This document shows, piece by piece, positions 1 to 64,000 of a stretch of 64,000 bases of DNA (the stretch's first letter is position 1; each line of letters begins with the position of its first letter). Both the position numbers and the translations under genes were made by a program. A model generated the notes under the pieces. The model did not search any database. It was not told where the DNA came from and worked only from the letters and a program-made list of their open reading frames with translations. The stretch comes from an uncultured Pelagibacteraceae bacterium (lineage in GTDB: Bacteria; Pseudomonadota; Alphaproteobacteria; Pelagibacterales; Pelagibacteraceae). The stretch spans positions 1-64,000 of the forward strand of contig CACLSS010000001.1 in the NCBI GenBank assembly GCA_902609645.1, read 5' to 3'.

Positions 1-472
1 CTGACAATGACTTATTATAGATAAGCATTGCCTCTTTACCCAAAACTTTTTCTTTTTTTGCTAAAAATTCAGTAATACCCATAGTTCTAAGTCCGAATGT
101 TTCAAATTTATTTATTGGGCAATTTATAAATCCAGCAACTTTCTTTTTTTTTGCAAGATCAATTGCAATCTTGAAACAATTCATTATGTAAGGTCTTTTA
201 TTTTTTATTGGAACTTTAAATGGGTTTTTGAATACGAGAGGTACATCTAATACAAAATTATTTTTTGTAAAATTATTATTTTCAATTTTTGTAATTTTCT
301 TTAATTTGATATTAGATTTTAATTGCTCAAATTGTTTTTTAATCAATTTATAATTTCCGATAATGAAAAAATTTTGTCTAGTAAATTTTTTTTTCATTTT
401 CAAAACTTTCCCAATTAGTTCAGAATTAATACTGTTGGGTTCCCCAGAAATTATACAAATCAAACTTTTCAT
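1..472 (-). CDS. pdxA: 4-hydroxythreonine-4-phosphate dehydrogenase PdxA, partial (runs off left edge)
   Basis: Reverse translation from ATG at 472: MKSLICIISGEPNSINSELIGK...INCPINKFETFGLRTMGITEFLAKKEKVLGKEAMLIYNKSLS; overlaps surA stop (ATGA); pdxA next to surA/lptD is common synteny. Confidence 0.8.
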   Translation of the reverse strand, partial: MKSLICIISGEPNSINSELIGKVLKMKKKFTRQNFFIIGNYKLIKKQFEQLKSNIKLKKITKIENNNFTKNNFVLDVPLVFKNPFKVPIKNKRPYIMNCFKIAIDLAKKKKVAGFINCPINKFETFGLRTMGITEFLAKKEKVLGKEAMLIYNKSLS

Positions 473-1116
473 AAAAATTTAACTTGAATTGATCTTTCAA
501 GATTGGAAAAATGCATGTTCGAAAACATTTTTAATTTTTTTTCTTTCTCCTGATTAATAATTTGCTCTTTTATGAGATTGATTTCACTTTGATCAGAATT
601 ATCTTTTAAACTTTCAACTTTAATTTGAATTTTATCTTCTATTTCTGCAGTATTAAGTGAAATCTTATTTTTATAAATTTGGAAAATCATGTAATTCCAT
701 TTTAGGTCAGTTTCAAATCTTTTAATTAATTCTTTATAACTCAGATTATTTCTTTCTAAAATTTGCTTTAAACCTTGTTGATCAACTCCTAATTTTTTTG
801 AGGTATTTACAATTAAGGCATTTAGTTGTTTTTTATTATATTTATAAATATTTCTTCTCTTTATTTCGCTTTGTTTAATATTTCTTTTTATTAGAGACTT
901 TACTGCCAATCCTTTAATCTGATCTCTATTGCTTTGATTTATATCTGTACCAGAGAGGATAGCTATTAGCTTTATCTCCTTTAGTAAATCAACTGTAGTA
1001 ATAGCATAATCTCCAACTGAAATTATAATTTTATTATTAATTTGTGAGTGGACGATTTTATTTTGTAATAAAAAAAAGATTAATATAAAAAAAAATATTG
1101 GGAGTTTTTTTTTCAT
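469..1116 (-). CDS. surA: SurA N-terminal domain-like periplasmic chaperone, short
   Basis: Signal peptide, 'IIISVGDYAITTVDLLKEIKLIAILSG' SurA_N-like; between pdxA and lptD. Confidence 0.7.
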   Translation of the reverse strand: MKKKLPIFFFILIFFLLQNKIVHSQINNKIIISVGDYAITTVDLLKEIKLIAILSGTDINQSNRDQIKGLAVKSLIKRNIKQSEIKRRNIYKYNKKQLNALIVNTSKKLGVDQQGLKQILERNNLSYKELIKRFETDLKWNYMIFQIYKNKISLNTAEIEDKIQIKVESLKDNSDQSEINLIKEQIINQEKEKKLKMFSNMHFSNLERSIQVKFL

Positions 1117-3473
1117 CTATCAATAAGTGGAGACCTTGCTTGACCAAATGGGAAAAGTGTAACTCTAAACATTAAAGAGTCTGATGGCTCTACATCTCTA
1201 TCAGAGTAGAATTCTCTTCTAAAAACTAATCCTGCTCTCAGACAATCATTTATATAATCATATGCTAAATCATAAAACTCTGTTGAGTCTGTTTCTAAGT
1301 TTTTCTTAATATTAAAGTTTAGTTGCCCAGAATTATTAAAATCAACATTTATTCCAGACTTAATATAATTGCTCGTACCTATATGGTTGTTTTCTTCAAG
1401 GTAATTTAAATTAAAACTTGTATTTCCTAAAATGAGGTTGGCCTCTAAATCATTATAATTAATATCATTAAAATTATTGTCTATTGAAAATTCGTTTTGT
1501 ATATTAAATTTTTCACTTATTTTTATGAAAGCTTCGCCAACAAGATCGGATGCTTTTTGATCTAAGGAACTTTTGGAAGGTATTGAAGTATTTTCTTTAA
1601 AATTTTGAATTTGTGCAAGCGATAATGAGTAATTTTTATCTCCTGTGAGTCCTTCATCTAATTCGTAACCAGATATTTCGAACCCAGTTACAATGCTTTC
1701 ACCTTCTTCAATTACATCTGGTTGAGCATTTTTATTCAATAGAAATGCATTAGAATATGATAATTTTAAATCATCATTTTGAATATTTCTCATATGACCT
1801 GGAGCGTATCTAAACGAAACTTTTGGTGTAAAAAAATTTATCTTATTTTCATCTTGGCTTTTTTTAGACATTGGTAGTTTTGCGTCATAAGCTAAAACTC
1901 CTGATACTTCACTATTTAGACCTTCAGTTTTATATTTTTGTGCTCCCTCGGCTTCATAGTTAACAATTTTGAAAAGCCCTTTAAACTTGTTTTGTATTCC
2001 ATTTAGACTAACGAAAGGATTAGATTGCCAATTAATATCATTTATCCAAAATTTTGTAGTTTGATTTACCTTATAGTTTTTAACGAAGGCATTGCTCTTG
2101 ACATCAAATACTCCAGTCTTATCTCCTGTAAACAAATTACGCTCAAATAAAATATTTGGAACGGAATATTCAAACCTTGTTTTATCAGAGTCTTGGCTAG
2201 TTAAATTTTCATACATTGCTGCACTTATACCTAGATAATTTTTATCATTCTGAAACTCATAATTTATGTCTTTAGTGATAATATTCTCATTTTTATCAGC
2301 AAGTTCAGTTTCAATGTCATGAACCTTTAGATAGGTATCATTGTTCACTTGTTGAAAATTTATTTCTAAATTACTTGAAAAATCATCTTTGGATAGGTCG
2401 TGATTATATTTTGCAAAAAGGTGGGATCTTGAACCTTTAGATTTTTTAAATTTGTCAGTTTTTTTATAGCCTTTCGTGTAACCTGAGTCTACCAATAAAA
2501 ATGAATCTTTAAACGCATGTCTATATTCATGTAAGACTAGAAGATTTTCTTTCGTATAAATTTTAGGAGTGAAAGTCATATCTCTATTATCTGAGATTGC
2601 CCAAAAATAAGGTGTTGACGTGCTGAAACCAACTGAACTATTATCTTCCAAAGTTGGGAACAAGAAACCAGATTGTCTCTTTACAGTAGGACCTGGATGA
2701 AAAAATTTTGGAAAATAAAAGATTGGAAAATCGTAAATCTTTAATACTGCATTATCATAATAAACTGTTTTTTTGGCTTTACTGTGTTTAATTTTCTTAG
2801 CCTGAATTGACCATGGCGGACATTTTTCTCCCTCTCTATTTTTACATGTTGTAAAAATACCTTTTTGAAAAGTTACACCATTATCGTCTATTAATGCTGA
2901 ATTAGCAAAAAATCTCGGTTCATTTCTCTCATCATCTTTAAAATTACCGTCTTTAAAAAAAGACTTAACATCACTTCCAACGATTTTTCTATTTTTTTCA
3001 TCAATATAAATTTCTGAAAAAGAATATTTATTAGTTTTATTATCAAATACTTCAATGTTACCTTGCGAAAAGAACATTTTTTTAGAAATAGAGTAATCAA
3101 ACATATCTACATAAACCTGATTACCATTAATATCCGTAATTATTGTTTCTGATGTTGAATAAATAATTCCCTTTTTATTATCATAAAAAATATTTTTTCC
3201 TTGTATTCTAAATTTTTCTGAGGTTATGATATCTGTCCTACCAAAAGACCTCATCAACTCTATATTTTTGTCATACTCAGCTTTTTCAGCAAATATAATA
3301 TTTTTTTTGATATCTGTTATTTGAACATTACCCTCAGCTTGAATAATTCTGTTATCTTTATTAAATTTTACCTGATTTGCTTTTATATCTAACTCATCTG
3401 CAATAACATTTAAGCTTTGCAATAAGCAAAATATAAATATTAAGGATAATATTTTTAAGAATTTATTTTTCAT
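1113..3473 (-). CDS. lptD: LPS assembly outer-membrane protein LptD (OstA)
   Basis: OstA-like N-domain (IKANQVKFNKDNRIIQAEGNVQI), 786 aa, beta-barrel-like C-terminus, next to surA and lptFG. Confidence 0.9.
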   Translation of the reverse strand: MKNKFLKILSLIFIFCLLQSLNVIADELDIKANQVKFNKDNRIIQAEGNVQITDIKKNIIFAEKAEYDKNIELMRSFGRTDIITSEKFRIQGKNIFYDNKKGIIYSTSETIITDINGNQVYVDMFDYSISKKMFFSQGNIEVFDNKTNKYSFSEIYIDEKNRKIVGSDVKSFFKDGNFKDDERNEPRFFANSALIDDNGVTFQKGIFTTCKNREGEKCPPWSIQAKKIKHSKAKKTVYYDNAVLKIYDFPIFYFPKFFHPGPTVKRQSGFLFPTLEDNSSVGFSTSTPYFWAISDNRDMTFTPKIYTKENLLVLHEYRHAFKDSFLLVDSGYTKGYKKTDKFKKSKGSRSHLFAKYNHDLSKDDFSSNLEINFQQVNNDTYLKVHDIETELADKNENIITKDINYEFQNDKNYLGISAAMYENLTSQDSDKTRFEYSVPNILFERNLFTGDKTGVFDVKSNAFVKNYKVNQTTKFWINDINWQSNPFVSLNGIQNKFKGLFKIVNYEAEGAQKYKTEGLNSEVSGVLAYDAKLPMSKKSQDENKINFFTPKVSFRYAPGHMRNIQNDDLKLSYSNAFLLNKNAQPDVIEEGESIVTGFEISGYELDEGLTGDKNYSLSLAQIQNFKENTSIPSKSSLDQKASDLVGEAFIKISEKFNIQNEFSIDNNFNDINYNDLEANLILGNTSFNLNYLEENNHIGTSNYIKSGINVDFNNSGQLNFNIKKNLETDSTEFYDLAYDYINDCLRAGLVFRREFYSDRDVEPSDSLMFRVTLFPFGQARSPLIDR

Positions 3474-4551
3474 TTATTTGTATAATTCCCACAGAACAGA
3501 ATAAGGTTAAAATTAGGATTGGAGACCAAACAGAAAGCTCCATTGGTATCCTCTCAGTAGTCCCCAAAGCCATCGAAAAATTTTTAAAGTAAAAAATAAT
3601 TACACAAGTAATAATTGATAAAATAATGTAATATATATTTTGTTTTTTTTCATTTGAGCTTAAAATAAAAATACTAGCAAGACAAACCATTAAAACCAAA
3701 AAGAAAGGTAGAGATAAATAATAGTGTCTTTTTTCATTAAGTAATCTTTCATTATAACCTTTTTGACTTAATTCCTTAAAATTTGTCATTATTTTTAAAA
3801 AAGAAATAGTGTCTAAATTTGAATATATTGAATTAAATTTAGCTTTTGTAAAAGTTGATTCAAAAATTAAATTTTCAAAACTATTTTTGACATTTTGTTC
3901 AGTTATACTTATTTTAAAACCATCTTTAACCACCCAAGGAGCACTTAATATATTAGCAGTTTTTGCCTCTATTCTTTCAACTAATACGTCATCTTCAAAG
4001 CTATAAATGCTTACATCAAAAAGTAAATCACCATCAATTTTTTTGGATTTTATAATGTTAGTTTTGGATCCAATATTTTCTTTTAACCAAACACCATTAC
4101 TTGTAATTGAAGCCAAATGAGATTTATCGATATCATAACTACCTTTAATATCTTCATAATATTTTACCATGATTGATGTAATTGGATTAAAGGCTATTAG
4201 AATTATAATACCAACAAAGAAAGATGTAATTCCCAATAAATAAACAAATTTTGTACTTGATAAACCAAATGTTTTTAATGATAAAATTTCACCATTATTT
4301 TTAAGTTTTATCAAAGTCCACATCGCAGATAAAAAAATTATGAAGGGAAAAATATTAATTAAAATACTTGGAATAATCATTAAAGACAAAGCTATGGGCA
4401 GCATTATTCCAACATCATAATCAGCAAAATATGTAACTTCCTCTCTTAAATTCATTATAAGACCAGCTGCTGAAATTATTAAAGTAACATTAAAAGTACT
4501 TAACAAAAATTCTCTAATTATGTATGTATTTATAACTGAATTTTTAATCAT
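3463..4551 (-). CDS. lptG: LPS export permease LptG (YjgP/YjgQ family)
   Basis: YjgP/YjgQ topology, order lptF-lptG-lptD. Confidence 0.85.
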   Translation of the reverse strand: MIKNSVINTYIIREFLLSTFNVTLIISAAGLIMNLREEVTYFADYDVGIMLPIALSLMIIPSILINIFPFIIFLSAMWTLIKLKNNGEILSLKTFGLSSTKFVYLLGITSFFVGIIILIAFNPITSIMVKYYEDIKGSYDIDKSHLASITSNGVWLKENIGSKTNIIKSKKIDGDLLFDVSIYSFEDDVLVERIEAKTANILSAPWVVKDGFKISITEQNVKNSFENLIFESTFTKAKFNSIYSNLDTISFLKIMTNFKELSQKGYNERLLNEKRHYYLSLPFFLVLMVCLASIFILSSNEKKQNIYYIILSIITCVIIFYFKNFSMALGTTERIPMELSVWSPILILTLFCSVGIIQINEK

Positions 4552-5696
4552 TTCTTCCTCAGGTTCTCATATAAAAAGTTTCTTATTATCTCTAAATAAA
4601 TTAGTGGCATAAGTATAATTGGAGTAAAATAATAAATTAAAGAATTATTAAAGGATTTTCCTGAATACTTTACCAATATTTCTGCAACAACTAAAATTAA
4701 AAATGCAATTAAAGTAAATATATATTTAAAATAATTTTTAAATCTATTTTCATTTCTTTGATTTAAAAGGAAACAAACAATTAAAGTTATTACAGGAATA
4801 TAAAGAGGCATACCAAACCTTCTATTTATTTCAGACAAGATATCGTTCTTCTTATGGTCACTTGGACAATTAATAATTTTTTCTTGACCCTTATTAAAAT
4901 AACATTTTATTAGTAAATCTGAACGAGTTTCTTGTATTTTTGTTTGCACGATAGATCTTGTTTTCATGTTATCTAATTTCAAAACAGTTTTTTGAAATTT
5001 AATAGTTTGTATATTTTTATCAGATTTTTGTGATTGTATTATTCCATCAGACAAAACTAATGCTGGTGAACTTGGATTAACAACCCTTCCATTTTTTGCA
5101 AAAATTGAAATATTTTCTGTCTTATCAACATTATCAATACTTTTTAAAATTTTACTTTCATCTCTTATAAATATATTCTTCATATCTCCATTATTATTCT
5201 TTGCTTCTACGAAAATAGTAAGACCTGCTACCGTATCATTAAATTGATTGGTTTTTATCATGCTGGAGATAAAATCTAAATTTGATGATTTAATAAGTGA
5301 TCTTGAATAATTTAATACAGATGGATTTATTATTGATGCTAAAAATAATTGTAGAACTGTGACAATTAAAGAAATCTTAACAAAAAAATTAACAATCTTT
5401 ATTTTATTGACCCCTGCAGTCCATAAGATAATTAATTCATTTTCATTCTCAAATTTTAAAATTGTAAGCACTAAAGATATCAAAAATGATAAAGGAATAA
5501 ATTTAGTTAATATTTTAGGTACATTTAGCAATGAATACCCAAGATAAACCGATAGAGCATGTCCATCCTCAACTACCAAATCTAAGAAATTTACTGCTTG
5601 AACAGTCCAAACTATCGCAGTAAAAGTGAGCAAAGTAATTAAGAAATACTTACTAAATTCAAAAAAAAAGTGTTTATAAATTTTATTACTCAACAT
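4548..5696 (-). CDS. lptF: LPS export permease LptF (YjgP/YjgQ family)
   Basis: YjgP/YjgQ family features, overlaps lptG start. Confidence 0.85.
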   Translation of the reverse strand: MLSNKIYKHFFFEFSKYFLITLLTFTAIVWTVQAVNFLDLVVEDGHALSVYLGYSLLNVPKILTKFIPLSFLISLVLTILKFENENELIILWTAGVNKIKIVNFFVKISLIVTVLQLFLASIINPSVLNYSRSLIKSSNLDFISSMIKTNQFNDTVAGLTIFVEAKNNNGDMKNIFIRDESKILKSIDNVDKTENISIFAKNGRVVNPSSPALVLSDGIIQSQKSDKNIQTIKFQKTVLKLDNMKTRSIVQTKIQETRSDLLIKCYFNKGQEKIINCPSDHKKNDILSEINRRFGMPLYIPVITLIVCFLLNQRNENRFKNYFKYIFTLIAFLILVVAEILVKYSGKSFNNSLIYYFTPIILMPLIYLEIIRNFLYENLRKK

Positions 5697-5849
5697 TGTT
5701 ATTATTTTTGTATATAATTAAAGCAAGTTTAAACAAATTTCAATCTTGAGTTGACTAAATGATAAATTTTATAAAAAAATTTGATGATAAAGAGGTAAAT
5801 TTAGGTTTTTTTATACTTGAAGGAAGGATTTTTTAATTTTTTAAAAGCT

Positions 5850-7307
5850 ATGACTATAAAAATAAACTATACAAATAAAACCATCAACAAATCAGCATCC
5901 AATCTTGTATTATTTTGTGATGAAAAATACAGCACAAACGGAATAAAAAAATATGTTTCTGATGCTGAATTTTCTTATATCAATGATTTAGTAAGAACAA
6001 TTGATATTAAAAAGAACTTATTTATTTTTGAGGTCAATTCAAAAAAAAAAATATTACTAATATCAATTAAAAAAAGTTTAAAAAGTTATGATATAGAAAA
6101 TTTGGGAGCAGAATTTCATAAAAAAATAAACTCTGGAAAGAATAGTGAATATTTTATTGTTTCTGATAGCGTTGTAGGAAAAAATGAAAATTTTTTGGGA
6201 CATTTTCTTCACGGTTTTAAATTGAAATCCTATGAATTTAAAAAATATAAGACTAAAAAAGAGTCAAAAAATATTTTAATAAATGTTGTAGGTACTAAGA
6301 ATAAACCATCAGTTCAAAATCAATTAAAATTTAAAGCTCTCGAAGAAGGAACTTTTTATGCAAGAGATTTAGTTTCTGAACCAGGTAATATTTTGCATCC
6401 TGATGAATATGCAAAAAGAATAGGATCTTTAAAAAAAGACGGGTTAAAAATAAATGTATATGATGAAAAAAAATTAAAAAAATTAGGTATGAATGCTTTA
6501 CTTGGTGTAGGACAGGGAAGTATTAGAGGCTCTTATCTTGTTACAATGGAGTGGAATGGTGCAAAAAATAATTCGAAACCCTTGGCATTTGTTGGGAAAG
6601 GAGTTTGTTTTGATACTGGAGGCTATTCATTAAAACCAGCAAAATTCATGGAAGACATGACATATGATATGGCAGGTTCAGCCACAGTAGTAGGGTTGAT
6701 GAAAAACTTTGCAATTAGAAAAGCAAAAATCAATGCAGTAGGTGTTGTTGGCCTTGTAGAGAACATGGTAAGTGGAAATGCCCAAAGGCCTGGAGACATT
6801 GTAGAGTCATATAGCGGGAAAACTATAGAAATTTTAAATACTGACGCAGAGGGACGATTAGTACTAGCTGATGCATTAACATTTACTGAGGAAAAATTTA
6901 AACCAAAATTTATAGTTGATTTAGCAACTTTAACTGGTGCAATCATAGTTTGTCTTGGATCTGAATATGCAGGTCTATTTTCAAACGATGATAAATTATC
7001 TAAAGAAATCTTTACTGCTGGAGAAAAAGTTGAAGAAAAAGTATGGAGAATGCCTCTTCATAAAAATTACGATAAACTCATGAATTCTAAAAATGCAGAT
7101 GTGCAAAATATAAATTATGTTGGTGGAGCAGGATCAACTACGGCAGCTCAATTTTTGCAAAGATTTATCTTAAACAAAACTCCTTGGGCGCATCTAGATA
7201 TTGCTGGTATGGCTTTTTCCAAATATGGTGGAGCCCTAAATTCTGGTGGTGCAACAGGTTTCGGTGTGAGACTATTAAACCAACTTGTTGAAGAAAACTA
7301 TGAATAG
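5850..7307 (+). CDS. pepA: Leucyl aminopeptidase (M17)
   Basis: GKGVCFDTGGYSLKPAKFMEDMTYDMAGSA and NTDAEGRLVLADAL motifs; likely start MTIKINY at 5850. Confidence 0.95.
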   Translation: MTIKINYTNKTINKSASNLVLFCDEKYSTNGIKKYVSDAEFSYINDLVRTIDIKKNLFIFEVNSKKKILLISIKKSLKSYDIENLGAEFHKKINSGKNSEYFIVSDSVVGKNENFLGHFLHGFKLKSYEFKKYKTKKESKNILINVVGTKNKPSVQNQLKFKALEEGTFYARDLVSEPGNILHPDEYAKRIGSLKKDGLKINVYDEKKLKKLGMNALLGVGQGSIRGSYLVTMEWNGAKNNSKPLAFVGKGVCFDTGGYSLKPAKFMEDMTYDMAGSATVVGLMKNFAIRKAKINAVGVVGLVENMVSGNAQRPGDIVESYSGKTIEILNTDAEGRLVLADALTFTEEKFKPKFIVDLATLTGAIIVCLGSEYAGLFSNDDKLSKEIFTAGEKVEEKVWRMPLHKNYDKLMNSKNADVQNINYVGGAGSTTAAQFLQRFILNKTPWAHLDIAGMAFSKYGGALNSGGATGFGVRLLNQLVEENYE

Positions 7308-7704
7308 ATCAGAGCAAACTCTATCTATAGTAAAACCAGATGCAGTCGAAAGAAATCTTACTGAAAGTATCAAAAAAATTTTTACAGAAAATCAACTAAA
7401 AATAGTTCAAGAAAAGAAAATTCAAATATCAAAAGAGGAAGCAGCTGAATTCTACAAAGTTCACCAAACAAAACCTTTCTATGAAAGGCTTTGTGATTAT
7501 TTGTCTTCAGGTCCAATTACGGTAATGATATTAGAAGGAGAAGATGCCGTAAAAGCAAATAGAAGAATTATGGGAGCTACAGACCCAAAAAACGCAGAAG
7601 TTGGTACAATACGAAAACTATATGGTTTGTCTATAGACAAAAACTCCATTCATGGATCTGATTCAATTGAAAACGCTAAAAAAGAAATAGAATTTTTTTT
7701 TTAA
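7300..7704 (+). CDS. ndk: Nucleoside diphosphate kinase
   Basis: EQTLSIVKPDAVERNL...IHGSDSIENAKKEI; start MNRSEQ at 7300 overlaps pepA end. Confidence 0.96.
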   Translation: MNRSEQTLSIVKPDAVERNLTESIKKIFTENQLKIVQEKKIQISKEEAAEFYKVHQTKPFYERLCDYLSSGPITVMILEGEDAVKANRRIMGATDPKNAEVGTIRKLYGLSIDKNSIHGSDSIENAKKEIEFFF

Positions 7705-7707
7705 AAA

Positions 7708-8271
7708 TTAATTTAAGTTATAAATTTTTCTAATTGCACTAGAATAAGCCCTATATTCTTCAAATTGGACCTTCTTTTTTAATGTTTCAATATTATCATC
7801 CTTATAAATATTAACCTTTTTTTTTATTATAATTTTACCACTATCAAGTTTTTCATTTACAAAATGCACGGTACATCCAGTCAACTTTTCATTAGATTTT
7901 AAAGCTCTTTGAAATGTATTTAATCCTTTATATTTAGGCAAAAGCGAGGGATGAATATTTATTATTTTTCCTTTAAAGTTTCTAATAAATTTTTTGGATA
8001 AAATTTTCATAAAACCTGCCAAACAAATTATATCAATTTTATATTCAAATAATTTTTTTAATATGGTTTTTTCAAATTTGTATTTACTAGTACTTATGCA
8101 AATAAAAGGAATTGAAAATTTTTTTGCAAAAATAATACCTTTGGCTTTTTTATTATTAGATACAACCAAACATACCTTTACTGGAAAGCTATAATCTCTT
8201 GAGCTTCTGATTATTTCTCTAAGATTTGTGCCTGATCCAGATATAAAAACGCACGCTCTTTTTTTTACCAT
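7708..8271 (-). CDS. purN: Phosphoribosylglycinamide formyltransferase
   Basis: FISGSGTNLREI...CLAGFMKIL...INIHPSLLPKYKG. Confidence 0.95.
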   Translation of the reverse strand: MVKKRACVFISGSGTNLREIIRSSRDYSFPVKVCLVVSNNKKAKGIIFAKKFSIPFICISTSKYKFEKTILKKLFEYKIDIICLAGFMKILSKKFIRNFKGKIINIHPSLLPKYKGLNTFQRALKSNEKLTGCTVHFVNEKLDSGKIIIKKKVNIYKDDNIETLKKKVQFEEYRAYSSAIRKIYNLN

Positions 8272-9293
8272 TTAACTTTATTAATAAGATTTAATCTTTT
8301 TTTTGAATTTGAAATAAATCCAATTTCGTAAGGCATAAAATCTTTATTGAAATGAGCCTGAATTTTTTTAATATTTTCCTTCTTTACGATCAAACAAAAA
8401 CCAACTCCACAATTAAATGTTTTGAGCATTTCTTGATCATTTATATTTTTATTTTTTAACCATTTAAAAATAAAAGGAACTTTTATTTTTGATAAATCTA
8501 TATTAGTTGTTAATTTTTTAGGTACTGACCTAATAATATTTTCAATAATACCTCCGCCAGTTATATTTGCAGCAGAGGAAATCAAGTTTTTATCAACTAG
8601 TTTTAAAATTTCTTTTGTATAAATTTTTGTGGGTTTTAATAATTCATTTTTAATTTTTTTATTAATTTTAGAATTTTTTATTACATTTCTTACAAGTGAA
8701 AAACCATTTGAATGTAACCCTGAAGAAGGCACTGCTAATATAATATTATTACTTTTGACTTTTTTTTCTGTAATAAGTTTATTTTTGGAAACTAAGCCTA
8801 CGGTAAATCCAGCTAAATCAAATTTATTTTTTCCATATGTTCCTGGCATTTCTGCTGTCTCTCCGCCAACTAAAACACAATCAGAGATTTTACAGCCATT
8901 AATAATACCCTTAATTATTTTTTTCATTTTAATAAGATTTACCTTGTCAATAGCAATATAATCTAAAAAGAATAATGGTCTTGCTCCTTGTACAATTAAA
9001 TCGTTAACGCACATGGCTACCAAATCTATTCCAATGGTGTCAAATTTTTTAAACCTATTCGCTAACTCTAGTTTCGTACCCACACCATCAGTACTTGCCA
9101 CTAGAAGTGAATTTTTCAATTTGAATTTTCCGGGATCAAAAACAGAAGCAAATTTACCAATATTATTTTTATTAAATTTATTTAATTTTTTTTTGAAGAC
9201 TTGTTGTGAGTATTTTCCAATATATTTTGTAAATTTATCAGCCGACTCAATATTTACACCGCTTTTTTTATAACTATTTTTTGTTTTTTTCAT
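8265..9293 (-). CDS. purM: Phosphoribosylformylglycinamidine cyclo-ligase
   Basis: ASTDGVGTKLELA, VGGETAEMPGTY, NITGGGIIENI. Confidence 0.96.
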   Translation of the reverse strand: MKKTKNSYKKSGVNIESADKFTKYIGKYSQQVFKKKLNKFNKNNIGKFASVFDPGKFKLKNSLLVASTDGVGTKLELANRFKKFDTIGIDLVAMCVNDLIVQGARPLFFLDYIAIDKVNLIKMKKIIKGIINGCKISDCVLVGGETAEMPGTYGKNKFDLAGFTVGLVSKNKLITEKKVKSNNIILAVPSSGLHSNGFSLVRNVIKNSKINKKIKNELLKPTKIYTKEILKLVDKNLISSAANITGGGIIENIIRSVPKKLTTNIDLSKIKVPFIFKWLKNKNINDQEMLKTFNCGVGFCLIVKKENIKKIQAHFNKDFMPYEIGFISNSKKRLNLINKVKW

Positions 9294-9317
9294 TGATAAG
9301 GTGGTATTTAGATAATT

Positions 9318-10370
9318 ATGAAAAAAAATATTTTTTTCTTATTATTAATATTATTATTTTTATATAAAACACAAAATGTTTTTGCTTATCAAGATGCATT
9401 TACTGTTGATAAAATTATTATTGACGGCAAAATTAAACAAAATAATTATAAAGAGAGGTATATAGATAGAGCTTTTAGAAAGGGATTTGAAAAACTATTA
9501 AGTAATATACTTAAAATTGAAGACCAAAAAAAAATATTTAGCACTGAGTTAGCAATAATCAAATCATTAGTTCAAAGTTATAGGATTGTTGACGAACAAG
9601 AGATAGATGGAAATTATCAAGCTGAAATTTCTTTATCATTCAAAGAAGAGTCAATAAATCAATTTTTTCAAAAAAAAGGAATATCTTATTCTGCTTCACA
9701 GAGCTTTGAGACTTTAATTTATCCAATTTTCATTAAAAACTCTGAGTTACAAGTATTTTCAGGTAACAAGTTTTTTGAAGAATGGAACATGAATAAAGAA
9801 TTTGATGGGGTGAATTTTATTTTACCCGTTGAAAGTTTGGATGATCTTGTTTTTATAAAAAAAAATAAAGATGATTTAGAGGAAATAGACCTCCAGAGTC
9901 TTGTTGATAAATACGAAATTAAAAATAGCGCTATTTTAATACTAAGATATGATGAAAATAATTTAAATGTATTTATAAAAACTAATTTTAAAGGGTTTAA
10001 GAAATTAAAAAAAATAGATATTTCTGTGAAAAATTTGGATAATAATAAAGTAAGAGAAGAAACCATTTTAAAACTAAAATCAATTGTACATGACATGTGG
10101 AAAGAGCAAAATCTTATTGATGCATCCACACCCTCTTATTTGACTCTAAATGCACAATTTCGCGAACCTTACAATCTTGAAGAAGTTATAAGTAAAATTA
10201 AAAAAATAAGCATTATTAAGTCTTACAATATTCAAGAACTAAATAAAAATAATGCAAAAATAAAAATTAAATATTTAGGAAAAATAAAAAGTTTAGAAAA
10301 TTTTCTTATTCAAAGTGGATTTAGACTGAAAATTAAAGATAACAAGTGGAACTTAATTACAAAAGGATGA
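9318..10370 (+). CDS. DUF2066-like exported protein
   Basis: Signal peptide; position between purM and hda-like gene typical of alphaproteobacteria. Confidence 0.6.
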   Translation: MKKNIFFLLLILLFLYKTQNVFAYQDAFTVDKIIIDGKIKQNNYKERYIDRAFRKGFEKLLSNILKIEDQKKIFSTELAIIKSLVQSYRIVDEQEIDGNYQAEISLSFKEESINQFFQKKGISYSASQSFETLIYPIFIKNSELQVFSGNKFFEEWNMNKEFDGVNFILPVESLDDLVFIKKNKDDLEEIDLQSLVDKYEIKNSAILILRYDENNLNVFIKTNFKGFKKLKKIDISVKNLDNNKVREETILKLKSIVHDMWKEQNLIDASTPSYLTLNAQFREPYNLEEVISKIKKISIIKSYNIQELNKNNAKIKIKYLGKIKSLENFLIQSGFRLKIKDNKWNLITKG

Positions 10371-10373
10371 GAT

Positions 10374-11039
10374 ATGTCTAAACAATTAATATTTAATTTC
10401 CCTTTTAAAAAGAATTATCTTGAACAGGATTTTTATGTTTCAAAAAATAATTTTAATGCTTTCAAATTAATTGAAAGTTGGCCTAAATGGCCAAGTAGAC
10501 TGGTAAATATTTTTGGACCAAAGGGTTGTGGAAAAACCCATTTAATAAATATTTTAAAAATAAAAATTGACTCAATTGTTGTTTTATCAACAAATATATC
10601 AAGAGATATTTTAAAAGAGTATAAAACTAGAGAGTGTTTAGTAATAGATGATTTTAATAATAATATTGACGAAAAAATATTATATTCAATTATAAATCAA
10701 GCCTACCAAGATAATAAATATCTAATTATATCATCACCAAACTCAATTAAAAATATCCAAACAAAAATTAAAGACTTAGAATCTAGATTTAGTAGCTTTA
10801 TAGATATTGGTATTGATTTGCCGACAGATGAACTTATAAGGGTTATACTAACAAAAAACTTTTCGGACAAACAAATTCAAGTAAGTGAAAAAAATATTGA
10901 GTATATATTAAAAAATATTGAGAGATCTTATGAAAAAATAAATACTTTTTCAAATTCTATTGACAGTCTATCCCTTACTAAGGCACAACCTATAAAATTA
11001 CATTTAATTAAAAAAGTATTGAATGAGATAAGTGTATAA
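10374..11039 (+). CDS. DnaA-related ATPase (HdaA/DnaA-like)
   Basis: Walker [11 protein letters not shown], 'CLVIDDFNN', short DnaA-like AAA+. Confidence 0.8.
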
Positions 11040-11047
11040 TAAAAAAT

Positions 11048-12838
11048 ATGAATAAATACAGAACACATAATTGTTCCGAACTAAACGAAAAAAATATTGG
11101 AATAAAAATTAAATTATCTGGCTGGATACATAGAAAAAGAGACCATGGAAATTTACTTTTCATAGACATACGGGACCATTTTGGTATCACCCAATGCGTA
11201 ATAGAATATAAAGACAAGAATTTTAAAGTTTTAGAAAAGCTTAGACCAGAATCTGTAATTTTGGTTGAAGGAAAAGTAATAAAAAGATCTAAAGAAACAG
11301 AAAATAAAGATCTAAAAACAGGTTTAATAGAAATTAAAATTGAAAATATTAAAGTTTTATCTGAAGCAAATGAACTACCCTTACCTGTTTTTGGTGAGCA
11401 AGATTATCCTGAGGAAACTAGATTAAAATATAGGTTTATTGATTTAAGGAGAAATGAGATGCATAAAAACATTGAATTAAGATCTAAAATTTTATCCTTT
11501 TTGAGAACGAAAATGACTGAAAATAACTTTTTAGAATTTCAAACACCTATACTCACCGCATCAAGCCCTGAAGGAGCTAGAGACTTCCTAGTACCAAGTC
11601 GTGTCCATCCTGGAAAGTTCTATGCATTACCGCAGGCTCCACAGCAATTTAAACAAATGATAATGATTTCTGGTTTTGATAGATACTTTCAAGTTGCTCC
11701 GTGTTTTAGAGACGAAGATGGAAGGGCAGATAGAAGCCCAGGAGAACACTATCAATTAGATATGGAAATGTCTTTTGTTGAGCAAGAGGATGTTTTAAAA
11801 ACAGTTGAACCAATATTTTTTGATTTATTTAAAAAATTTGGCAAAAGTAAAAAGATAAACCAAATTCCATTTCCTAGAATTAAATACAAAGATGCTTTAA
11901 ACAAATATGGAACGGATAAGCCTGATTTAAGAAACCCTATTGAATTGGTAGACGTTACAGAGATTTTTAAGTCCAAAGAAGTTGGATTAAAAATTTTTAA
12001 AGAAATTATATCTAAAGGCGGCATAGTGAAAGCAATTCCAGTTTCTAATACACACACAAAACCAAGAAGTTTTTTTGATGGTCTTAATAACTGGGCTATT
12101 AGTGAGGGTGCAAATGGATTAGCTTATATTACTTTTGAAAAAGATGGCACTAAAATTGTTAGCAAAGGACCAATAGCAAAATTTTTTTCTGAGCAAGCTT
12201 TATTAAAATTGGTGAAACTTTGTAAAATTAATGAGAAAGACTCAATCTTTTTTGTTTGTAATAAGGAAAAGGAGGCAATTAATTTCTCTGGAATTGCAAG
12301 GCAAAAAATTGCTGAAGATTTAAAAATAATTGACAGTAATAGTTTTAAGTTTTGTTGGATTACAGATTTCCCCATGTATGAATATGATGAAAAAGAAAAG
12401 AAAATAGATTTTAGTCATAATCCGTTCTCTATGCCTCAAATAGAGATGAAAGATTTTGAAAAAACAGATCCACTTAATATTTTAGCTTATCAGTACGATC
12501 TTGTATGTAACGGTTATGAGCTTTCATCTGGTGCAATTCGAAATCATATTCCAGATTACCTTTTTAAAGTTTTCTCAAAGGTTGGTTATACAGAAAAAAT
12601 GGTTAAACAAAATTTTTCTGGAATGATAAAAGCACTATCATATGGAGCACCACCTCATGGAGGTATGGCCCCTGGTATAGATAGAATTGTTATGCTTTTA
12701 GCAAATCAAAAAAACATACGAGAAGTAACTTTGTTTCCTCTTAACCAAAATGCAGAAGATCTTTTAATGGAGGCACCATCAGAAGCTAACCAAAAACAGT
12801 TAAAAGAGCTACATATTAAGACTATAAAGAAAATTTAA
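11048..12838 (+). CDS. aspS: Aspartyl-tRNA synthetase
   Basis: [43 protein letters not shown]. Confidence 0.98.
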
Positions 12839-13665
12839 TTTTTACTTTTTAAATTTATTCTAACGTCACTTAAATCAACAAGTTTTTCTTCATAATTACT
12901 TCGAACAAACCCTTTGCTTGTAATATTTTTAACTATTTTCAAAAATTGATCGTCTTGATTATTTTCTTGTTCGTTTGTTCTGGTTATACCTGGTGTGTGT
13001 GCTAAATCTTCTTTTCCTAGATAAGATATTGCCAATTCCCTAAAGATATAATCCAGAATAGAAGTTGCACTAAGAATTCTGTCGTTTCCAAATACTTTTC
13101 CAGATGGTTCAAATTTTGTGTCTAAAAACGCATCTACAAATTCTTCTAGAGGCACACCGTACTGAAGACCCAATGATATTGCTATTGCAAAATTATTTGT
13201 TAATGCTTTAACAAGTTCACCTTCTTTGTTTGTATCAATAAAAATTTCGCCAATTTTACCGTCATCATATTCACCTGTGTGCAAATAAATCTTATGATCT
13301 CCAATTGTTGCTTTTTGTATATAGCCTTTTCTTCTATCAGGCATTTGGAATCTTTTTTCGTTAGACTTGTTATCATTTTTATTTATATTTTCACTTTTAT
13401 TTTTTTCTGAAAGTTTTGATTTTAATTTCGCTGCAGTGATACCCTCTTTAGAATGTGAAATTTTTAAATTTTCTATGTCCGATTTAACTTCATTTTTTCC
13501 ATCAGATTTTTTGGTTTTTCTATTATTTACAGTGACATTAACTATTTCTACTTTTCCATCTTTTCTATTATCCACTTCAGACAATGTTTTTTCATTTAGC
13601 TCATCTAACTCATGAATTATCTTAAAAGTACATGTATAATGGGTTTCTACTAAAAATTTTGACAT
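12835..13665 (-). CDS. NrdJ C-terminal (TSCPD-type) domain protein, stand-alone
   Basis: [61 protein letters not shown]...[18 protein letters not shown] resembles the C-terminus of B12-dependent RNR; no catalytic barrel present. Confidence 0.8.
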
Positions 13666-13783
13666 AATTTTTCCTCAATGTTTGTTGAAAGTAATTATGT
13701 TTTAGATATATACGATAAAGATATTGTGTCTATTAATATTTTAATACAATTTGAAATTGTGTGGATTTAATTATTTAAAAAAA

Positions 13784-14140
13784 ATGATAAAACAAATTTT
13801 TACTTGGTGGAATTATCAAACTTTTGGAACATTTCTTTATACGCTTTTTTTTGGAAAATTTGTGGGAAAAGACAACTCAGGTAATAAATATTATGAAAAC
13901 AACAAAGGCAAGAGATGGGTAATTTATAACGGTGAAATTAATGCATCAAAAATAGAATCAGACTGGTATCAGTGGATACATTATCAAATAGATACCAATC
14001 CATCAAAAGTAAAAGTTTCAAAACATTCATGGCAGAGACCACATTCTGACAACAAAACAGGAACTGAAAAAGCATACAGACCAAATAAAATAACTAAAAA
14101 AAATAAAGATTTCAAAAAATATGAAAGTTGGAAACCATAG
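13784..14140 (+). CDS. NADH:ubiquinone oxidoreductase accessory subunit, NDUFA12 family
   Basis: WNYQTFGTFLYTLFFGKFVGKDNSGNKYYE...RRWVIYNGEINASKIESDWYQWIHY pattern; start MIKQI at 13784. Confidence 0.88.
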   Translation: MIKQIFTWWNYQTFGTFLYTLFFGKFVGKDNSGNKYYENNKGKRWVIYNGEINASKIESDWYQWIHYQIDTNPSKVKVSKHSWQRPHSDNKTGTEKAYRPNKITKKNKDFKKYESWKP

Positions 14141-14624
14141 AATTTTATATATATTAGTTTTATTTATGCTTTGCTACTCAAAGGTTTTTTCTCAAGAAAA
14201 ATTAGAATTAGAAAATATTCAACCATCTTTTGAGACAACGTTGGAGTCACAAAATTTAAATAATGAAAAAGAAATTAATACCTCTAAACTAAAGTCTAAA
14301 ATCCCACAAAAAATATCTACTGGCTCTGTAATTGTTAAATTTAAAGCTTTAGACAAAATTACTGCAAAAACATCAACTATAAACATACCTTTAGGAAAAA
14401 AGAAAAAATTTGGCTATTTAGAAATTTTTCCTAAAAAATGTGTACTTTCAACCTCAGATAATAGCAAAGGTGTTGTTGCCTACATACAAGTAAAAGATTT
14501 ATCCGATAAAAGAGACGATAAAGTTTTCGTATTTAATGGATGGACTTTTTCCTCAAGTGTAACACTAAGAACATTTGATCATCCAGTGTATGATTTATGG
14601 TTAACAGGCTGCGAAAATATTTAA
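14121..14624 (+). CDS. DUF2155-like exported protein
   Basis: LGKKKKFGYLEIFPKKCVL...VFVFNGWTFSSSVTLRTFDHPVYDLWLTGC; follows NDUFA12 gene. Confidence 0.8.
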   Translation: MKVGNHRILYILVLFMLCYSKVFSQEKLELENIQPSFETTLESQNLNNEKEINTSKLKSKIPQKISTGSVIVKFKALDKITAKTSTINIPLGKKKKFGYLEIFPKKCVLSTSDNSKGVVAYIQVKDLSDKRDDKVFVFNGWTFSSSVTLRTFDHPVYDLWLTGCENI

Positions 14625-15800
14625 ATGAAACCTACTGATATTACAAAACTTAAACATCTAGCGCAGGATAAAATATCTAGATCTGCGAATCCTGCAATTG
14701 TAAGAAATTCCACTGTATTTTTTAAAAATATGCAGGAGCTTATCAAACAAGAAGATTTGGTAAAAAGGGGTACTAAAGTAAATTTTTATGAGTATGGAAG
14801 AGCAGGTAGTCAAACGACAATTGCTCTTGAAAACTTTATCTCTGAATTAGAGGGTGCTTACAGAACCTTTTTAACTTCAACAGGTTTTGGGTCAATTGCC
14901 CTCGCTATAATGAGTATTTGTAGACCAGGGGACGAAATAGTTGTTACTGATGCAGTATACGCACCAACTAGAATGATAACCTCGAAATTATTAAAGGAAT
15001 TTCGTATAAAAACTCATTTTTATAATCCTGAAAATTTAAAAAGTTTAAAAAATAAAATTAACAAAAAAACAAAAATGTTATTTATTGAAAATCCAGGTAG
15101 TAATACATTTGAGTTCCAAGACCTTTCAGAAATTATTAAAATCGCAAAAAAGAATAAAATTTTCACTGCAATAGATAATACTTGGGGCACGCCCTTTTTA
15201 ATAAAACCATTAAAATTAGGATTTGACATGTCAGTATCATCAGGAACGAAATATTTATCTGGTCACTCTGACGTTATGCTTGGTACTTTAGCAGTAAATA
15301 AAAAGGTTTATGATAAAGTTAAATTTTGTAATAAACTTCTAGGTTATAGAGCATCACCAGACGATGCTTACTTAGTTTTAAGAGGATTAAGAACACTTGA
15401 TATAAGGTTAAAAAAGCACGAAGAAAACACAAAAAAAATTGTTAGTTTTTTAAAGAAAGAAAATAAAATAAAAGAAATACTTTACCCATATAAAAAGGGC
15501 ACTGATAATTATTCTAATTGGAAAAAATACTATTCAGGATCAACAGGTTTATTTTCTGTGTTGATTTATTCAAAAAATAGAAACTCGGTGTTTAAGTTTA
15601 TAAATTCACTTAAATTTTTTGGGATAGGACAGAGTTGGGGTGGTTTTGAAAGTTTAGTTTTATATCAAAGTCATATACTTCAACGTGTTTATAAAAAGTA
15701 TATTAAACCCAATCATCATTTAGTCAGATTTCATATAGGTTTAGAAGATCCTAAAGATTTGATTGAAGATTTAAAAAAAGCTATTAAAAAGATTAGATGA
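14625..15800 (+). CDS. metC: Cystathionine beta-lyase
   Basis: Cys/Met metabolism PLP enzyme; SVSSGTKYLSGHSDVMLG, GIGQSWGGFESL. Confidence 0.9.
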   Translation: MKPTDITKLKHLAQDKISRSANPAIVRNSTVFFKNMQELIKQEDLVKRGTKVNFYEYGRAGSQTTIALENFISELEGAYRTFLTSTGFGSIALAIMSICRPGDEIVVTDAVYAPTRMITSKLLKEFRIKTHFYNPENLKSLKNKINKKTKMLFIENPGSNTFEFQDLSEIIKIAKKNKIFTAIDNTWGTPFLIKPLKLGFDMSVSSGTKYLSGHSDVMLGTLAVNKKVYDKVKFCNKLLGYRASPDDAYLVLRGLRTLDIRLKKHEENTKKIVSFLKKENKIKEILYPYKKGTDNYSNWKKYYSGSTGLFSVLIYSKNRNSVFKFINSLKFFGIGQSWGGFESLVLYQSHILQRVYKKYIKPNHHLVRFHIGLEDPKDLIEDLKKAIKKIR

Positions 15801-17029
15801 AATCAAAATTTTTTCCAAACAAAACGGCATTAATAACTTTAGTGGCCGCTTGCTTTGTAGTTAATGTAACAATGGGGGTTAGACAAACTTTCGGTTTATT
15901 TTCTGGTGATTTTGAAATTGATTGCGGAATCTCCAACACAGAGTTCGGTCTTGCTATTGCTTTGCATGCTTTGATATGGGGTATTGTAACACCTGTTTTT
16001 GGAAGATTTGCTGACAAACATGGTGGAAGTAAAATGGTTATATTTACTTTAATTATTTATGGTGTTGGAGTTTTAGCTTTAGGAAATAATTTTAACACAG
16101 GCACATGGTTTCAAATAAATCTTGGTTTGATGGTTGGTATTGGTTTAGGCGGGGCTGCAGGAACAATTTTAGCTCCAGTTGTCACAAAACATTTTCCAAA
16201 TCAGAGCCGGGGTAAAGCAGCTGGTTATGTTACCGCTTTTGGTGGATTAGGAATGTTTATATTTCCTGTCCTAACAAAATATTTAATGGTCGAAGTAGGT
16301 TGGCAAAGTACTTTTACAGTATTTGCTATAATTATATTTATAATGTGTATTCCAGGATTATTTCTAAAAAAACCTGAAGGTCAAAACGAAAATGTTGATT
16401 TAAAAAAAGAGCCTGAAAAAAGTGATAATGTAATTACAGTTTTAAAAGAGTCTTTTGCACATAAAGGTTTTAGATTATTAGTTTTAGGCTTTTTTGTTTG
16501 TGGATTTCAAATTACATTAGTTGCTACCCACGTTCCAAGATATGTGCAAGATAGAGGACTCGACGATTGGACAGGCTTTGCAATTCTATCATTAATTGGA
16601 TTATTTAATATTATTGGTGTTTTAATAATGGGTTACTTAAGTGATAAATATAGTAAAAAAATGCTCTTATCTGGGTTATATTTTTTTAGAGCAATATCTA
16701 TAATGCTATTTATATTTTTACCTCCATCAAACATTTCAGCTATTGCTTTTGGAATAACTTTTGGACTTTTGTGGCTTGCCACTGTACCTGCAACAAACGG
16801 TATTGTAGCTCAGGTATTTGGTGCAAAAAATCTTTCAATGCTTTTTGGTATAGTATTTTTAAATCATCAAATTGGATCCTTCCTAGGCGCATATTTAGGC
16901 GGAGTGTTCTACGATATTTTTGGAAATTTTGACTACGCATGGTATCTAGCGATAGTTTTATCTTTTGTAGCCACATTGCTGCACCTTCCAATAGACGAGA
17001 AACCAATAAGGAAAGAGGCAACAATCTAA
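15797..17029 (+). CDS. MFS transporter
   Basis: 12-TM-like MFS; GRFADKHGGSKMV, GYLSDKYSKKM. Confidence 0.85.
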   Translation: MKSKFFPNKTALITLVAACFVVNVTMGVRQTFGLFSGDFEIDCGISNTEFGLAIALHALIWGIVTPVFGRFADKHGGSKMVIFTLIIYGVGVLALGNNFNTGTWFQINLGLMVGIGLGGAAGTILAPVVTKHFPNQSRGKAAGYVTAFGGLGMFIFPVLTKYLMVEVGWQSTFTVFAIIIFIMCIPGLFLKKPEGQNENVDLKKEPEKSDNVITVLKESFAHKGFRLLVLGFFVCGFQITLVATHVPRYVQDRGLDDWTGFAILSLIGLFNIIGVLIMGYLSDKYSKKMLLSGLYFFRAISIMLFIFLPPSNISAIAFGITFGLLWLATVPATNGIVAQVFGAKNLSMLFGIVFLNHQIGSFLGAYLGGVFYDIFGNFDYAWYLAIVLSFVATLLHLPIDEKPIRKEATI

Positions 17030-17089
17030 AGTTGTGTTTATTTATTTTAATTGTTTAATTTTTTAAATTTATTATAAGTACTTCTAACG

Positions 17090-17094
17090 GAGGA
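17090..17094 (+). promoter_or_regulatory. Strong Shine-Dalgarno (GGAGG) for the CADD-like gene
   Basis: 'aacggaggaaaatatg' immediately upstream of ATG 17099. Confidence 0.6.
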
Positions 17095-17098
17095 AAAT

Positions 17099-17764
17099 AT
17101 GTTTTCAAAACAATTAAATGAAAAATTAGACAAATACCATTTACTAAAGCATCCTTTTTACAAAGCTTGGAATGAAGGTAAATTAACTAGAGAAGTAATC
17201 AAAGATTATGCAGAACAATACTATCAACATGTTAAGGCTTTTCCGAGATATATCAGTGCGACCCATTCTCTTTGTGAAGATATTAAAAAAAGAAAAATTC
17301 TTTTAGAAAATCTTCAGGACGAAGAAAATAAAGATGCAGATCATCCAAAGCTCTGGAAAAACTTTGCATTAGCTATGGGAGCAGATTCTGAAAAAATAGA
17401 AAAAGTTAAACAGGATTGGTTTACTAAGGAAATGATAGATAATTTCTTTAAACAGGCTAGGCTTTCATATGCGGAAGGACTAGCATCACTTTATACATAC
17501 GAAAGACAAATTCCAGAAATTGCAGAGACGAAGATTCAAGGTCTAAAAAAATTTTATGGAGTTAATACTAAAGAAGGTTTAGAGTTTTTCGAAGCTCACA
17601 AAGCAGCTGATGTTATTCACAGAGTTGAGTGTGAAAAATTATTAGATGGTTTATCAAAAGATGAGCAAGAAAAAGCAGAGCAAGCTTCTATATATACAGC
17701 AAGATATCTTTGGAACTTTTTAAGTGGAATGGTTTCCAAACATAAATTACAAGTAGCTGCTTAA
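17099..17764 (+). CDS. CADD-family heme-oxygenase-fold protein (putative pABA/folate synthesis)
   Basis: HPFYKAW, YYQHVKAFPRYISATHS, DEENKDADHPKLW, EAHKAADVIHR motifs as in chlamydial CADD. Confidence 0.85.
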   Translation: MFSKQLNEKLDKYHLLKHPFYKAWNEGKLTREVIKDYAEQYYQHVKAFPRYISATHSLCEDIKKRKILLENLQDEENKDADHPKLWKNFALAMGADSEKIEKVKQDWFTKEMIDNFFKQARLSYAEGLASLYTYERQIPEIAETKIQGLKKFYGVNTKEGLEFFEAHKAADVIHRVECEKLLDGLSKDEQEKAEQASIYTARYLWNFLSGMVSKHKLQVAA

Positions 17765-17765
17765 G

Positions 17766-18569
17766 TTATTTAATATTTAAAACTGTCATTGGATCTAAAC
17801 GGGTACCAAACCAATTAAGTCTTACATCAAGGTGGGCACCCGTGGATCTTCCCGTTGAACCTACTGTACCTATTATTTCTCCTTGTTTAACTTTCTGACC
17901 TTTTTTGACATAAATATTTTGCATATGCATATACAAGGTTGATATTCCATGGCCATGATCAAAAATTAATGTTCCACCTGTATAAAATAGATCTGGCTCA
18001 ACCATTGTTGCTGTTCCATCAAGCATTGCTTTAATTTCCGTACCCTCTTTAGCTGCAAAATCGATTCCATAGTGAGGCCATTTTGGTTTTCCATTCAAAA
18101 TTCTTTGACTACCATAAACACCAGTAATAATCGCATTATCTAATGGTGGTATAAATTTTTTTTTAAAAAAAGTTAAGTTGGTTTCTACTGATCTTGCTTT
18201 TGATATTATTTTATTCTCTCTTTTAATTCTTTCATATAACTCTTTTGGTGGTGTTACTTTCTTTTCAGGAAGCCCATCAATTTTTTGAATTTGATACTCT
18301 CTTTTTTGAACTTTTTTTACAAATTTTTCCTTTTTTCCCTTACTTTCTTTGGTTATCACAATGTCAAATTTTCTATCTCTGTCAATGCCAAAGGCAAAAA
18401 AACCGTCCGAGGATACTTTTATTTGTTTTTTATCTATCCAAATTTTTGAATTTGGTTCAGTTTTACCGATAATAAAGTGTCCTTGTCTGAATTTTCCCTC
18501 AAAATCTATTGCAAATGCATTTGAAGCAAAAAATATTATTAATAGTAACAATATGATGTTTCTTATCAT
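17766..18569 (-). CDS. M23 family metallopeptidase (LytM domain)
   Basis: HYGIDFAAKEGTEIKAMLDG...LIFDHGHGISTLYMHM. Confidence 0.9.
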   Translation of the reverse strand: MIRNIILLLLIIFFASNAFAIDFEGKFRQGHFIIGKTEPNSKIWIDKKQIKVSSDGFFAFGIDRDRKFDIVITKESKGKKEKFVKKVQKREYQIQKIDGLPEKKVTPPKELYERIKRENKIISKARSVETNLTFFKKKFIPPLDNAIITGVYGSQRILNGKPKWPHYGIDFAAKEGTEIKAMLDGTATMVEPDLFYTGGTLIFDHGHGISTLYMHMQNIYVKKGQKVKQGEIIGTVGSTGRSTGAHLDVRLNWFGTRLDPMTVLNIK

Positions 18570-18603
18570 TTAATAATGTAAATTATATTGCATATTATAA
18601 CTA

Positions 18604-19317
18604 ATGGGTATTGGAAAATTTCTAAAAGATCGTAAATTTTTACATAGAGCATGGATGTATTATGAGCTCTATATTAAAAACTTTAGAAAAAAGATTAAAA
18701 AATATCATTCCCAATATGGTGAAGATAAAGAAATAGGTAAATTTTTTGAAAAAAAAACTAGAGGTTATTATTTTGATATTGGATGTTTTCACCCTATAAG
18801 ATACAGCAATACTTATCATCTATTCAAAAGAGGATGGCAAGGAACGAATATAGACATAAATAAAACATCTATTGATCTTTTTAATATAGCCAGGCCTAAT
18901 GATAAAAATATATGTGCAGCAATATCGGACACTTCAAATGAAGTTGATTTTTTTGAGGATGATATTTTGGGGCCAGTAAATACAATTGACAGCAAGATGT
19001 ATAAGAAATCTAAAGATAAATTCTTTAAAAAGGGAATTATAAAGAAAATAAAGACATATAAAATTTTTGATATAGTTTCTGAGAGTACACTTTATGAAAA
19101 GACAGACTTTTTAAATATAGACGCTGAGGGATCGGATTATAAAATAATTAGTCAAATAGATTTAAAAAATTCAAATATTAGTCTTGTTGCTATTGAAACT
19201 CATGATCCAAATGAGAATAAATTAGATGATTTTAACAATATCTCTAAATATTTTGAAAAAAATCGATATCTTGTTCACAAAAAAGTTGGTCCAACCACTC
19301 TTTACACAAAAAAATAA
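18604..19317 (+). CDS. FkbM-like methyltransferase
   Basis: QYGEDKEIGKFF..YYFDIGCFHPIRYSNTYHLFKRGWQGTNIDIN, FLNIDAEGSDYKII. Confidence 0.8.
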   Translation: MGIGKFLKDRKFLHRAWMYYELYIKNFRKKIKKYHSQYGEDKEIGKFFEKKTRGYYFDIGCFHPIRYSNTYHLFKRGWQGTNIDINKTSIDLFNIARPNDKNICAAISDTSNEVDFFEDDILGPVNTIDSKMYKKSKDKFFKKGIIKKIKTYKIFDIVSESTLYEKTDFLNIDAEGSDYKIISQIDLKNSNISLVAIETHDPNENKLDDFNNISKYFEKNRYLVHKKVGPTTLYTKK

Positions 19318-19354
19318 TTGATTGTTTTCAAATTTACAGATTTAATACTTAATT

Positions 19355-20698
19355 ATGTCTGGTGCAAATAAAACTGTTATACCAAATTCTCTTAACGAAC
19401 ATTGGATGCCTTTTTCATCAAATAAAGACTTTAAAAAAAATCCTAGGTTAATATCAAATGCCAAAGGAATTTATCTTAAAACACATGATGGAAATACTTT
19501 AATTGACGGGAGTTCTGGTCTTTATTGCAATCCACTAGGACATGGTAGGAGAGAAATAATTGAAGCAATTAAAAATCAACTAGAAAAATTAGATTATACT
19601 ATGCCTTTTCAACAGGGTTATGGTGGATCATTTGAACTTGCGACTAAAATTGCTCAAAAGACTCCAGATGATTTAAATAGAATTTTTTACACAATATGTG
19701 GTTCAACTGCGGTTGAAACCGCAATCAAAATAGCAGTTGCCTATTTTAAAGCCAAAGGTGAGCCAAAAAGATTTAGATTTATTGGAAGAGAAAGAGGTTA
19801 TCACGGAATGAATATAGGCTCATTAACTGTAGGTGGAATAGTTAATAATGTAAAAGTTTTTACTGATATTTTAATGCCTGGAGTAAAACATATGAGACAC
19901 ACATTTCTTCCAGATCATAAGTTTGTAAAAGGACAACCTGAAAATGGTGAAGAGTTAGCTAATGATTTAGAAAATATTGCAAATGATATTGGTGGAGAAA
20001 ATATCGCTGCATGTGTAGTTGAACCTATAGCAGGTTCTACAGGAGTATTAATTCCGCCCAAAGGATATTTACAAAGATTAAGAAAAATTTGTGATAAGTA
20101 CGGTATACTTTTAATTTTTGATGAAGTTGTAACAGGATGGGGAAGAACTGGCTCTGCCTTTGCTGCACAAGAATTTGAAGTAACCCCAGATATTATAACA
20201 ATGGCTAAAGCCACAACTAACGGCATTGTTCCTATGGGCGTTGTTGCAGTAAGAGAAAAAATTTATGATCAAGTTATGGATGCTTCACCAGATGGTGCCA
20301 TCGAATTATTTCACGGTTATACTTATTCAGGTATACCAGTTGCAGTCTCGGCAGCATTAGCAGTTCAAGAGATTTTTGAAAAAGAGGATATTTTCAATAG
20401 AGTTAAAAAAATATCAAGCTATTTTGAAGAAGGATTGCATTCATTAAAAGATATTGAATGCGTTGAAAGCATAAGAAATTATGGTCTGCTTGGAGGTGTA
20501 GATATAAAGATGAATGTAAAACCAGGAAAAGCCGGTTTTCAAGTTTATAAAGAGTGTTATAAAGCAGGGATAAATATAAAACCAACTGGTGACGCTCTAA
20601 TAATTGCCCCACCATTTGTTTGTAATAAAAAAAATATTGATGAAATTGTTGAAAAACTTCGAAAAGGAATAGAAAATTACTATAAATCAATAAGATAA
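19355..20698 (+). CDS. Class III omega-amino acid:pyruvate aminotransferase (beta-alanine/taurine-type)
   Basis: EHWMPFSSNKDFKKNPR, LIFDEVVTGWGRTGSAFAAQ, AKATTNG. Confidence 0.88.
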   Translation: MSGANKTVIPNSLNEHWMPFSSNKDFKKNPRLISNAKGIYLKTHDGNTLIDGSSGLYCNPLGHGRREIIEAIKNQLEKLDYTMPFQQGYGGSFELATKIAQKTPDDLNRIFYTICGSTAVETAIKIAVAYFKAKGEPKRFRFIGRERGYHGMNIGSLTVGGIVNNVKVFTDILMPGVKHMRHTFLPDHKFVKGQPENGEELANDLENIANDIGGENIAACVVEPIAGSTGVLIPPKGYLQRLRKICDKYGILLIFDEVVTGWGRTGSAFAAQEFEVTPDIITMAKATTNGIVPMGVVAVREKIYDQVMDASPDGAIELFHGYTYSGIPVAVSAALAVQEIFEKEDIFNRVKKISSYFEEGLHSLKDIECVESIRNYGLLGGVDIKMNVKPGKAGFQVYKECYKAGINIKPTGDALIIAPPFVCNKKNIDEIVEKLRKGIENYYKSIR

Positions 20699-20724
20699 TC
20701 TAAATTCTACTTGTGATAGTTTTT

Positions 20725-20740
20725 TGGGTTTAACAACCCA
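20725..20740 (+). terminator. Possible intrinsic terminator hairpin
   Basis: TGGGTT-taac-AACCCA stem-loop followed by short T run (tttt), just after aminotransferase stop. Confidence 0.35.
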
Positions 20741-20814
20741 TTTTGAACATTTAGCGACTCACTTTTTGATAATAAAATATTTTTAAATAAGTATTTTTGT
20801 GGTTGAATATCCTA

Positions 20815-21030
20815 ATGAGCGAGAAGGAAAACATTTTACAAAAAGAATTCACAAAAGAAGAAAATTCAAATGGCGAAAATTCGTTAGGAAGTTCTCAGTC
20901 AAAAGTAGATTTAAATAATCTTATTAAAAGAGTTAAAGAAGAAGAGAAAAGATCAAAAAGACAAAATATAGTTATTTCAGCAGCAGCCCTATCAGCCGTA
21001 GCTGTGTTTGGCATAATCTTAACGCTCTAA
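20815..21030 (+). CDS. Small single-TM hypothetical protein
   Basis: MSEKENIL... charged N-terminus and C-terminal TM helix 'NIVISAAALSAVAVFGIILTL'. Confidence 0.6.
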   Translation: MSEKENILQKEFTKEENSNGENSLGSSQSKVDLNNLIKRVKEEEKRSKRQNIVISAAALSAVAVFGIILTL

Positions 21031-21033
21031 AAA

Positions 21034-22023
21034 TTATCTTAAAACAGCCCGATAAATAATTGACGAGAACTCGGCAAATTGGCCAGCTGTACCCTGAACA
21101 TTAGTCAAAGGATGATTTAAATAATCATTATTATTTTTCTGGTTTACTAAGTTATATCTTTTATTAAATGGATCTTTTCTAATAAATTTTGCTTTTGATA
21201 ACCTTTCTAACTTTCTTATACATGTTGCCCGAGGTATACCCGTTACTTCTGATACAGAAGTTGCACTAATATCTGGATATTTTTTTGATACATTATGTTT
21301 TATATTATTTTGTTTAAAATAATTTAACGATTGAATTAAACTTTGTAATCCGATTAAGAGTATCTCAAGGTCGTTAGTCTTTCTTTGCCAATATTTCATA
21401 AAATCAAGTTGCGTAGTCAAATAATGATACCAATAAAAGCAATAATTTTTCTCAATTTCTTTATAAAATTTTGAAAAAGGCACATCAATATTTAAAAGTT
21501 TAGATTGTTCAAATAAAAATTTTGATAATGATTTAATTTGTTCTTTTATAATCTGCGTGTAGGTATCTTTTGCTTGAGATGACGGTTCCCAATAAAGATT
21601 ATTTTTATTAGATTTTTTTAAATGTTTGAGTTTTGTTAATTGTATTATTTTTCGTCTAGTAGTTTCTTTTGGTAATCCCGTGAACCTAGAAACTGAAATT
21701 ATTTTTAGTTTATCTTGAATTGTATTTTGGTGATTATACCAGAATTTATCAAGTGAAAGATCAAAATCTAAGTCTTCTTCTCTTTTTCTCATAACCTTTA
21801 AATGAAGATTCCGAGCAAAATATATAACAATTTGTCCGCCCTCTAAATCACCATAACGTTTATAAATCCCAGATAAAAAAGTACTTTGCATTTCAAAAAA
21901 AATAGGAAGTATCTTATTTGAATTATTTTCAAAAATTTCTTCAATAGTTTTCTTATTAATTTTATTTTCTAAATCCATATTTGCGCAAAAGTCCAAATGT
22001 TCATTTTGGGTTAATATGAACAA
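21034..22023 (-). CDS. Putative regulator with two related winged-HTH-like segments
   Basis: 'SVSRFTGLPKETTRRKIIQLTKLKHLKK' and 'SVSEVTGIPRATCIRKLERLSKAKFIRK'. Confidence 0.65.
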   Translation of the reverse strand: MFILTQNEHLDFCANMDLENKINKKTIEEIFENNSNKILPIFFEMQSTFLSGIYKRYGDLEGGQIVIYFARNLHLKVMRKREEDLDFDLSLDKFWYNHQNTIQDKLKIISVSRFTGLPKETTRRKIIQLTKLKHLKKSNKNNLYWEPSSQAKDTYTQIIKEQIKSLSKFLFEQSKLLNIDVPFSKFYKEIEKNYCFYWYHYLTTQLDFMKYWQRKTNDLEILLIGLQSLIQSLNYFKQNNIKHNVSKKYPDISATSVSEVTGIPRATCIRKLERLSKAKFIRKDPFNKRYNLVNQKNNNDYLNHPLTNVQGTAGQFAEFSSIIYRAVLR

Positions 22024-22067
22024 TTTTATAATTTGAAGTCAATAGAAATTTAAAACTTATTAAAGTT

Positions 22068-22925
22068 TTATTTTTTAGTAATGTTTGGTCTAAACCATGA
22101 CTTATTACCAATAACAGAGTTTAATATTCCACTAAATCTTGCAGAATAAACTTTTCTTTTCTTTTTATTATTTGTAATTATAAAAAAAAGAATATTTAAA
22201 AATGCAGAAAAAAATTTGGGTAAAACTTTTTTGTAGGCAGTGATTTTACCAAAATGTTTCTTGTAAAAATAAAAAGTCGACCACATTAAATGCCAATTTC
22301 GGTTAATTTCTATTTCCTCTTTAAATAAATCTTTCACTGATGAATTCCCTTTATGATTAATTTTAGAGTTTTGAATAAGAAAAATTGATTTTTCTTTCTT
22401 CAAACATCTCTCATAAAAATCGTTTTCCTCAAAATATAAAAAAATATTTTCATCAAAAAATCCTATTTCATTAAAAAGCTCTTTCTCAAAAAAAAGTGCA
22501 CACCCCGTCACAAACCTCATTGAAGAGTACTTCCCATTTTTATTTGGCTTTAAATAACAATCATTTTTGTAATCAAAATTGTTAATTTTTGGAGCAAGTA
22601 TTGAAAAACTTTTTATCTGTTTTGCTGCATTCATTAAGTTTTTAATTGTATCAGGAAAAAGTTCAGTATCTACATCAAGGTAAAATACATATTTTGTCTT
22701 AATATTTTTTATTCCACGATTTATTCCAGCTCCATTTCCTAGATTTTTATCTGGTATAATCACTTTTATATTTGAATATTTTTTTTCCAGTTTTTCTTTA
22801 AAAGTAAAATTTCTTGAATTTTCAATTACTATGATTGGAATATTATGATTAATTGTCGCAATAGATTTTTCAATTATATCCTCTGAGTGAAAACTTACAA
22901 ATATTACTGTAATATCATTTTCCAT
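22068..22925 (-). CDS. Glycosyltransferase family 2 (rhamnosyltransferase-like)
   Basis: NLGNGAGINRGIKNI..YVFYLDVDTEL, GCALFFEKELFNEIGFFDENIFLYFEENDF. Confidence 0.85.
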   Translation of the reverse strand: MENDITVIFVSFHSEDIIEKSIATINHNIPIIVIENSRNFTFKEKLEKKYSNIKVIIPDKNLGNGAGINRGIKNIKTKYVFYLDVDTELFPDTIKNLMNAAKQIKSFSILAPKINNFDYKNDCYLKPNKNGKYSSMRFVTGCALFFEKELFNEIGFFDENIFLYFEENDFYERCLKKEKSIFLIQNSKINHKGNSSVKDLFKEEIEINRNWHLMWSTFYFYKKHFGKITAYKKVLPKFFSAFLNILFFIITNNKKKRKVYSARFSGILNSVIGNKSWFRPNITKK

Positions 22926-23025
22926 TTAGGAACTAATTTCTCTAACAATTAGTACCAAATTTTCAAATTAAGGAAAATTAAAAATTATTTGTATTTTTTT
23001 ACCCTGCGTGTTAATCAACACAATA

Positions 23026-24168
23026 ATGTCATTTAAAGAGCTACCTCTAATGGAACCTAAAGACGGAACAGTGCTCTTTTATCCATATATTTCAAAATCG
23101 TCCTTTGCCGAGGTTAAAAAGGTCCTATCTGGAAGGTGGATTGGACAAGGACCTTTAGTTAACAAATTTGAGAAAAAATTTAAAAATATGTTTGCTGGTA
23201 AAAATCACTGTATAGCTACTGGATCAGGCACAGACGCACTTCATCTGGCATATATTCTCGCAGGACTTAAAAAGGGTGATGAGGTTATAGCACCAGTTTA
23301 TACATGCACTGCTACTAACATTCCTTTTTTATATATGGGTGTAAATATTAAATTTGCAGACATTGATATTGAAACGATGAACATTAGTGTAGACAGTGTC
23401 AAAAAACTTTTAACAAAAAAAACTAAAGCTATAATTTGTATGCATTACGGTGGCCTACCTTGTGATTTAAATGAGTTACAAGTATTAGCAAATAAATATA
23501 AAATTCCACTTATTGAGGATGCAGCCCATGCTATCGGAGCTACTTATAAAAAAAAATCAATTGGAAGCATAAGTGATTTTACAATGTTTAGCTTTCAAGC
23601 AATTAAGCATATTACTACTGGGGATGGTGGAATGCTCTGTTTTAAAAATAAAAAGTTAATTGAAAAGGCAAAAAGAATTCGTTGGTTTGGAATAAGTAGA
23701 GAAGATAAACAAAAGGGAATTTGGGAAAATGATATTTCGGAAGTAGGCTATAAATATCAGATGACAGATCTTGGTGCATCCCTTGGTTATACAGCCTTAA
23801 AAGAATTTCAAAAATTACTAAGTCATAGACAAAAAATTTTTAAAATTTATAAAGATATTCTCTCAAGAAATCCCAATATTTTTTGTGTAGACAAAAATGA
23901 TGGTAATAGAACCCATGCGTCATGGCTATTCACTCTATTATCTGAAGAAAAGGATAGAATACAAAAAAGACTAAGAGAAAAAAAAATAGAGTCTAATCAA
24001 GTACATTTCAGAAACGATAAGTACTCAATATTTAAAAAGTTTGTAAGAGGTAAATCTTTTCCAAACATGGATTACGTCGAAGATAAATATCTAGTTTTGC
24101 CTAATCACCACAAAATTAGTGAAAATAAAGCAAAGTATATTGCTCAAACAATTGATAATTTATTATAA
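23026..24168 (+). CDS. DegT/DnrJ/EryC1 sugar aminotransferase
   Basis: ATGSGTDALHLAYILAGLKKGDEV, FSFQAIKHITTGDGGML (PLP Lys present); start at 23026. Confidence 0.9.
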   Translation: MSFKELPLMEPKDGTVLFYPYISKSSFAEVKKVLSGRWIGQGPLVNKFEKKFKNMFAGKNHCIATGSGTDALHLAYILAGLKKGDEVIAPVYTCTATNIPFLYMGVNIKFADIDIETMNISVDSVKKLLTKKTKAIICMHYGGLPCDLNELQVLANKYKIPLIEDAAHAIGATYKKKSIGSISDFTMFSFQAIKHITTGDGGMLCFKNKKLIEKAKRIRWFGISREDKQKGIWENDISEVGYKYQMTDLGASLGYTALKEFQKLLSHRQKIFKIYKDILSRNPNIFCVDKNDGNRTHASWLFTLLSEEKDRIQKRLREKKIESNQVHFRNDKYSIFKKFVRGKSFPNMDYVEDKYLVLPNHHKISENKAKYIAQTIDNLL

Positions 24169-24195
24169 AGTATTATAAACTGTATCATACTAAAT

Positions 24196-24272
24196 GGCGG
24201 GGTAGCTCAGTTGGTTAGAGCGTTGGACTCATAAGCCAAAGGTCGGTGGTTCGATTCCACTCCCCGCTACCA
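24196..24272 (+). tRNA. tRNA with CAT anticodon (tRNA-Met, elongator-like), CCA encoded
   Basis: 77-nt cloverleaf: GGCGGGG/CCCCGCT acceptor, CTCATAA anticodon loop, GGTGG-TTCGATT-CCACT T-arm, ACCA end. Confidence 0.93.
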
Positions 24273-24275
24273 AAA

Positions 24276-25484
24276 ATGAAAAAAAAAATATTAATAATCT
24301 TTAAAGCCCCTTGGCATTGGAATAATTTTGTCATAAACAAGTTTAAAAAATCTTACGAAGTAAAATATATTTTTCTAAACAAGATTAAAAAAAATTTTTT
24401 ACAAACTATAGATGAAATAAACAATTTAATTGATAAAGACAAAATCGAAATAGTTATCTTCGACGTTGACTATCAAAAGTTTATCAATCACTACTTTATA
24501 AAAAAAATAAAAAGTACATTTAAAATTATGATGACCTGGGATGATTATGAAAGACATAATTTCAATATAATTACAGCAAACTCTTGTAATTTTGTTATTA
24601 CCGGATGTCCACTTTCAACATTTAAATATAAGGAAGTGGGTAAAGAAGCTTCATTTAATGTTTTAGAGTCTGATGGAAATTTTTATAAAGATTTAAAAGT
24701 AAAAAAAAATATTGATGTTCTTTTCTTTGGTAAAGTTAATAAAGACAGGGAAGGTTTCTTAGATTATTTAAGAGAAAACAACATTAATTTAAAAGTTGTT
24801 GGAAATAATTCGGAGAATAAGGTTTCTGATAAAGAACTTGTAAATTTAATTTGTAGATCAAAAATAGTGGTAAATTTTTCTAAAACAACATGGGGAAAAA
24901 TAATGAATATTCCTGAAAAAAATGTCTTTTCGTATCAATATATGTTTAAGGGAAGAATTGTTCAGGCGGGTCTATGTGGGACTGCCTGTATTTCAGAGTA
25001 TGCCCCTCATCATGATTTACTTTATAAGAGTGATGAGCTAATTCAATTTTCAACAAAAGAGGAGTGTTTTAATGCTATAATCGATTTATTAGAAAACCCA
25101 AATAAACTTGAGCATTATCAAAAAAAATTTTCAGAGAAAACAATAGGTAGTTATGAGGACGAAAAAACTCTTAAAAATTTGAAGAATTTTATTCAAAATT
25201 TTAATTTGAGTAGAAAAAATGAAGATAAACATAAATTGAACAGATTACCCTACTGGTATATAAGAATTTGTGCAAAGCAGATTATTCTTAGAGACTTAAA
25301 ATTTTATAAAATTTTAAATTCATTAGTTCATTTGAAAGAAATATTTAAATTAATAAAAGGATCTAATATTCTCGTAAAACTCTCAGTTATTCTAGAGACT
25401 TTAATTAATATTTTATGGTTTTCAACAATTAGACTTTTTAGTGAAAAGGGTGTAGGAAAAAACAGGTATGCAGGCAAATATTAG
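24276..25484 (+). CDS. Glycosyltransferase-like protein (GT1/CgeB-like C-terminal)
   Basis: VLFFGKVNKDREGFLDYL..., AGLCGTACISEYAPHHDLLYKSDELIQF; start MKKKILII 3 nt after tRNA (ORF-track start 24246 lies inside the tRNA). Confidence 0.65.
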   Translation: MKKKILIIFKAPWHWNNFVINKFKKSYEVKYIFLNKIKKNFLQTIDEINNLIDKDKIEIVIFDVDYQKFINHYFIKKIKSTFKIMMTWDDYERHNFNIITANSCNFVITGCPLSTFKYKEVGKEASFNVLESDGNFYKDLKVKKNIDVLFFGKVNKDREGFLDYLRENNINLKVVGNNSENKVSDKELVNLICRSKIVVNFSKTTWGKIMNIPEKNVFSYQYMFKGRIVQAGLCGTACISEYAPHHDLLYKSDELIQFSTKEECFNAIIDLLENPNKLEHYQKKFSEKTIGSYEDEKTLKNLKNFIQNFNLSRKNEDKHKLNRLPYWYIRICAKQIILRDLKFYKILNSLVHLKEIFKLIKGSNILVKLSVILETLINILWFSTIRLFSEKGVGKNRYAGKY

Positions 25485-27168
25485 AGTCGCAGATTTTATT
25501 GCTTCTTTTTTGAAAAAAAAGGGAATCAAAAATATATTTATGTTAACAGGATATGGAGCAATGTATTTAAATGATGCAATAAAATTATCGGGAATTAAAT
25601 ATTATGCTACAAGAAACGAGGCAACTGCCCCAATAATGGCAGAGTCTTATGCAAGATTAAAAAATAAAGTTGGAGTCGCTTGTGTTACGGCAGGACCAGG
25701 AGCAACCAATGCTTTACCTGGCCTCGCAGAAGCATATGTTGACTCTGCACCGATCATGGTTATATCTGGACAAGTTGATTACAAACAAACAACTCACAGC
25801 ACTAAATTAAAAAATATAAGAACATTCGGAACTGCGGAAATCAACATTATTCCAATTGTGAGGCCGCTAACTAAATATGCTGAAATTATTAAACATCCAA
25901 ATGATGTTAAATATGTGCTTGAAAAAGCATTTTTCCTCGCAAAAAATGGAAGGCCAGGACCTGTTTGGATTGATGTTCCTTTGGATGTTCAAAAGAAAGA
26001 AATTAATATAAAAAACTTAAAATCTTTTAAACCAGAGGAAAAAAAAATATTTTTACCGAATATAAATAGAGATGTTAAAAAAATTGTAAACCTTCTTAAA
26101 AGAGCAAAAAAACCAATTTTTGTGGCTGGGAATGGAGTAAAACAAAGTGGAACAATTAAGATACTAAAAAAAATAATTACTAAATGCAAAACTCCTATAT
26201 TGCTTTCTAGATTTGCAAACGATCTTTTACCTCACACTGACAAATTTGTTATGGGTCAAGCGGGAGTAAAAGGATCCAGATATTGCAAAAGCATAATGCG
26301 TAATGCAGACTTAGTCATATCATTAGGATGTAGATTTGCTCCTCAATTTGTTGGTCATGATTTTTCAGCTTTTAAAAACGCAAAGATAGTCTCGGTTGAT
26401 GTTGAAAAAGATGAATTAAATAAAAAAGGGGTAAAAGCAAATTATAGATTCAATTATGACTTAAAAAACTTTTTACCGATTTTAAATAAAATGACAAAAA
26501 TTTCAAAATTTCCTAGTTACAATAGTTGGATTAATTTTTGCTTAAATAACAAAAAAAATAAACCAATTATTCCTGAAAAATTAAAACAAAAAAATCCAAT
26601 TGATTTATATTTTTTTATGCAAAAACTTGGAAAAATTGCAAAAAAAAATGATATTTTAGTAACAGACGCTGGGTCAAATTATTATATCGGTGGACAAGTC
26701 TGGTCTTTTGAAAAAGGAACAAAGGAAATCACTTCAGTATCCAATGCAGCTATGGGTCTTTCTGTTCCTCTAGCAATTGGAGCAGCAGTTGCAGCTCCAA
26801 GATCTAGAATTTTAGCAGTGACAGGTGATGGATCACTAGAATTAAATATTCAGGAACTCAAAACAATTTCTCACAACAAGTTTAATATTAAATTGTTTGT
26901 TATAAACAATGGTGGTTACGTATCTATGCATAATTGGGCAGATACCTTTTTCAAAGGTAGAAGACTAGATAATCCAGAAGACACTGGAACAGGCACACTT
27001 AATTTTAAAAATGTCGCAAAAGCATTTGATTTAAACCATTATTTAATACATAACTTTAAAGAAATAGATAACGACTTAAGAAAAATAATGAAAAACAACA
27101 AACCTCTTTTTATTGAAGTTGTTACAGATCCTAGACAAAAGATATATGATGCTTTTAAAGATTATTAA
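25468..27168 (+). CDS. TPP-dependent acetolactate synthase-like enzyme (YerE-like candidate)
   Basis: RNEATAPIMAESYARL..TAGPGATNALPGLAEAY; TPP motif GDGSLELNIQELKTISHNKFNIKLFVINNGGY. Confidence 0.88.
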   Translation: MQANIRVADFIASFLKKKGIKNIFMLTGYGAMYLNDAIKLSGIKYYATRNEATAPIMAESYARLKNKVGVACVTAGPGATNALPGLAEAYVDSAPIMVISGQVDYKQTTHSTKLKNIRTFGTAEINIIPIVRPLTKYAEIIKHPNDVKYVLEKAFFLAKNGRPGPVWIDVPLDVQKKEINIKNLKSFKPEEKKIFLPNINRDVKKIVNLLKRAKKPIFVAGNGVKQSGTIKILKKIITKCKTPILLSRFANDLLPHTDKFVMGQAGVKGSRYCKSIMRNADLVISLGCRFAPQFVGHDFSAFKNAKIVSVDVEKDELNKKGVKANYRFNYDLKNFLPILNKMTKISKFPSYNSWINFCLNNKKNKPIIPEKLKQKNPIDLYFFMQKLGKIAKKNDILVTDAGSNYYIGGQVWSFEKGTKEITSVSNAAMGLSVPLAIGAAVAAPRSRILAVTGDGSLELNIQELKTISHNKFNIKLFVINNGGYVSMHNWADTFFKGRRLDNPEDTGTGTLNFKNVAKAFDLNHYLIHNFKEIDNDLRKIMKNNKPLFIEVVTDPRQKIYDAFKDY

Positions 27169-27173
27169 TTTTC

Positions 27174-28694
27174 ATGAGCCTAGATATTTTATTTATTCAC
27201 CCAAACGCATCTAAAAAAATTTATCAAGAACTCAGCAAAGATCATTCTGCATATGAACCACCCATATGGGCAGGAATGTTAGCGAACCACTGTAGGTCCA
27301 AAAATTTTAAAACAGCAATTTTGGATTGCGAAGTTAATAAACTAGATTATGAAAAAAGTGCCAAAGAAATAAATAATCTTAAACCGAAAATTGCCTGTTT
27401 CGTAGTCTATGGGCAACAACCCTCAGCTTCATCTCAAAATATGGAAGGAGCTACAAAAACCTCTATTGAATTAAAAAAATTAAACAATAAAATTAAAACT
27501 TTATTTGTTGGAGGCCATGTTGCTGCCTTACCTAAAGAAACTTTACTGAAAGAATCTAGCATTGATTTCGTTGCATTGAATGAAGGCGTATACTCAATAT
27601 CTAATTTATTAAGTGCTGATAATTTAAATGAAGAAAGTTATCTAAAAAAAATAAAAGGAATAGGTTTTAGAAATAATGAAAACCAAATTATTTTAAACGA
27701 ACCAGAAACAGTTGTTCCAAAAAAACTTTTAGAAAATGATTTACCAGGTATAGCTTGGGATTTGTTACCTAACTTATCCGAATATAGAACTGCAGGATGG
27801 CATTCTTGGTCAAATAATTCCGATAAACAACCATTCGCAGCTTTATATACAAGTCTGGGGTGTCCATATAAATGTTCATTTTGTATGATTAATATAATTA
27901 ATAGAACTAATAATGATGAGAACGTTTCATCTCAAAACTCAAATATTTTTAGATGGTGGTCACCAGAATTTATAATTAAACAGTTCGATTATATTGCAAA
28001 GCAAGGTGTTAAAAATATTAAAATTGCAGATGAACTTTTTGTGCTAAATCCAAATCATTTTATGAAGATATGTGATTTATTAATTGAACGAAATTATGGT
28101 TTTAATATTTGGGCTTATTCAAGAATTGATACTTGTAAGCCGCAATATTTAGAAAAATTAAAAAAAGCCGGAGTTAATTGGCTAGGTCTTGGAATAGAAA
28201 ATCCAGACACCGTTTTAAGAAAAGAAGTTCATAAAGACTCATATAAAGAAGTTAAAATCATAGATGTTATAAATGGCATTAGAGACTCTGGAATAAATGT
28301 CGCTGCTAACTATATTTTTGGCTTACCAGAGGATACAGAAAAAAGTTTAAAATTTACATATGACTTTGCTGAAGAAACAAATTCAGAGATGGTAAACTTT
28401 TATTCTGCAATGGCATATCCTGGTAGTCCTCTTTTTTTAGAGGCCCGAAAAAATAGAATTGAACTTCCATCAACCTATTCAGGATACAGTCAACACTCAT
28501 ACGATACACTAAATTTGTCAACCACAAAACTTTCTGCTGGTCAGATACTTAAATTTAGAGATGAAGCTTGGATGAAATACCATACTAATGAGAAATATTT
28601 AAATTTAATAAAAGAAAAATTTGGTCAAAACGCAGTAGATAATATTAAAAGCACAACTCGAATTAAACTAAAAAGAAAATTACTGGGAGACTAA
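27174..28694 (+). CDS. Radical SAM protein with N-terminal B12-binding-like domain
   Basis: N-term Rossmann 'DILFIHPN..LFVGGHVAALPKETL..DFVALNEG', rSAM cluster CPYKCSFCM. Confidence 0.88.
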   Translation: MSLDILFIHPNASKKIYQELSKDHSAYEPPIWAGMLANHCRSKNFKTAILDCEVNKLDYEKSAKEINNLKPKIACFVVYGQQPSASSQNMEGATKTSIELKKLNNKIKTLFVGGHVAALPKETLLKESSIDFVALNEGVYSISNLLSADNLNEESYLKKIKGIGFRNNENQIILNEPETVVPKKLLENDLPGIAWDLLPNLSEYRTAGWHSWSNNSDKQPFAALYTSLGCPYKCSFCMINIINRTNNDENVSSQNSNIFRWWSPEFIIKQFDYIAKQGVKNIKIADELFVLNPNHFMKICDLLIERNYGFNIWAYSRIDTCKPQYLEKLKKAGVNWLGLGIENPDTVLRKEVHKDSYKEVKIIDVINGIRDSGINVAANYIFGLPEDTEKSLKFTYDFAEETNSEMVNFYSAMAYPGSPLFLEARKNRIELPSTYSGYSQHSYDTLNLSTTKLSAGQILKFRDEAWMKYHTNEKYLNLIKEKFGQNAVDNIKSTTRIKLKRKLLGD

Positions 28695-28695
28695 A

Positions 28696-29535
28696 TTGTC
28701 ATACAAAAATTATCGTTTAAAAATATTTGAAAAGGCTTCTCTGTGCAGAAATTTTGAAAATGAGGTTTTTAAAAGAGTAAATGAAAAACTTATCAATTTT
28801 CCAGTTTATCTATCAGCTGGACAAGAATATGTTCCATCATCAATAGCGCAGATAGTAAAAGATAAAAAACAAAAACCTCTTATCTTTGGCCAGCATAGAG
28901 GACATTCAATATATCTTTCTTTTGGAGGAAATATTATAGAACTAATTGACGAACTTTTAGGAAAAAAAACCGGATGTACACGAGGTATGGGCGGATCATT
29001 ATCAATAAATTCAAACAAAATTAACATGTTTGGTCATGAGGGATTAATGGGAAGTAATGCATGTATGGGTGTTGGAGCATGTTTTTCATCGGCAAAACCT
29101 ACTATCGTCTTCTTAGGTGATGCATCTGTTGAGGAAGACTATGTTTTAGCCTCTTTAAGTTGGGCAGCTAAAAAGGAATTACCTATACTTTTTGTAGTCG
29201 AGGATAATAATTATGCTGTATTAACCAAAAAGAAGGACAGAAGAGATTGGAAAGCAAAAGACGTAGCAAAAGCATTTAAATTAGAGTCTTACGATATTGA
29301 TGACCAACCCAAAAAAATTTTTTCAGTACTAAAAAAAAACTTATTTAAAAAACCAATTTTTATAAATGTAAATACAAAGAGACTTTTCTGGCATTCGGGT
29401 GCTGGTGTAGATGAAGAAGTAAAAGGAGATAGATTAACAATAGAAAAAAAATTTTTAGGAAAAAAAGCAGATAAAATTCACAGAAATATTAAAAAAAAGA
29501 TTGAAAATTTATGGAAACAACGCTTAGAGAAGTAA
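28696..29535 (+). CDS. TPP-dependent dehydrogenase E1 alpha-like protein (pair 1), TTG start
   Basis: GQHRGHSIYLSFGG, GCTRGMGGS, FLGDASVEEDYVLASLSWAAKKELPILFVVEDNNYAV. Confidence 0.88.
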   Translation: MSYKNYRLKIFEKASLCRNFENEVFKRVNEKLINFPVYLSAGQEYVPSSIAQIVKDKKQKPLIFGQHRGHSIYLSFGGNIIELIDELLGKKTGCTRGMGGSLSINSNKINMFGHEGLMGSNACMGVGACFSSAKPTIVFLGDASVEEDYVLASLSWAAKKELPILFVVEDNNYAVLTKKKDRRDWKAKDVAKAFKLESYDIDDQPKKIFSVLKKNLFKKPIFINVNTKRLFWHSGAGVDEEVKGDRLTIEKKFLGKKADKIHRNIKKKIENLWKQRLEK

Positions 29536-30428
29536 TAAAACAAATAACTTTTAAGCATTTAAAAAAATTTAAAGGTCAGGTTTTTGGGCAAAACCTAACA
29601 GGTGTTGGTTGGGTAGCTGGAACCTTACCAAAACTTTATGAAAAAGATGGTGTGATAGAGTTACCAATGGCTGACGTTGCTAACGGTGGAATGGTTACTG
29701 GTGCAGCATTAGTTGGGAGGAGACCATTCTATATAATAAGATATCAAGGATATAACTGGTTAAATTGTATTTTTATTGTTAATTACGCATGTAAGTCTAA
29801 AGAAATTTGGAACAAGCCCGCACCAATGTTTATAAGAGGCCTCTCAAGTGAAGGTGGCTTAGGTCCAGTTTCTACATCAAGCCATATATCAATCTTCTAC
29901 AAAATGCCAGGGATCAAAATTTATTCTCCGATGACTAAAAATGAATACACTAGCACTTATAAAAAATTTATGAAGTCAGATGATGTTTTTTATGTTTCAG
30001 AACATAGAAAAAGTTATGAAAATAAAATAGAGTTCAAAAATTCTTTAAAAAAGAATCTTGATATAATTTTAATGCCAATATCAGTAACTCGTTTCGAGGC
30101 AGAAAAAGCAAAAAATTATTTAAATAAAAACGGTTATAAGGTTGGAATAATTCATTTATATGAATTAAAACCCTTTGTCTTGAAAAAAAAATGGATAAGC
30201 ATGATCAAAAGTTCTAAATATGGTGTTCTTATGACTGATAATGATTATGTTGATGGTATAATTAGAACTTTAGCTCATAAAATAAATGAGCAGACCAATA
30301 AAAAAGTTAATGTTTTGGGATTAAAAGATAAGTCTGCGGGGTATACACTTAAGACAAGTAATTTTCCGCCATCAGCTTTGGAAATAATAAATAAAATTAA
30401 AAAAATAAAAGCAAAAAAAAGATTATAA
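29511..30428 (+). CDS. TPP-dependent E1 beta/transketolase C-half-like protein (pair 1)
   Basis: VIELPMADVANGGMVTGAALVGRRPF, C-terminal transketolase_C-like part; overlaps alpha gene. Confidence 0.85.
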   Translation: METTLREVIKQITFKHLKKFKGQVFGQNLTGVGWVAGTLPKLYEKDGVIELPMADVANGGMVTGAALVGRRPFYIIRYQGYNWLNCIFIVNYACKSKEIWNKPAPMFIRGLSSEGGLGPVSTSSHISIFYKMPGIKIYSPMTKNEYTSTYKKFMKSDDVFYVSEHRKSYENKIEFKNSLKKNLDIILMPISVTRFEAEKAKNYLNKNGYKVGIIHLYELKPFVLKKKWISMIKSSKYGVLMTDNDYVDGIIRTLAHKINEQTNKKVNVLGLKDKSAGYTLKTSNFPPSALEIINKIKKIKAKKRL

Positions 30429-30429
30429 A

Positions 30430-31032
30430 ATGAATAAAAAGGATTTAATAAACTTTGAGGAGGAAATTGCATCTTTATTTAATAAAGGTAAAATAAGAGC
30501 TCCAGTTCATCTTTATCAAGGTAATGAAGATAAAATAATAGAAATTTTTAAAAAAATTAACAAGCAAGATTGGGTTTTTTGTAGTTGGAGATCACATTAT
30601 CAATGTCTTCTTAAAGGGGTTCCAAAAGAGGAAGTGAAAGACGAAATTTTATCAGGAAGATCTATATCTTTGTGTTTTCCTGAGTACAAAATATACTCAT
30701 CAGCATTAGTCGGAGGTTCTATTCCTATAGCAGTAGGTACAGCAATGTCTTTGAAGCTTAGAAAAGAAAAAAGTACAATGGTTTATTGTTTTATGGGAGA
30801 GATGACATCTGAAACAGGTATAGCCCATGAGTGTATAAAATACAGTAGAAATTTTGATTTACCAATTCATTTTGTTATAGAGGATAATTCATTGTCTGTT
30901 TGCACAGATACTAGAAAAACATGGCAGCAAAAAAAGTTAAGTTTTGAGGGTCCTAATGATAAATTTATAACTTTTTACAGCTATAAGTCTAAGTGGCCAC
31001 ATGCTGGTGCGGGGAAAAGAATAGAATTTTAA
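30430..31032 (+). CDS. TPP-dependent E1 alpha-like protein (pair 2), short
   Basis: CSWRSHYQCLLKGV, VGGSIPIAVGTAMSLKL, FMGEMTSETGIAHECIKYSRNFDLPIHFVIEDNSLSV. Confidence 0.82.
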   Translation: MNKKDLINFEEEIASLFNKGKIRAPVHLYQGNEDKIIEIFKKINKQDWVFCSWRSHYQCLLKGVPKEEVKDEILSGRSISLCFPEYKIYSSALVGGSIPIAVGTAMSLKLRKEKSTMVYCFMGEMTSETGIAHECIKYSRNFDLPIHFVIEDNSLSVCTDTRKTWQQKKLSFEGPNDKFITFYSYKSKWPHAGAGKRIEF

Positions 31033-31035
31033 TTT

Positions 31036-31572
31036 ATGAAATACGCCGATGAATTAACTAAATCAATGATTTATCTGAGTAAAGATCCAAGAACTATATT
31101 CCTTGGACAAGCAGTTGCATACCCAGGCACTGCAATGACAAACACTTTGAAAAGTATACCAAAAAATAAACTTTATGAATTACCTGTTGCAGAAGAAATG
31201 CAGTTAGGAATAAGCAATGGATTAGCTTTAAACGGACATATTCCTGTAAGTATATTTCCAAGATGGAATTTTCTTTTACTTGCTACTAATCAGTTGGTGA
31301 GCCATTTGGATAAATTTAGTATAATGTCAAAAGGCAAATTTAAAACTAAAGTAATTATAAGAACATCAATTGGTTCACAAAGGCCTTTACATCCTCAACA
31401 CCAACACATTGGAGACTTTACCGAAGCATTTAAAAAAGTTTTAAGAACAGTAGAAATCATTAGACTTGAGGAACCATCAGATATATTTCCATCATACAAA
31501 AAAGCAATTGAGAGGAAAGATGGGAAAAGCACAATTCTAGTTGAGTATGGAGATTATTATAGCGAAAAGTAA
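31036..31572 (+). CDS. Transketolase pyrimidine-binding-domain-like protein (pair 2), lacks C-terminal domain
   Basis: TIFLGQAVAYPGTAM..KLYELPVAEEMQLGISNGLALNGHIPV, only 178 aa. Confidence 0.82.
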   Translation: MKYADELTKSMIYLSKDPRTIFLGQAVAYPGTAMTNTLKSIPKNKLYELPVAEEMQLGISNGLALNGHIPVSIFPRWNFLLLATNQLVSHLDKFSIMSKGKFKTKVIIRTSIGSQRPLHPQHQHIGDFTEAFKKVLRTVEIIRLEEPSDIFPSYKKAIERKDGKSTILVEYGDYYSEK

Positions 31573-31575
31573 AAC

Positions 31576-32571
31576 ATGATTATTACAAAAACACCGTATC
31601 GAATATCATTTTTTGGAGGCGGTAGTGATTATCCCTCATGGTATAAAAAAAATGGAGGTGCTGTATTATCTTCTACAATTGATAAGCATATTTATATTAC
31701 TTGTCGTTTCTCACCAGGTTATTTTAAACAAAAATATAGAATAGTATGGAGAAAAATTGAGAATGTAAAAAATATTAATGAAATAAATCACAAAGCTGTA
31801 AGATATCTACTAAAACATCTAAATATTAAAGAAGGATTAGAAATTCATTATTATGGTGATTTACCTGCAAGAAGCGGAATGGGTTCTAGTTCATCTTTTA
31901 CTGTTGGACTGATGCAGGCTTTATGGAAAATTAAAAATATTAAATTAACTAGAGCTGAGTTAGCAAAAAAAAGTATTAATTTTGAACAAAATATAATGAG
32001 AGAAGTGGTGGGCTCACAAGATCAGACCTCAGCTTCTTATGGTGGTTTTAATAAGATTCTATTTAATAAAAATAATTCCATCAATGTTAAAAGAGTTTCT
32101 TCAAAAAAAAATATTAAAAAATTAAATGATAATCTTATTTTAATTTACACAGGCATTAATAGAACTGCCCATAAAATAGCAAATCAATATGTAAGTAAAC
32201 TTACAACAGTTAAGAAAGAACACATTAGTAAAATTTTAGATTACGTTAAAGAAGGTGAACGTATTCTAAAATATGGTAATATTGATGATTTTGGAAGACT
32301 TTTAAATGATGCTTGGATGGAAAAAAAGGCTCTTAGTAGTTTAATTACAAATCCAAAAATAAATGATATTTATGATGATGCAATTAAATGTGGAGCTCTA
32401 GGAGGTAAATTGTTGGGTGCTGGCGGTGGTGGTTTTTTACTAATGTACATGAGACATGACGAAAGAAAAAAATTTTTTAAAAAAAATTACAAATTAATTA
32501 ATATCCCATTTAAATTCACATCAACAGGAAGTGAAATAATTTTTGATCAATTAAAAAAGGATAAAAAATGA
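31576..32571 (+). CDS. GHMP kinase, D-glycero-alpha-D-manno-heptose 7-phosphate kinase-like
   Basis: KTPYRISFFGGGSDYPSWY, LPARSGMGSSSSFTVGL, LLGAGGGGFLL (HddA-like). Confidence 0.87.
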   Translation: MIITKTPYRISFFGGGSDYPSWYKKNGGAVLSSTIDKHIYITCRFSPGYFKQKYRIVWRKIENVKNINEINHKAVRYLLKHLNIKEGLEIHYYGDLPARSGMGSSSSFTVGLMQALWKIKNIKLTRAELAKKSINFEQNIMREVVGSQDQTSASYGGFNKILFNKNNSINVKRVSSKKNIKKLNDNLILIYTGINRTAHKIANQYVSKLTTVKKEHISKILDYVKEGERILKYGNIDDFGRLLNDAWMEKKALSSLITNPKINDIYDDAIKCGALGGKLLGAGGGGFLLMYMRHDERKKFFKKNYKLINIPFKFTSTGSEIIFDQLKKDKK

Positions 32572-33752
32572 AGATTAATCATCCACTAATGCACAATAAT
32601 TTTATTAAATCCGATATGGACTCTGTTAGAAAATTAATTAAAAAAAAGGATTTAATTCTTACACAATCAAGGAATGTTATTGAGTTTGAAAAAAAATGGT
32701 CAAAATGGCTTGGTGTAAAATTTAGTGTTTTTGTTAACTCTGGATCTTCAGCTAACTTATTAAGTATGTTAATATTAAAAAGTTTATCTTTAAAAAAGAA
32801 AGAGATTATTATTCCTACATTAACTTGGGTTTCAGATATAAATTCAGTAATAATGGCAGGTTTTAAACCTGTATTCGTCGATATTGATCCAAGAACACTT
32901 TCTATGAATCAAGACCAAGTTTTGAATAAAATAAATAAAAATACACTTGCTGTTTTTGTAACACACGTACAAGGATTTAATGGTTTGTCAGAAAAACTTT
33001 TAAAAAAAATTAAAAAAAAAAAGATTATTCTTGTAGAAGATGTGTGTGAGTCACATGGAGCTAAATATAAAGCCAAAAAATTAGGGACATTTGGCTTAAT
33101 ATCCAACTTTTCTTTTTATTATGCTCATCATATGTCTACTATTGAAGGCGGAATGATCTGCACAAACAATAAAAAAATTTATGAATTGGCAAGAATTTTT
33201 AGATCTCACGGTATGGCACGAGAGGCAAAAAATAAGAAATTTGAAAAGCAAATGATAAAAAAATATCCGAAATTATCTCCCCAATTTATTTTTTTACATC
33301 CAACTTTTAATTTTAGAAATAATGAAATTGGAGCTGTAATTGGTATAAACCAACTCAAAAGACTCGATAAAAATAATAGGGCAAGAACAAAAAATTTAAA
33401 ACTTTTCTTAAATTTATTAGACCCATCTAAGTATAGAGTTGATTATAAAGTCGATGGTAGTTCGAATTACGCATTTCCAGTTGTTTTTAAAAACAAAAGT
33501 TTTAAGTTTAGAGATCGTTTTGAGTTGACATTAAAAAGATATAATATTGAATTTAGAAGAGGAAATGCTGGTGGTGGCAATCAGCTTAGACAACCATATT
33601 TAAAAACTTACTTGAAGAAAATTAATTTAAAGAAATTTCCAGAAGTTGATCATGTTCATTTCTTTGGGTATTATATTGGGAACTATCCAAGTTTAAAGGC
33701 ATCTAGAATAAAAAAAATTTGTTCAATATTAAATAATATAAATCTTAAATAA
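32568..33752 (+). CDS. DegT-fold PLP enzyme of ColD/DdhC (sugar 3-dehydratase) type
   Basis: SGSSANLLSMLIL; FSFYYAHHMSTIEGGM has His where aminotransferases have the PLP Lys. Confidence 0.8.
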   Translation: MKINHPLMHNNFIKSDMDSVRKLIKKKDLILTQSRNVIEFEKKWSKWLGVKFSVFVNSGSSANLLSMLILKSLSLKKKEIIIPTLTWVSDINSVIMAGFKPVFVDIDPRTLSMNQDQVLNKINKNTLAVFVTHVQGFNGLSEKLLKKIKKKKIILVEDVCESHGAKYKAKKLGTFGLISNFSFYYAHHMSTIEGGMICTNNKKIYELARIFRSHGMAREAKNKKFEKQMIKKYPKLSPQFIFLHPTFNFRNNEIGAVIGINQLKRLDKNNRARTKNLKLFLNLLDPSKYRVDYKVDGSSNYAFPVVFKNKSFKFRDRFELTLKRYNIEFRRGNAGGGNQLRQPYLKTYLKKINLKKFPEVDHVHFFGYYIGNYPSLKASRIKKICSILNNINLK

Positions 33753-33757
33753 AATAA

Positions 33758-34246
33758 ATGGAGAAATTAAAAGTAATAAAAAATTCAACCTTTAAAGATA
33801 ACAGAGGTTTTTATTGGACTACATGGAAAAAAGGAACACTTAAAAATTTTAAATTTAACCATGATAAATTTTCCATATCGAAAAAAAAAGTTCTAAGAGG
33901 TCTCCATTGCGATTTTAAATCATGGAAATTAGTAACATGTACATTTGGTAAAGTTTTTTTAGTTGTTGTAAATATGAAAAAAAATTCAAAAAGTTATTTA
34001 AAACATAAAACCTGGATTTTAACTCATGAAAAACCTACGTTAATTTTAATCCCACCCCATTTTGCTAACGCATATTTATGTTTGTCTAATAAATGCGTTT
34101 TTCACTATAAATGGTCTTATAAGGGTAAATATGTGGACTCAAATAAACAAAATAGTTACAGATGGAACGACCCAAAATTAAAAATTAAATGGCCTATAAA
34201 AAAACCATTATTAAGTAAAAGGGATAGAACTTCGAAGTATTTATAA
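33758..34246 (+). CDS. RmlC-like NDP-sugar 3,5-epimerase family protein
   Basis: DNRGFYWT, KKVLRGLHCDF, IPPHFANAYLCLS, YRWNDPKL. Confidence 0.82.
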   Translation: MEKLKVIKNSTFKDNRGFYWTTWKKGTLKNFKFNHDKFSISKKKVLRGLHCDFKSWKLVTCTFGKVFLVVVNMKKNSKSYLKHKTWILTHEKPTLILIPPHFANAYLCLSNKCVFHYKWSYKGKYVDSNKQNSYRWNDPKLKIKWPIKKPLLSKRDRTSKYL

Positions 34247-34247
34247 A

Positions 34248-35183
34248 ATGAGTAAAATTTTAATAACTGGTGGAGCAGGATATGTTGGATCAATGCTATC
34301 TACAGCTCTTGTTAATTTAGGCCATGAAGTAACGGTTTTAGATTTGATGAAATATGATAGAGGATCATTAAATCATCTTTATTATTTTAAAAATTTTAAA
34401 TTAATAAAAAAAGATGTTCGAGATAAAAAATTATTAAAATCTTTACTAAAAAAAAATGAATTTATAATACCATTAGCTGCGTTAGTAGGCGCTCCTTTAT
34501 GTGATAAATACAAGAAAGATGCCGTATCAGTAAATCACCATTCAATTAAAAATCTTGTATCTTTGAGTTCAAAAAAAAATAAAATAATATTTTTAACTAC
34601 TAATTCTGGATATGGAGTTGGAGAAAAAAATAAGTTTTGTGACGAAAATAGTCCATTAAACCCAATATCACTTTACGGCAGAACAAAATGCGACGCAGAG
34701 GAAGAGGTAAAAAAATCTAAAAATTTTATTTGCTTCAGATTAGCTACAGTTTTTGGATACAGTTATAGAATGAGAACAGATTTATTAGTAAATAACTTTG
34801 TTTATAAATCAGTAAAAACAAAAAAATTAAAAATTTTTGAACCTCATTTTAGAAGAAATTTTATCCATATTAAGGATGTAGTTTTAGGAATAATTTATGC
34901 TATAAAAAATTTTAATAAATTAAAATCAAATATTTATAATTTGGGACTTTCATCTGCAAACATAAGTAAACTTATGTTAGCAAAAAAAATAAAGAAAAAA
35001 ATGAATAAACTTCAAATTAAAATTATTACAAACAGAAAGGATCCAGATAAAAGAGATTATTTTGTAAGTAATAAAAAAATAGAAAAAAAAGGTTTCAAAG
35101 CAAAAGTATCTTTAGATCAAGGTGTTGAAGAATTAATTGATTTATTCAATACGGATAATAAAAAAATAATAAATAATTATTAA
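34248..35183 (+). CDS. NAD-dependent sugar epimerase/dehydratase (SDR)
   Basis: ITGGAGYVGSML; YGRTK active-site motif. Confidence 0.88.
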   Translation: MSKILITGGAGYVGSMLSTALVNLGHEVTVLDLMKYDRGSLNHLYYFKNFKLIKKDVRDKKLLKSLLKKNEFIIPLAALVGAPLCDKYKKDAVSVNHHSIKNLVSLSSKKNKIIFLTTNSGYGVGEKNKFCDENSPLNPISLYGRTKCDAEEEVKKSKNFICFRLATVFGYSYRMRTDLLVNNFVYKSVKTKKLKIFEPHFRRNFIHIKDVVLGIIYAIKNFNKLKSNIYNLGLSSANISKLMLAKKIKKKMNKLQIKIITNRKDPDKRDYFVSNKKIEKKGFKAKVSLDQGVEELIDLFNTDNKKIINNY

Positions 35184-36367
35184 TTTTTTTTGGTAATTCT
35201 TTTTATTTGACTATAAAAATTCTTTTCTGCGAATTCAAAATATAATTTACTTTTATTAGCACAAATTTTATCAGAATCTTTATCTCCGATCATAAAACTT
35301 TTATTATGTTTTATGTGCCATTTTTTTTTAATTTGCTGTATCATCAGATTTCCTGGTTTTCTTAATTCAGTAACTTTTCTATATTTTCTTAACTTAGCTT
35401 TGGGATGATATGGACAATAATTTATATCATCAAAATATATATCTTTTTTTTGAAGCTTGTCTTTAATCTGATTTTGTAATTTATAAAACTCATTTATAGA
35501 AAAAATACCTTTTCCAATTCCAGCTTGGTTAGTGATAATAAAAATGTAATATTTTTTTTTAATTAATAGCTTTAATCCCTTGATAACACCAGGTCTAAAT
35601 TTAAAGTCCTTAAATTTGTGAACATATCCAGTGTCATAATTTATAACACCATCTCTATCTAAGAATGCTGCTGGTTTTGAACAATTGTTAATTAACAAGT
35701 TTCCTGCTCTTTTAAAGTTTTTTGGCGTCCCAATATCTAAAAAAAAATTATTAGTTATAAGTCCCGAAATTTTTTTTTCACTGATTAAATTAGGTAAAAT
35801 TTCATCTTCTAAAGAAATGTTTTTATTTTGGATAAATTTAAAGAACTCCTTTTTAAAAAAATATACTCCACCATTCATATATTTGCTAAATTTTTGAAAA
35901 ACAATTTTATTATGCTTAAGCCCTATAGCTGATAATTTTTTGTTAGACTTATATGATTTATTTTTTACCAATGCTAAAGATCCTAAGCTATCTTTGCTAC
36001 ATGATTTAATTAATTTATTTAAATCAACATCAAGAAAAGTGTCTCCATTTATCAAAATAAAATCGTTTAAATTTTTTTTCTTTAAGGTGTTTAAGGCGCC
36101 CGCCGTACCCATCGGTTTTTTTTCATTAAGACAATTTATAGATATGCAATTATAATAACTTTTGTGAAATTTGTTAATTATCTCCTGCGATTTATATCCT
36201 GTTAGTACAAAAATATTTTTAAAGTGATATTTACAGTAATTTTGTATTATATATTCTAAGAATGGTTTTTTGTTAAAAATAGCCATTGGCTTAGCTTTCT
36301 TATTCAAAAGCGATTTAATCCTAGATCCTTTACCTCCAGCTAAAACAACTAAATCTAATGAGTACAT
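35180..36367 (-). CDS. Fusion: HddC-like sugar nucleotidyltransferase + GmhB-like HAD phosphatase
   Basis: N-term LVVLAGGKGSRIKSLLNKKAKPMA; C-term FLDRDGVINYDTGYVHKFKDFKFRPGV..ITNQAGIGKG..CPYHP..MIGDKDSD. Confidence 0.9.
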   Translation of the reverse strand: MYSLDLVVLAGGKGSRIKSLLNKKAKPMAIFNKKPFLEYIIQNYCKYHFKNIFVLTGYKSQEIINKFHKSYYNCISINCLNEKKPMGTAGALNTLKKKNLNDFILINGDTFLDVDLNKLIKSCSKDSLGSLALVKNKSYKSNKKLSAIGLKHNKIVFQKFSKYMNGGVYFFKKEFFKFIQNKNISLEDEILPNLISEKKISGLITNNFFLDIGTPKNFKRAGNLLINNCSKPAAFLDRDGVINYDTGYVHKFKDFKFRPGVIKGLKLLIKKKYYIFIITNQAGIGKGIFSINEFYKLQNQIKDKLQKKDIYFDDINYCPYHPKAKLRKYRKVTELRKPGNLMIQQIKKKWHIKHNKSFMIGDKDSDKICANKSKLYFEFAEKNFYSQIKRITKKN

Positions 36368-36435
36368 TTTGATATTCTTTGGTTACTTTTTTTACCATTT
36401 TAAGATATTATTAAATAGTCTTTTATTCAAATATT

Positions 36436-37371
36436 ATGAAATTAATTTCTTTTGTTTTTTCATTTAGAAACGAAGAGAAAAATTTAAAGAATCTTGTTGA
36501 AAGAGTTGATAAAGCAGTTAAAAAAACTGAAAATTGGAATTATGAGTTAATATTTGTAAACGATGACTCAACTGATAATTCTGAAAAAATATTATTAGAT
36601 TTACAAAAAGAATTACCTATAAAAATTATTAATATGTCGAGAAGATTTGGAACTAATCCATGTGTTCTTGCTGGTTTTGAAAATTGCTCTGGTGATTGTA
36701 TCATCTATATGGACTCTGATCTTCAAGATCCACCAGAATTAATTACTGAATTAATTAAACAACATGAAAAAGGTTTTGATATTGTTCATACAAAGAGAAC
36801 AAAAAGGTTAGGAGAGCCAAGATCTAAATTATTTTTTACAAATTTAGCTTATGCAATAATTGATAAGTTATCAGATATAAATTTAGAAAAAGATGTAGGA
36901 GACTTTAAATTAATATCTAAAAGAGCTTTAAATAAAATTTTAGAACAAAAGGAATATAATCCATATATTCGAGGTCTATCCGTATGGGTTGGTTTCAAGC
37001 AAACATATGTTGACTACGTTAGAGAAGCAAGAGAAGCCGGTGAGTCAAAGTTTTCACTGTTTGCAGAAGGACCAGTATCTCAGTTTATTAGGGGTGTAAC
37101 TAGCTACTCACTCAAGCCACTTTACCTAGGCGTGTTATTAGGTTTTTTTGCTTTTATATTTTCAATAATTTTAATTCTCTATGCTCTTTACGCCAAAGCA
37201 ACTGGAATTGCTGTACCTGGCACAACAGGAATATTAATTGTAATATCTTTTTTTTCTGGAGCCCTATTATCTACTATAGGAATTATGGGAATTTATTTAG
37301 CAAGAATTTTTGAGCAAACAAAAGGAAGAACAAGATACGTTATAAAAGATATTAAAGATTATAAAAAATAA
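36436..37371 (+). CDS. GT2 polyprenyl-phosphate glycosyltransferase (DPM/GtrB/ArnC-like)
   Basis: YELIFVNDDSTDNS, IYMDSDLQDPPELI, GDFKLISKRAL, two C-terminal TMs. Confidence 0.9.
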   Translation: MKLISFVFSFRNEEKNLKNLVERVDKAVKKTENWNYELIFVNDDSTDNSEKILLDLQKELPIKIINMSRRFGTNPCVLAGFENCSGDCIIYMDSDLQDPPELITELIKQHEKGFDIVHTKRTKRLGEPRSKLFFTNLAYAIIDKLSDINLEKDVGDFKLISKRALNKILEQKEYNPYIRGLSVWVGFKQTYVDYVREAREAGESKFSLFAEGPVSQFIRGVTSYSLKPLYLGVLLGFFAFIFSIILILYALYAKATGIAVPGTTGILIVISFFSGALLSTIGIMGIYLARIFEQTKGRTRYVIKDIKDYKK

Positions 37372-37378
37372 CTTTAAA

Positions 37379-38926
37379 TTAATTAATTTTATAAATAGAG
37401 TAAAAACTATTATTTTTAAATAAGCTCAAGTTAATTTTCCAACTACTAGGAACCACTATATAATTTGCATTATATTTCTTTTCAATATATTCCCAATCAG
37501 ATTTTTGTTTTGCCTCAAAAGTTTTTTTAATAAACTCTTCTGGAAGGCGAGGGTCATTTTTATTTGGTGGATTATTTATTTCAACACCATAAATATCTTC
37601 AAGTATATTAAATGTATTTTTTAAAAGATATGGATGATAAGGAAGAAAATCAAATGATTGTGTGTCTAATAAAACAGGCTTCATAGAATATTGATTTATG
37701 TAATTAACCGTATCTGATGTGGTAATAAAATATCCCTTGTAATTTGAATTAGATATATCTTTGAAAATATTAAAATGAGCATGTTTTAATTCATTAGAAA
37801 TATTTAGAACAAAATTGTCTTTTAAAGAAATAAAATTTTTATAGTGTTGAATTGAATGAACTATTAAAATTGTAAATACAAAAATTTGAACAAATTTTTT
37901 TTTAAAATTAAATCTTAAAAAAATAAAATAAATTATTGAAATAATAATAGGCCAACCAATAAATGAGTGTAATATTAAAAATCTTGTTGGCATCACTCTT
38001 ACAAAAATATCTGAAAAATATTGTGGAAAAAATTTGTAAGTTATATAGGACATTGTAGAGAGAACAATCGATAAATTTAAAAAAACTATAAATAAATTAT
38101 TTTGTTTATTTTTTTTAAAAAAATAATATGTGTTTATTATAATAAATAGAAACAGTGTCTTTATTAAATATTCATAATGAAGAATACCTAATCGATTTCT
38201 ATGACCATCCCAAAATTCTATGTAAATCTTTAATAAACTACTGTCGAAGACTGATTTTTCAATACTGTTATTATAAAATATCAAAAGGCTTATTAAAGTT
38301 ACAGCTAGGCCAACAATGCCTCCTTTACAAAAATCTAAATTTATTATTTTATTATTATTAATTATTAAACTTATTATTAATATTGATAGCATCCATAAAC
38401 CAATTACAGGATGGACAGAAATTAATAAAAGTGTAAAAAAACCAGAGTATTTAAAATTTTCATTTAAAATTAAACTAAAAATTAATGATGAGAGAGCCAA
38501 ACTAAACATACCATAACTTTGATGAGAAAAAATAAGAGAAGGGTAATCAGTATCTCCAAAATTTTTTTGTAATATCAACATCAATATACTTACTAAAAGA
38601 GCTAAATATTTATTAAGCGTTAAACGATTGACAATCAGGAATGAACTTATTCCAAAACACAATGTAGATAAGAAAAGAATTATTCTCGAACTATTATCTA
38701 CTGAAAATCCAAAAGTTAATAAAATTTGCGCAAATTGATGCAACAAGGTCCAACTATTATAATAATAATATTTCATTGGAGATAAAGGCTCAGGATATTT
38801 AACTATTTCAGAGATTGTGAGGCCGCCATTTATAGCAACCTGATACAAAGAATGTGAGAAGCTTAAAAATATACAAGTAAAAATAATTATGAAATATATT
38901 GCTTTATTGTCTTCTTTAAGGTTCAA
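37379..38926 (-). CDS. Polytopic membrane protein of unknown family (possible surface-glycan role)
   Basis: 515 aa, many TM helices, inside glycan island. Confidence 0.5.
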   Translation of the reverse strand: MNLKEDNKAIYFIIIFTCIFLSFSHSLYQVAINGGLTISEIVKYPEPLSPMKYYYYNSWTLLHQFAQILLTFGFSVDNSSRIILFLSTLCFGISSFLIVNRLTLNKYLALLVSILMLILQKNFGDTDYPSLIFSHQSYGMFSLALSSLIFSLILNENFKYSGFFTLLLISVHPVIGLWMLSILIISLIINNNKIINLDFCKGGIVGLAVTLISLLIFYNNSIEKSVFDSSLLKIYIEFWDGHRNRLGILHYEYLIKTLFLFIIINTYYFFKKNKQNNLFIVFLNLSIVLSTMSYITYKFFPQYFSDIFVRVMPTRFLILHSFIGWPIIISIIYFIFLRFNFKKKFVQIFVFTILIVHSIQHYKNFISLKDNFVLNISNELKHAHFNIFKDISNSNYKGYFITTSDTVNYINQYSMKPVLLDTQSFDFLPYHPYLLKNTFNILEDIYGVEINNPPNKNDPRLPEEFIKKTFEAKQKSDWEYIEKKYNANYIVVPSSWKINLSLFKNNSFYSIYKIN

Positions 38927-39954
38927 ATTTTTAGTCCAAATCTTTTATTAATATTTTTTTTAGATACTATTTTAAAAAATTTTTTGTTGGTCATGTACCA
39001 TTTAAAAGTTTTATTTAGACCTTCCGTAAGTGAAATTTTCTGTCTCCATTTCAATTCTTTTCTAATTCTACTCGAATTTACCGCATATCTCTCATCATGA
39101 CCGGGCCTATCTGTTACATATTTAATCTTATTTTTGTTTGAAAATTTAATTTTATTTTTTTTGGCTATATGAAAAATATTTTTTACTATTTCTAGATTTT
39201 TTACTCTTTTTCCTGTTCCAATATTATAATTTTTTCCAATCTTTCCTTTTAAAAAAATTTTTAGTAAGGCCTCACAGTTATCTCTTACATAAATCCACTC
39301 ACGAACATTTGTTCCTTTTCCATATAAAGGTATTGATTTATTTTTTAATATATTAAAAATAATTTTTGGAATAAATTTTTCTGGTAGCTGTCTTGGTCCG
39401 TAATTATTACAGGAATTTGCTATCACTATCTTAGATGAGTAGGTTCTAAAATATGCTTTCAACAATTGATCAGCGGCAGCTTTCGAGGCAGAGTAAGGAG
39501 AACTAGGGTTGTAATTATAATCTTCATTTACATTTTGATGTTTTGGTATGTCACCATAAACTTCATCTGTTGATACATGAACTAGTTTTATAACCTTTTT
39601 ATTTATTTTACTAAAAGATCTTAGTGACTCCAAAATGTTAAATACTCCCATGATATTTGTTTTTAAAAATGTGTAAGGACTATCTATTGATCTATCAACA
39701 TGTGTTTCTGCTGCTAGATTAAAAATGCCATCAGGTTTATGTTTTTTAATAATTTTTAAAAATTTATTTTTATTATTTATATCCAATTTATAAAAAATAT
39801 ATTTCTTATTTTTTTTAAAATCCTTAACATTATAAGGATTTGCTGAATAACTTGATTTATCAATATTTATAACAAAGTAGTTTTTTTCTAATAAAAACTC
39901 TACCAAATTACTTCCGATGAAACCTTGACCACCCGTTACAATGATTTTTTTCAT
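38923..39954 (-). CDS. rfbB: dTDP-glucose 4,6-dehydratase-like
   Basis: VTGGQGFIGSNLV, HVSTDEVYGDI, SPYSASKAAADQL, DRPGHDERYAV. Confidence 0.9.
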   Translation of the reverse strand: MKKIIVTGGQGFIGSNLVEFLLEKNYFVINIDKSSYSANPYNVKDFKKNKKYIFYKLDINNKNKFLKIIKKHKPDGIFNLAAETHVDRSIDSPYTFLKTNIMGVFNILESLRSFSKINKKVIKLVHVSTDEVYGDIPKHQNVNEDYNYNPSSPYSASKAAADQLLKAYFRTYSSKIVIANSCNNYGPRQLPEKFIPKIIFNILKNKSIPLYGKGTNVREWIYVRDNCEALLKIFLKGKIGKNYNIGTGKRVKNLEIVKNIFHIAKKNKIKFSNKNKIKYVTDRPGHDERYAVNSSRIRKELKWRQKISLTEGLNKTFKWYMTNKKFFKIVSKKNINKRFGLKI

Positions 39955-40058
39955 ATATAAATTTTTTAAAAGAAATGATCTAATATATTAAATTTGTAAA
40001 AGAATTGCTTACTAAAATCAATTGTTGATTTAATCAATTTTTAAAATATAAATCTTGA

Positions 40059-40946
40059 ATGTCAAAAATAAAGAAAATTTTAGTTACTGGTGGTGCTGGA
40101 TTTGTAGGCACTAATTTAATTAACCTTCTTTTGAAAAAAACTAAATATAAAATTATAAGTATAGATGATTATTCATCTGGAACAAAAAAAAATCACCTAA
40201 GAAGTAATAGAGTAAAATATTATAAAGGTAACACAAAGAATATTTCTGAAATAATAAAAAATCCAAGAGGAATTATTGCGGTTTTTCACTTTGGAGAATT
40301 TGCAAGAATATATCAAAGCTTTATTAAAATGAATAAATGTATAAATTCTAATTCTGTGGGTACTAATGCTGTTTTTAATTACTGTTTAAAAAACAAAATT
40401 AAACTTATATACTCAGCTACATCTGCTTCTTTAGGCAATAAAGGAAGTGATAAAAATTTATCTCCTTATGCATTTACTAAGGCAAAAAATTTAGAATTAC
40501 TAGAAAATTTAAAAAAATGGTTCAATTTTAAATACGAAGTAATTTACTTTTATAATGTTTATGGTCCAAATCAGATTTGTGTTGGGGATATGGCTACAGT
40601 CATTGGAATTTTCGAGAACAATTATAAAAAAAGAAAATCTCTTCCAGTTGTAAAACCTGGAACACAAACTAGAAGATTTACACACATATTTGATACTGTT
40701 GAAGTTTGTTATATGGCATGGAAAAAAAATTTATGTAGACATTATAGTATTGCGAATAAAAAAACATATTCGATTAATGCGGTTGCAAAAATGTTTAAAA
40801 CAAAAATAAGATATTTGCCTAAACGTAAAGGAGAGCGATATGCTTCTGCTCTAACTAACAAAAATCTTTCAAATAAAGTATATAAGTATTTTGGTAAAAT
40901 AGAACTTAAAAATTATATTCAAAATTTTTTACTAAAAATAAATTAA
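40059..40946 (+). CDS. NAD-dependent sugar epimerase (UDP-glucose 4-epimerase-like)
   Basis: VTGGAGFVGTNLINLL, SATSASLG, YAFTKAKN, YNVYGPNQ. Confidence 0.87.
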   Translation: MSKIKKILVTGGAGFVGTNLINLLLKKTKYKIISIDDYSSGTKKNHLRSNRVKYYKGNTKNISEIIKNPRGIIAVFHFGEFARIYQSFIKMNKCINSNSVGTNAVFNYCLKNKIKLIYSATSASLGNKGSDKNLSPYAFTKAKNLELLENLKKWFNFKYEVIYFYNVYGPNQICVGDMATVIGIFENNYKKRKSLPVVKPGTQTRRFTHIFDTVEVCYMAWKKNLCRHYSIANKKTYSINAVAKMFKTKIRYLPKRKGERYASALTNKNLSNKVYKYFGKIELKNYIQNFLLKIN

Positions 40947-40949
40947 TAT

Positions 40950-41477
40950 TTAGTGACCTGGAAACTCTATTAAACTTTTTGTAAAATAAGATTTCTCAAT
41001 CAGTTTTTTATTTCCACCTAAATCAAATAAATTTATAATAAAAATAAATCCTGCAACCTTACCCTTTGACATCTCTACTAATTTTGCTCCAGCTTCAGCA
41101 GTTCCTCCAGTAGCAATTAGGTCATCAATTATTAATATTTTTTCTCCGTTGTTAATGGAATCTTTGTGAATTTCTAATGTTGCCTCTCCATATTCTAATT
41201 GAAAATCAACTGAAACCTTTTCTGCAGGTAACTTATTTTTTTTTCTCATCAGTATGAAAGGTTTTTTCAACTTGTAGGAAACCGCTGATGCAAAAATAAA
41301 ACCTCTTGACTCTATAGCAGCAATTTTATCAAATTCTAATTTCTTTGAAATATCAACAATTTGATCAATTGAGTAATTAAATGCTTTAGAGTCTTTTATT
41401 AATGTGGTTATATCTCTAAACAATATACCCTTTTTTGGATAATCTGGAATTGATCTTATATATTCTTTTAAATCCAT
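40950..41477 (-). CDS. apt: Adenine phosphoribosyltransferase
   Basis: IPDYPKKGILFRDITTLI, ESRGFIFA, ILIIDDLIATGGTAEAG. Confidence 0.96.
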   Translation of the reverse strand: MDLKEYIRSIPDYPKKGILFRDITTLIKDSKAFNYSIDQIVDISKKLEFDKIAAIESRGFIFASAVSYKLKKPFILMRKKNKLPAEKVSVDFQLEYGEATLEIHKDSINNGEKILIIDDLIATGGTAEAGAKLVEMSKGKVAGFIFIINLFDLGGNKKLIEKSYFTKSLIEFPGH

Positions 41478-41520
41478 ATTTTACTTCATTATCTAACAAA
41501 AAAAGATTAATAATTAAATC

Positions 41521-42396
41521 ATGAAAAATAGAAAGCTTGGGATAATTGGTGGAAGTGGTTTATATAAAATGGAGGGTTTTGAAAAACCGAAGTGGAAAAA
41601 AGTAGATACCCCTTGGGGAAGCCCCTCTGACTCTGTGATGATAGCAAAATTTTATGGAAATGAGATATGTTTCATACCTAGACACTCAAGGGGTCACAAA
41701 ATAAGCCCCACAAATATAAACTTTAGAGCAAACATTGATGCTATGAAACAACTTGGGGTAACCGATCTAATATCTGTATCCGCTGTAGGTTCATTAAAAG
41801 GAAATTTAGACCCTGGAACATTTGTCATTGTTGATCAATTCATAGATAGAACTTTTTCAAGAGTAAAAACCTTCTTTGATAACGAAATTGTTGCTCATGT
41901 ATCAATGGCGCAGCCAACTAGCAAAATTTTAAGAGAATGTTGTGAAGAGGTTCTAAAAAAACTTGATATAAAACATCAGATGGGAGGAACCTACGTAGTT
42001 ATGGAAGGTCCCCAGTTCTCAACTTTTGCTGAGTCTAATTTATATAGATCTTGGAATGCTGACGTAATTGGTATGACAAACATGCCTGAAGCAAAATTAG
42101 CAAGAGAAGCTGAAATTAGGTATTGCACGGTAGCAATGGTTACGGATTATGATTGTTGGCACTCTGAGCATGAAGAAGTAGATGTTGCTATGGTTGTTAA
42201 AACTTTACAAAATAATGCATCCAATGCACAAAACATGATTAAAGAATTAATTAAAACCTACAAACAGTTCTATGATGAAAAAGATCCTGCAAACAATTGT
42301 TTGGATACAGCTATTATTACAGATCCAAAATTAATGACAAAAGAAACTAAAGAAAAATTAAATCATATAGCTGGAAGAGTTTTTAAAAAGAAATGA
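41521..42396 (+). CDS. mtnP: S-methyl-5'-thioadenosine phosphorylase
   Basis: GIIGGSGLYKMEGF, PRHSRGHKISPTNINFRANI, VMEGPQFSTFAESNLYRSW..VIGMTNMPEAKLAREAE. Confidence 0.95.
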   Translation: MKNRKLGIIGGSGLYKMEGFEKPKWKKVDTPWGSPSDSVMIAKFYGNEICFIPRHSRGHKISPTNINFRANIDAMKQLGVTDLISVSAVGSLKGNLDPGTFVIVDQFIDRTFSRVKTFFDNEIVAHVSMAQPTSKILRECCEEVLKKLDIKHQMGGTYVVMEGPQFSTFAESNLYRSWNADVIGMTNMPEAKLAREAEIRYCTVAMVTDYDCWHSEHEEVDVAMVVKTLQNNASNAQNMIKELIKTYKQFYDEKDPANNCLDTAIITDPKLMTKETKEKLNHIAGRVFKKK

Positions 42397-43463
42397 ATAT
42401 AAACGGAAAAGCATTTAGAACAATATGGTTCGATAATAACATTGTTAAAATAATTGACCAAACAAAACTTCCACATCAATTTATTATAAAAGAATTAAAA
42501 AGTGTTAAAGACGCAATTCTTGCGATTAAAAATATGGAAGTGAGAGGAGCTCCATTAATTGGAGCAACAGCAGCATACGGATTAGTTTTATCAATAATTG
42601 AAAAGAATGATCAGTCTTTTTTAAAAAAATCGAGTGAAGATCTGATCAAATCAAGACCAACTGCAATAAATCTAAAATGGGCAGTTGATAGAATGATGAA
42701 AAAATTATCTGGAGTTAATAGTGAGGAAATTTTAAATATCGCTATAAAAGAAGCAAAAAATATTTGTGAAGAAGATGTTGGCTTTTGTAAGGATATTGGG
42801 GTTAATGGCTTAAAGATAATTGAAGAAATATATAAAAAAAAGAAAGATACAATAAACATCTTAACTCATTGTAACGCTGGTTGGTTGGCAACTATTGATT
42901 GGGGAACTGCAACTTCTCCAATATATCATGCACATAAAAAAGGTATTAAAGTTCATGTTTGGGTAGACGAAACAAGACCTAGAAACCAAGGGGCAAATCT
43001 TACATCATATGAACTAAATGAGGAGGGAATATCAAATACAATAATTACTGATAATGCAGGTGGAATTTTAATGCAAAGGGGACAAGTAGATATGTGTATA
43101 GTTGGAACTGACAGAACTTTATCTAACGGGGATGTTTGTAATAAAATTGGAACTTATTTAAAAGCTCTTGCCGCACATGATAACAAGGTCCCTTTTTATG
43201 TGGCATTACCTAGTTCGACAATAGATTGGAATATAAAAAATTCTAGAGATATTCCAATCGAAGAGAGAAATTCCAAAGAACTCTCCCATGTAGAGGGGTT
43301 AGATAAAAATAATAAATTAACAAAAGTTCTAATTTATCCAGAAAAAAGTCAATCAATGAATTTAGCATTCGATATTACCCCTGCCAAATACGTAACGGGC
43401 CTAATCACAGAAAAAGGTATTTGTAATGCATCAAAGGAGGGATTAGAAAGTTTATTTAAATGA
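42393..43463 (+). CDS. mtnA: S-methyl-5-thioribose-1-phosphate isomerase
   Basis: MEVRGAPLIGATAAYG, THCNAGWLATIDWGTATSPIYHAHKKG, ETRPRNQGANLT, GTDR. Confidence 0.95.
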   Translation: MNINGKAFRTIWFDNNIVKIIDQTKLPHQFIIKELKSVKDAILAIKNMEVRGAPLIGATAAYGLVLSIIEKNDQSFLKKSSEDLIKSRPTAINLKWAVDRMMKKLSGVNSEEILNIAIKEAKNICEEDVGFCKDIGVNGLKIIEEIYKKKKDTINILTHCNAGWLATIDWGTATSPIYHAHKKGIKVHVWVDETRPRNQGANLTSYELNEEGISNTIITDNAGGILMQRGQVDMCIVGTDRTLSNGDVCNKIGTYLKALAAHDNKVPFYVALPSSTIDWNIKNSRDIPIEERNSKELSHVEGLDKNNKLTKVLIYPEKSQSMNLAFDITPAKYVTGLITEKGICNASKEGLESLFK

Positions 43464-44245
43464 AAAACAATTCTTATACACTTTTACAAGGATCAAATAG
43501 CGGTATAACTAGACTAAAATTAAACGATCCAGGAACATATAATTCTTTATCAACTAGTATGTTGAAATCATTAATAAGTAGATTTAAAGAGCTCGATAAA
43601 GATCAAAAAACTAGAGTTATCATTATTGAAGGTTCAGGAAAGGGTTTTAGCGCTGGTCATAATTTGAAAGAGGTAAAATCTTTAAAAGGCAAACCAAATT
43701 ATAAAAAACTATTTGAATTATGCTCAGAACTGATGATGGTTATAATAAATTGCAATAAACCAGTTATTGCAAAAGTACATGGCGCAGCATTTGCAGCAGG
43801 GTGTCAATTAGTTGCTACCTGCGATTTAGCATTGAGTACTGATGATGCAATTTTTTCAACACCTGGAGTTAACATAGGTCTTTTCTGCAGTACCCCAATG
43901 GTTGCTTTAAGCAGAAACGTTGCAAGAAAGAAAGCAATGAGAATGCTTTTAACAGGTGAACCAGTTAGCGCTAATCATGCTAAAGATATCGGTTTAATAA
44001 ATGATCACTTTAGCAACGATAATTTAGAAGAGGAAGTTGTAAAGTTAGCAGAAAATATTTCTTCAAAGTCTAGAAAGGTTGTTAAAATTGGAAAAAAAGC
44101 TTTCTATAAGCAATTAGAAATGCCTTTAGATAAAGCCTATAAATATACAAGCCAAGTTATGAGTGAAAATATGATGGCCCTTGATGCAAAAGAGGGAATA
44201 TCAGCTTTTATTGAGAAAAGAAAACCTAATTGGAAAGACAAATGA
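43460..44245 (+). CDS. Enoyl-CoA hydratase/isomerase family (ECHDC3-like)
   Basis: GFSAGHNLKEV, GAAFAAGCQLVATCDLAL, TPGVNIGLFCSTPMVALSR. Confidence 0.85.
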   Translation: MKNNSYTLLQGSNSGITRLKLNDPGTYNSLSTSMLKSLISRFKELDKDQKTRVIIIEGSGKGFSAGHNLKEVKSLKGKPNYKKLFELCSELMMVIINCNKPVIAKVHGAAFAAGCQLVATCDLALSTDDAIFSTPGVNIGLFCSTPMVALSRNVARKKAMRMLLTGEPVSANHAKDIGLINDHFSNDNLEEEVVKLAENISSKSRKVVKIGKKAFYKQLEMPLDKAYKYTSQVMSENMMALDAKEGISAFIEKRKPNWKDK

Positions 44246-44715
44246 TTTCAGATGATTTAATTAAAGAAACACTTCAGACTTCTAAAATCATAGCAATGGT
44301 TGGAGCAAGTGTTCCTAAGGAAAATGAAGCAGTTGCCAAAACGAGACTAAAGCCCTCGATCATTGTTATGAAATATCTTTTAGAATTTGGATATAAAGTT
44401 ATACCTGTAAATCCATTTTCAGTTGGAAAAAAAGTTAATGGAGAAACAATAGTTGAAAAATTAGAGGATATTTCTTCACAAATAGATATTGTAAATGTTT
44501 TTAGACCATCCAAAGAAACTCCTGATATAGCAAAAAAAGCAATTAAAGTTGGAGCCAAGACACTGTGGTTACAGTTTGGAATTCAAAACAATGTGGCTGA
44601 TGAGATCTCCAAATCCGCTGGACTGACTTGCATTATGAATAAATGTATAAAACAAGAATATCAAAGATTATTTTTAAAAATGAAACCAGTTTTCCCAGTT
44701 CTTTTGAACGATTAA
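44242..44715 (+). CDS. CoA-binding (YccU-like) protein
   Basis: IIAMVGASVPKENEA..VIPVNPFSVGKKVNGE..IDIVNVFRPSKETP; start overlaps upstream stop (ATGA). Confidence 0.85.
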   Translation: MISDDLIKETLQTSKIIAMVGASVPKENEAVAKTRLKPSIIVMKYLLEFGYKVIPVNPFSVGKKVNGETIVEKLEDISSQIDIVNVFRPSKETPDIAKKAIKVGAKTLWLQFGIQNNVADEISKSAGLTCIMNKCIKQEYQRLFLKMKPVFPVLLND

Positions 44716-44721
44716 TAAAAT

Positions 44722-46755
44722 TTATCTTAAAGAAGCAGCAATGTTTCCACCATCAACTGTAAGCACAGCTCCAGTTGTTTTTTTCGAAATTGCAAGATGA
44801 AAAAATGCTTTTGCAACATCTTCAGCTTTTACCTCATTAGACAATAAATTTCCTCTCATGTATGTATCCGCACTTACAGATCTAGCTTTTGCTCTTGTCT
44901 TAATCATTTCACCAGTCATAAGACCACTTTTTATTCTATCAGCATTAACTCCATTAGATCTTATACCTATAGATCCATAGTCAATGGCGTATTGTTTACA
45001 CAAGCTTAATAAAGCTGATTTAGGTAACCCGTATGGTCCAAAATTTTTTCCAGGATTAACAGATTGTTTGGATATATTGAATAATAAACAACCATTAATA
45101 TTTTGTTTTTTCATAATTTTGATTGCTTCAGCAGCACAATTTTGATGGGAGAAAAAATTAATTTCAAAACTTTTTCTTAAAACCTCATCACTTACTTCGC
45201 CTATAGCTCCTCCTGGAGCAGCCCCTGCATTTGATATTAAAATATCAAATCCTCCGAACTTTTCACAAATTATTTTAAAAGCTCTTTTTACACTTTTTTT
45301 ATTTGTAACATCACAATGTAAACAAAGTTCTTTAATTTTTAATTGAACATCTTTTAGACGATTAAGATCGTTATCGAGCAATACAACTTCTGCTCCGTAG
45401 CTTTTAAATATTTTGTAGGTTTCAAAACCAATTGTTCCTGTGGCTCCAGTTATAACGACAATATTTCCCTCTAAAAGTTTTTTCTTTTTTTTAATTTTAG
45501 CTTGTTCCAGCGACCAATATTCAACATCAAAAAGATCTTTTTCTGGTATAAATTTATATGAAGATGTTTCTTCAACGGAACTAATTACTTTTGCATTAGT
45601 TTCTGTCAAGTCACCAGCTATTTTAGCTGAACTAAGATCTGTACCAACACTAAACATTCCAACATTTTGCACAAGAACTACTCTTGGCGATGTATCAAGC
45701 ATAACTTTTTTACCTTTAACTTTTTTACTATTTACTTTGAAATAATTTACATATTTTTTTCTATAATTTTCAAAAGCTTTTCCTGCAGTCTTCTTAAAAT
45801 CATCTATAGATGAATTTTTTTTAGGTGTAATAATCAGAGGGAATGGTTTTACCCTTATAACGTGATCAGGTGTTGCTGTACCTTTTGATGTATAAGTTCT
45901 GACATTTTTACCATTTATGAAATATTCAAGATGTTTGTTTAATCTGTAATTAATCACAAATTTTTGATCTTTATTTTCTGACAAAAGACCCCTTACTATC
46001 GGCGCAATATCATGCGGGTTAAATTTAATATTATTTTTTTTAATTTGTTTTATTTTTTTTGATTTTAATTTTTTAACAGCTCTTTCTGCCTTTGAAACGT
46101 ATTTAATCATTAATTCATAAGCTTTTTTACAATCATTAGAGAAAGTAAAAATTCCGTGATTCATAAGTATTAGACATTCGATATCTGGATTTTCAGAATA
46201 AACCTCATTCACTTTTTTTGCTAACATAAAACCAGGCATTACATAAGGAACTATGCTAGCTTTTTTTCCAAATATTTTTTTACTTAAATTTAGTCCTCCT
46301 GGTCTATTAGTTACATTCATTACGGCATCGGCATGTGTGTGGTCAACATATTTATAAGGCAAGAAGGCATGTAGAAATGTTTCTACAGAAGGATTTGGTG
46401 ATTTAATATCTATTAAATTTCTTTTTTGAAAAGCAACCATATCTTCGTCTGATAAATATTTTTTCTTTCTGAGACTTAAAAGGGGATCTAATTTTACTGC
46501 TGGAAGGCCAGGTGGTTCAATGTCTGCCATATCCCATCCACTACCTTTGACACATAAAACATTATATTTTTTCCCGTCTATATCATTAATCGTAGTTTTT
46601 ACAGATGTATTTCCCCCGCCATGAAGAACAAGTTCAGGATTTCTTCCAAGAAGACGAGTTGTATAGACTCTTAAAGCCAAATCCTTAGAAAAACCAAGTT
46701 TTTTGTACTTTTTTACATAACGATTTGCAATTTTGTTTGACCAATTATTTTTCAA
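44722..46755 (-). CDS. Bifunctional class II aldolase / short-chain dehydrogenase (RhaD-ADH-like)
   Basis: GGGNTSVKTT, DHTHADAVMNV, LMNHGIFTF; C-term ITGATGTIGFETYKIF..SNAGAAPGG..YGLPKSAL. Confidence 0.9.
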   Translation of the reverse strand: MKNNWSNKIANRYVKKYKKLGFSKDLALRVYTTRLLGRNPELVLHGGGNTSVKTTINDIDGKKYNVLCVKGSGWDMADIEPPGLPAVKLDPLLSLRKKKYLSDEDMVAFQKRNLIDIKSPNPSVETFLHAFLPYKYVDHTHADAVMNVTNRPGGLNLSKKIFGKKASIVPYVMPGFMLAKKVNEVYSENPDIECLILMNHGIFTFSNDCKKAYELMIKYVSKAERAVKKLKSKKIKQIKKNNIKFNPHDIAPIVRGLLSENKDQKFVINYRLNKHLEYFINGKNVRTYTSKGTATPDHVIRVKPFPLIITPKKNSSIDDFKKTAGKAFENYRKKYVNYFKVNSKKVKGKKVMLDTSPRVVLVQNVGMFSVGTDLSSAKIAGDLTETNAKVISSVEETSSYKFIPEKDLFDVEYWSLEQAKIKKKKKLLEGNIVVITGATGTIGFETYKIFKSYGAEVVLLDNDLNRLKDVQLKIKELCLHCDVTNKKSVKRAFKIICEKFGGFDILISNAGAAPGGAIGEVSDEVLRKSFEINFFSHQNCAAEAIKIMKKQNINGCLLFNISKQSVNPGKNFGPYGLPKSALLSLCKQYAIDYGSIGIRSNGVNADRIKSGLMTGEMIKTRAKARSVSADTYMRGNLLSNEVKAEDVAKAFFHLAISKKTTGAVLTVDGGNIAASLR

Positions 46756-46852
46756 AATTAATCTCCTTTTTTATTAACAAGAATATTTTTAGTTGTAAAA
46801 AATTAAATAACAAGTATAAAAAAATAAAGAGTCACTAAAAAAGGTTGATACA

Positions 46853-47902
46853 ATGAAGAAAGTTGGAGAACACGTAACGATAGATTTTTTAGGCGTAAAA
46901 CGAGATTACGCTCCAGATTTTTATAATAAAGTTATATATAAAATAGCCAAAAAAGCCAAAATTGAAGTCCTTAACATCGCAGAAAAAATATTTAAACCTC
47001 AAGGATATACTTGTTTAGCACTTTTAGCGGAGAGTCATATGAGTTTTCATACTTTTCCCGAAAAAGGTATAATAAGTTTTGATTTCTTTACATGTGGAAA
47101 GATCTCTCCAACTGCAGCATTAGACATCCTCAAAGAGGAGATTAAACACGAAAGAGCTGTGGTAAGAAGTTTTGACAGAAGTAATAAGGGAATTTACGAA
47201 GATATATATAGTACACCTGGACATAAAAAATATTATGTGGTCAGCGATGTATTAGAGAACTTTGTTTCTAAAGTAGGACAACATATTGAAATTGTAAAAT
47301 TAGAGGAATTTGGACCATCTTTATTTATTGATAGTGAGTTACAAGTTGCAGAAAAAGATGAAAAAAAATACAGCGGTCAATTTGTTGGGTCTGCTTTAAA
47401 TCTATCTAAAAATAATTCAAGTGCTGCAATTATTGGTGGGGGAGATGGTGGAGTAGCTAGAGAGCTTTCGTACAAAGGCTTTGATTTAATTGACTGGTAC
47501 GAATTAGATCCCGAAGTGGTTAAAGTATGTCAAAAACATCTTTTAAAAGTTTGTGGAGATATTAAAGCCAACAACAAAGTAAAAACTTATTGGGGAGATG
47601 CTTTTGAAAGTATTAAAAAAGTAAAAAATTCAAAGTATGATAAAATTTTTGTAGATTTAAATGATGATCAGTTTTGCATTGATTTAGCGGCAAAAAATAT
47701 GAAAGGATTAAAAAGAATATTAAAACCGGGTGGAGTAATTACAGCCCAGGTTGGATGTATGTCTAAAAAACCTAGACAAGTAAAAAATTGGTTAGAGTTG
47801 TTAAAAAGTAATTTTGGTAACGTGGTACTTGATGAGGTTTTTATTCCAAGTTTTGACTGTAGATGGAATTTTGCTTCTTCATCAAATAAAGATTATTCTT
47901 AG
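46853..47902 (+). CDS. Fusion: S-adenosylmethionine decarboxylase (SpeD) + spermidine synthase (SpeE)
   Basis: SpeD site LAESHMSFHTFPEKG..FDFFTCG; SpeE AAIIGGGDGGVARELSYKG..YDKIFVDLNDD. Confidence 0.92.
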   Translation: MKKVGEHVTIDFLGVKRDYAPDFYNKVIYKIAKKAKIEVLNIAEKIFKPQGYTCLALLAESHMSFHTFPEKGIISFDFFTCGKISPTAALDILKEEIKHERAVVRSFDRSNKGIYEDIYSTPGHKKYYVVSDVLENFVSKVGQHIEIVKLEEFGPSLFIDSELQVAEKDEKKYSGQFVGSALNLSKNNSSAAIIGGGDGGVARELSYKGFDLIDWYELDPEVVKVCQKHLLKVCGDIKANNKVKTYWGDAFESIKKVKNSKYDKIFVDLNDDQFCIDLAAKNMKGLKRILKPGGVITAQVGCMSKKPRQVKNWLELLKSNFGNVVLDEVFIPSFDCRWNFASSSNKDYS

Positions 47903-48285
47903 TATTTAGTATACTCTTTAACCTCTTCAATATTTGATCCAAATGATCTATTGATCTCTTTTTTAACTTTTGCTCTTTTGTCATTCATAAAATGAACATC
48001 TCTTGAAACTTTAATAAATTTATCACTAAAATCTGAATTTTTTTCCAACAATCTTTTTTCATTTTCAATATCCCAAAGCCTCTCGTTTATTGATTTAAGT
48101 TCATTAAAAAGTTTCTTATATTTATCCAAATCTAAATCCTTTAAATCTATAGCTTTGAGACTTTGGTACTCTTTTTTGAGAATATGAAATGATTTTTTAT
48201 CAACTATTTTTTTCATCTTAATCTCTAAAATAGTTATTTTATCAGCTAATTCACCTAGAGAAATTTCAGCTAAAATTTTTTTCAT
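47899..48285 (-). CDS. DUF6165-like conserved protein
   Basis: ISLGELADKITILEIKMKKI..; next to heptosyltransferase-like gene. Confidence 0.6.
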   Translation of the reverse strand: MKKILAEISLGELADKITILEIKMKKIVDKKSFHILKKEYQSLKAIDLKDLDLDKYKKLFNELKSINERLWDIENEKRLLEKNSDFSDKFIKVSRDVHFMNDKRAKVKKEINRSFGSNIEEVKEYTKY

Positions 48286-48319
48286 TGAATATTTATAAAC
48301 TATGTTATTTTAACTTTTA

Positions 48320-49252
48320 ATGTCAAATATATTGATTATTAAACATGGTTCTTTAGGTGACTTAATCCAAGCAAATGGAGCAATGAAGGATATTAAAGAG
48401 TCCTTCCCCAATGACAAAGTTCTTTTACTAACAACCCCTCCGTATGTAAATTTCATGTCAAACTGCCCTTACATAAACGGAGTTCTAATAGACAAAAGAC
48501 TTCCAAGATGGAATATATTTTATCTATTACGTTTAAAAAAGATGTTATCGAGGTTTGAATTTGAAAAAGTATTTGATTTACAAAATTCTTCAAGAACAAA
48601 TTTCTACAAAAAATTTTTATTTAAAGATGTCGACTGGTCAAGCTCAGAAACATCATTAGAGAATAACCAGAAAAAATCAGATTTTGACAATGATCCAGTT
48701 TTAAAAAGAATGAAAATACAATTGCAAAAAAGTTTGATCAAAACAAAATATACAGAAAATTTAGATTTATCTTGGGCTTTGAAAAATATTAAACCAATAA
48801 TAAATCAACATATAGACGGTAAGTATATAGCGATATTTCCATTTAGTTCAGAAAAACATAAAAATAAAGTTTGGCCTTATTTTTTTGGTCTAATCAAAGA
48901 AATAAAATCTATCTTTGGAGAAAGATATAATATTGTTATTGCTCCCGCCCCAAATGAGATAGAAAAAGCAAAAAATTTAAGCGCAAATATTATTTTAAAT
49001 AATGGTAAAGCTTTAGATTTGATAGAGCTTATTAGTTTGATAAAAGAGGCAAGTTATGTTGTATCTAATGATACAGGACCAGCACATATATCATCACATT
49101 TAAATAAAAAAGGTTTAGTTTTATTTGGAAGCCATGTTTCCCCAAATAAAGTAAGTATTGGTGAAAATAATATGAAAGCTTTAGAAGTTAAAAACTTAAA
49201 AGATTTAAAAATCGAAACAGTTATTAGTAAAATGAAAATAGATTTAAATTAA
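48320..49252 (+). CDS. Glycosyltransferase family 9 (heptosyltransferase-like)
   Basis: ILIIKHGSLGDLIQANGAMKDI, SNDTGPAHISSHL..LFGSHVSPNKV. Confidence 0.88.
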   Translation: MSNILIIKHGSLGDLIQANGAMKDIKESFPNDKVLLLTTPPYVNFMSNCPYINGVLIDKRLPRWNIFYLLRLKKMLSRFEFEKVFDLQNSSRTNFYKKFLFKDVDWSSSETSLENNQKKSDFDNDPVLKRMKIQLQKSLIKTKYTENLDLSWALKNIKPIINQHIDGKYIAIFPFSSEKHKNKVWPYFFGLIKEIKSIFGERYNIVIAPAPNEIEKAKNLSANIILNNGKALDLIELISLIKEASYVVSNDTGPAHISSHLNKKGLVLFGSHVSPNKVSIGENNMKALEVKNLKDLKIETVISKMKIDLN

Positions 49253-50338
49253 ATCTAAATATTGTCTGATAATTTTTTTCCAAGTAAAGTTCTCTGAAAA
49301 TTTAATAGCATTTGATCCAAATTTTTTATAATTATCATTTTTAAAAAATTCTAAAATACTGTTATATATTGATGATATATCTTGGCCATCACAAATTAAA
49401 CCAGTTTCGTTATTTCTTATGGCATCTTCAGCTCCACCATCTTTTCCACCAATTGACCCAACTCCATAACTAGCAGCTTCCATAAATGATATTCCAAATC
49501 CTTCTACAGATCTTTTGTATTTAATAGATGGCATCAAAAATAGATTAGAACTTTGTATAAGAGATATTTTTAGTTTTTGATCTATATTATTTAAAAATAT
49601 TACTTCTTTTTCCAACTTTAGTTCCTTTACTAATGATAATAATCTTTTTTTTTCATCGCCATCACCAACACTTATATATTTAATTTTTGGAAATTTTTCT
49701 TTTAAATTTCTAATACACATTAAAATATTTTGATGATTCTTTCTTCTTTCCAATCTTGCTATAGTTAAAATTTTAGGAAAACTATCATTATAATATTTTT
49801 CTGACTCCTTTTTAAATTCGCTCTCAATATTTATAGGATCATCATGTCCCGGATGAATAATACGAATTTTTTTTTCAGGCAAACCAATAGTAATAGCTAG
49901 TCTCTTTGTAAATTTTGAATTTGCTATGATAAATTTAACTTTTTCAAGTGAAACTAAAATCCTTTTATTCAAACCAGAATTTTTTTCGTGATTTATCTCT
50001 TTAGAGTGTACAAGGCAGAATGAAGGGATATTTTTAATACTATTTAAATTTATTTTCTCAACACTTTTCCAATGATCAAAAAAAACTGATCTTATACTTT
50101 TATTTTCTTTAATAAATTCAGAAACCCTATTGGCCTTTCTGTATTTTCTAAAAAGTTTAAATCCACCAAATCTTTCAATTGTGGCTTTGGAAATTTTATC
50201 ATACTCAGTTTGTTTTTCAGTTTTATCCGCAAAAACCGTAACCGGACCGTGATTCACTAATGCTTTAGCTAAACCACCTATTAAATTTTGCATTCCTCCA
50301 ACATCAGGTGGAAAGTTTCTTGTTGAAATAACAAACAT
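49244..50338 (-). CDS. Glycosyltransferase family 4
   Basis: STRNFPPDVGGMQNLI, ILTIARLERRKNHQN, EGFGISFMEAASYGV. Confidence 0.9.
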   Translation of the reverse strand: MFVISTRNFPPDVGGMQNLIGGLAKALVNHGPVTVFADKTEKQTEYDKISKATIERFGGFKLFRKYRKANRVSEFIKENKSIRSVFFDHWKSVEKINLNSIKNIPSFCLVHSKEINHEKNSGLNKRILVSLEKVKFIIANSKFTKRLAITIGLPEKKIRIIHPGHDDPINIESEFKKESEKYYNDSFPKILTIARLERRKNHQNILMCIRNLKEKFPKIKYISVGDGDEKKRLLSLVKELKLEKEVIFLNNIDQKLKISLIQSSNLFLMPSIKYKRSVEGFGISFMEAASYGVGSIGGKDGGAEDAIRNNETGLICDGQDISSIYNSILEFFKNDNYKKFGSNAIKFSENFTWKKIIRQYLDLI

Positions 50339-50892
50339 TATTTAGTCCACTTGATATTACAGCCCATGCTAGGAATTTGCTCTTTCGGCCCTTTTCCTGT
50401 TTTGATTATTAAACGCATTGCTTTTGATAAATCACTCTCACCTGAATTGATTGGTTTTAAATCTTTTAATTCCCTGATTCTACCTCTGTACTGTAATTCA
50501 AGTTTACTATTATAACCAAAGAAATCTGGCGTACATACGGCACGATATTCTCTCGCTATTTCTTGAGTTTCGTCAATTAGATAAGGAAAAGTAAAATTAA
50601 ATTTTTTACTAAAAATTTTCATATTCTCAAAGGAGTCCTCGGGATACTCCTTTGTATCATTAGACATAATTGCAATTGAATTTACACCTTCTTTTTTTAA
50701 ATTTTTACAATCCTCAACAATATCTCTTATTATAGCTTTTACATAAGGGCAGTGATTGCAAATAAACATAATTAACAAACCATTCTTGCCAATGTGGTCT
50801 TCCAATTTGTGTAATTGACCATCAGTTCCTTTGAGCTCAAAAGATTTAGTTTTTTCACCAAAATTACATATAGGTGTTTTAGTTAAAACCAT
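50338..50892 (-). CDS. Thioredoxin-like (AhpC/TSA-type) protein
   Basis: LLIMFICNHCPYVKAII, YRAVCTPDFFGYN. Confidence 0.88.
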   Translation of the reverse strand: MVLTKTPICNFGEKTKSFELKGTDGQLHKLEDHIGKNGLLIMFICNHCPYVKAIIRDIVEDCKNLKKEGVNSIAIMSNDTKEYPEDSFENMKIFSKKFNFTFPYLIDETQEIAREYRAVCTPDFFGYNSKLELQYRGRIRELKDLKPINSGESDLSKAMRLIIKTGKGPKEQIPSMGCNIKWTK

Positions 50893-50912
50893 AATGTATT
50901 ATACATAAAAAT

Positions 50913-51416
50913 ATGATTTATGACTTCGAAAAAAATGTACCTGAGGTTCACCCTGAAGCATGGGTTGCAGCAAATGCTACACTTATCGGAAAGATTAAAT
51001 TAGAAAAAAATTCAAGTATTTGGTTTAATGCTGTACTTCGAGGAGATATCGAATTAATAACAATTGGTGAAAACTCTAATATACAAGATGGAAGTGTACT
51101 TCATACAGATCCAGGATTTAAATTAAATATAGGCAAAGGTGTAACCGTTGGACACATGGTTATGCTACATGGTTGCCAAATAGGCGATGATACTTTGATT
51201 GGGATAGGAAGCATTATATTAAATAATGCTAAGATTGGAAACAATTGTATAATTGGCGCCAACAGTTTAATTACTGAGAATAAAATCATTCCAGATAATT
51301 CTTTAGTTGTTGGGAGCCCAGGAAGAGTTTTAAGAAAAGTTACAGAAAAAGAAATAAAAGCTATTCACGAAAACGCAAAACACTATGTTGATGGATCAAA
51401 AAAGTATAAAAAATAA
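50913..51416 (+). CDS. Gamma-carbonic anhydrase family hexapeptide-repeat protein
   Basis: WFNAVLRGDIELITIGENSNIQDGSVLHTDPG..GHMVMLHGCQIGDDTLIGIGS. Confidence 0.9.
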   Translation: MIYDFEKNVPEVHPEAWVAANATLIGKIKLEKNSSIWFNAVLRGDIELITIGENSNIQDGSVLHTDPGFKLNIGKGVTVGHMVMLHGCQIGDDTLIGIGSIILNNAKIGNNCIIGANSLITENKIIPDNSLVVGSPGRVLRKVTEKEIKAIHENAKHYVDGSKKYKK

Positions 51417-52025
51417 TTAAGGAACTAACCAAGTAAAATTTTTAGGACCATTTAAATCAATCAAAGCTCTGCGATGTCCTTTTGCTGCCAAGTAAAGCCA
51501 CTCAATACTTTTTATTTTACATCTAATAACACAAAAATTTTTGTATCCTTCTTCACTTTCTTTTTTTGTAAAATCAAAGTTATTAAATTTATTATCTAAA
51601 CCTGAAGTTGGTTTATCTGATTTAGTTCCAGGACTATTGGAAACCAAATAACATTTTCTACTAATATGGCCTGTCTTTTCCCAAGACTCTTTAGTAACTT
51701 CATTATTATAATTTATTTCGCAAACAACTTTAATTCTCAATTGTATTTTTTCCTCTTTTCCATAAAATAATATCGAGCAATTTGGATTGTTTTTAATCTT
51801 TTCTATTTTTGATGATCTTATATCGCTATGGTATTGAATAATATTATTCTGTTGATCTGCTTTTCTTAAAACAACCACTCGTCCATCAAGATCTTCACCA
51901 TTGCCACATATAAAAGTTGGAGTCCTGAATTCAGAAGATCTGTCCTTAACTGCATTTGTTAAAAGCTTCCAAATCTTTTTTTCGATTTCGTTGGAATTTT
52001 CGTAATAGCTTACTTCTTCAGACAC
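51417..52025 (-). CDS. PNPOx-like flavin-binding protein
   Basis: GRVVVLRKADQQNNIIQYHSDIRSSKIEKIKNNPNCSILFYGKEEKIQLRI. Confidence 0.75.
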   Translation of the reverse strand: MSEEVSYYENSNEIEKKIWKLLTNAVKDRSSEFRTPTFICGNGEDLDGRVVVLRKADQQNNIIQYHSDIRSSKIEKIKNNPNCSILFYGKEEKIQLRIKVVCEINYNNEVTKESWEKTGHISRKCYLVSNSPGTKSDKPTSGLDNKFNNFDFTKKESEEGYKNFCVIRCKIKSIEWLYLAAKGHRRALIDLNGPKNFTWLVP

Positions 52026-52028
52026 AAT

Positions 52029-52895
52029 CTATTTTCTAAATCTTTTTATTAAGCTTGAAGTATCCCATCTTTGTCCGCCCATTTTCTGAACTTCAGCATA
52101 ATATTCATCAATTATTTTAGTTATTGGTAAAGGCGAATTATTTTTTTTAGCTTCATCCATAGCTATTTTTAAATCTTTTCTCATCCAATCAACTGCAAAT
52201 CCATAATCAAATTTATCTTCAATCATAGTCTTATGTCTATTTTCCATTTGCCAGGATTGGGCTGCTCCTTTTGATATCACTTCGATAACATCAATCATAT
52301 TTAAACCAGCGTTCATCCCAAAATTAATAGCTTCAGATAAACCCTGAACAACACCAGCAATACATATTTGATTTACCATTTTAGTTAATTGACCACTTCC
52401 TGAAGGGCCTAATAATTTTATTTTTTTACTGTAACAATCAATAATGGGTTCAGCCTTTTTATATGGAATTTCATCTCCACCAACCATCACAGTTAAAGTG
52501 CCACCTTCCGCTCCTGCTTGCCCCCCAGATATTGGGGCATCTAAAAAATTAAACTCTTTTGTTTTAGCTTCTTTATAAAGTTCTCTAGCAATATTTGCAG
52601 AAGCAGTTGTATTATCAATGTAAATCGAACTCTTCTTGGCAGTTTTAAACAATCCTTTATCTCCAAGAGTAACCTCTCTTAAATCATTATCGTTTCCTAC
52701 ACATGTAAAAATAAAGTCACTGTCTTTAGCTGCGTCCATTGGAGTATCGGCTGATTTACCTTTGTACTCTTTGATCCACTTTTCTGCTTTTAATTTTGTT
52801 CTGTTATAAACAGTTACATCATGGCCTGCTTTTGATATATAACCAGCCATGGGGTAACCCATTACACCTAAACCTATGAAAGAAACTTTGCTCAT
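52029..52895 (-). CDS. NAD(P)-dependent beta-hydroxyacid dehydrogenase
   Basis: VSFIGLGVMGYPMAGYISKAGHDVTVYNRT, DAPISGGQAGAEGGTLTVMVGG. Confidence 0.92.
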   Translation of the reverse strand: MSKVSFIGLGVMGYPMAGYISKAGHDVTVYNRTKLKAEKWIKEYKGKSADTPMDAAKDSDFIFTCVGNDNDLREVTLGDKGLFKTAKKSSIYIDNTTASANIARELYKEAKTKEFNFLDAPISGGQAGAEGGTLTVMVGGDEIPYKKAEPIIDCYSKKIKLLGPSGSGQLTKMVNQICIAGVVQGLSEAINFGMNAGLNMIDVIEVISKGAAQSWQMENRHKTMIEDKFDYGFAVDWMRKDLKIAMDEAKKNNSPLPITKIIDEYYAEVQKMGGQRWDTSSLIKRFRK

Positions 52896-52897
52896 AA

Positions 52898-54109
52898 ATG
52901 ATTAACCTTAGTTTAAATAAAAAAGTTTTATTATTTGGATTTATATTTACATTTTTTTCAAGTTTTGGACAGAGTTTTTTTCTTGGCCTATTTAATCCCA
53001 GTATTAGAAATGAGCTTGACATATCACATGGACAATTTGGCACAATTTATGCAATAGCCACTATTTGTTCAAGTATTGTTTTAATTTGGTTTGGAAAAAA
53101 AATTGATGAGTATAAATTATTAAATTATTCAATAGTTGTTATAGGTATTTTATTTTTTTCATCAGTATTTTTCTCTTTCATAAATAATATTTATATATTA
53201 ATTGTAGCAATTTTTTTAATGAGATTTTCTGGTCAAGGATTAATGTCACATACTTCATCTACAACAATTTCAAGATATTTCAACAAAAGACGAGGAAGGG
53301 CGCTAAGTGGAATTTGGTTCGGACTTTCTTCAGCCGAATTTATTTTACCAGTACTAATTGTTTTTTTATTAACCTTTTACTCATGGAGAACTATATGGCA
53401 TTTTATTTCAATTATTATAATAATAGTTTTACCGTTAGTAGTTTTCTATACAATTAAAAATGTTACAATTGACTCAAGAGAGGGTACAAATATAAAGAAT
53501 AAAAATTTCATTGATATAAAAAGTTGGAAAAGATCTGAGGTATTAAAAGATTTTAAATTTTATATCATAGCTTTAAACATGCTAGCATTGCCTTGGATTG
53601 CTACAGGCGTATTCATCTATCAATCTTTTATAGCTGAGTCAAAATTATGGAATATTTATGTAATACCAAAATCGTTTATGATTTACTCTATAATTTCAAT
53701 TTTGACTTTGATATTTTCTGGTTTTTTGGTTGATAAATTTACAAGCAGAAAACTTATACCTTTTGTAAACATACCTCTTCTTATTGGGCTTATTATTTTA
53801 TATTTATTTAATAATCCTTTTTATGCTTACATATTTTTTGGATTAATGGGCGCATCAAATGGTTTAGCAAATGTTTTGGGCTCTTCACTATGGGCTGAAA
53901 TTTATGGGGTTAGATTTCTTGGAGGAATTAGAGCACTCACGACTGCTTTAATGGTATTTTCAACTGCTTTTGGAACAGCACTTTTTGGCTTTTTAATTGA
54001 TAATGGATATTCGATTGAAAATATCGCCATGATTAGCGCTTTGTATGTAAGTATAACATTAATTATGTTATTTTTTATAAAAAGCTCGATTAAACCTAAA
54101 AATATTTAA
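52898..54109 (+). CDS. MFS transporter
   Basis: 12-TM-like, HTSSTTISRYFNKRRGRALSGIWFG. Confidence 0.85.
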   Translation: MINLSLNKKVLLFGFIFTFFSSFGQSFFLGLFNPSIRNELDISHGQFGTIYAIATICSSIVLIWFGKKIDEYKLLNYSIVVIGILFFSSVFFSFINNIYILIVAIFLMRFSGQGLMSHTSSTTISRYFNKRRGRALSGIWFGLSSAEFILPVLIVFLLTFYSWRTIWHFISIIIIIVLPLVVFYTIKNVTIDSREGTNIKNKNFIDIKSWKRSEVLKDFKFYIIALNMLALPWIATGVFIYQSFIAESKLWNIYVIPKSFMIYSIISILTLIFSGFLVDKFTSRKLIPFVNIPLLIGLIILYLFNNPFYAYIFFGLMGASNGLANVLGSSLWAEIYGVRFLGGIRALTTALMVFSTAFGTALFGFLIDNGYSIENIAMISALYVSITLIMLFFIKSSIKPKNI

Positions 54110-54158
54110 CAAAAAACTTGATTTTATGAATTCTTTTTAATACTTATTGCTCAGATTT

Positions 54159-54629
54159 ATGGCACGTATCACTGTAGAAGACTGTTTAAAAAAAATTGAC
54201 AATCAATACGACTTAGTTCTCTTAGCAAAAGAAAGAACTTCTCAATTAAATTCTGGAGCTGAAATGCTTGTAGAAAAAGATAACGACAAAAATACAGTAG
54301 TAGCTTTAAGGGAAATAGGAGAGGGAAAAGTTGCCATTGATGAACTCAAAAAGAACGCAATTCTAAGATTGAGAAAAGAACCCAACGAAAGTGACGAGGA
54401 GGTAATAGAAGAGGAAGTCTCAAATGATGATTTCGAAAAAGAATATAAAGGAGAAGTTTCAAAAAGTGGTGTAGCAATATTACCTTCCAAAAGAATGAGA
54501 AAAGCCCCAATCCAAAACACTTCCTCTCCAGATAAAAAAGAAGAGCCCGAAACAACTCTTCAATTGACGGAAGAAGTTAAATCAGAGACAGAAGAAAAAC
54601 CTTTACCATCCGAAGAAGAAAAAAAATAA
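54159..54629 (+). CDS. rpoZ: RNA polymerase omega subunit with long acidic tail
   Basis: [48 protein letters not shown]; start at 54159. Confidence 0.92.
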
Positions 54630-54667
54630 TTTATCTGGTATAATTCCAAAAATTTTTTGGACTTACG

Positions 54668-55408
54668 ATGAAAAATCTTAAACAGACTGTTAAAATTAAC
54701 GAAATTAAGTATATTATTAAAAACGAAAATGATCTTATTCAAAAATCTCTTATAAACAATATTCAATGGAATAATAATATACTCTTTACAGTTGGACAGT
54801 TAATCAAAAAATTCAATTTAAAACATTTTCTTAACATTGGGTGTCATATAGGGACAGTAGCTCTACCAATTTCTAAATATATTGAAAAAGTTACAGCAAT
54901 CGAAGCATATCCGCTCACATTTGAACATTTGGAGGAGCATATTAAAATTAATAATATAAAAAATATTCAAGTTTTTAATTTAGCAATAGGCGATGAAAAT
55001 AAAAAAATCTATTTTTTAGATGATGAAAATATTAGAATTAAAAATAACACAGGTGGCATGCATGTAATTACAGATGATGATATATCAAACAAAAGACTTT
55101 CATCTAATATTCATAGTAAAAAATATTCTAATGAAATGAAAAAGTTAGATGATTTAAATATTTCAAATTTTGATATTTTATTAGCTGATGTTGAAGGTAA
55201 AGAGTACGAAATTTTAAAAGGGGGAAAAAATAAAATAACTAAGTATAAACCAATTATAATTGTGGAAATATGGAATAATAATAAGAGAAATCTGGAAAGT
55301 ATGCAGACAACAAGTGACGAAATAATTAACTATGTCATAAATTTAGGTTATAAATTAATCAAGCAAATTGGAGATAATTATATTTTTTTACCTAAAAATA
55401 AAACATAA
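54668..55408 (+). CDS. FkbM-family methyltransferase
   Basis: FLNIGCHIGTVALPISKYIEKVTAIEAYPLTFEHLEEHI, DILLADVEGKEYEILKGG. Confidence 0.85.
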   Translation: MKNLKQTVKINEIKYIIKNENDLIQKSLINNIQWNNNILFTVGQLIKKFNLKHFLNIGCHIGTVALPISKYIEKVTAIEAYPLTFEHLEEHIKINNIKNIQVFNLAIGDENKKIYFLDDENIRIKNNTGGMHVITDDDISNKRLSSNIHSKKYSNEMKKLDDLNISNFDILLADVEGKEYEILKGGKNKITKYKPIIIVEIWNNNKRNLESMQTTSDEIINYVINLGYKLIKQIGDNYIFLPKNKT

Positions 55409-55416
55409 TAAATATT

Positions 55417-56409
55417 ATGAAAATAAATAGAACTGTAAGTGTAGCTCCAATGATGGATTGTACTGATCGTCACGAAAGATTTTTTTTACGTTTAATGAGT
55501 AGAAACGTAATGCTTTATACAGAGATGGTTGCAACAAAATCAGCAATTCACGGGGATAGAAAAAAAATTTTAGGATTTAGCAAGATTGAAAAACCTTTAG
55601 CGCTTCAAGTTGGTGGTTCTAACCAAAAAGAATTAATTGAGGTATGTAAAATAGCAGAGGATATGGGTTACGACGAAATTAATATAAACTTGGGTTGTCC
55701 TAGTAAAAAAGTTCAAAAAAATAAGTTTGGAGCTTGTTTAATCAAAGAACCCGAATTAGTAGCAGATTGTATAAGTAGTATGGTTCAAAACTGTAAAATA
55801 CCAGTAACAGCAAAAACACGAATAGGTTTTGATAACACAGAAACGTTTGAGTATCTAAACTCTTTTGTAAAAAAAATTTCAGAAGCCGGTTGCAAAACAA
55901 TAATATTGCATGCTAGAAGAGCAATTTTAAAAGGCCTTACACCAAAGGAAAATTTGAAAATACCAAAATTAAACTATCCTATGGTTTACGAAATTAAAAA
56001 AAGCAATAAAGATCTAGAAATAATTTTAAATGGAGGAATTACTAATTCAGATCAAATTATTGAGCATTTAAATAAATGTGATGGTGTAATGATTGGAAGG
56101 GCTATCTATCAAAATCCATATTTTTTAGCTGATATTGAAAAAAGAATATTTAAAAATACCAACATTCCAACCAGATCCGAAATAGCAGAAATGTTGGTTG
56201 AGTATGTTAAAGATGAAGTAAAAAAAGGAACCAGAGTAAATCAAATAATGCGACATACAGTTGGATTATACCATGGCCAGAGTGGAGCAAATAAATGGAA
56301 GAGGTATTTAAGTGACAATATGATGGCAAGGGACTCAGATTTTCAAAAAGTACATCATATAATGACAATTGCTCAGAATAATGAAAAAGCTAATCAAGTA
56401 TCTCAATGA
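55417..56409 (+). CDS. dusA: tRNA-dihydrouridine synthase A
   Basis: VAPMMDCTDRHERFFLRLMSRNVMLYTEMV, EININLGCPSKKVQKNKFGACL. Confidence 0.95.
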   Translation: MKINRTVSVAPMMDCTDRHERFFLRLMSRNVMLYTEMVATKSAIHGDRKKILGFSKIEKPLALQVGGSNQKELIEVCKIAEDMGYDEININLGCPSKKVQKNKFGACLIKEPELVADCISSMVQNCKIPVTAKTRIGFDNTETFEYLNSFVKKISEAGCKTIILHARRAILKGLTPKENLKIPKLNYPMVYEIKKSNKDLEIILNGGITNSDQIIEHLNKCDGVMIGRAIYQNPYFLADIEKRIFKNTNIPTRSEIAEMLVEYVKDEVKKGTRVNQIMRHTVGLYHGQSGANKWKRYLSDNMMARDSDFQKVHHIMTIAQNNEKANQVSQ

Positions 56410-57236
56410 TTGAAACGTTTGGATCTGATCAAGTACTATTTTTATTAATTGTAATGGCATTAACTGCCATTTTAGCTGGATTCTTTGCAGGTTTTTTTGG
56501 GATCGGTGGAGGCATTATAACTGTACCATGTCTTTTTTATATTTTTAATTCAATAGGTATTGATAAATCCCTAATAATGCATTTATCTGTTGGAACTTCC
56601 TTCGCAATAATTGTTCCGACAGCCATGATGTCTGTTTACACACATTACAAACATAAAGCAGTAGATTTAAATATTTTAAAAACTTATGGAATATTCGTTG
56701 TAATTGGTGTTGTAATTGGTGCCTTTTCAGCTGCTTTAATGGATACAAAATCATTAGTACTTTTTTTTAGCTTAATTATTTATCTCCTGGCATTAAATTT
56801 AATTTTCTTAAAAGATAAAACTAAATTAAAAATAAAGTTTAATTTAATTCAAAGAACTACATTTGGTTTTGTTGTGGGTTTTATATCTTCTTTAATGGGT
56901 ATAGGAGGAGCCATTATGAACGTACCTATCTTAAAATTTGTTGGATACAATATTAATAAAGCAATAGGGACTGCTGCTTCAATTGGTTTTTTAATATCAA
57001 TATTTGGCACAATAGGATTTTTAACTACAGGTATAATGATGCAAAAAAATATACCTTTAAGTACAGGTTTTATAAACATTCCGGCTTTTTTTATATTTAT
57101 ACCAATTACAATTATAATGGCTAAAATTGGTGCTACAGTAGTTCATAAAATTAAAAGAGATTTAATTGCTAAATTATTCGGTTTTTTCTTAATAATTATA
57201 GCTAGCAGGTTTTTATACGAATATTTTAATTTTTAA
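56406..57236 (+). CDS. TauE/SafE-family sulfite exporter-like permease
   Basis: GFFAGFFGIGGGIITVPCLFYIF..GFISSLMGIGGAIMNVPIL repeat. Confidence 0.9.
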   Translation: MIETFGSDQVLFLLIVMALTAILAGFFAGFFGIGGGIITVPCLFYIFNSIGIDKSLIMHLSVGTSFAIIVPTAMMSVYTHYKHKAVDLNILKTYGIFVVIGVVIGAFSAALMDTKSLVLFFSLIIYLLALNLIFLKDKTKLKIKFNLIQRTTFGFVVGFISSLMGIGGAIMNVPILKFVGYNINKAIGTAASIGFLISIFGTIGFLTTGIMMQKNIPLSTGFINIPAFFIFIPITIIMAKIGATVVHKIKRDLIAKLFGFFLIIIASRFLYEYFNF

Positions 57237-58675
57237 ATTTTCTGGTCGTACGCACCAATTTTATTAGTTTTTTTCAGAAGGTTGTCTATAAAATCGAAAA
57301 TATTCTTTTTCCTTTTTTCTGATGATGAACTTTCAACAACTATAACTAATGATGGTTTATTGGAAGATGCCCGTATTAAACCCCATGATCCGTCCTCTAA
57401 AGTAAATCTGATACCGTTTATAGTTAAAATTTCAGATATATTTTGGTCGTCAATTTTAATTTTATTACTTTTAATTTCTTTGATTTTTTCAACAATTTGA
57501 TCAACAACTTGGTATTTATTTTCATCTCTACAAAAAGGAGCCATGGTTGGTGACTGAAAAGTTTTTGGCAATTCTTTAATAATTTCACTAATCTTTTTAT
57601 CTTTAATATCAATTAAATGACAGATTTGAATTGCTGAATTAATTCCATCATCGTAACCGTAACCTAAAGGTTTATTAAAAAAGAAATGACCACTTTTCTC
57701 AAAACCAGCCAACGCATTTTCTAAATGTACTTTCCTTTTAATATGAGAATGACCAGTTTTCCAATAAATCGTTTTACATTTATTTTCTTGTAACACTTTA
57801 TCTCTAGAATAAAGACCTGTTGATTTAACATCTACAATAAATTTTGAATTTTTATATTTATCTGATAAATTTCTTGCAATTAATAAACCTATTTTATCTG
57901 AAAAAATTTCGTTACCTTCGTTATCAATTACTCCACATCTATCCCCATCGCCATCGAAACCAAACCCGATGTCTGCATTATTTTCTTTAACCACTTTTGC
58001 TATAGCATGAAGCATATTTAAATCCTCCGGGTTAGGATTGTATTTTGGAAAAGTCCAATCTAAATTGCAATCTAATTCAATTACTTCACATCCAATACCC
58101 TTTAAAATTTGTGGAGCAAAAATACCTGCAGTACCATTACCACATGCAACAACTGCTTTAATTTTTTTTGAAACTTTATTTTTTTTTATTAAATCATTTA
58201 TGTAAATTTTTTTAAAATTTTCTATTTTCTTTACCTCTCCATTACCTACAACGAACTGCTTGTTTAAAGTTAAATTTTTTAACTCTAACATTTCATCTGG
58301 AGCATGAGTTAAACCTTTTTTTATTCCCATTTTTACTCCAGTCCATCCATTTTCATTATGACTAGCTGTAACCATCGCAATTGCATCTGATTTTAAATTA
58401 AATTGTGCGTAGTAAACCATAGGAGACAAAGATAGTCCCACATCTTCAACATAACATCCTGTTGAAGTTAACCCTTCAATAAGAGCTTGTTTGATTTTTT
58501 CACTGTATGATCTATAATCGTGACCAACTATTATTCTTGGATTTTTTTTTTTAGTATGCTTAATTACCTGAGACCCCAAACCTTTTCCTAGATCGTTGAT
58601 TCCATCAATATCGATATCTTTTTGAAATAACCATCTAGCATCGTATTCTCTAAAACCGTTAGGATTAATTTTCAT
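57233..58675 (-). CDS. Phosphomannomutase/phosphoglucomutase
   Basis: MVTASHNENGWTGVKMG, GFGFDGDGDRCGVID. Confidence 0.93.
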   Translation of the reverse strand: MKINPNGFREYDARWLFQKDIDIDGINDLGKGLGSQVIKHTKKKNPRIIVGHDYRSYSEKIKQALIEGLTSTGCYVEDVGLSLSPMVYYAQFNLKSDAIAMVTASHNENGWTGVKMGIKKGLTHAPDEMLELKNLTLNKQFVVGNGEVKKIENFKKIYINDLIKKNKVSKKIKAVVACGNGTAGIFAPQILKGIGCEVIELDCNLDWTFPKYNPNPEDLNMLHAIAKVVKENNADIGFGFDGDGDRCGVIDNEGNEIFSDKIGLLIARNLSDKYKNSKFIVDVKSTGLYSRDKVLQENKCKTIYWKTGHSHIKRKVHLENALAGFEKSGHFFFNKPLGYGYDDGINSAIQICHLIDIKDKKISEIIKELPKTFQSPTMAPFCRDENKYQVVDQIVEKIKEIKSNKIKIDDQNISEILTINGIRFTLEDGSWGLIRASSNKPSLVIVVESSSSEKRKKNIFDFIDNLLKKTNKIGAYDQKI

Positions 58676-58779
58676 TAACTATAAATACTATTGAATTAGG
58701 GCTTTTTTTATAAATTTTTATTAACAAATTTTACACTTGCAAAAATAATTTAATGTTCATATAATGTTCTATTGATTTT

Positions 58780-58826
58780 ACTCCTATATGGTGTATTAAA
58801 GTATATGTAACACAACATGTAGTTGT
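58780..58826 (+). promoter_or_regulatory. Paired palindromes upstream of nrdA, candidate NrdR-like operator
   Basis: ACTCC-TATAT-GGTGT (58780-58794) and ACAAC-ATGTA-GTTGT (58812-58826), centres 32 bp apart. Confidence 0.4.
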
Positions 58827-58859
58827 TTTGCCTTAAAAGTCAATTAATTAAGGATAAAT

Positions 58860-60809
58860 ATGAATAAAAATGTGTCTTTGGCAATAGAAAAAGCTGTCTC
58901 GAATTTAGATAGCATTGAGAAAAGTAGTCTTAAAGAACTAAATAATAAAAAACCAGATTTATTTTCTTTAAGTGATCAAACAGAATTATTTCAAAACGAT
59001 AAGGGCATAACAATAAAGATAGATAGATCTAGAGATAAAAATTTAACAGATTTTGGTAGAGCCACTCTCAGCGACAGATATTTAGGGCAAGATGAATCTT
59101 ACCAAGATCTATTTGCGAGAGTTGCAAGCACTTATGCAGATGACAATCTGCATGCACAAAGACTATATAATTATATAAGTAACTTATGGTTTATGCCAGC
59201 CACGCCAGTATTGTCTAACGGTGGAACCGAAAGAGGCTTACCAATATCTTGTTTTTTAAATGAAGCTGGCGATAGTCTCGAAGGCATACTGGGTTTGTGG
59301 AGCGAAAACGTTTGGTTAGCTGCAAGAGGTGGTGGAATTGGAAGTTACTGGGGTAATTTAAGATCAATAGGTGAAAAAATTGGAAAGGTTGGAAAAACAT
59401 CTGGGATAATTCCATTTATTAAAGTTATGGACTCTTTAACATTAGCCATCAGTCAAGGTTCTTTAAGGAGAGGATCTGCTGCTTGCTACTTGCCAATAGA
59501 TCATCCAGAGATTGAGGAATTTATCGAGATGAGAAGACCAACAGGTGGTGATACAAATAGGAGATCTTTAAATTTACACCATGGTGTTTTAGTTTCTGAT
59601 GCTTTTATGAGGGCAGTAGAAACTGACAGTCAGTGGGCGTTGCGTAGCCCTAAAGACGGCTCTATCCAATCTTCTCTTTCTGCAAGAAACTTATGGATAA
59701 GATTACTAACAGCCAGAGTTGAAACAGGAGAACCATATATTGTTTTTATTGATACGGTAAATCGCCAAATACCCCAACATCACAAATTAGCAGGTTTAAC
59801 AGTTAAGACATCTAACCTTTGTAGCGAAATTACCCTTCCAACTGGAATAGATAGAGACGGAAAAGAAAGAACCGCCGTTTGTTGTTTATCATCTTTAAAT
59901 GTAGAAAAATATGATGAATGGAAAGATGACAAAAACTTTGTTGAGGATGTTATGAGGTTTTTAGATAATGTTCTTCAAGATTTTATTAATAAAGCCCCAG
60001 ATAGTTTTGCAAATGCAAAATATGCAGCAGCTAGAGAAAGAAGTGTGGGTCTAGGAGTGATGGGTTTACACTCATTTTTTCAAAAAAAGGGTATCCCTTT
60101 TGGATCTGTGATGAGTAAAGTTTGGAACAAAAAAATATTTAAAAATATAGATGACAAAGTTAATAAAGCATCAAAAGACTTAGCAGATGAAAGAGGGGCA
60201 TGTCCCGATGCTGAAGAGTTTGGAATTAAAGAAAGATTTTCAAACAAGACTGCAATTGCACCAACGGCATCTATATCTATAATTTGTGGTGGTGCTTCAC
60301 CCGGTATAGAACCTATTGCTGCAAATAGTTACACCCACAAAACATTGTCTGGTTCATACAATGTTAGAAACAAATACTTAACTGAGGTTTTAGAGAAGTA
60401 TAATAAAAATACCGATGAAATTTGGTCAAGTATTACCACTAATCAAGGTTCTGTATCTCATTTAGGCTTTTTAACTAAAGAGGAAAAGGAAACTTTCAAA
60501 ACAGCTTTTGAAATCGACCAAAGATGGATAGTAGAACTAGGTGCAGATAGAACACCACACATATCACAGGCACAATCGGTTAACGTTTTTGTTCCAGCTG
60601 ATGTTCATAAAAAGGACCTACATCAGTTACATTTTCAAGCATGGAAAAAAGGACTTAAAAGCCTTTATTATTGCAGGTCTAAATCAATACAACGTGCAGA
60701 AAATATTAACGCAGGTTCATCAACAGATGTGACAAAGAATGTTTATTCAAACAAAAAAGAATCAAGTAATGAGGAAGACAAATATGAGGAGTGTTTATCA
60801 TGTCAGTAA
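58860..60809 (+). CDS. nrdA: Ribonucleoside-diphosphate reductase alpha subunit (class I)
   Basis: MPATPVLSNGGTERGLPISCFL, TSNLCSEI, TAIAPTASIS, C-terminal EECLSC. Confidence 0.95.
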   Translation: MNKNVSLAIEKAVSNLDSIEKSSLKELNNKKPDLFSLSDQTELFQNDKGITIKIDRSRDKNLTDFGRATLSDRYLGQDESYQDLFARVASTYADDNLHAQRLYNYISNLWFMPATPVLSNGGTERGLPISCFLNEAGDSLEGILGLWSENVWLAARGGGIGSYWGNLRSIGEKIGKVGKTSGIIPFIKVMDSLTLAISQGSLRRGSAACYLPIDHPEIEEFIEMRRPTGGDTNRRSLNLHHGVLVSDAFMRAVETDSQWALRSPKDGSIQSSLSARNLWIRLLTARVETGEPYIVFIDTVNRQIPQHHKLAGLTVKTSNLCSEITLPTGIDRDGKERTAVCCLSSLNVEKYDEWKDDKNFVEDVMRFLDNVLQDFINKAPDSFANAKYAAARERSVGLGVMGLHSFFQKKGIPFGSVMSKVWNKKIFKNIDDKVNKASKDLADERGACPDAEEFGIKERFSNKTAIAPTASISIICGGASPGIEPIAANSYTHKTLSGSYNVRNKYLTEVLEKYNKNTDEIWSSITTNQGSVSHLGFLTKEEKETFKTAFEIDQRWIVELGADRTPHISQAQSVNVFVPADVHKKDLHQLHFQAWKKGLKSLYYCRSKSIQRAENINAGSSTDVTKNVYSNKKESSNEEDKYEECLSCQ

Positions 60810-61801
60810 TTAAATTAAAAAAAGATCAAGAAGTTTTCAAAGGTGGGTTATTAGTCGAAAATCCTGTTTATAAACCATTTAGATATCCATGGTGTTATGA
60901 TGCATGGCTTACGCAACAAAGAATACATTGGTTACCGGAGGAGGTACCATTAGGTGATGACGTTAGAGATTGGCAAAAAAATTTATCACAAGAGGAAAAA
61001 AATCTATTAACTCAAATTTTTAGATTTTTTACTCAAGCTGACGTAGAGGTAAACAATTGCTATTTGAGACATTACACAACTGTTTTTAAACCGACAGAAG
61101 TTTTGATGATGATGACAGCATTTGCAGCTATGGAGACAGTGCACATTGCGGCTTACTCTCATCTATTAGATACAATAGGAATGCCAGAGTCTGAGTATTC
61201 AGCTTTTATGAAATATAAAGAGATGAAAGATAAATATGATTACATGCAAGGATTTAACGTTAAATCAAAAGCTGACATAGCTAAAACAGTTGCTGTATTT
61301 AGTGCGTTCACTGAGGGACTACAACTTTTCGCTAGTTTTGCAATTCTCTTAAATTTTCCAAGGCATAATAAAATGAAAGGGATGGGCCAAATAGTTACGT
61401 GGTCGGTAAGAGATGAAACGCTCCACTGTAATTCAATGATTAGACTATTCAGAGCTTTCATTAAAGAAAACCCTGAAATTTGGACTGAGAAATTACAAAA
61501 AGAACTTTACGATGCTTGCAGAACTATAATTGATCATGAAGATGCATTTATAGACCTAGCTTTTAAAATGGGGCCAATACAAGGTTTAACAGCTGATCAA
61601 GTTAAAAAATATATTAGATGGATAGGGGACAGAAGACTTATACAGCTTGGTTTACAACCAATCTATAAAGTTAAAGAAAACCCACTTACTTGGTTAGATA
61701 CAATGCTTAATGCTGTTGAACACATGAACTTCTTTGAAGGTAGGGCAACAGAATATTCTAAGGCTTCTACAAAAGGTTCTTGGGCAGAAGCATTTTCTTA
61801 A
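60800..61801 (+). CDS. nrdB: Ribonucleoside-diphosphate reductase beta subunit (class I)
   Basis: AMETVHIAAYSHLLD, FTEGLQLFASF, RDETLHCNSM diiron ligands plus Tyr; start MSVIKLK at 60800. Confidence 0.95.
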   Translation: MSVIKLKKDQEVFKGGLLVENPVYKPFRYPWCYDAWLTQQRIHWLPEEVPLGDDVRDWQKNLSQEEKNLLTQIFRFFTQADVEVNNCYLRHYTTVFKPTEVLMMMTAFAAMETVHIAAYSHLLDTIGMPESEYSAFMKYKEMKDKYDYMQGFNVKSKADIAKTVAVFSAFTEGLQLFASFAILLNFPRHNKMKGMGQIVTWSVRDETLHCNSMIRLFRAFIKENPEIWTEKLQKELYDACRTIIDHEDAFIDLAFKMGPIQGLTADQVKKYIRWIGDRRLIQLGLQPIYKVKENPLTWLDTMLNAVEHMNFFEGRATEYSKASTKGSWAEAFS

Positions 61802-61804
61802 TCA

Positions 61805-62449
61805 TTGAATATTGATTATAAAACTTACTGGAGAAAATCGGGATTAAAAAAAAATTGGGGTAATATTTTTTTAAATATTGTTAACCAACATAAGCCCAAG
61901 GTTTTTCTGGAGGTCGGTGTTTTCTGCGGTGTTACAGCCAGAAATATTTGTGAACTTTTAAACACTATTCACTCAGGTCAATTTAAATATGTTGGCATAG
62001 ACTTGTTTGGTGATAAACCAAACGAAGACGAAAAAGCACCTAATTATTTAAAAAAACAGAGTTTTTCTAATCCAATAAAAAACTTATTTTACAATGTAAT
62101 TTTAAGAGAAAATTTAAATTCTTATGAAAGTGTTCAAAAATTTTTAAAAAGCTTTTCAAAAAACATCACCTTAATCAAAGGAAATTCAAATAAGATTTTG
62201 AAACATTTGGATATGGAAAATATTGATTTCGCATTTTTAGATGGTGGACATAGTTTTGAGACTGTTTTTAACGATCTAAATTTAGTTTTTAATAAAATAT
62301 CGTCAAATAAAGACGCAATAATTTTGTGTGATGATTATGAAGACGCAGACTATATTACAGGTGTTAAGAAGGCTGTTGACCAATTTGTTAAAGAAAAGAG
62401 ATTAAAATTTGAAGTTATTGAAAAAAGATTTGCAAAAATAACAATATAA
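61805..62449 (+). CDS. Class I SAM-dependent methyltransferase (Methyltransf_24-like), TTG start
   Basis: KVFLEVGVFCGVTARNICELL..YVGIDLFGD..IDFAFLDGGHSFETVFNDL. Confidence 0.75.
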   Translation: MNIDYKTYWRKSGLKKNWGNIFLNIVNQHKPKVFLEVGVFCGVTARNICELLNTIHSGQFKYVGIDLFGDKPNEDEKAPNYLKKQSFSNPIKNLFYNVILRENLNSYESVQKFLKSFSKNITLIKGNSNKILKHLDMENIDFAFLDGGHSFETVFNDLNLVFNKISSNKDAIILCDDYEDADYITGVKKAVDQFVKEKRLKFEVIEKRFAKITI

Positions 62450-63574
62450 TTATCTTATATTCAAAGCTAGCACCTCTCTGTGCTCACTTCCTTTATATTT
62501 AGATAAAGGCCTAATTAATTTATTCGCAGTATGCTGCTCCATGATATGAGCAGACCACCCAGTAATTCTAGCCATGACAAAAACGGGTGTAAAAAAATCT
62601 GTGTCTATTCCCATCAAATGGTAAGTTGGTCCACATGGATAATCAACGTTAGGATGAATATTTTTTCTTTCAAGCATTACTTCTTCCAAGGTATTATACA
62701 TCTCCGGATATTTAGTATTTTTCATTAATTCTGCTACTTTCAAAAAATATTTCTTCATGGTTGGAACTCTAGAGTCACCGCTCCTATAGACTCTATGACC
62801 AAAACCCATAACAACTTTTTTCTTATCTAATGCGTTATTAATCCAAGATTTAGCTTTCTGAGGCGATTTAATTTCTTTAAACATATGCATCACAGCCTCA
62901 TTAGCACCTCCATGTAAAGGTCCTTTAAGACTAGCTATCGCCCCGGTTATCGCACCGTGCATATCAGATAAACTACTTGTTATTGTTCTCGCTGTGAAAG
63001 TAGAAACATTAAAACTATGTTCTGCATAAAGTATCATTGAAACGTCAAAAGCTTCTACTATTTCTTTCTTTGGAACTTTACCAAACATCATATGGAAGAA
63101 ATTTTCTGAGTACGATAATTTTTTATTAGGAGGTATAAATTTTTTACCTTTTCTTGCTCTAAAATAAGCTGCAACGGCTGTAGGTGTTTGTGCAAAAATT
63201 CTCATCGCTTTTCTCATATTTGCTTTTGGAGAATTATCACTTGCGTCTTTGTCTTCAAGACCCATTAAACTAACTGCCGATCTTATTGCATCCATTGGAT
63301 GTGCTTTTTTTGGCATATTTTTTATATCATTCAAAATTTGTTTAGATAATTTACGATTATCTCTTTCTTCATTAATAAATTTTTTTAATTCTTTTGATCT
63401 TGGAAGTTCACCATTTAAAACGAGATAGGCAACTTCTTCGAAAATACATTTTTCACAAAGATCCTGAACTTTGTAACCTCTATATGTAAGAGAGTTAATT
63501 TCTGGCATAACCTGTGAGATAGTAGTTTCATCGACTACTATACCCATTAAACCTTTTTTAACTTCGTCACTCAT
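62450..63574 (-). CDS. prpC: Citrate/2-methylcitrate synthase
   Basis: GPLHGGANEAVMHMF, VMGFGHRVYRSGDSRVP, FTPVFVMARITGWSAHIMEQ; downstream of prpB-like gene. Confidence 0.9.
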   Translation of the reverse strand: MSDEVKKGLMGIVVDETTISQVMPEINSLTYRGYKVQDLCEKCIFEEVAYLVLNGELPRSKELKKFINEERDNRKLSKQILNDIKNMPKKAHPMDAIRSAVSLMGLEDKDASDNSPKANMRKAMRIFAQTPTAVAAYFRARKGKKFIPPNKKLSYSENFFHMMFGKVPKKEIVEAFDVSMILYAEHSFNVSTFTARTITSSLSDMHGAITGAIASLKGPLHGGANEAVMHMFKEIKSPQKAKSWINNALDKKKVVMGFGHRVYRSGDSRVPTMKKYFLKVAELMKNTKYPEMYNTLEEVMLERKNIHPNVDYPCGPTYHLMGIDTDFFTPVFVMARITGWSAHIMEQHTANKLIRPLSKYKGSEHREVLALNIR

Positions 63575-63577
63575 AAT

Positions 63578-64000
63578 TTATTCATGTCCCTCAGTTTTAA
63601 AATCTGTAATTTTCTTGTCAGGAGTATTATATTTTTCATACTCTACAAGTTCGTATAACCTTTTACGAGTTTGCATTTTATCTATAATATTATTTTGATG
63701 TCCATCCTTAAAAATAGACCTTAATCCATCCTCAACGCTCCTCATTGCTAATCTTTGTGTAGTTACAGGGTAAATTACAATATTATATCCTAAATTTTCC
63801 AATTCTTTTGTTGATAATAACTTCGATTTTCCAAATTCAGTCATATTTGCAAGTAAATAAACTTTTGAGTTTTTTCTAACATTTTCAAACTCTATTTCAT
63901 CTTTCATTGACTCTGGAAATATAATATCTGCACCAGCTGCCTCATAAGCTTTTATTCTCTCTATAGTTTTCTCTAGACCTTCTACAAGATTTGCATCTGT
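63578..64000 (-). CDS. prpB: 2-methylisocitrate lyase-like, partial (runs off right edge)
   Basis: TDANLVEGLEKTIERIKAYEAAGADIIFPES continues in frame past the ORF-track M at 63907; LANMTEFGKSKLLSTKELENLGYNIVIYPVT. Confidence 0.88.
   Translation of the reverse strand, partial: TDANLVEGLEKTIERIKAYEAAGADIIFPESMKDEIEFENVRKNSKVYLLANMTEFGKSKLLSTKELENLGYNIVIYPVTTQRLAMRSVEDGLRSIFKDGHQNNIIDKMQTRKRLYELVEYEKYNTPDKKITDFKTEGHE

Follow-up and report, generated by a model that had tools for sequence, protein, structure and literature searches.

Campylobacter jejuni makes GDP-4-keto-heptose with Cj1427, a GDP-heptose 4-dehydrogenase. Combined in vitro with the C3-dehydratase of C. jejuni HS:5, Cj1427 yields GDP-D-glycero-3-deoxy-4-keto-heptose, a pairing presented by its authors as a novel combination (PMC10680097). 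Mechanistic precedents for such 3-dehydratases are available for the C. jejuni heptose enzyme (PMC10440746) and for ColD, in which glutamate serves to restore PMP and no reductase is involved; E1 and SpnQ, by contrast, depend on an electron donor (PMC8987622). Branching of keto sugars is an established activity of thiamine diphosphate (ThDP) enzymes of the YerE-like and E1-alpha/beta types (PMC12247030), JanthE being one of the YerE-like enzymes (PMC12188165).

The window, i.e. the whole 64,000-nucleotide stretch of DNA analysed here, belongs to an uncultured Pelagibacteraceae bacterium and encodes a His-type DegT-fold protein, P0001. SAR11 bacteria are among the most abundant in the sea; their surface sugars are little known, and the genes for them are situated in a highly variable region. 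We consider P0001 to be probably (at roughly 0.72) a GDP-4-keto-D-glycero-heptose 3-dehydratase, PLP/PMP-dependent and ColD-like, which makes GDP-3-deoxy-4-keto-heptose. The genes discussed below are the following:

25468..27168, + strand: ThDP enzyme of acetolactate-synthase fold, not the housekeeping IlvB; best PDB match JanthE (YerE-like)
27174..28694, + strand: B12-binding radical SAM protein
28696..30428 (28696-29535, 29511-30428), + strand: ThDP E1-alpha/E1-beta pair 1, candidate carboligase
30430..31572 (30430-31032, 31036-31572), + strand: short ThDP E1-alpha/E1-beta pair 2, which recurs in relatives
31576..32571, + strand: HddA-like heptose 7-phosphate kinase (GHMP), directly upstream of P0001; NCBIfam HddA 138 bits, cut-off 600
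32568..33752, + strand: P0001, His-type DegT-fold protein, predicted GDP-4-keto-heptose 3-dehydratase (PLP/PMP, ColD-like)
33758..34246, + strand: RmlC-fold epimerase, closest to C. jejuni GDP-4-keto-D-lyxo-heptose 3(,5)-epimerases (138 bits to 8dcl/7ani)
34248..35183, + strand: Cj1427-like SDR, the gene after next from P0001 (298 bits, E 5.6e-88, to 6vo6/6vo8)
35180..36367, − strand: fused HddC-like guanylyltransferase and GmhB-like phosphatase (GmhB 130 bits, HddC 105 bits, both below the cut-offs)

Active site and class of P0001

The open reading frame of P0001 runs from ATG to stop and encodes 394 amino acids; it shares its first 4 bases with the end of the upstream kinase gene, and the downstream gene begins 6 bases past it. 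The protein matches Pfam DegT_DnrJ_EryC1 with 214 bits, and the PLP-binding Lys of DegT/DnrJ/EryC1 sugar aminotransferases is absent from it. Its active-site motif is SNFSFYYAHHMSTIEGGM; in FSFYYAHHMSTIEGGM, residue 187 (codon 33126-33128) is the leading His of the 'HH' pair. The first-pass annotation had placed this His at the position of the internal-aldimine Lys, and the His substitution is seen directly in the alignment: His187 stands opposite residue 188 of ColD, exactly the letter changed in the ColD mutants H188N (PDB 3b8x) and H188K, and the other DegT protein of the window (23008-24168) carries Lys at this position (FSFQAIKHITT). Together with Asp158 and Cys160, His187 is invariant across 27 aligned relatives. 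All family members examined retain it, at identities as low as 51% inside the clade and approximately 33% beyond it, and we therefore do not regard it as a product of chance. A Lys elsewhere occupying the PLP site was looked for as well; the only invariant Lys in the P0001 clade is K170, which true ColD shares, and no substitute PLP Lys was found there. A SAR11 subfamily with His-Gln (SHQISSGEGG) rather than His-His was also observed (L023-L026, L028, L029, L031, L033 and L034).

In an IQ-TREE tree of 55 proteins, all 46 His-type sequences split from all nine Lys-type ones with support of 100/99. P0001 falls on the dehydratase (His-type) side and not among the aminotransferases (Lys-type), in agreement with the earlier proposal of a deoxygenase rather than an aminotransferase. 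RfbH/DdhC, the ColD group and a SAR11 clade with P0001 form distinct His-type groups (100/100 each), P0001 lying outside the ColD clade. Because of this separate SAR11 clade and the approximately 30% identity to ColD, P0001 is, by its sequence, ColD-like and not ColD. The predicted (not solved) structure points in the same direction: in the AlphaFold model (pLDDT 93), the DegT/aspartate-aminotransferase fold is closest to ColD, the top 12 Foldseek matches all being ColD chains (TM 0.86-0.90); PseC and perosamine synthase come next in the ranking, and E1 stands lower.

The same results bear on the idea that P0001 is a sugar 4-aminotransferase in which His for Lys leaves the outcome unaltered, the PMP amino group being transferred to a 4-keto sugar. 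The fold family is common to both kinds of enzyme, and the His-type SpnQ transaminates when it is without its reductase; ColD and E1, however, showed no transamination in similar conditions (PMC8987622 for all three). With the tree and the fold both favouring ColD, we judge an aminotransferase very improbable.

Among the [2Fe-2S] cysteines 193, 251, 253 and 261 (Salmonella RfbH numbering), P0001 has only the first, as has ColD; the absence of the equivalents of DdhC Cys251, Cys253 and Cys261 is again read directly from the alignment. With three of the four iron–sulfur cysteines missing, there should be no need for a DdhD-like reductase, and a ColD-type mechanism without such a partner is expected for P0001. 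The ColD/DdhC signature claimed earlier therefore stands for the ColD type and falls for the DdhC type. That P0001 is a DdhC/E1-type dehydratase requiring an iron–sulfur reductase could be argued from RfbH being its highest-scoring curated NCBIfam model, yet the 189 bits are far under the cut-off of 423, RfbH forms a 100/100 clade of its own and three cluster cysteines are lacking, which makes this reading exceedingly unlikely.

Heptose genes and the proposed substrate

Homologues of HddA, HddC, GmhB and Cj1427 are all found in the P0001 gene cluster, and a GmhA-like gene is located on contig C15 of the same genome; the HddA, HddC and GmhB assignments are best matches scoring under the curated cut-offs. 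The best PDB match of the HddA-like kinase is a D-glycero-D-manno-heptose kinase (3k85, 5e-35), and the HddC-like and GmhB-like parts, fused as one 395-aa protein, match 3l8e, 2gmw and 5xhw. The next PDB match of the Cj1427-like SDR has 66 bits. The RmlC-fold protein reaches 78 bits to 7pvi and 67 bits to the first dTDP-RmlC (S. enterica type), so that the GDP-4-keto-heptose epimerases (138 bits) score far above any dTDP-rhamnose RmlC (78 and below).

As the operon holds HddA, HddC-GmhB, a Cj1427-like gene and an epimerase of the GDP-4-keto-heptose type, GDP-4-keto-heptose is the probable substrate of P0001. The GDP-linked 4-keto sugar that had been suggested from the adjacent heptose genes is now better grounded, by the Cj1427-like gene and the HddA/HddC/GmhB homologues. 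While the gene linkage is seen directly, the exact substrate, the reaction and the later steps are what we infer. C4 would be oxidised by the Cj1427-like dehydrogenase, PMP would be formed in P0001 from glutamate, and the C4 ketone would be bound as a ketimine; His187 would then take a proton from the cofactor while the C3 hydroxyl leaves, and hydrolysis would give GDP-D-glycero-3-deoxy-4-keto-heptose and ammonia, after which C5 is probably epimerised by the RmlC-like protein. Cj1427-type and 3-dehydratase activities thus appear to be encoded together in a SAR11 operon.

The arrangement was followed through a sample of 297 genomes of the order Pelagibacterales. At every P0001-clade locus tested, the relative of P0001 (58-96% identity) has HddA nearby, in most cases together with Cj1427-like and HddC-GmhB genes; the recurring set consists of HddA, ColD-like, Cj1427-like and HddC-GmhB genes. 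A close Cj1427-like gene is present in 21 of the 297 genomes and in 10 of the 11 with the P0001 clade (hypergeometric 3e-12, uncorrected for kinship, shared ancestry making this p optimistic); in the eleventh, G280, the P0001-clade copy is on a 5.8-kb contig. A second His lineage, grouping with ColD, is independently clustered with Cj1427-like and HddA genes at L053, L105, L106 and L107.

Alternatively, P0001 could be a ColD-like 3-dehydratase of a GDP-4-keto-6-deoxy-hexose (or 6-deoxy-heptose) made elsewhere in the genome, the heptose genes serving another sugar. Characterised ColD acts on GDP-4-keto-6-deoxymannose (PMC8987622). Several points weigh against a heptose substrate. Given the low identity of P0001 to ColD and its separate clade, specificity is not transferable to it; the heptose 3-dehydratases of C. 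jejuni share 62-67% identity with ColD and form a group to which P0001 does not belong; and at L113-L115 the stretch read contains Cj1427-like and heptose genes without one of the His type. Nor is the wider family, as far as gene context indicates, restricted to heptoses: the subclade that is sister to P0001 (51-55% identity) adjoins a GDP-mannose 4,6-dehydratase homologue, 51-53% identity, at L050, L051, L073, L074 and L075 (L050 and L073 are one locus). However, the 7 kb around the P0001-clade loci showed no gmd-type gene, the clade's companions being HddA and the Cj1427-like gene, and the sole clear 4,6-dehydratase of the window is dTDP-specific by model; we therefore regard a 6-deoxy substrate as unlikely and retain GDP-4-keto-heptose. 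In the compact cluster of the sister subclade the His-type gene is followed by RmlC-like and GDP-mannose 4,6-dehydratase genes and then by transketolase halves or an acetolactate-synthase-fold enzyme. The enzyme making the 4-ketone is thus swapped and the 3-dehydratase and RmlC-like protein are kept, as expected if the His enzyme acts on a 4-ketone.

More distant relatives were also encountered. A His-type gene of cyanophages (37% identity; L100 5971-7164 of Synechococcus phage ACG-2014f), mostly annotated as a hypothetical protein, adjoins GDP-mannose 4,6-dehydratase and SDR genes.

Thiamine diphosphate genes and the fate of the 4-ketone

The ThDP protein at 25468-27168 scores 279 bits with 8rph versus 233 with AHAS, and the genome has a separate IlvB on contig C10; in a tree, the protein stands apart from housekeeping AHAS (99/99) and may group with JanthE. 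Pair 2 (200 + 178 aa) is very short, and the standard GDG..NN motif was not found there. In many relatives, the B12-binding radical SAM gene directly precedes a ThDP pair (E1 or transketolase halves).

At least one ThDP enzyme gene lies within 7 kb at 18 of 18 P0001-clade loci, versus 3 of 20 control loci centred on other DegT genes and drawn almost entirely from the same genomes. The associated p = 4e-8 is a guide only, as the queries came largely from P0001 loci and related loci are non-independent; L064 was anchored on the adjacent gene of its cluster, one of the Lys type, and the count is unaffected by this. The ThDP types vary between loci and include acetolactate-synthase-fold enzymes, E1-alpha/beta pairs and transketolase halves.

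A GDP-fucose-synthase query had no match in the draft genome of this organism (G000), nor was a WcaG-type C4-reductase found in it, an absence that is weak evidence at 82% completeness; a SAR11 C4-reductase-like query retrieved only its RmlB gene (45 bits), with matches of at least 80 bits in five other genomes. We do not claim that ThDP enzymes strictly take the place of the C4-reductase, because G278, G094, G052 and G207 contain the two kinds of enzyme, and several loci likewise combine a C4-reductase-like gene with ThDP genes. The case for a ThDP link that is particular to the dehydratase is likewise weakened by L113-L115, where ThDP pairs occur near Cj1427-like genes and the stretch read has no gene of the His type.

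The constant presence of ThDP genes at P0001-clade loci, the JanthE match and the lack of a detected C4-reductase in the draft genome suggest that the 4-ketone may be used for C–C bond formation, and the keto-sugar may be C-branched in a yersiniose-like manner. As a tentative and on balance doubtful extension, SAR11 might make C4-branched 3-deoxy-heptoses, the 4-ketone formed by the Cj1427-like enzyme and deoxygenated by P0001 being attacked by an interchangeable ThDP carboligase, which could be YerE-like, an E1-alpha/beta enzyme or a split transketolase, with one dehydratase scaffold feeding many branched surface sugars.

On an Azospirillum ramasamyi plasmid (L098), a His-type DegT gene directly follows ThDP E1-alpha/beta genes and is close to mtaP and mtnA, the pair flanking the SAR11 variable region.

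Comparison with known systems

If the main prediction is true, the P0001 locus would give 3-deoxy-heptose a natural origin; in the open literature searched, this sugar was found only as an enzymatic laboratory product. The locus would also raise the question of GDP-heptoses as further targets of thiamine-dependent sugar branching. The prediction names a substrate, a product and a short list of enzymes, and is testable in vitro by published methods.

With E. coli ColD (PDB 2gms), the GDP-4-keto-6-deoxy-D-mannose 3-dehydratase, P0001 shares the fold, the replacement of the PLP Lys by His, a conserved Glu-Asp and Cys-Glu-Ser motif and the lack of an iron–sulfur cysteine set. The surroundings differ: ColD is encoded near gmd and a GDP-fucose-synthase-like reductase, P0001 near heptose and Cj1427-like genes. 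The C3-dehydratase of C. jejuni HS:5/HS:11 (PMC10440746) resembles P0001 in its predicted chemistry on GDP-4-keto-heptose, but that enzyme is near ColD (62-67%) and works on a 6-deoxy substrate, whereas the P0001 operon lacks a GDP-type 4,6-dehydratase and, through the Cj1427-like enzyme, would leave the 6-hydroxyl in place. In the in vitro route to GDP-3-deoxy-heptose (PMC10680097), the two steps and their order are those predicted for the P0001 operon; that route is a laboratory mixture from different serotypes, while in SAR11 both genes are in one operon. Like the yersiniose pathway (YerE), the SAR11 locus combines a His-type 3-dehydratase with a ThDP enzyme encoded nearby, for which JanthE is the best solved match; the yersiniose route acts on a CDP-hexose, whereas the SAR11 locus is predicted to use a GDP-heptose and has several ThDP enzyme types alternating between loci.
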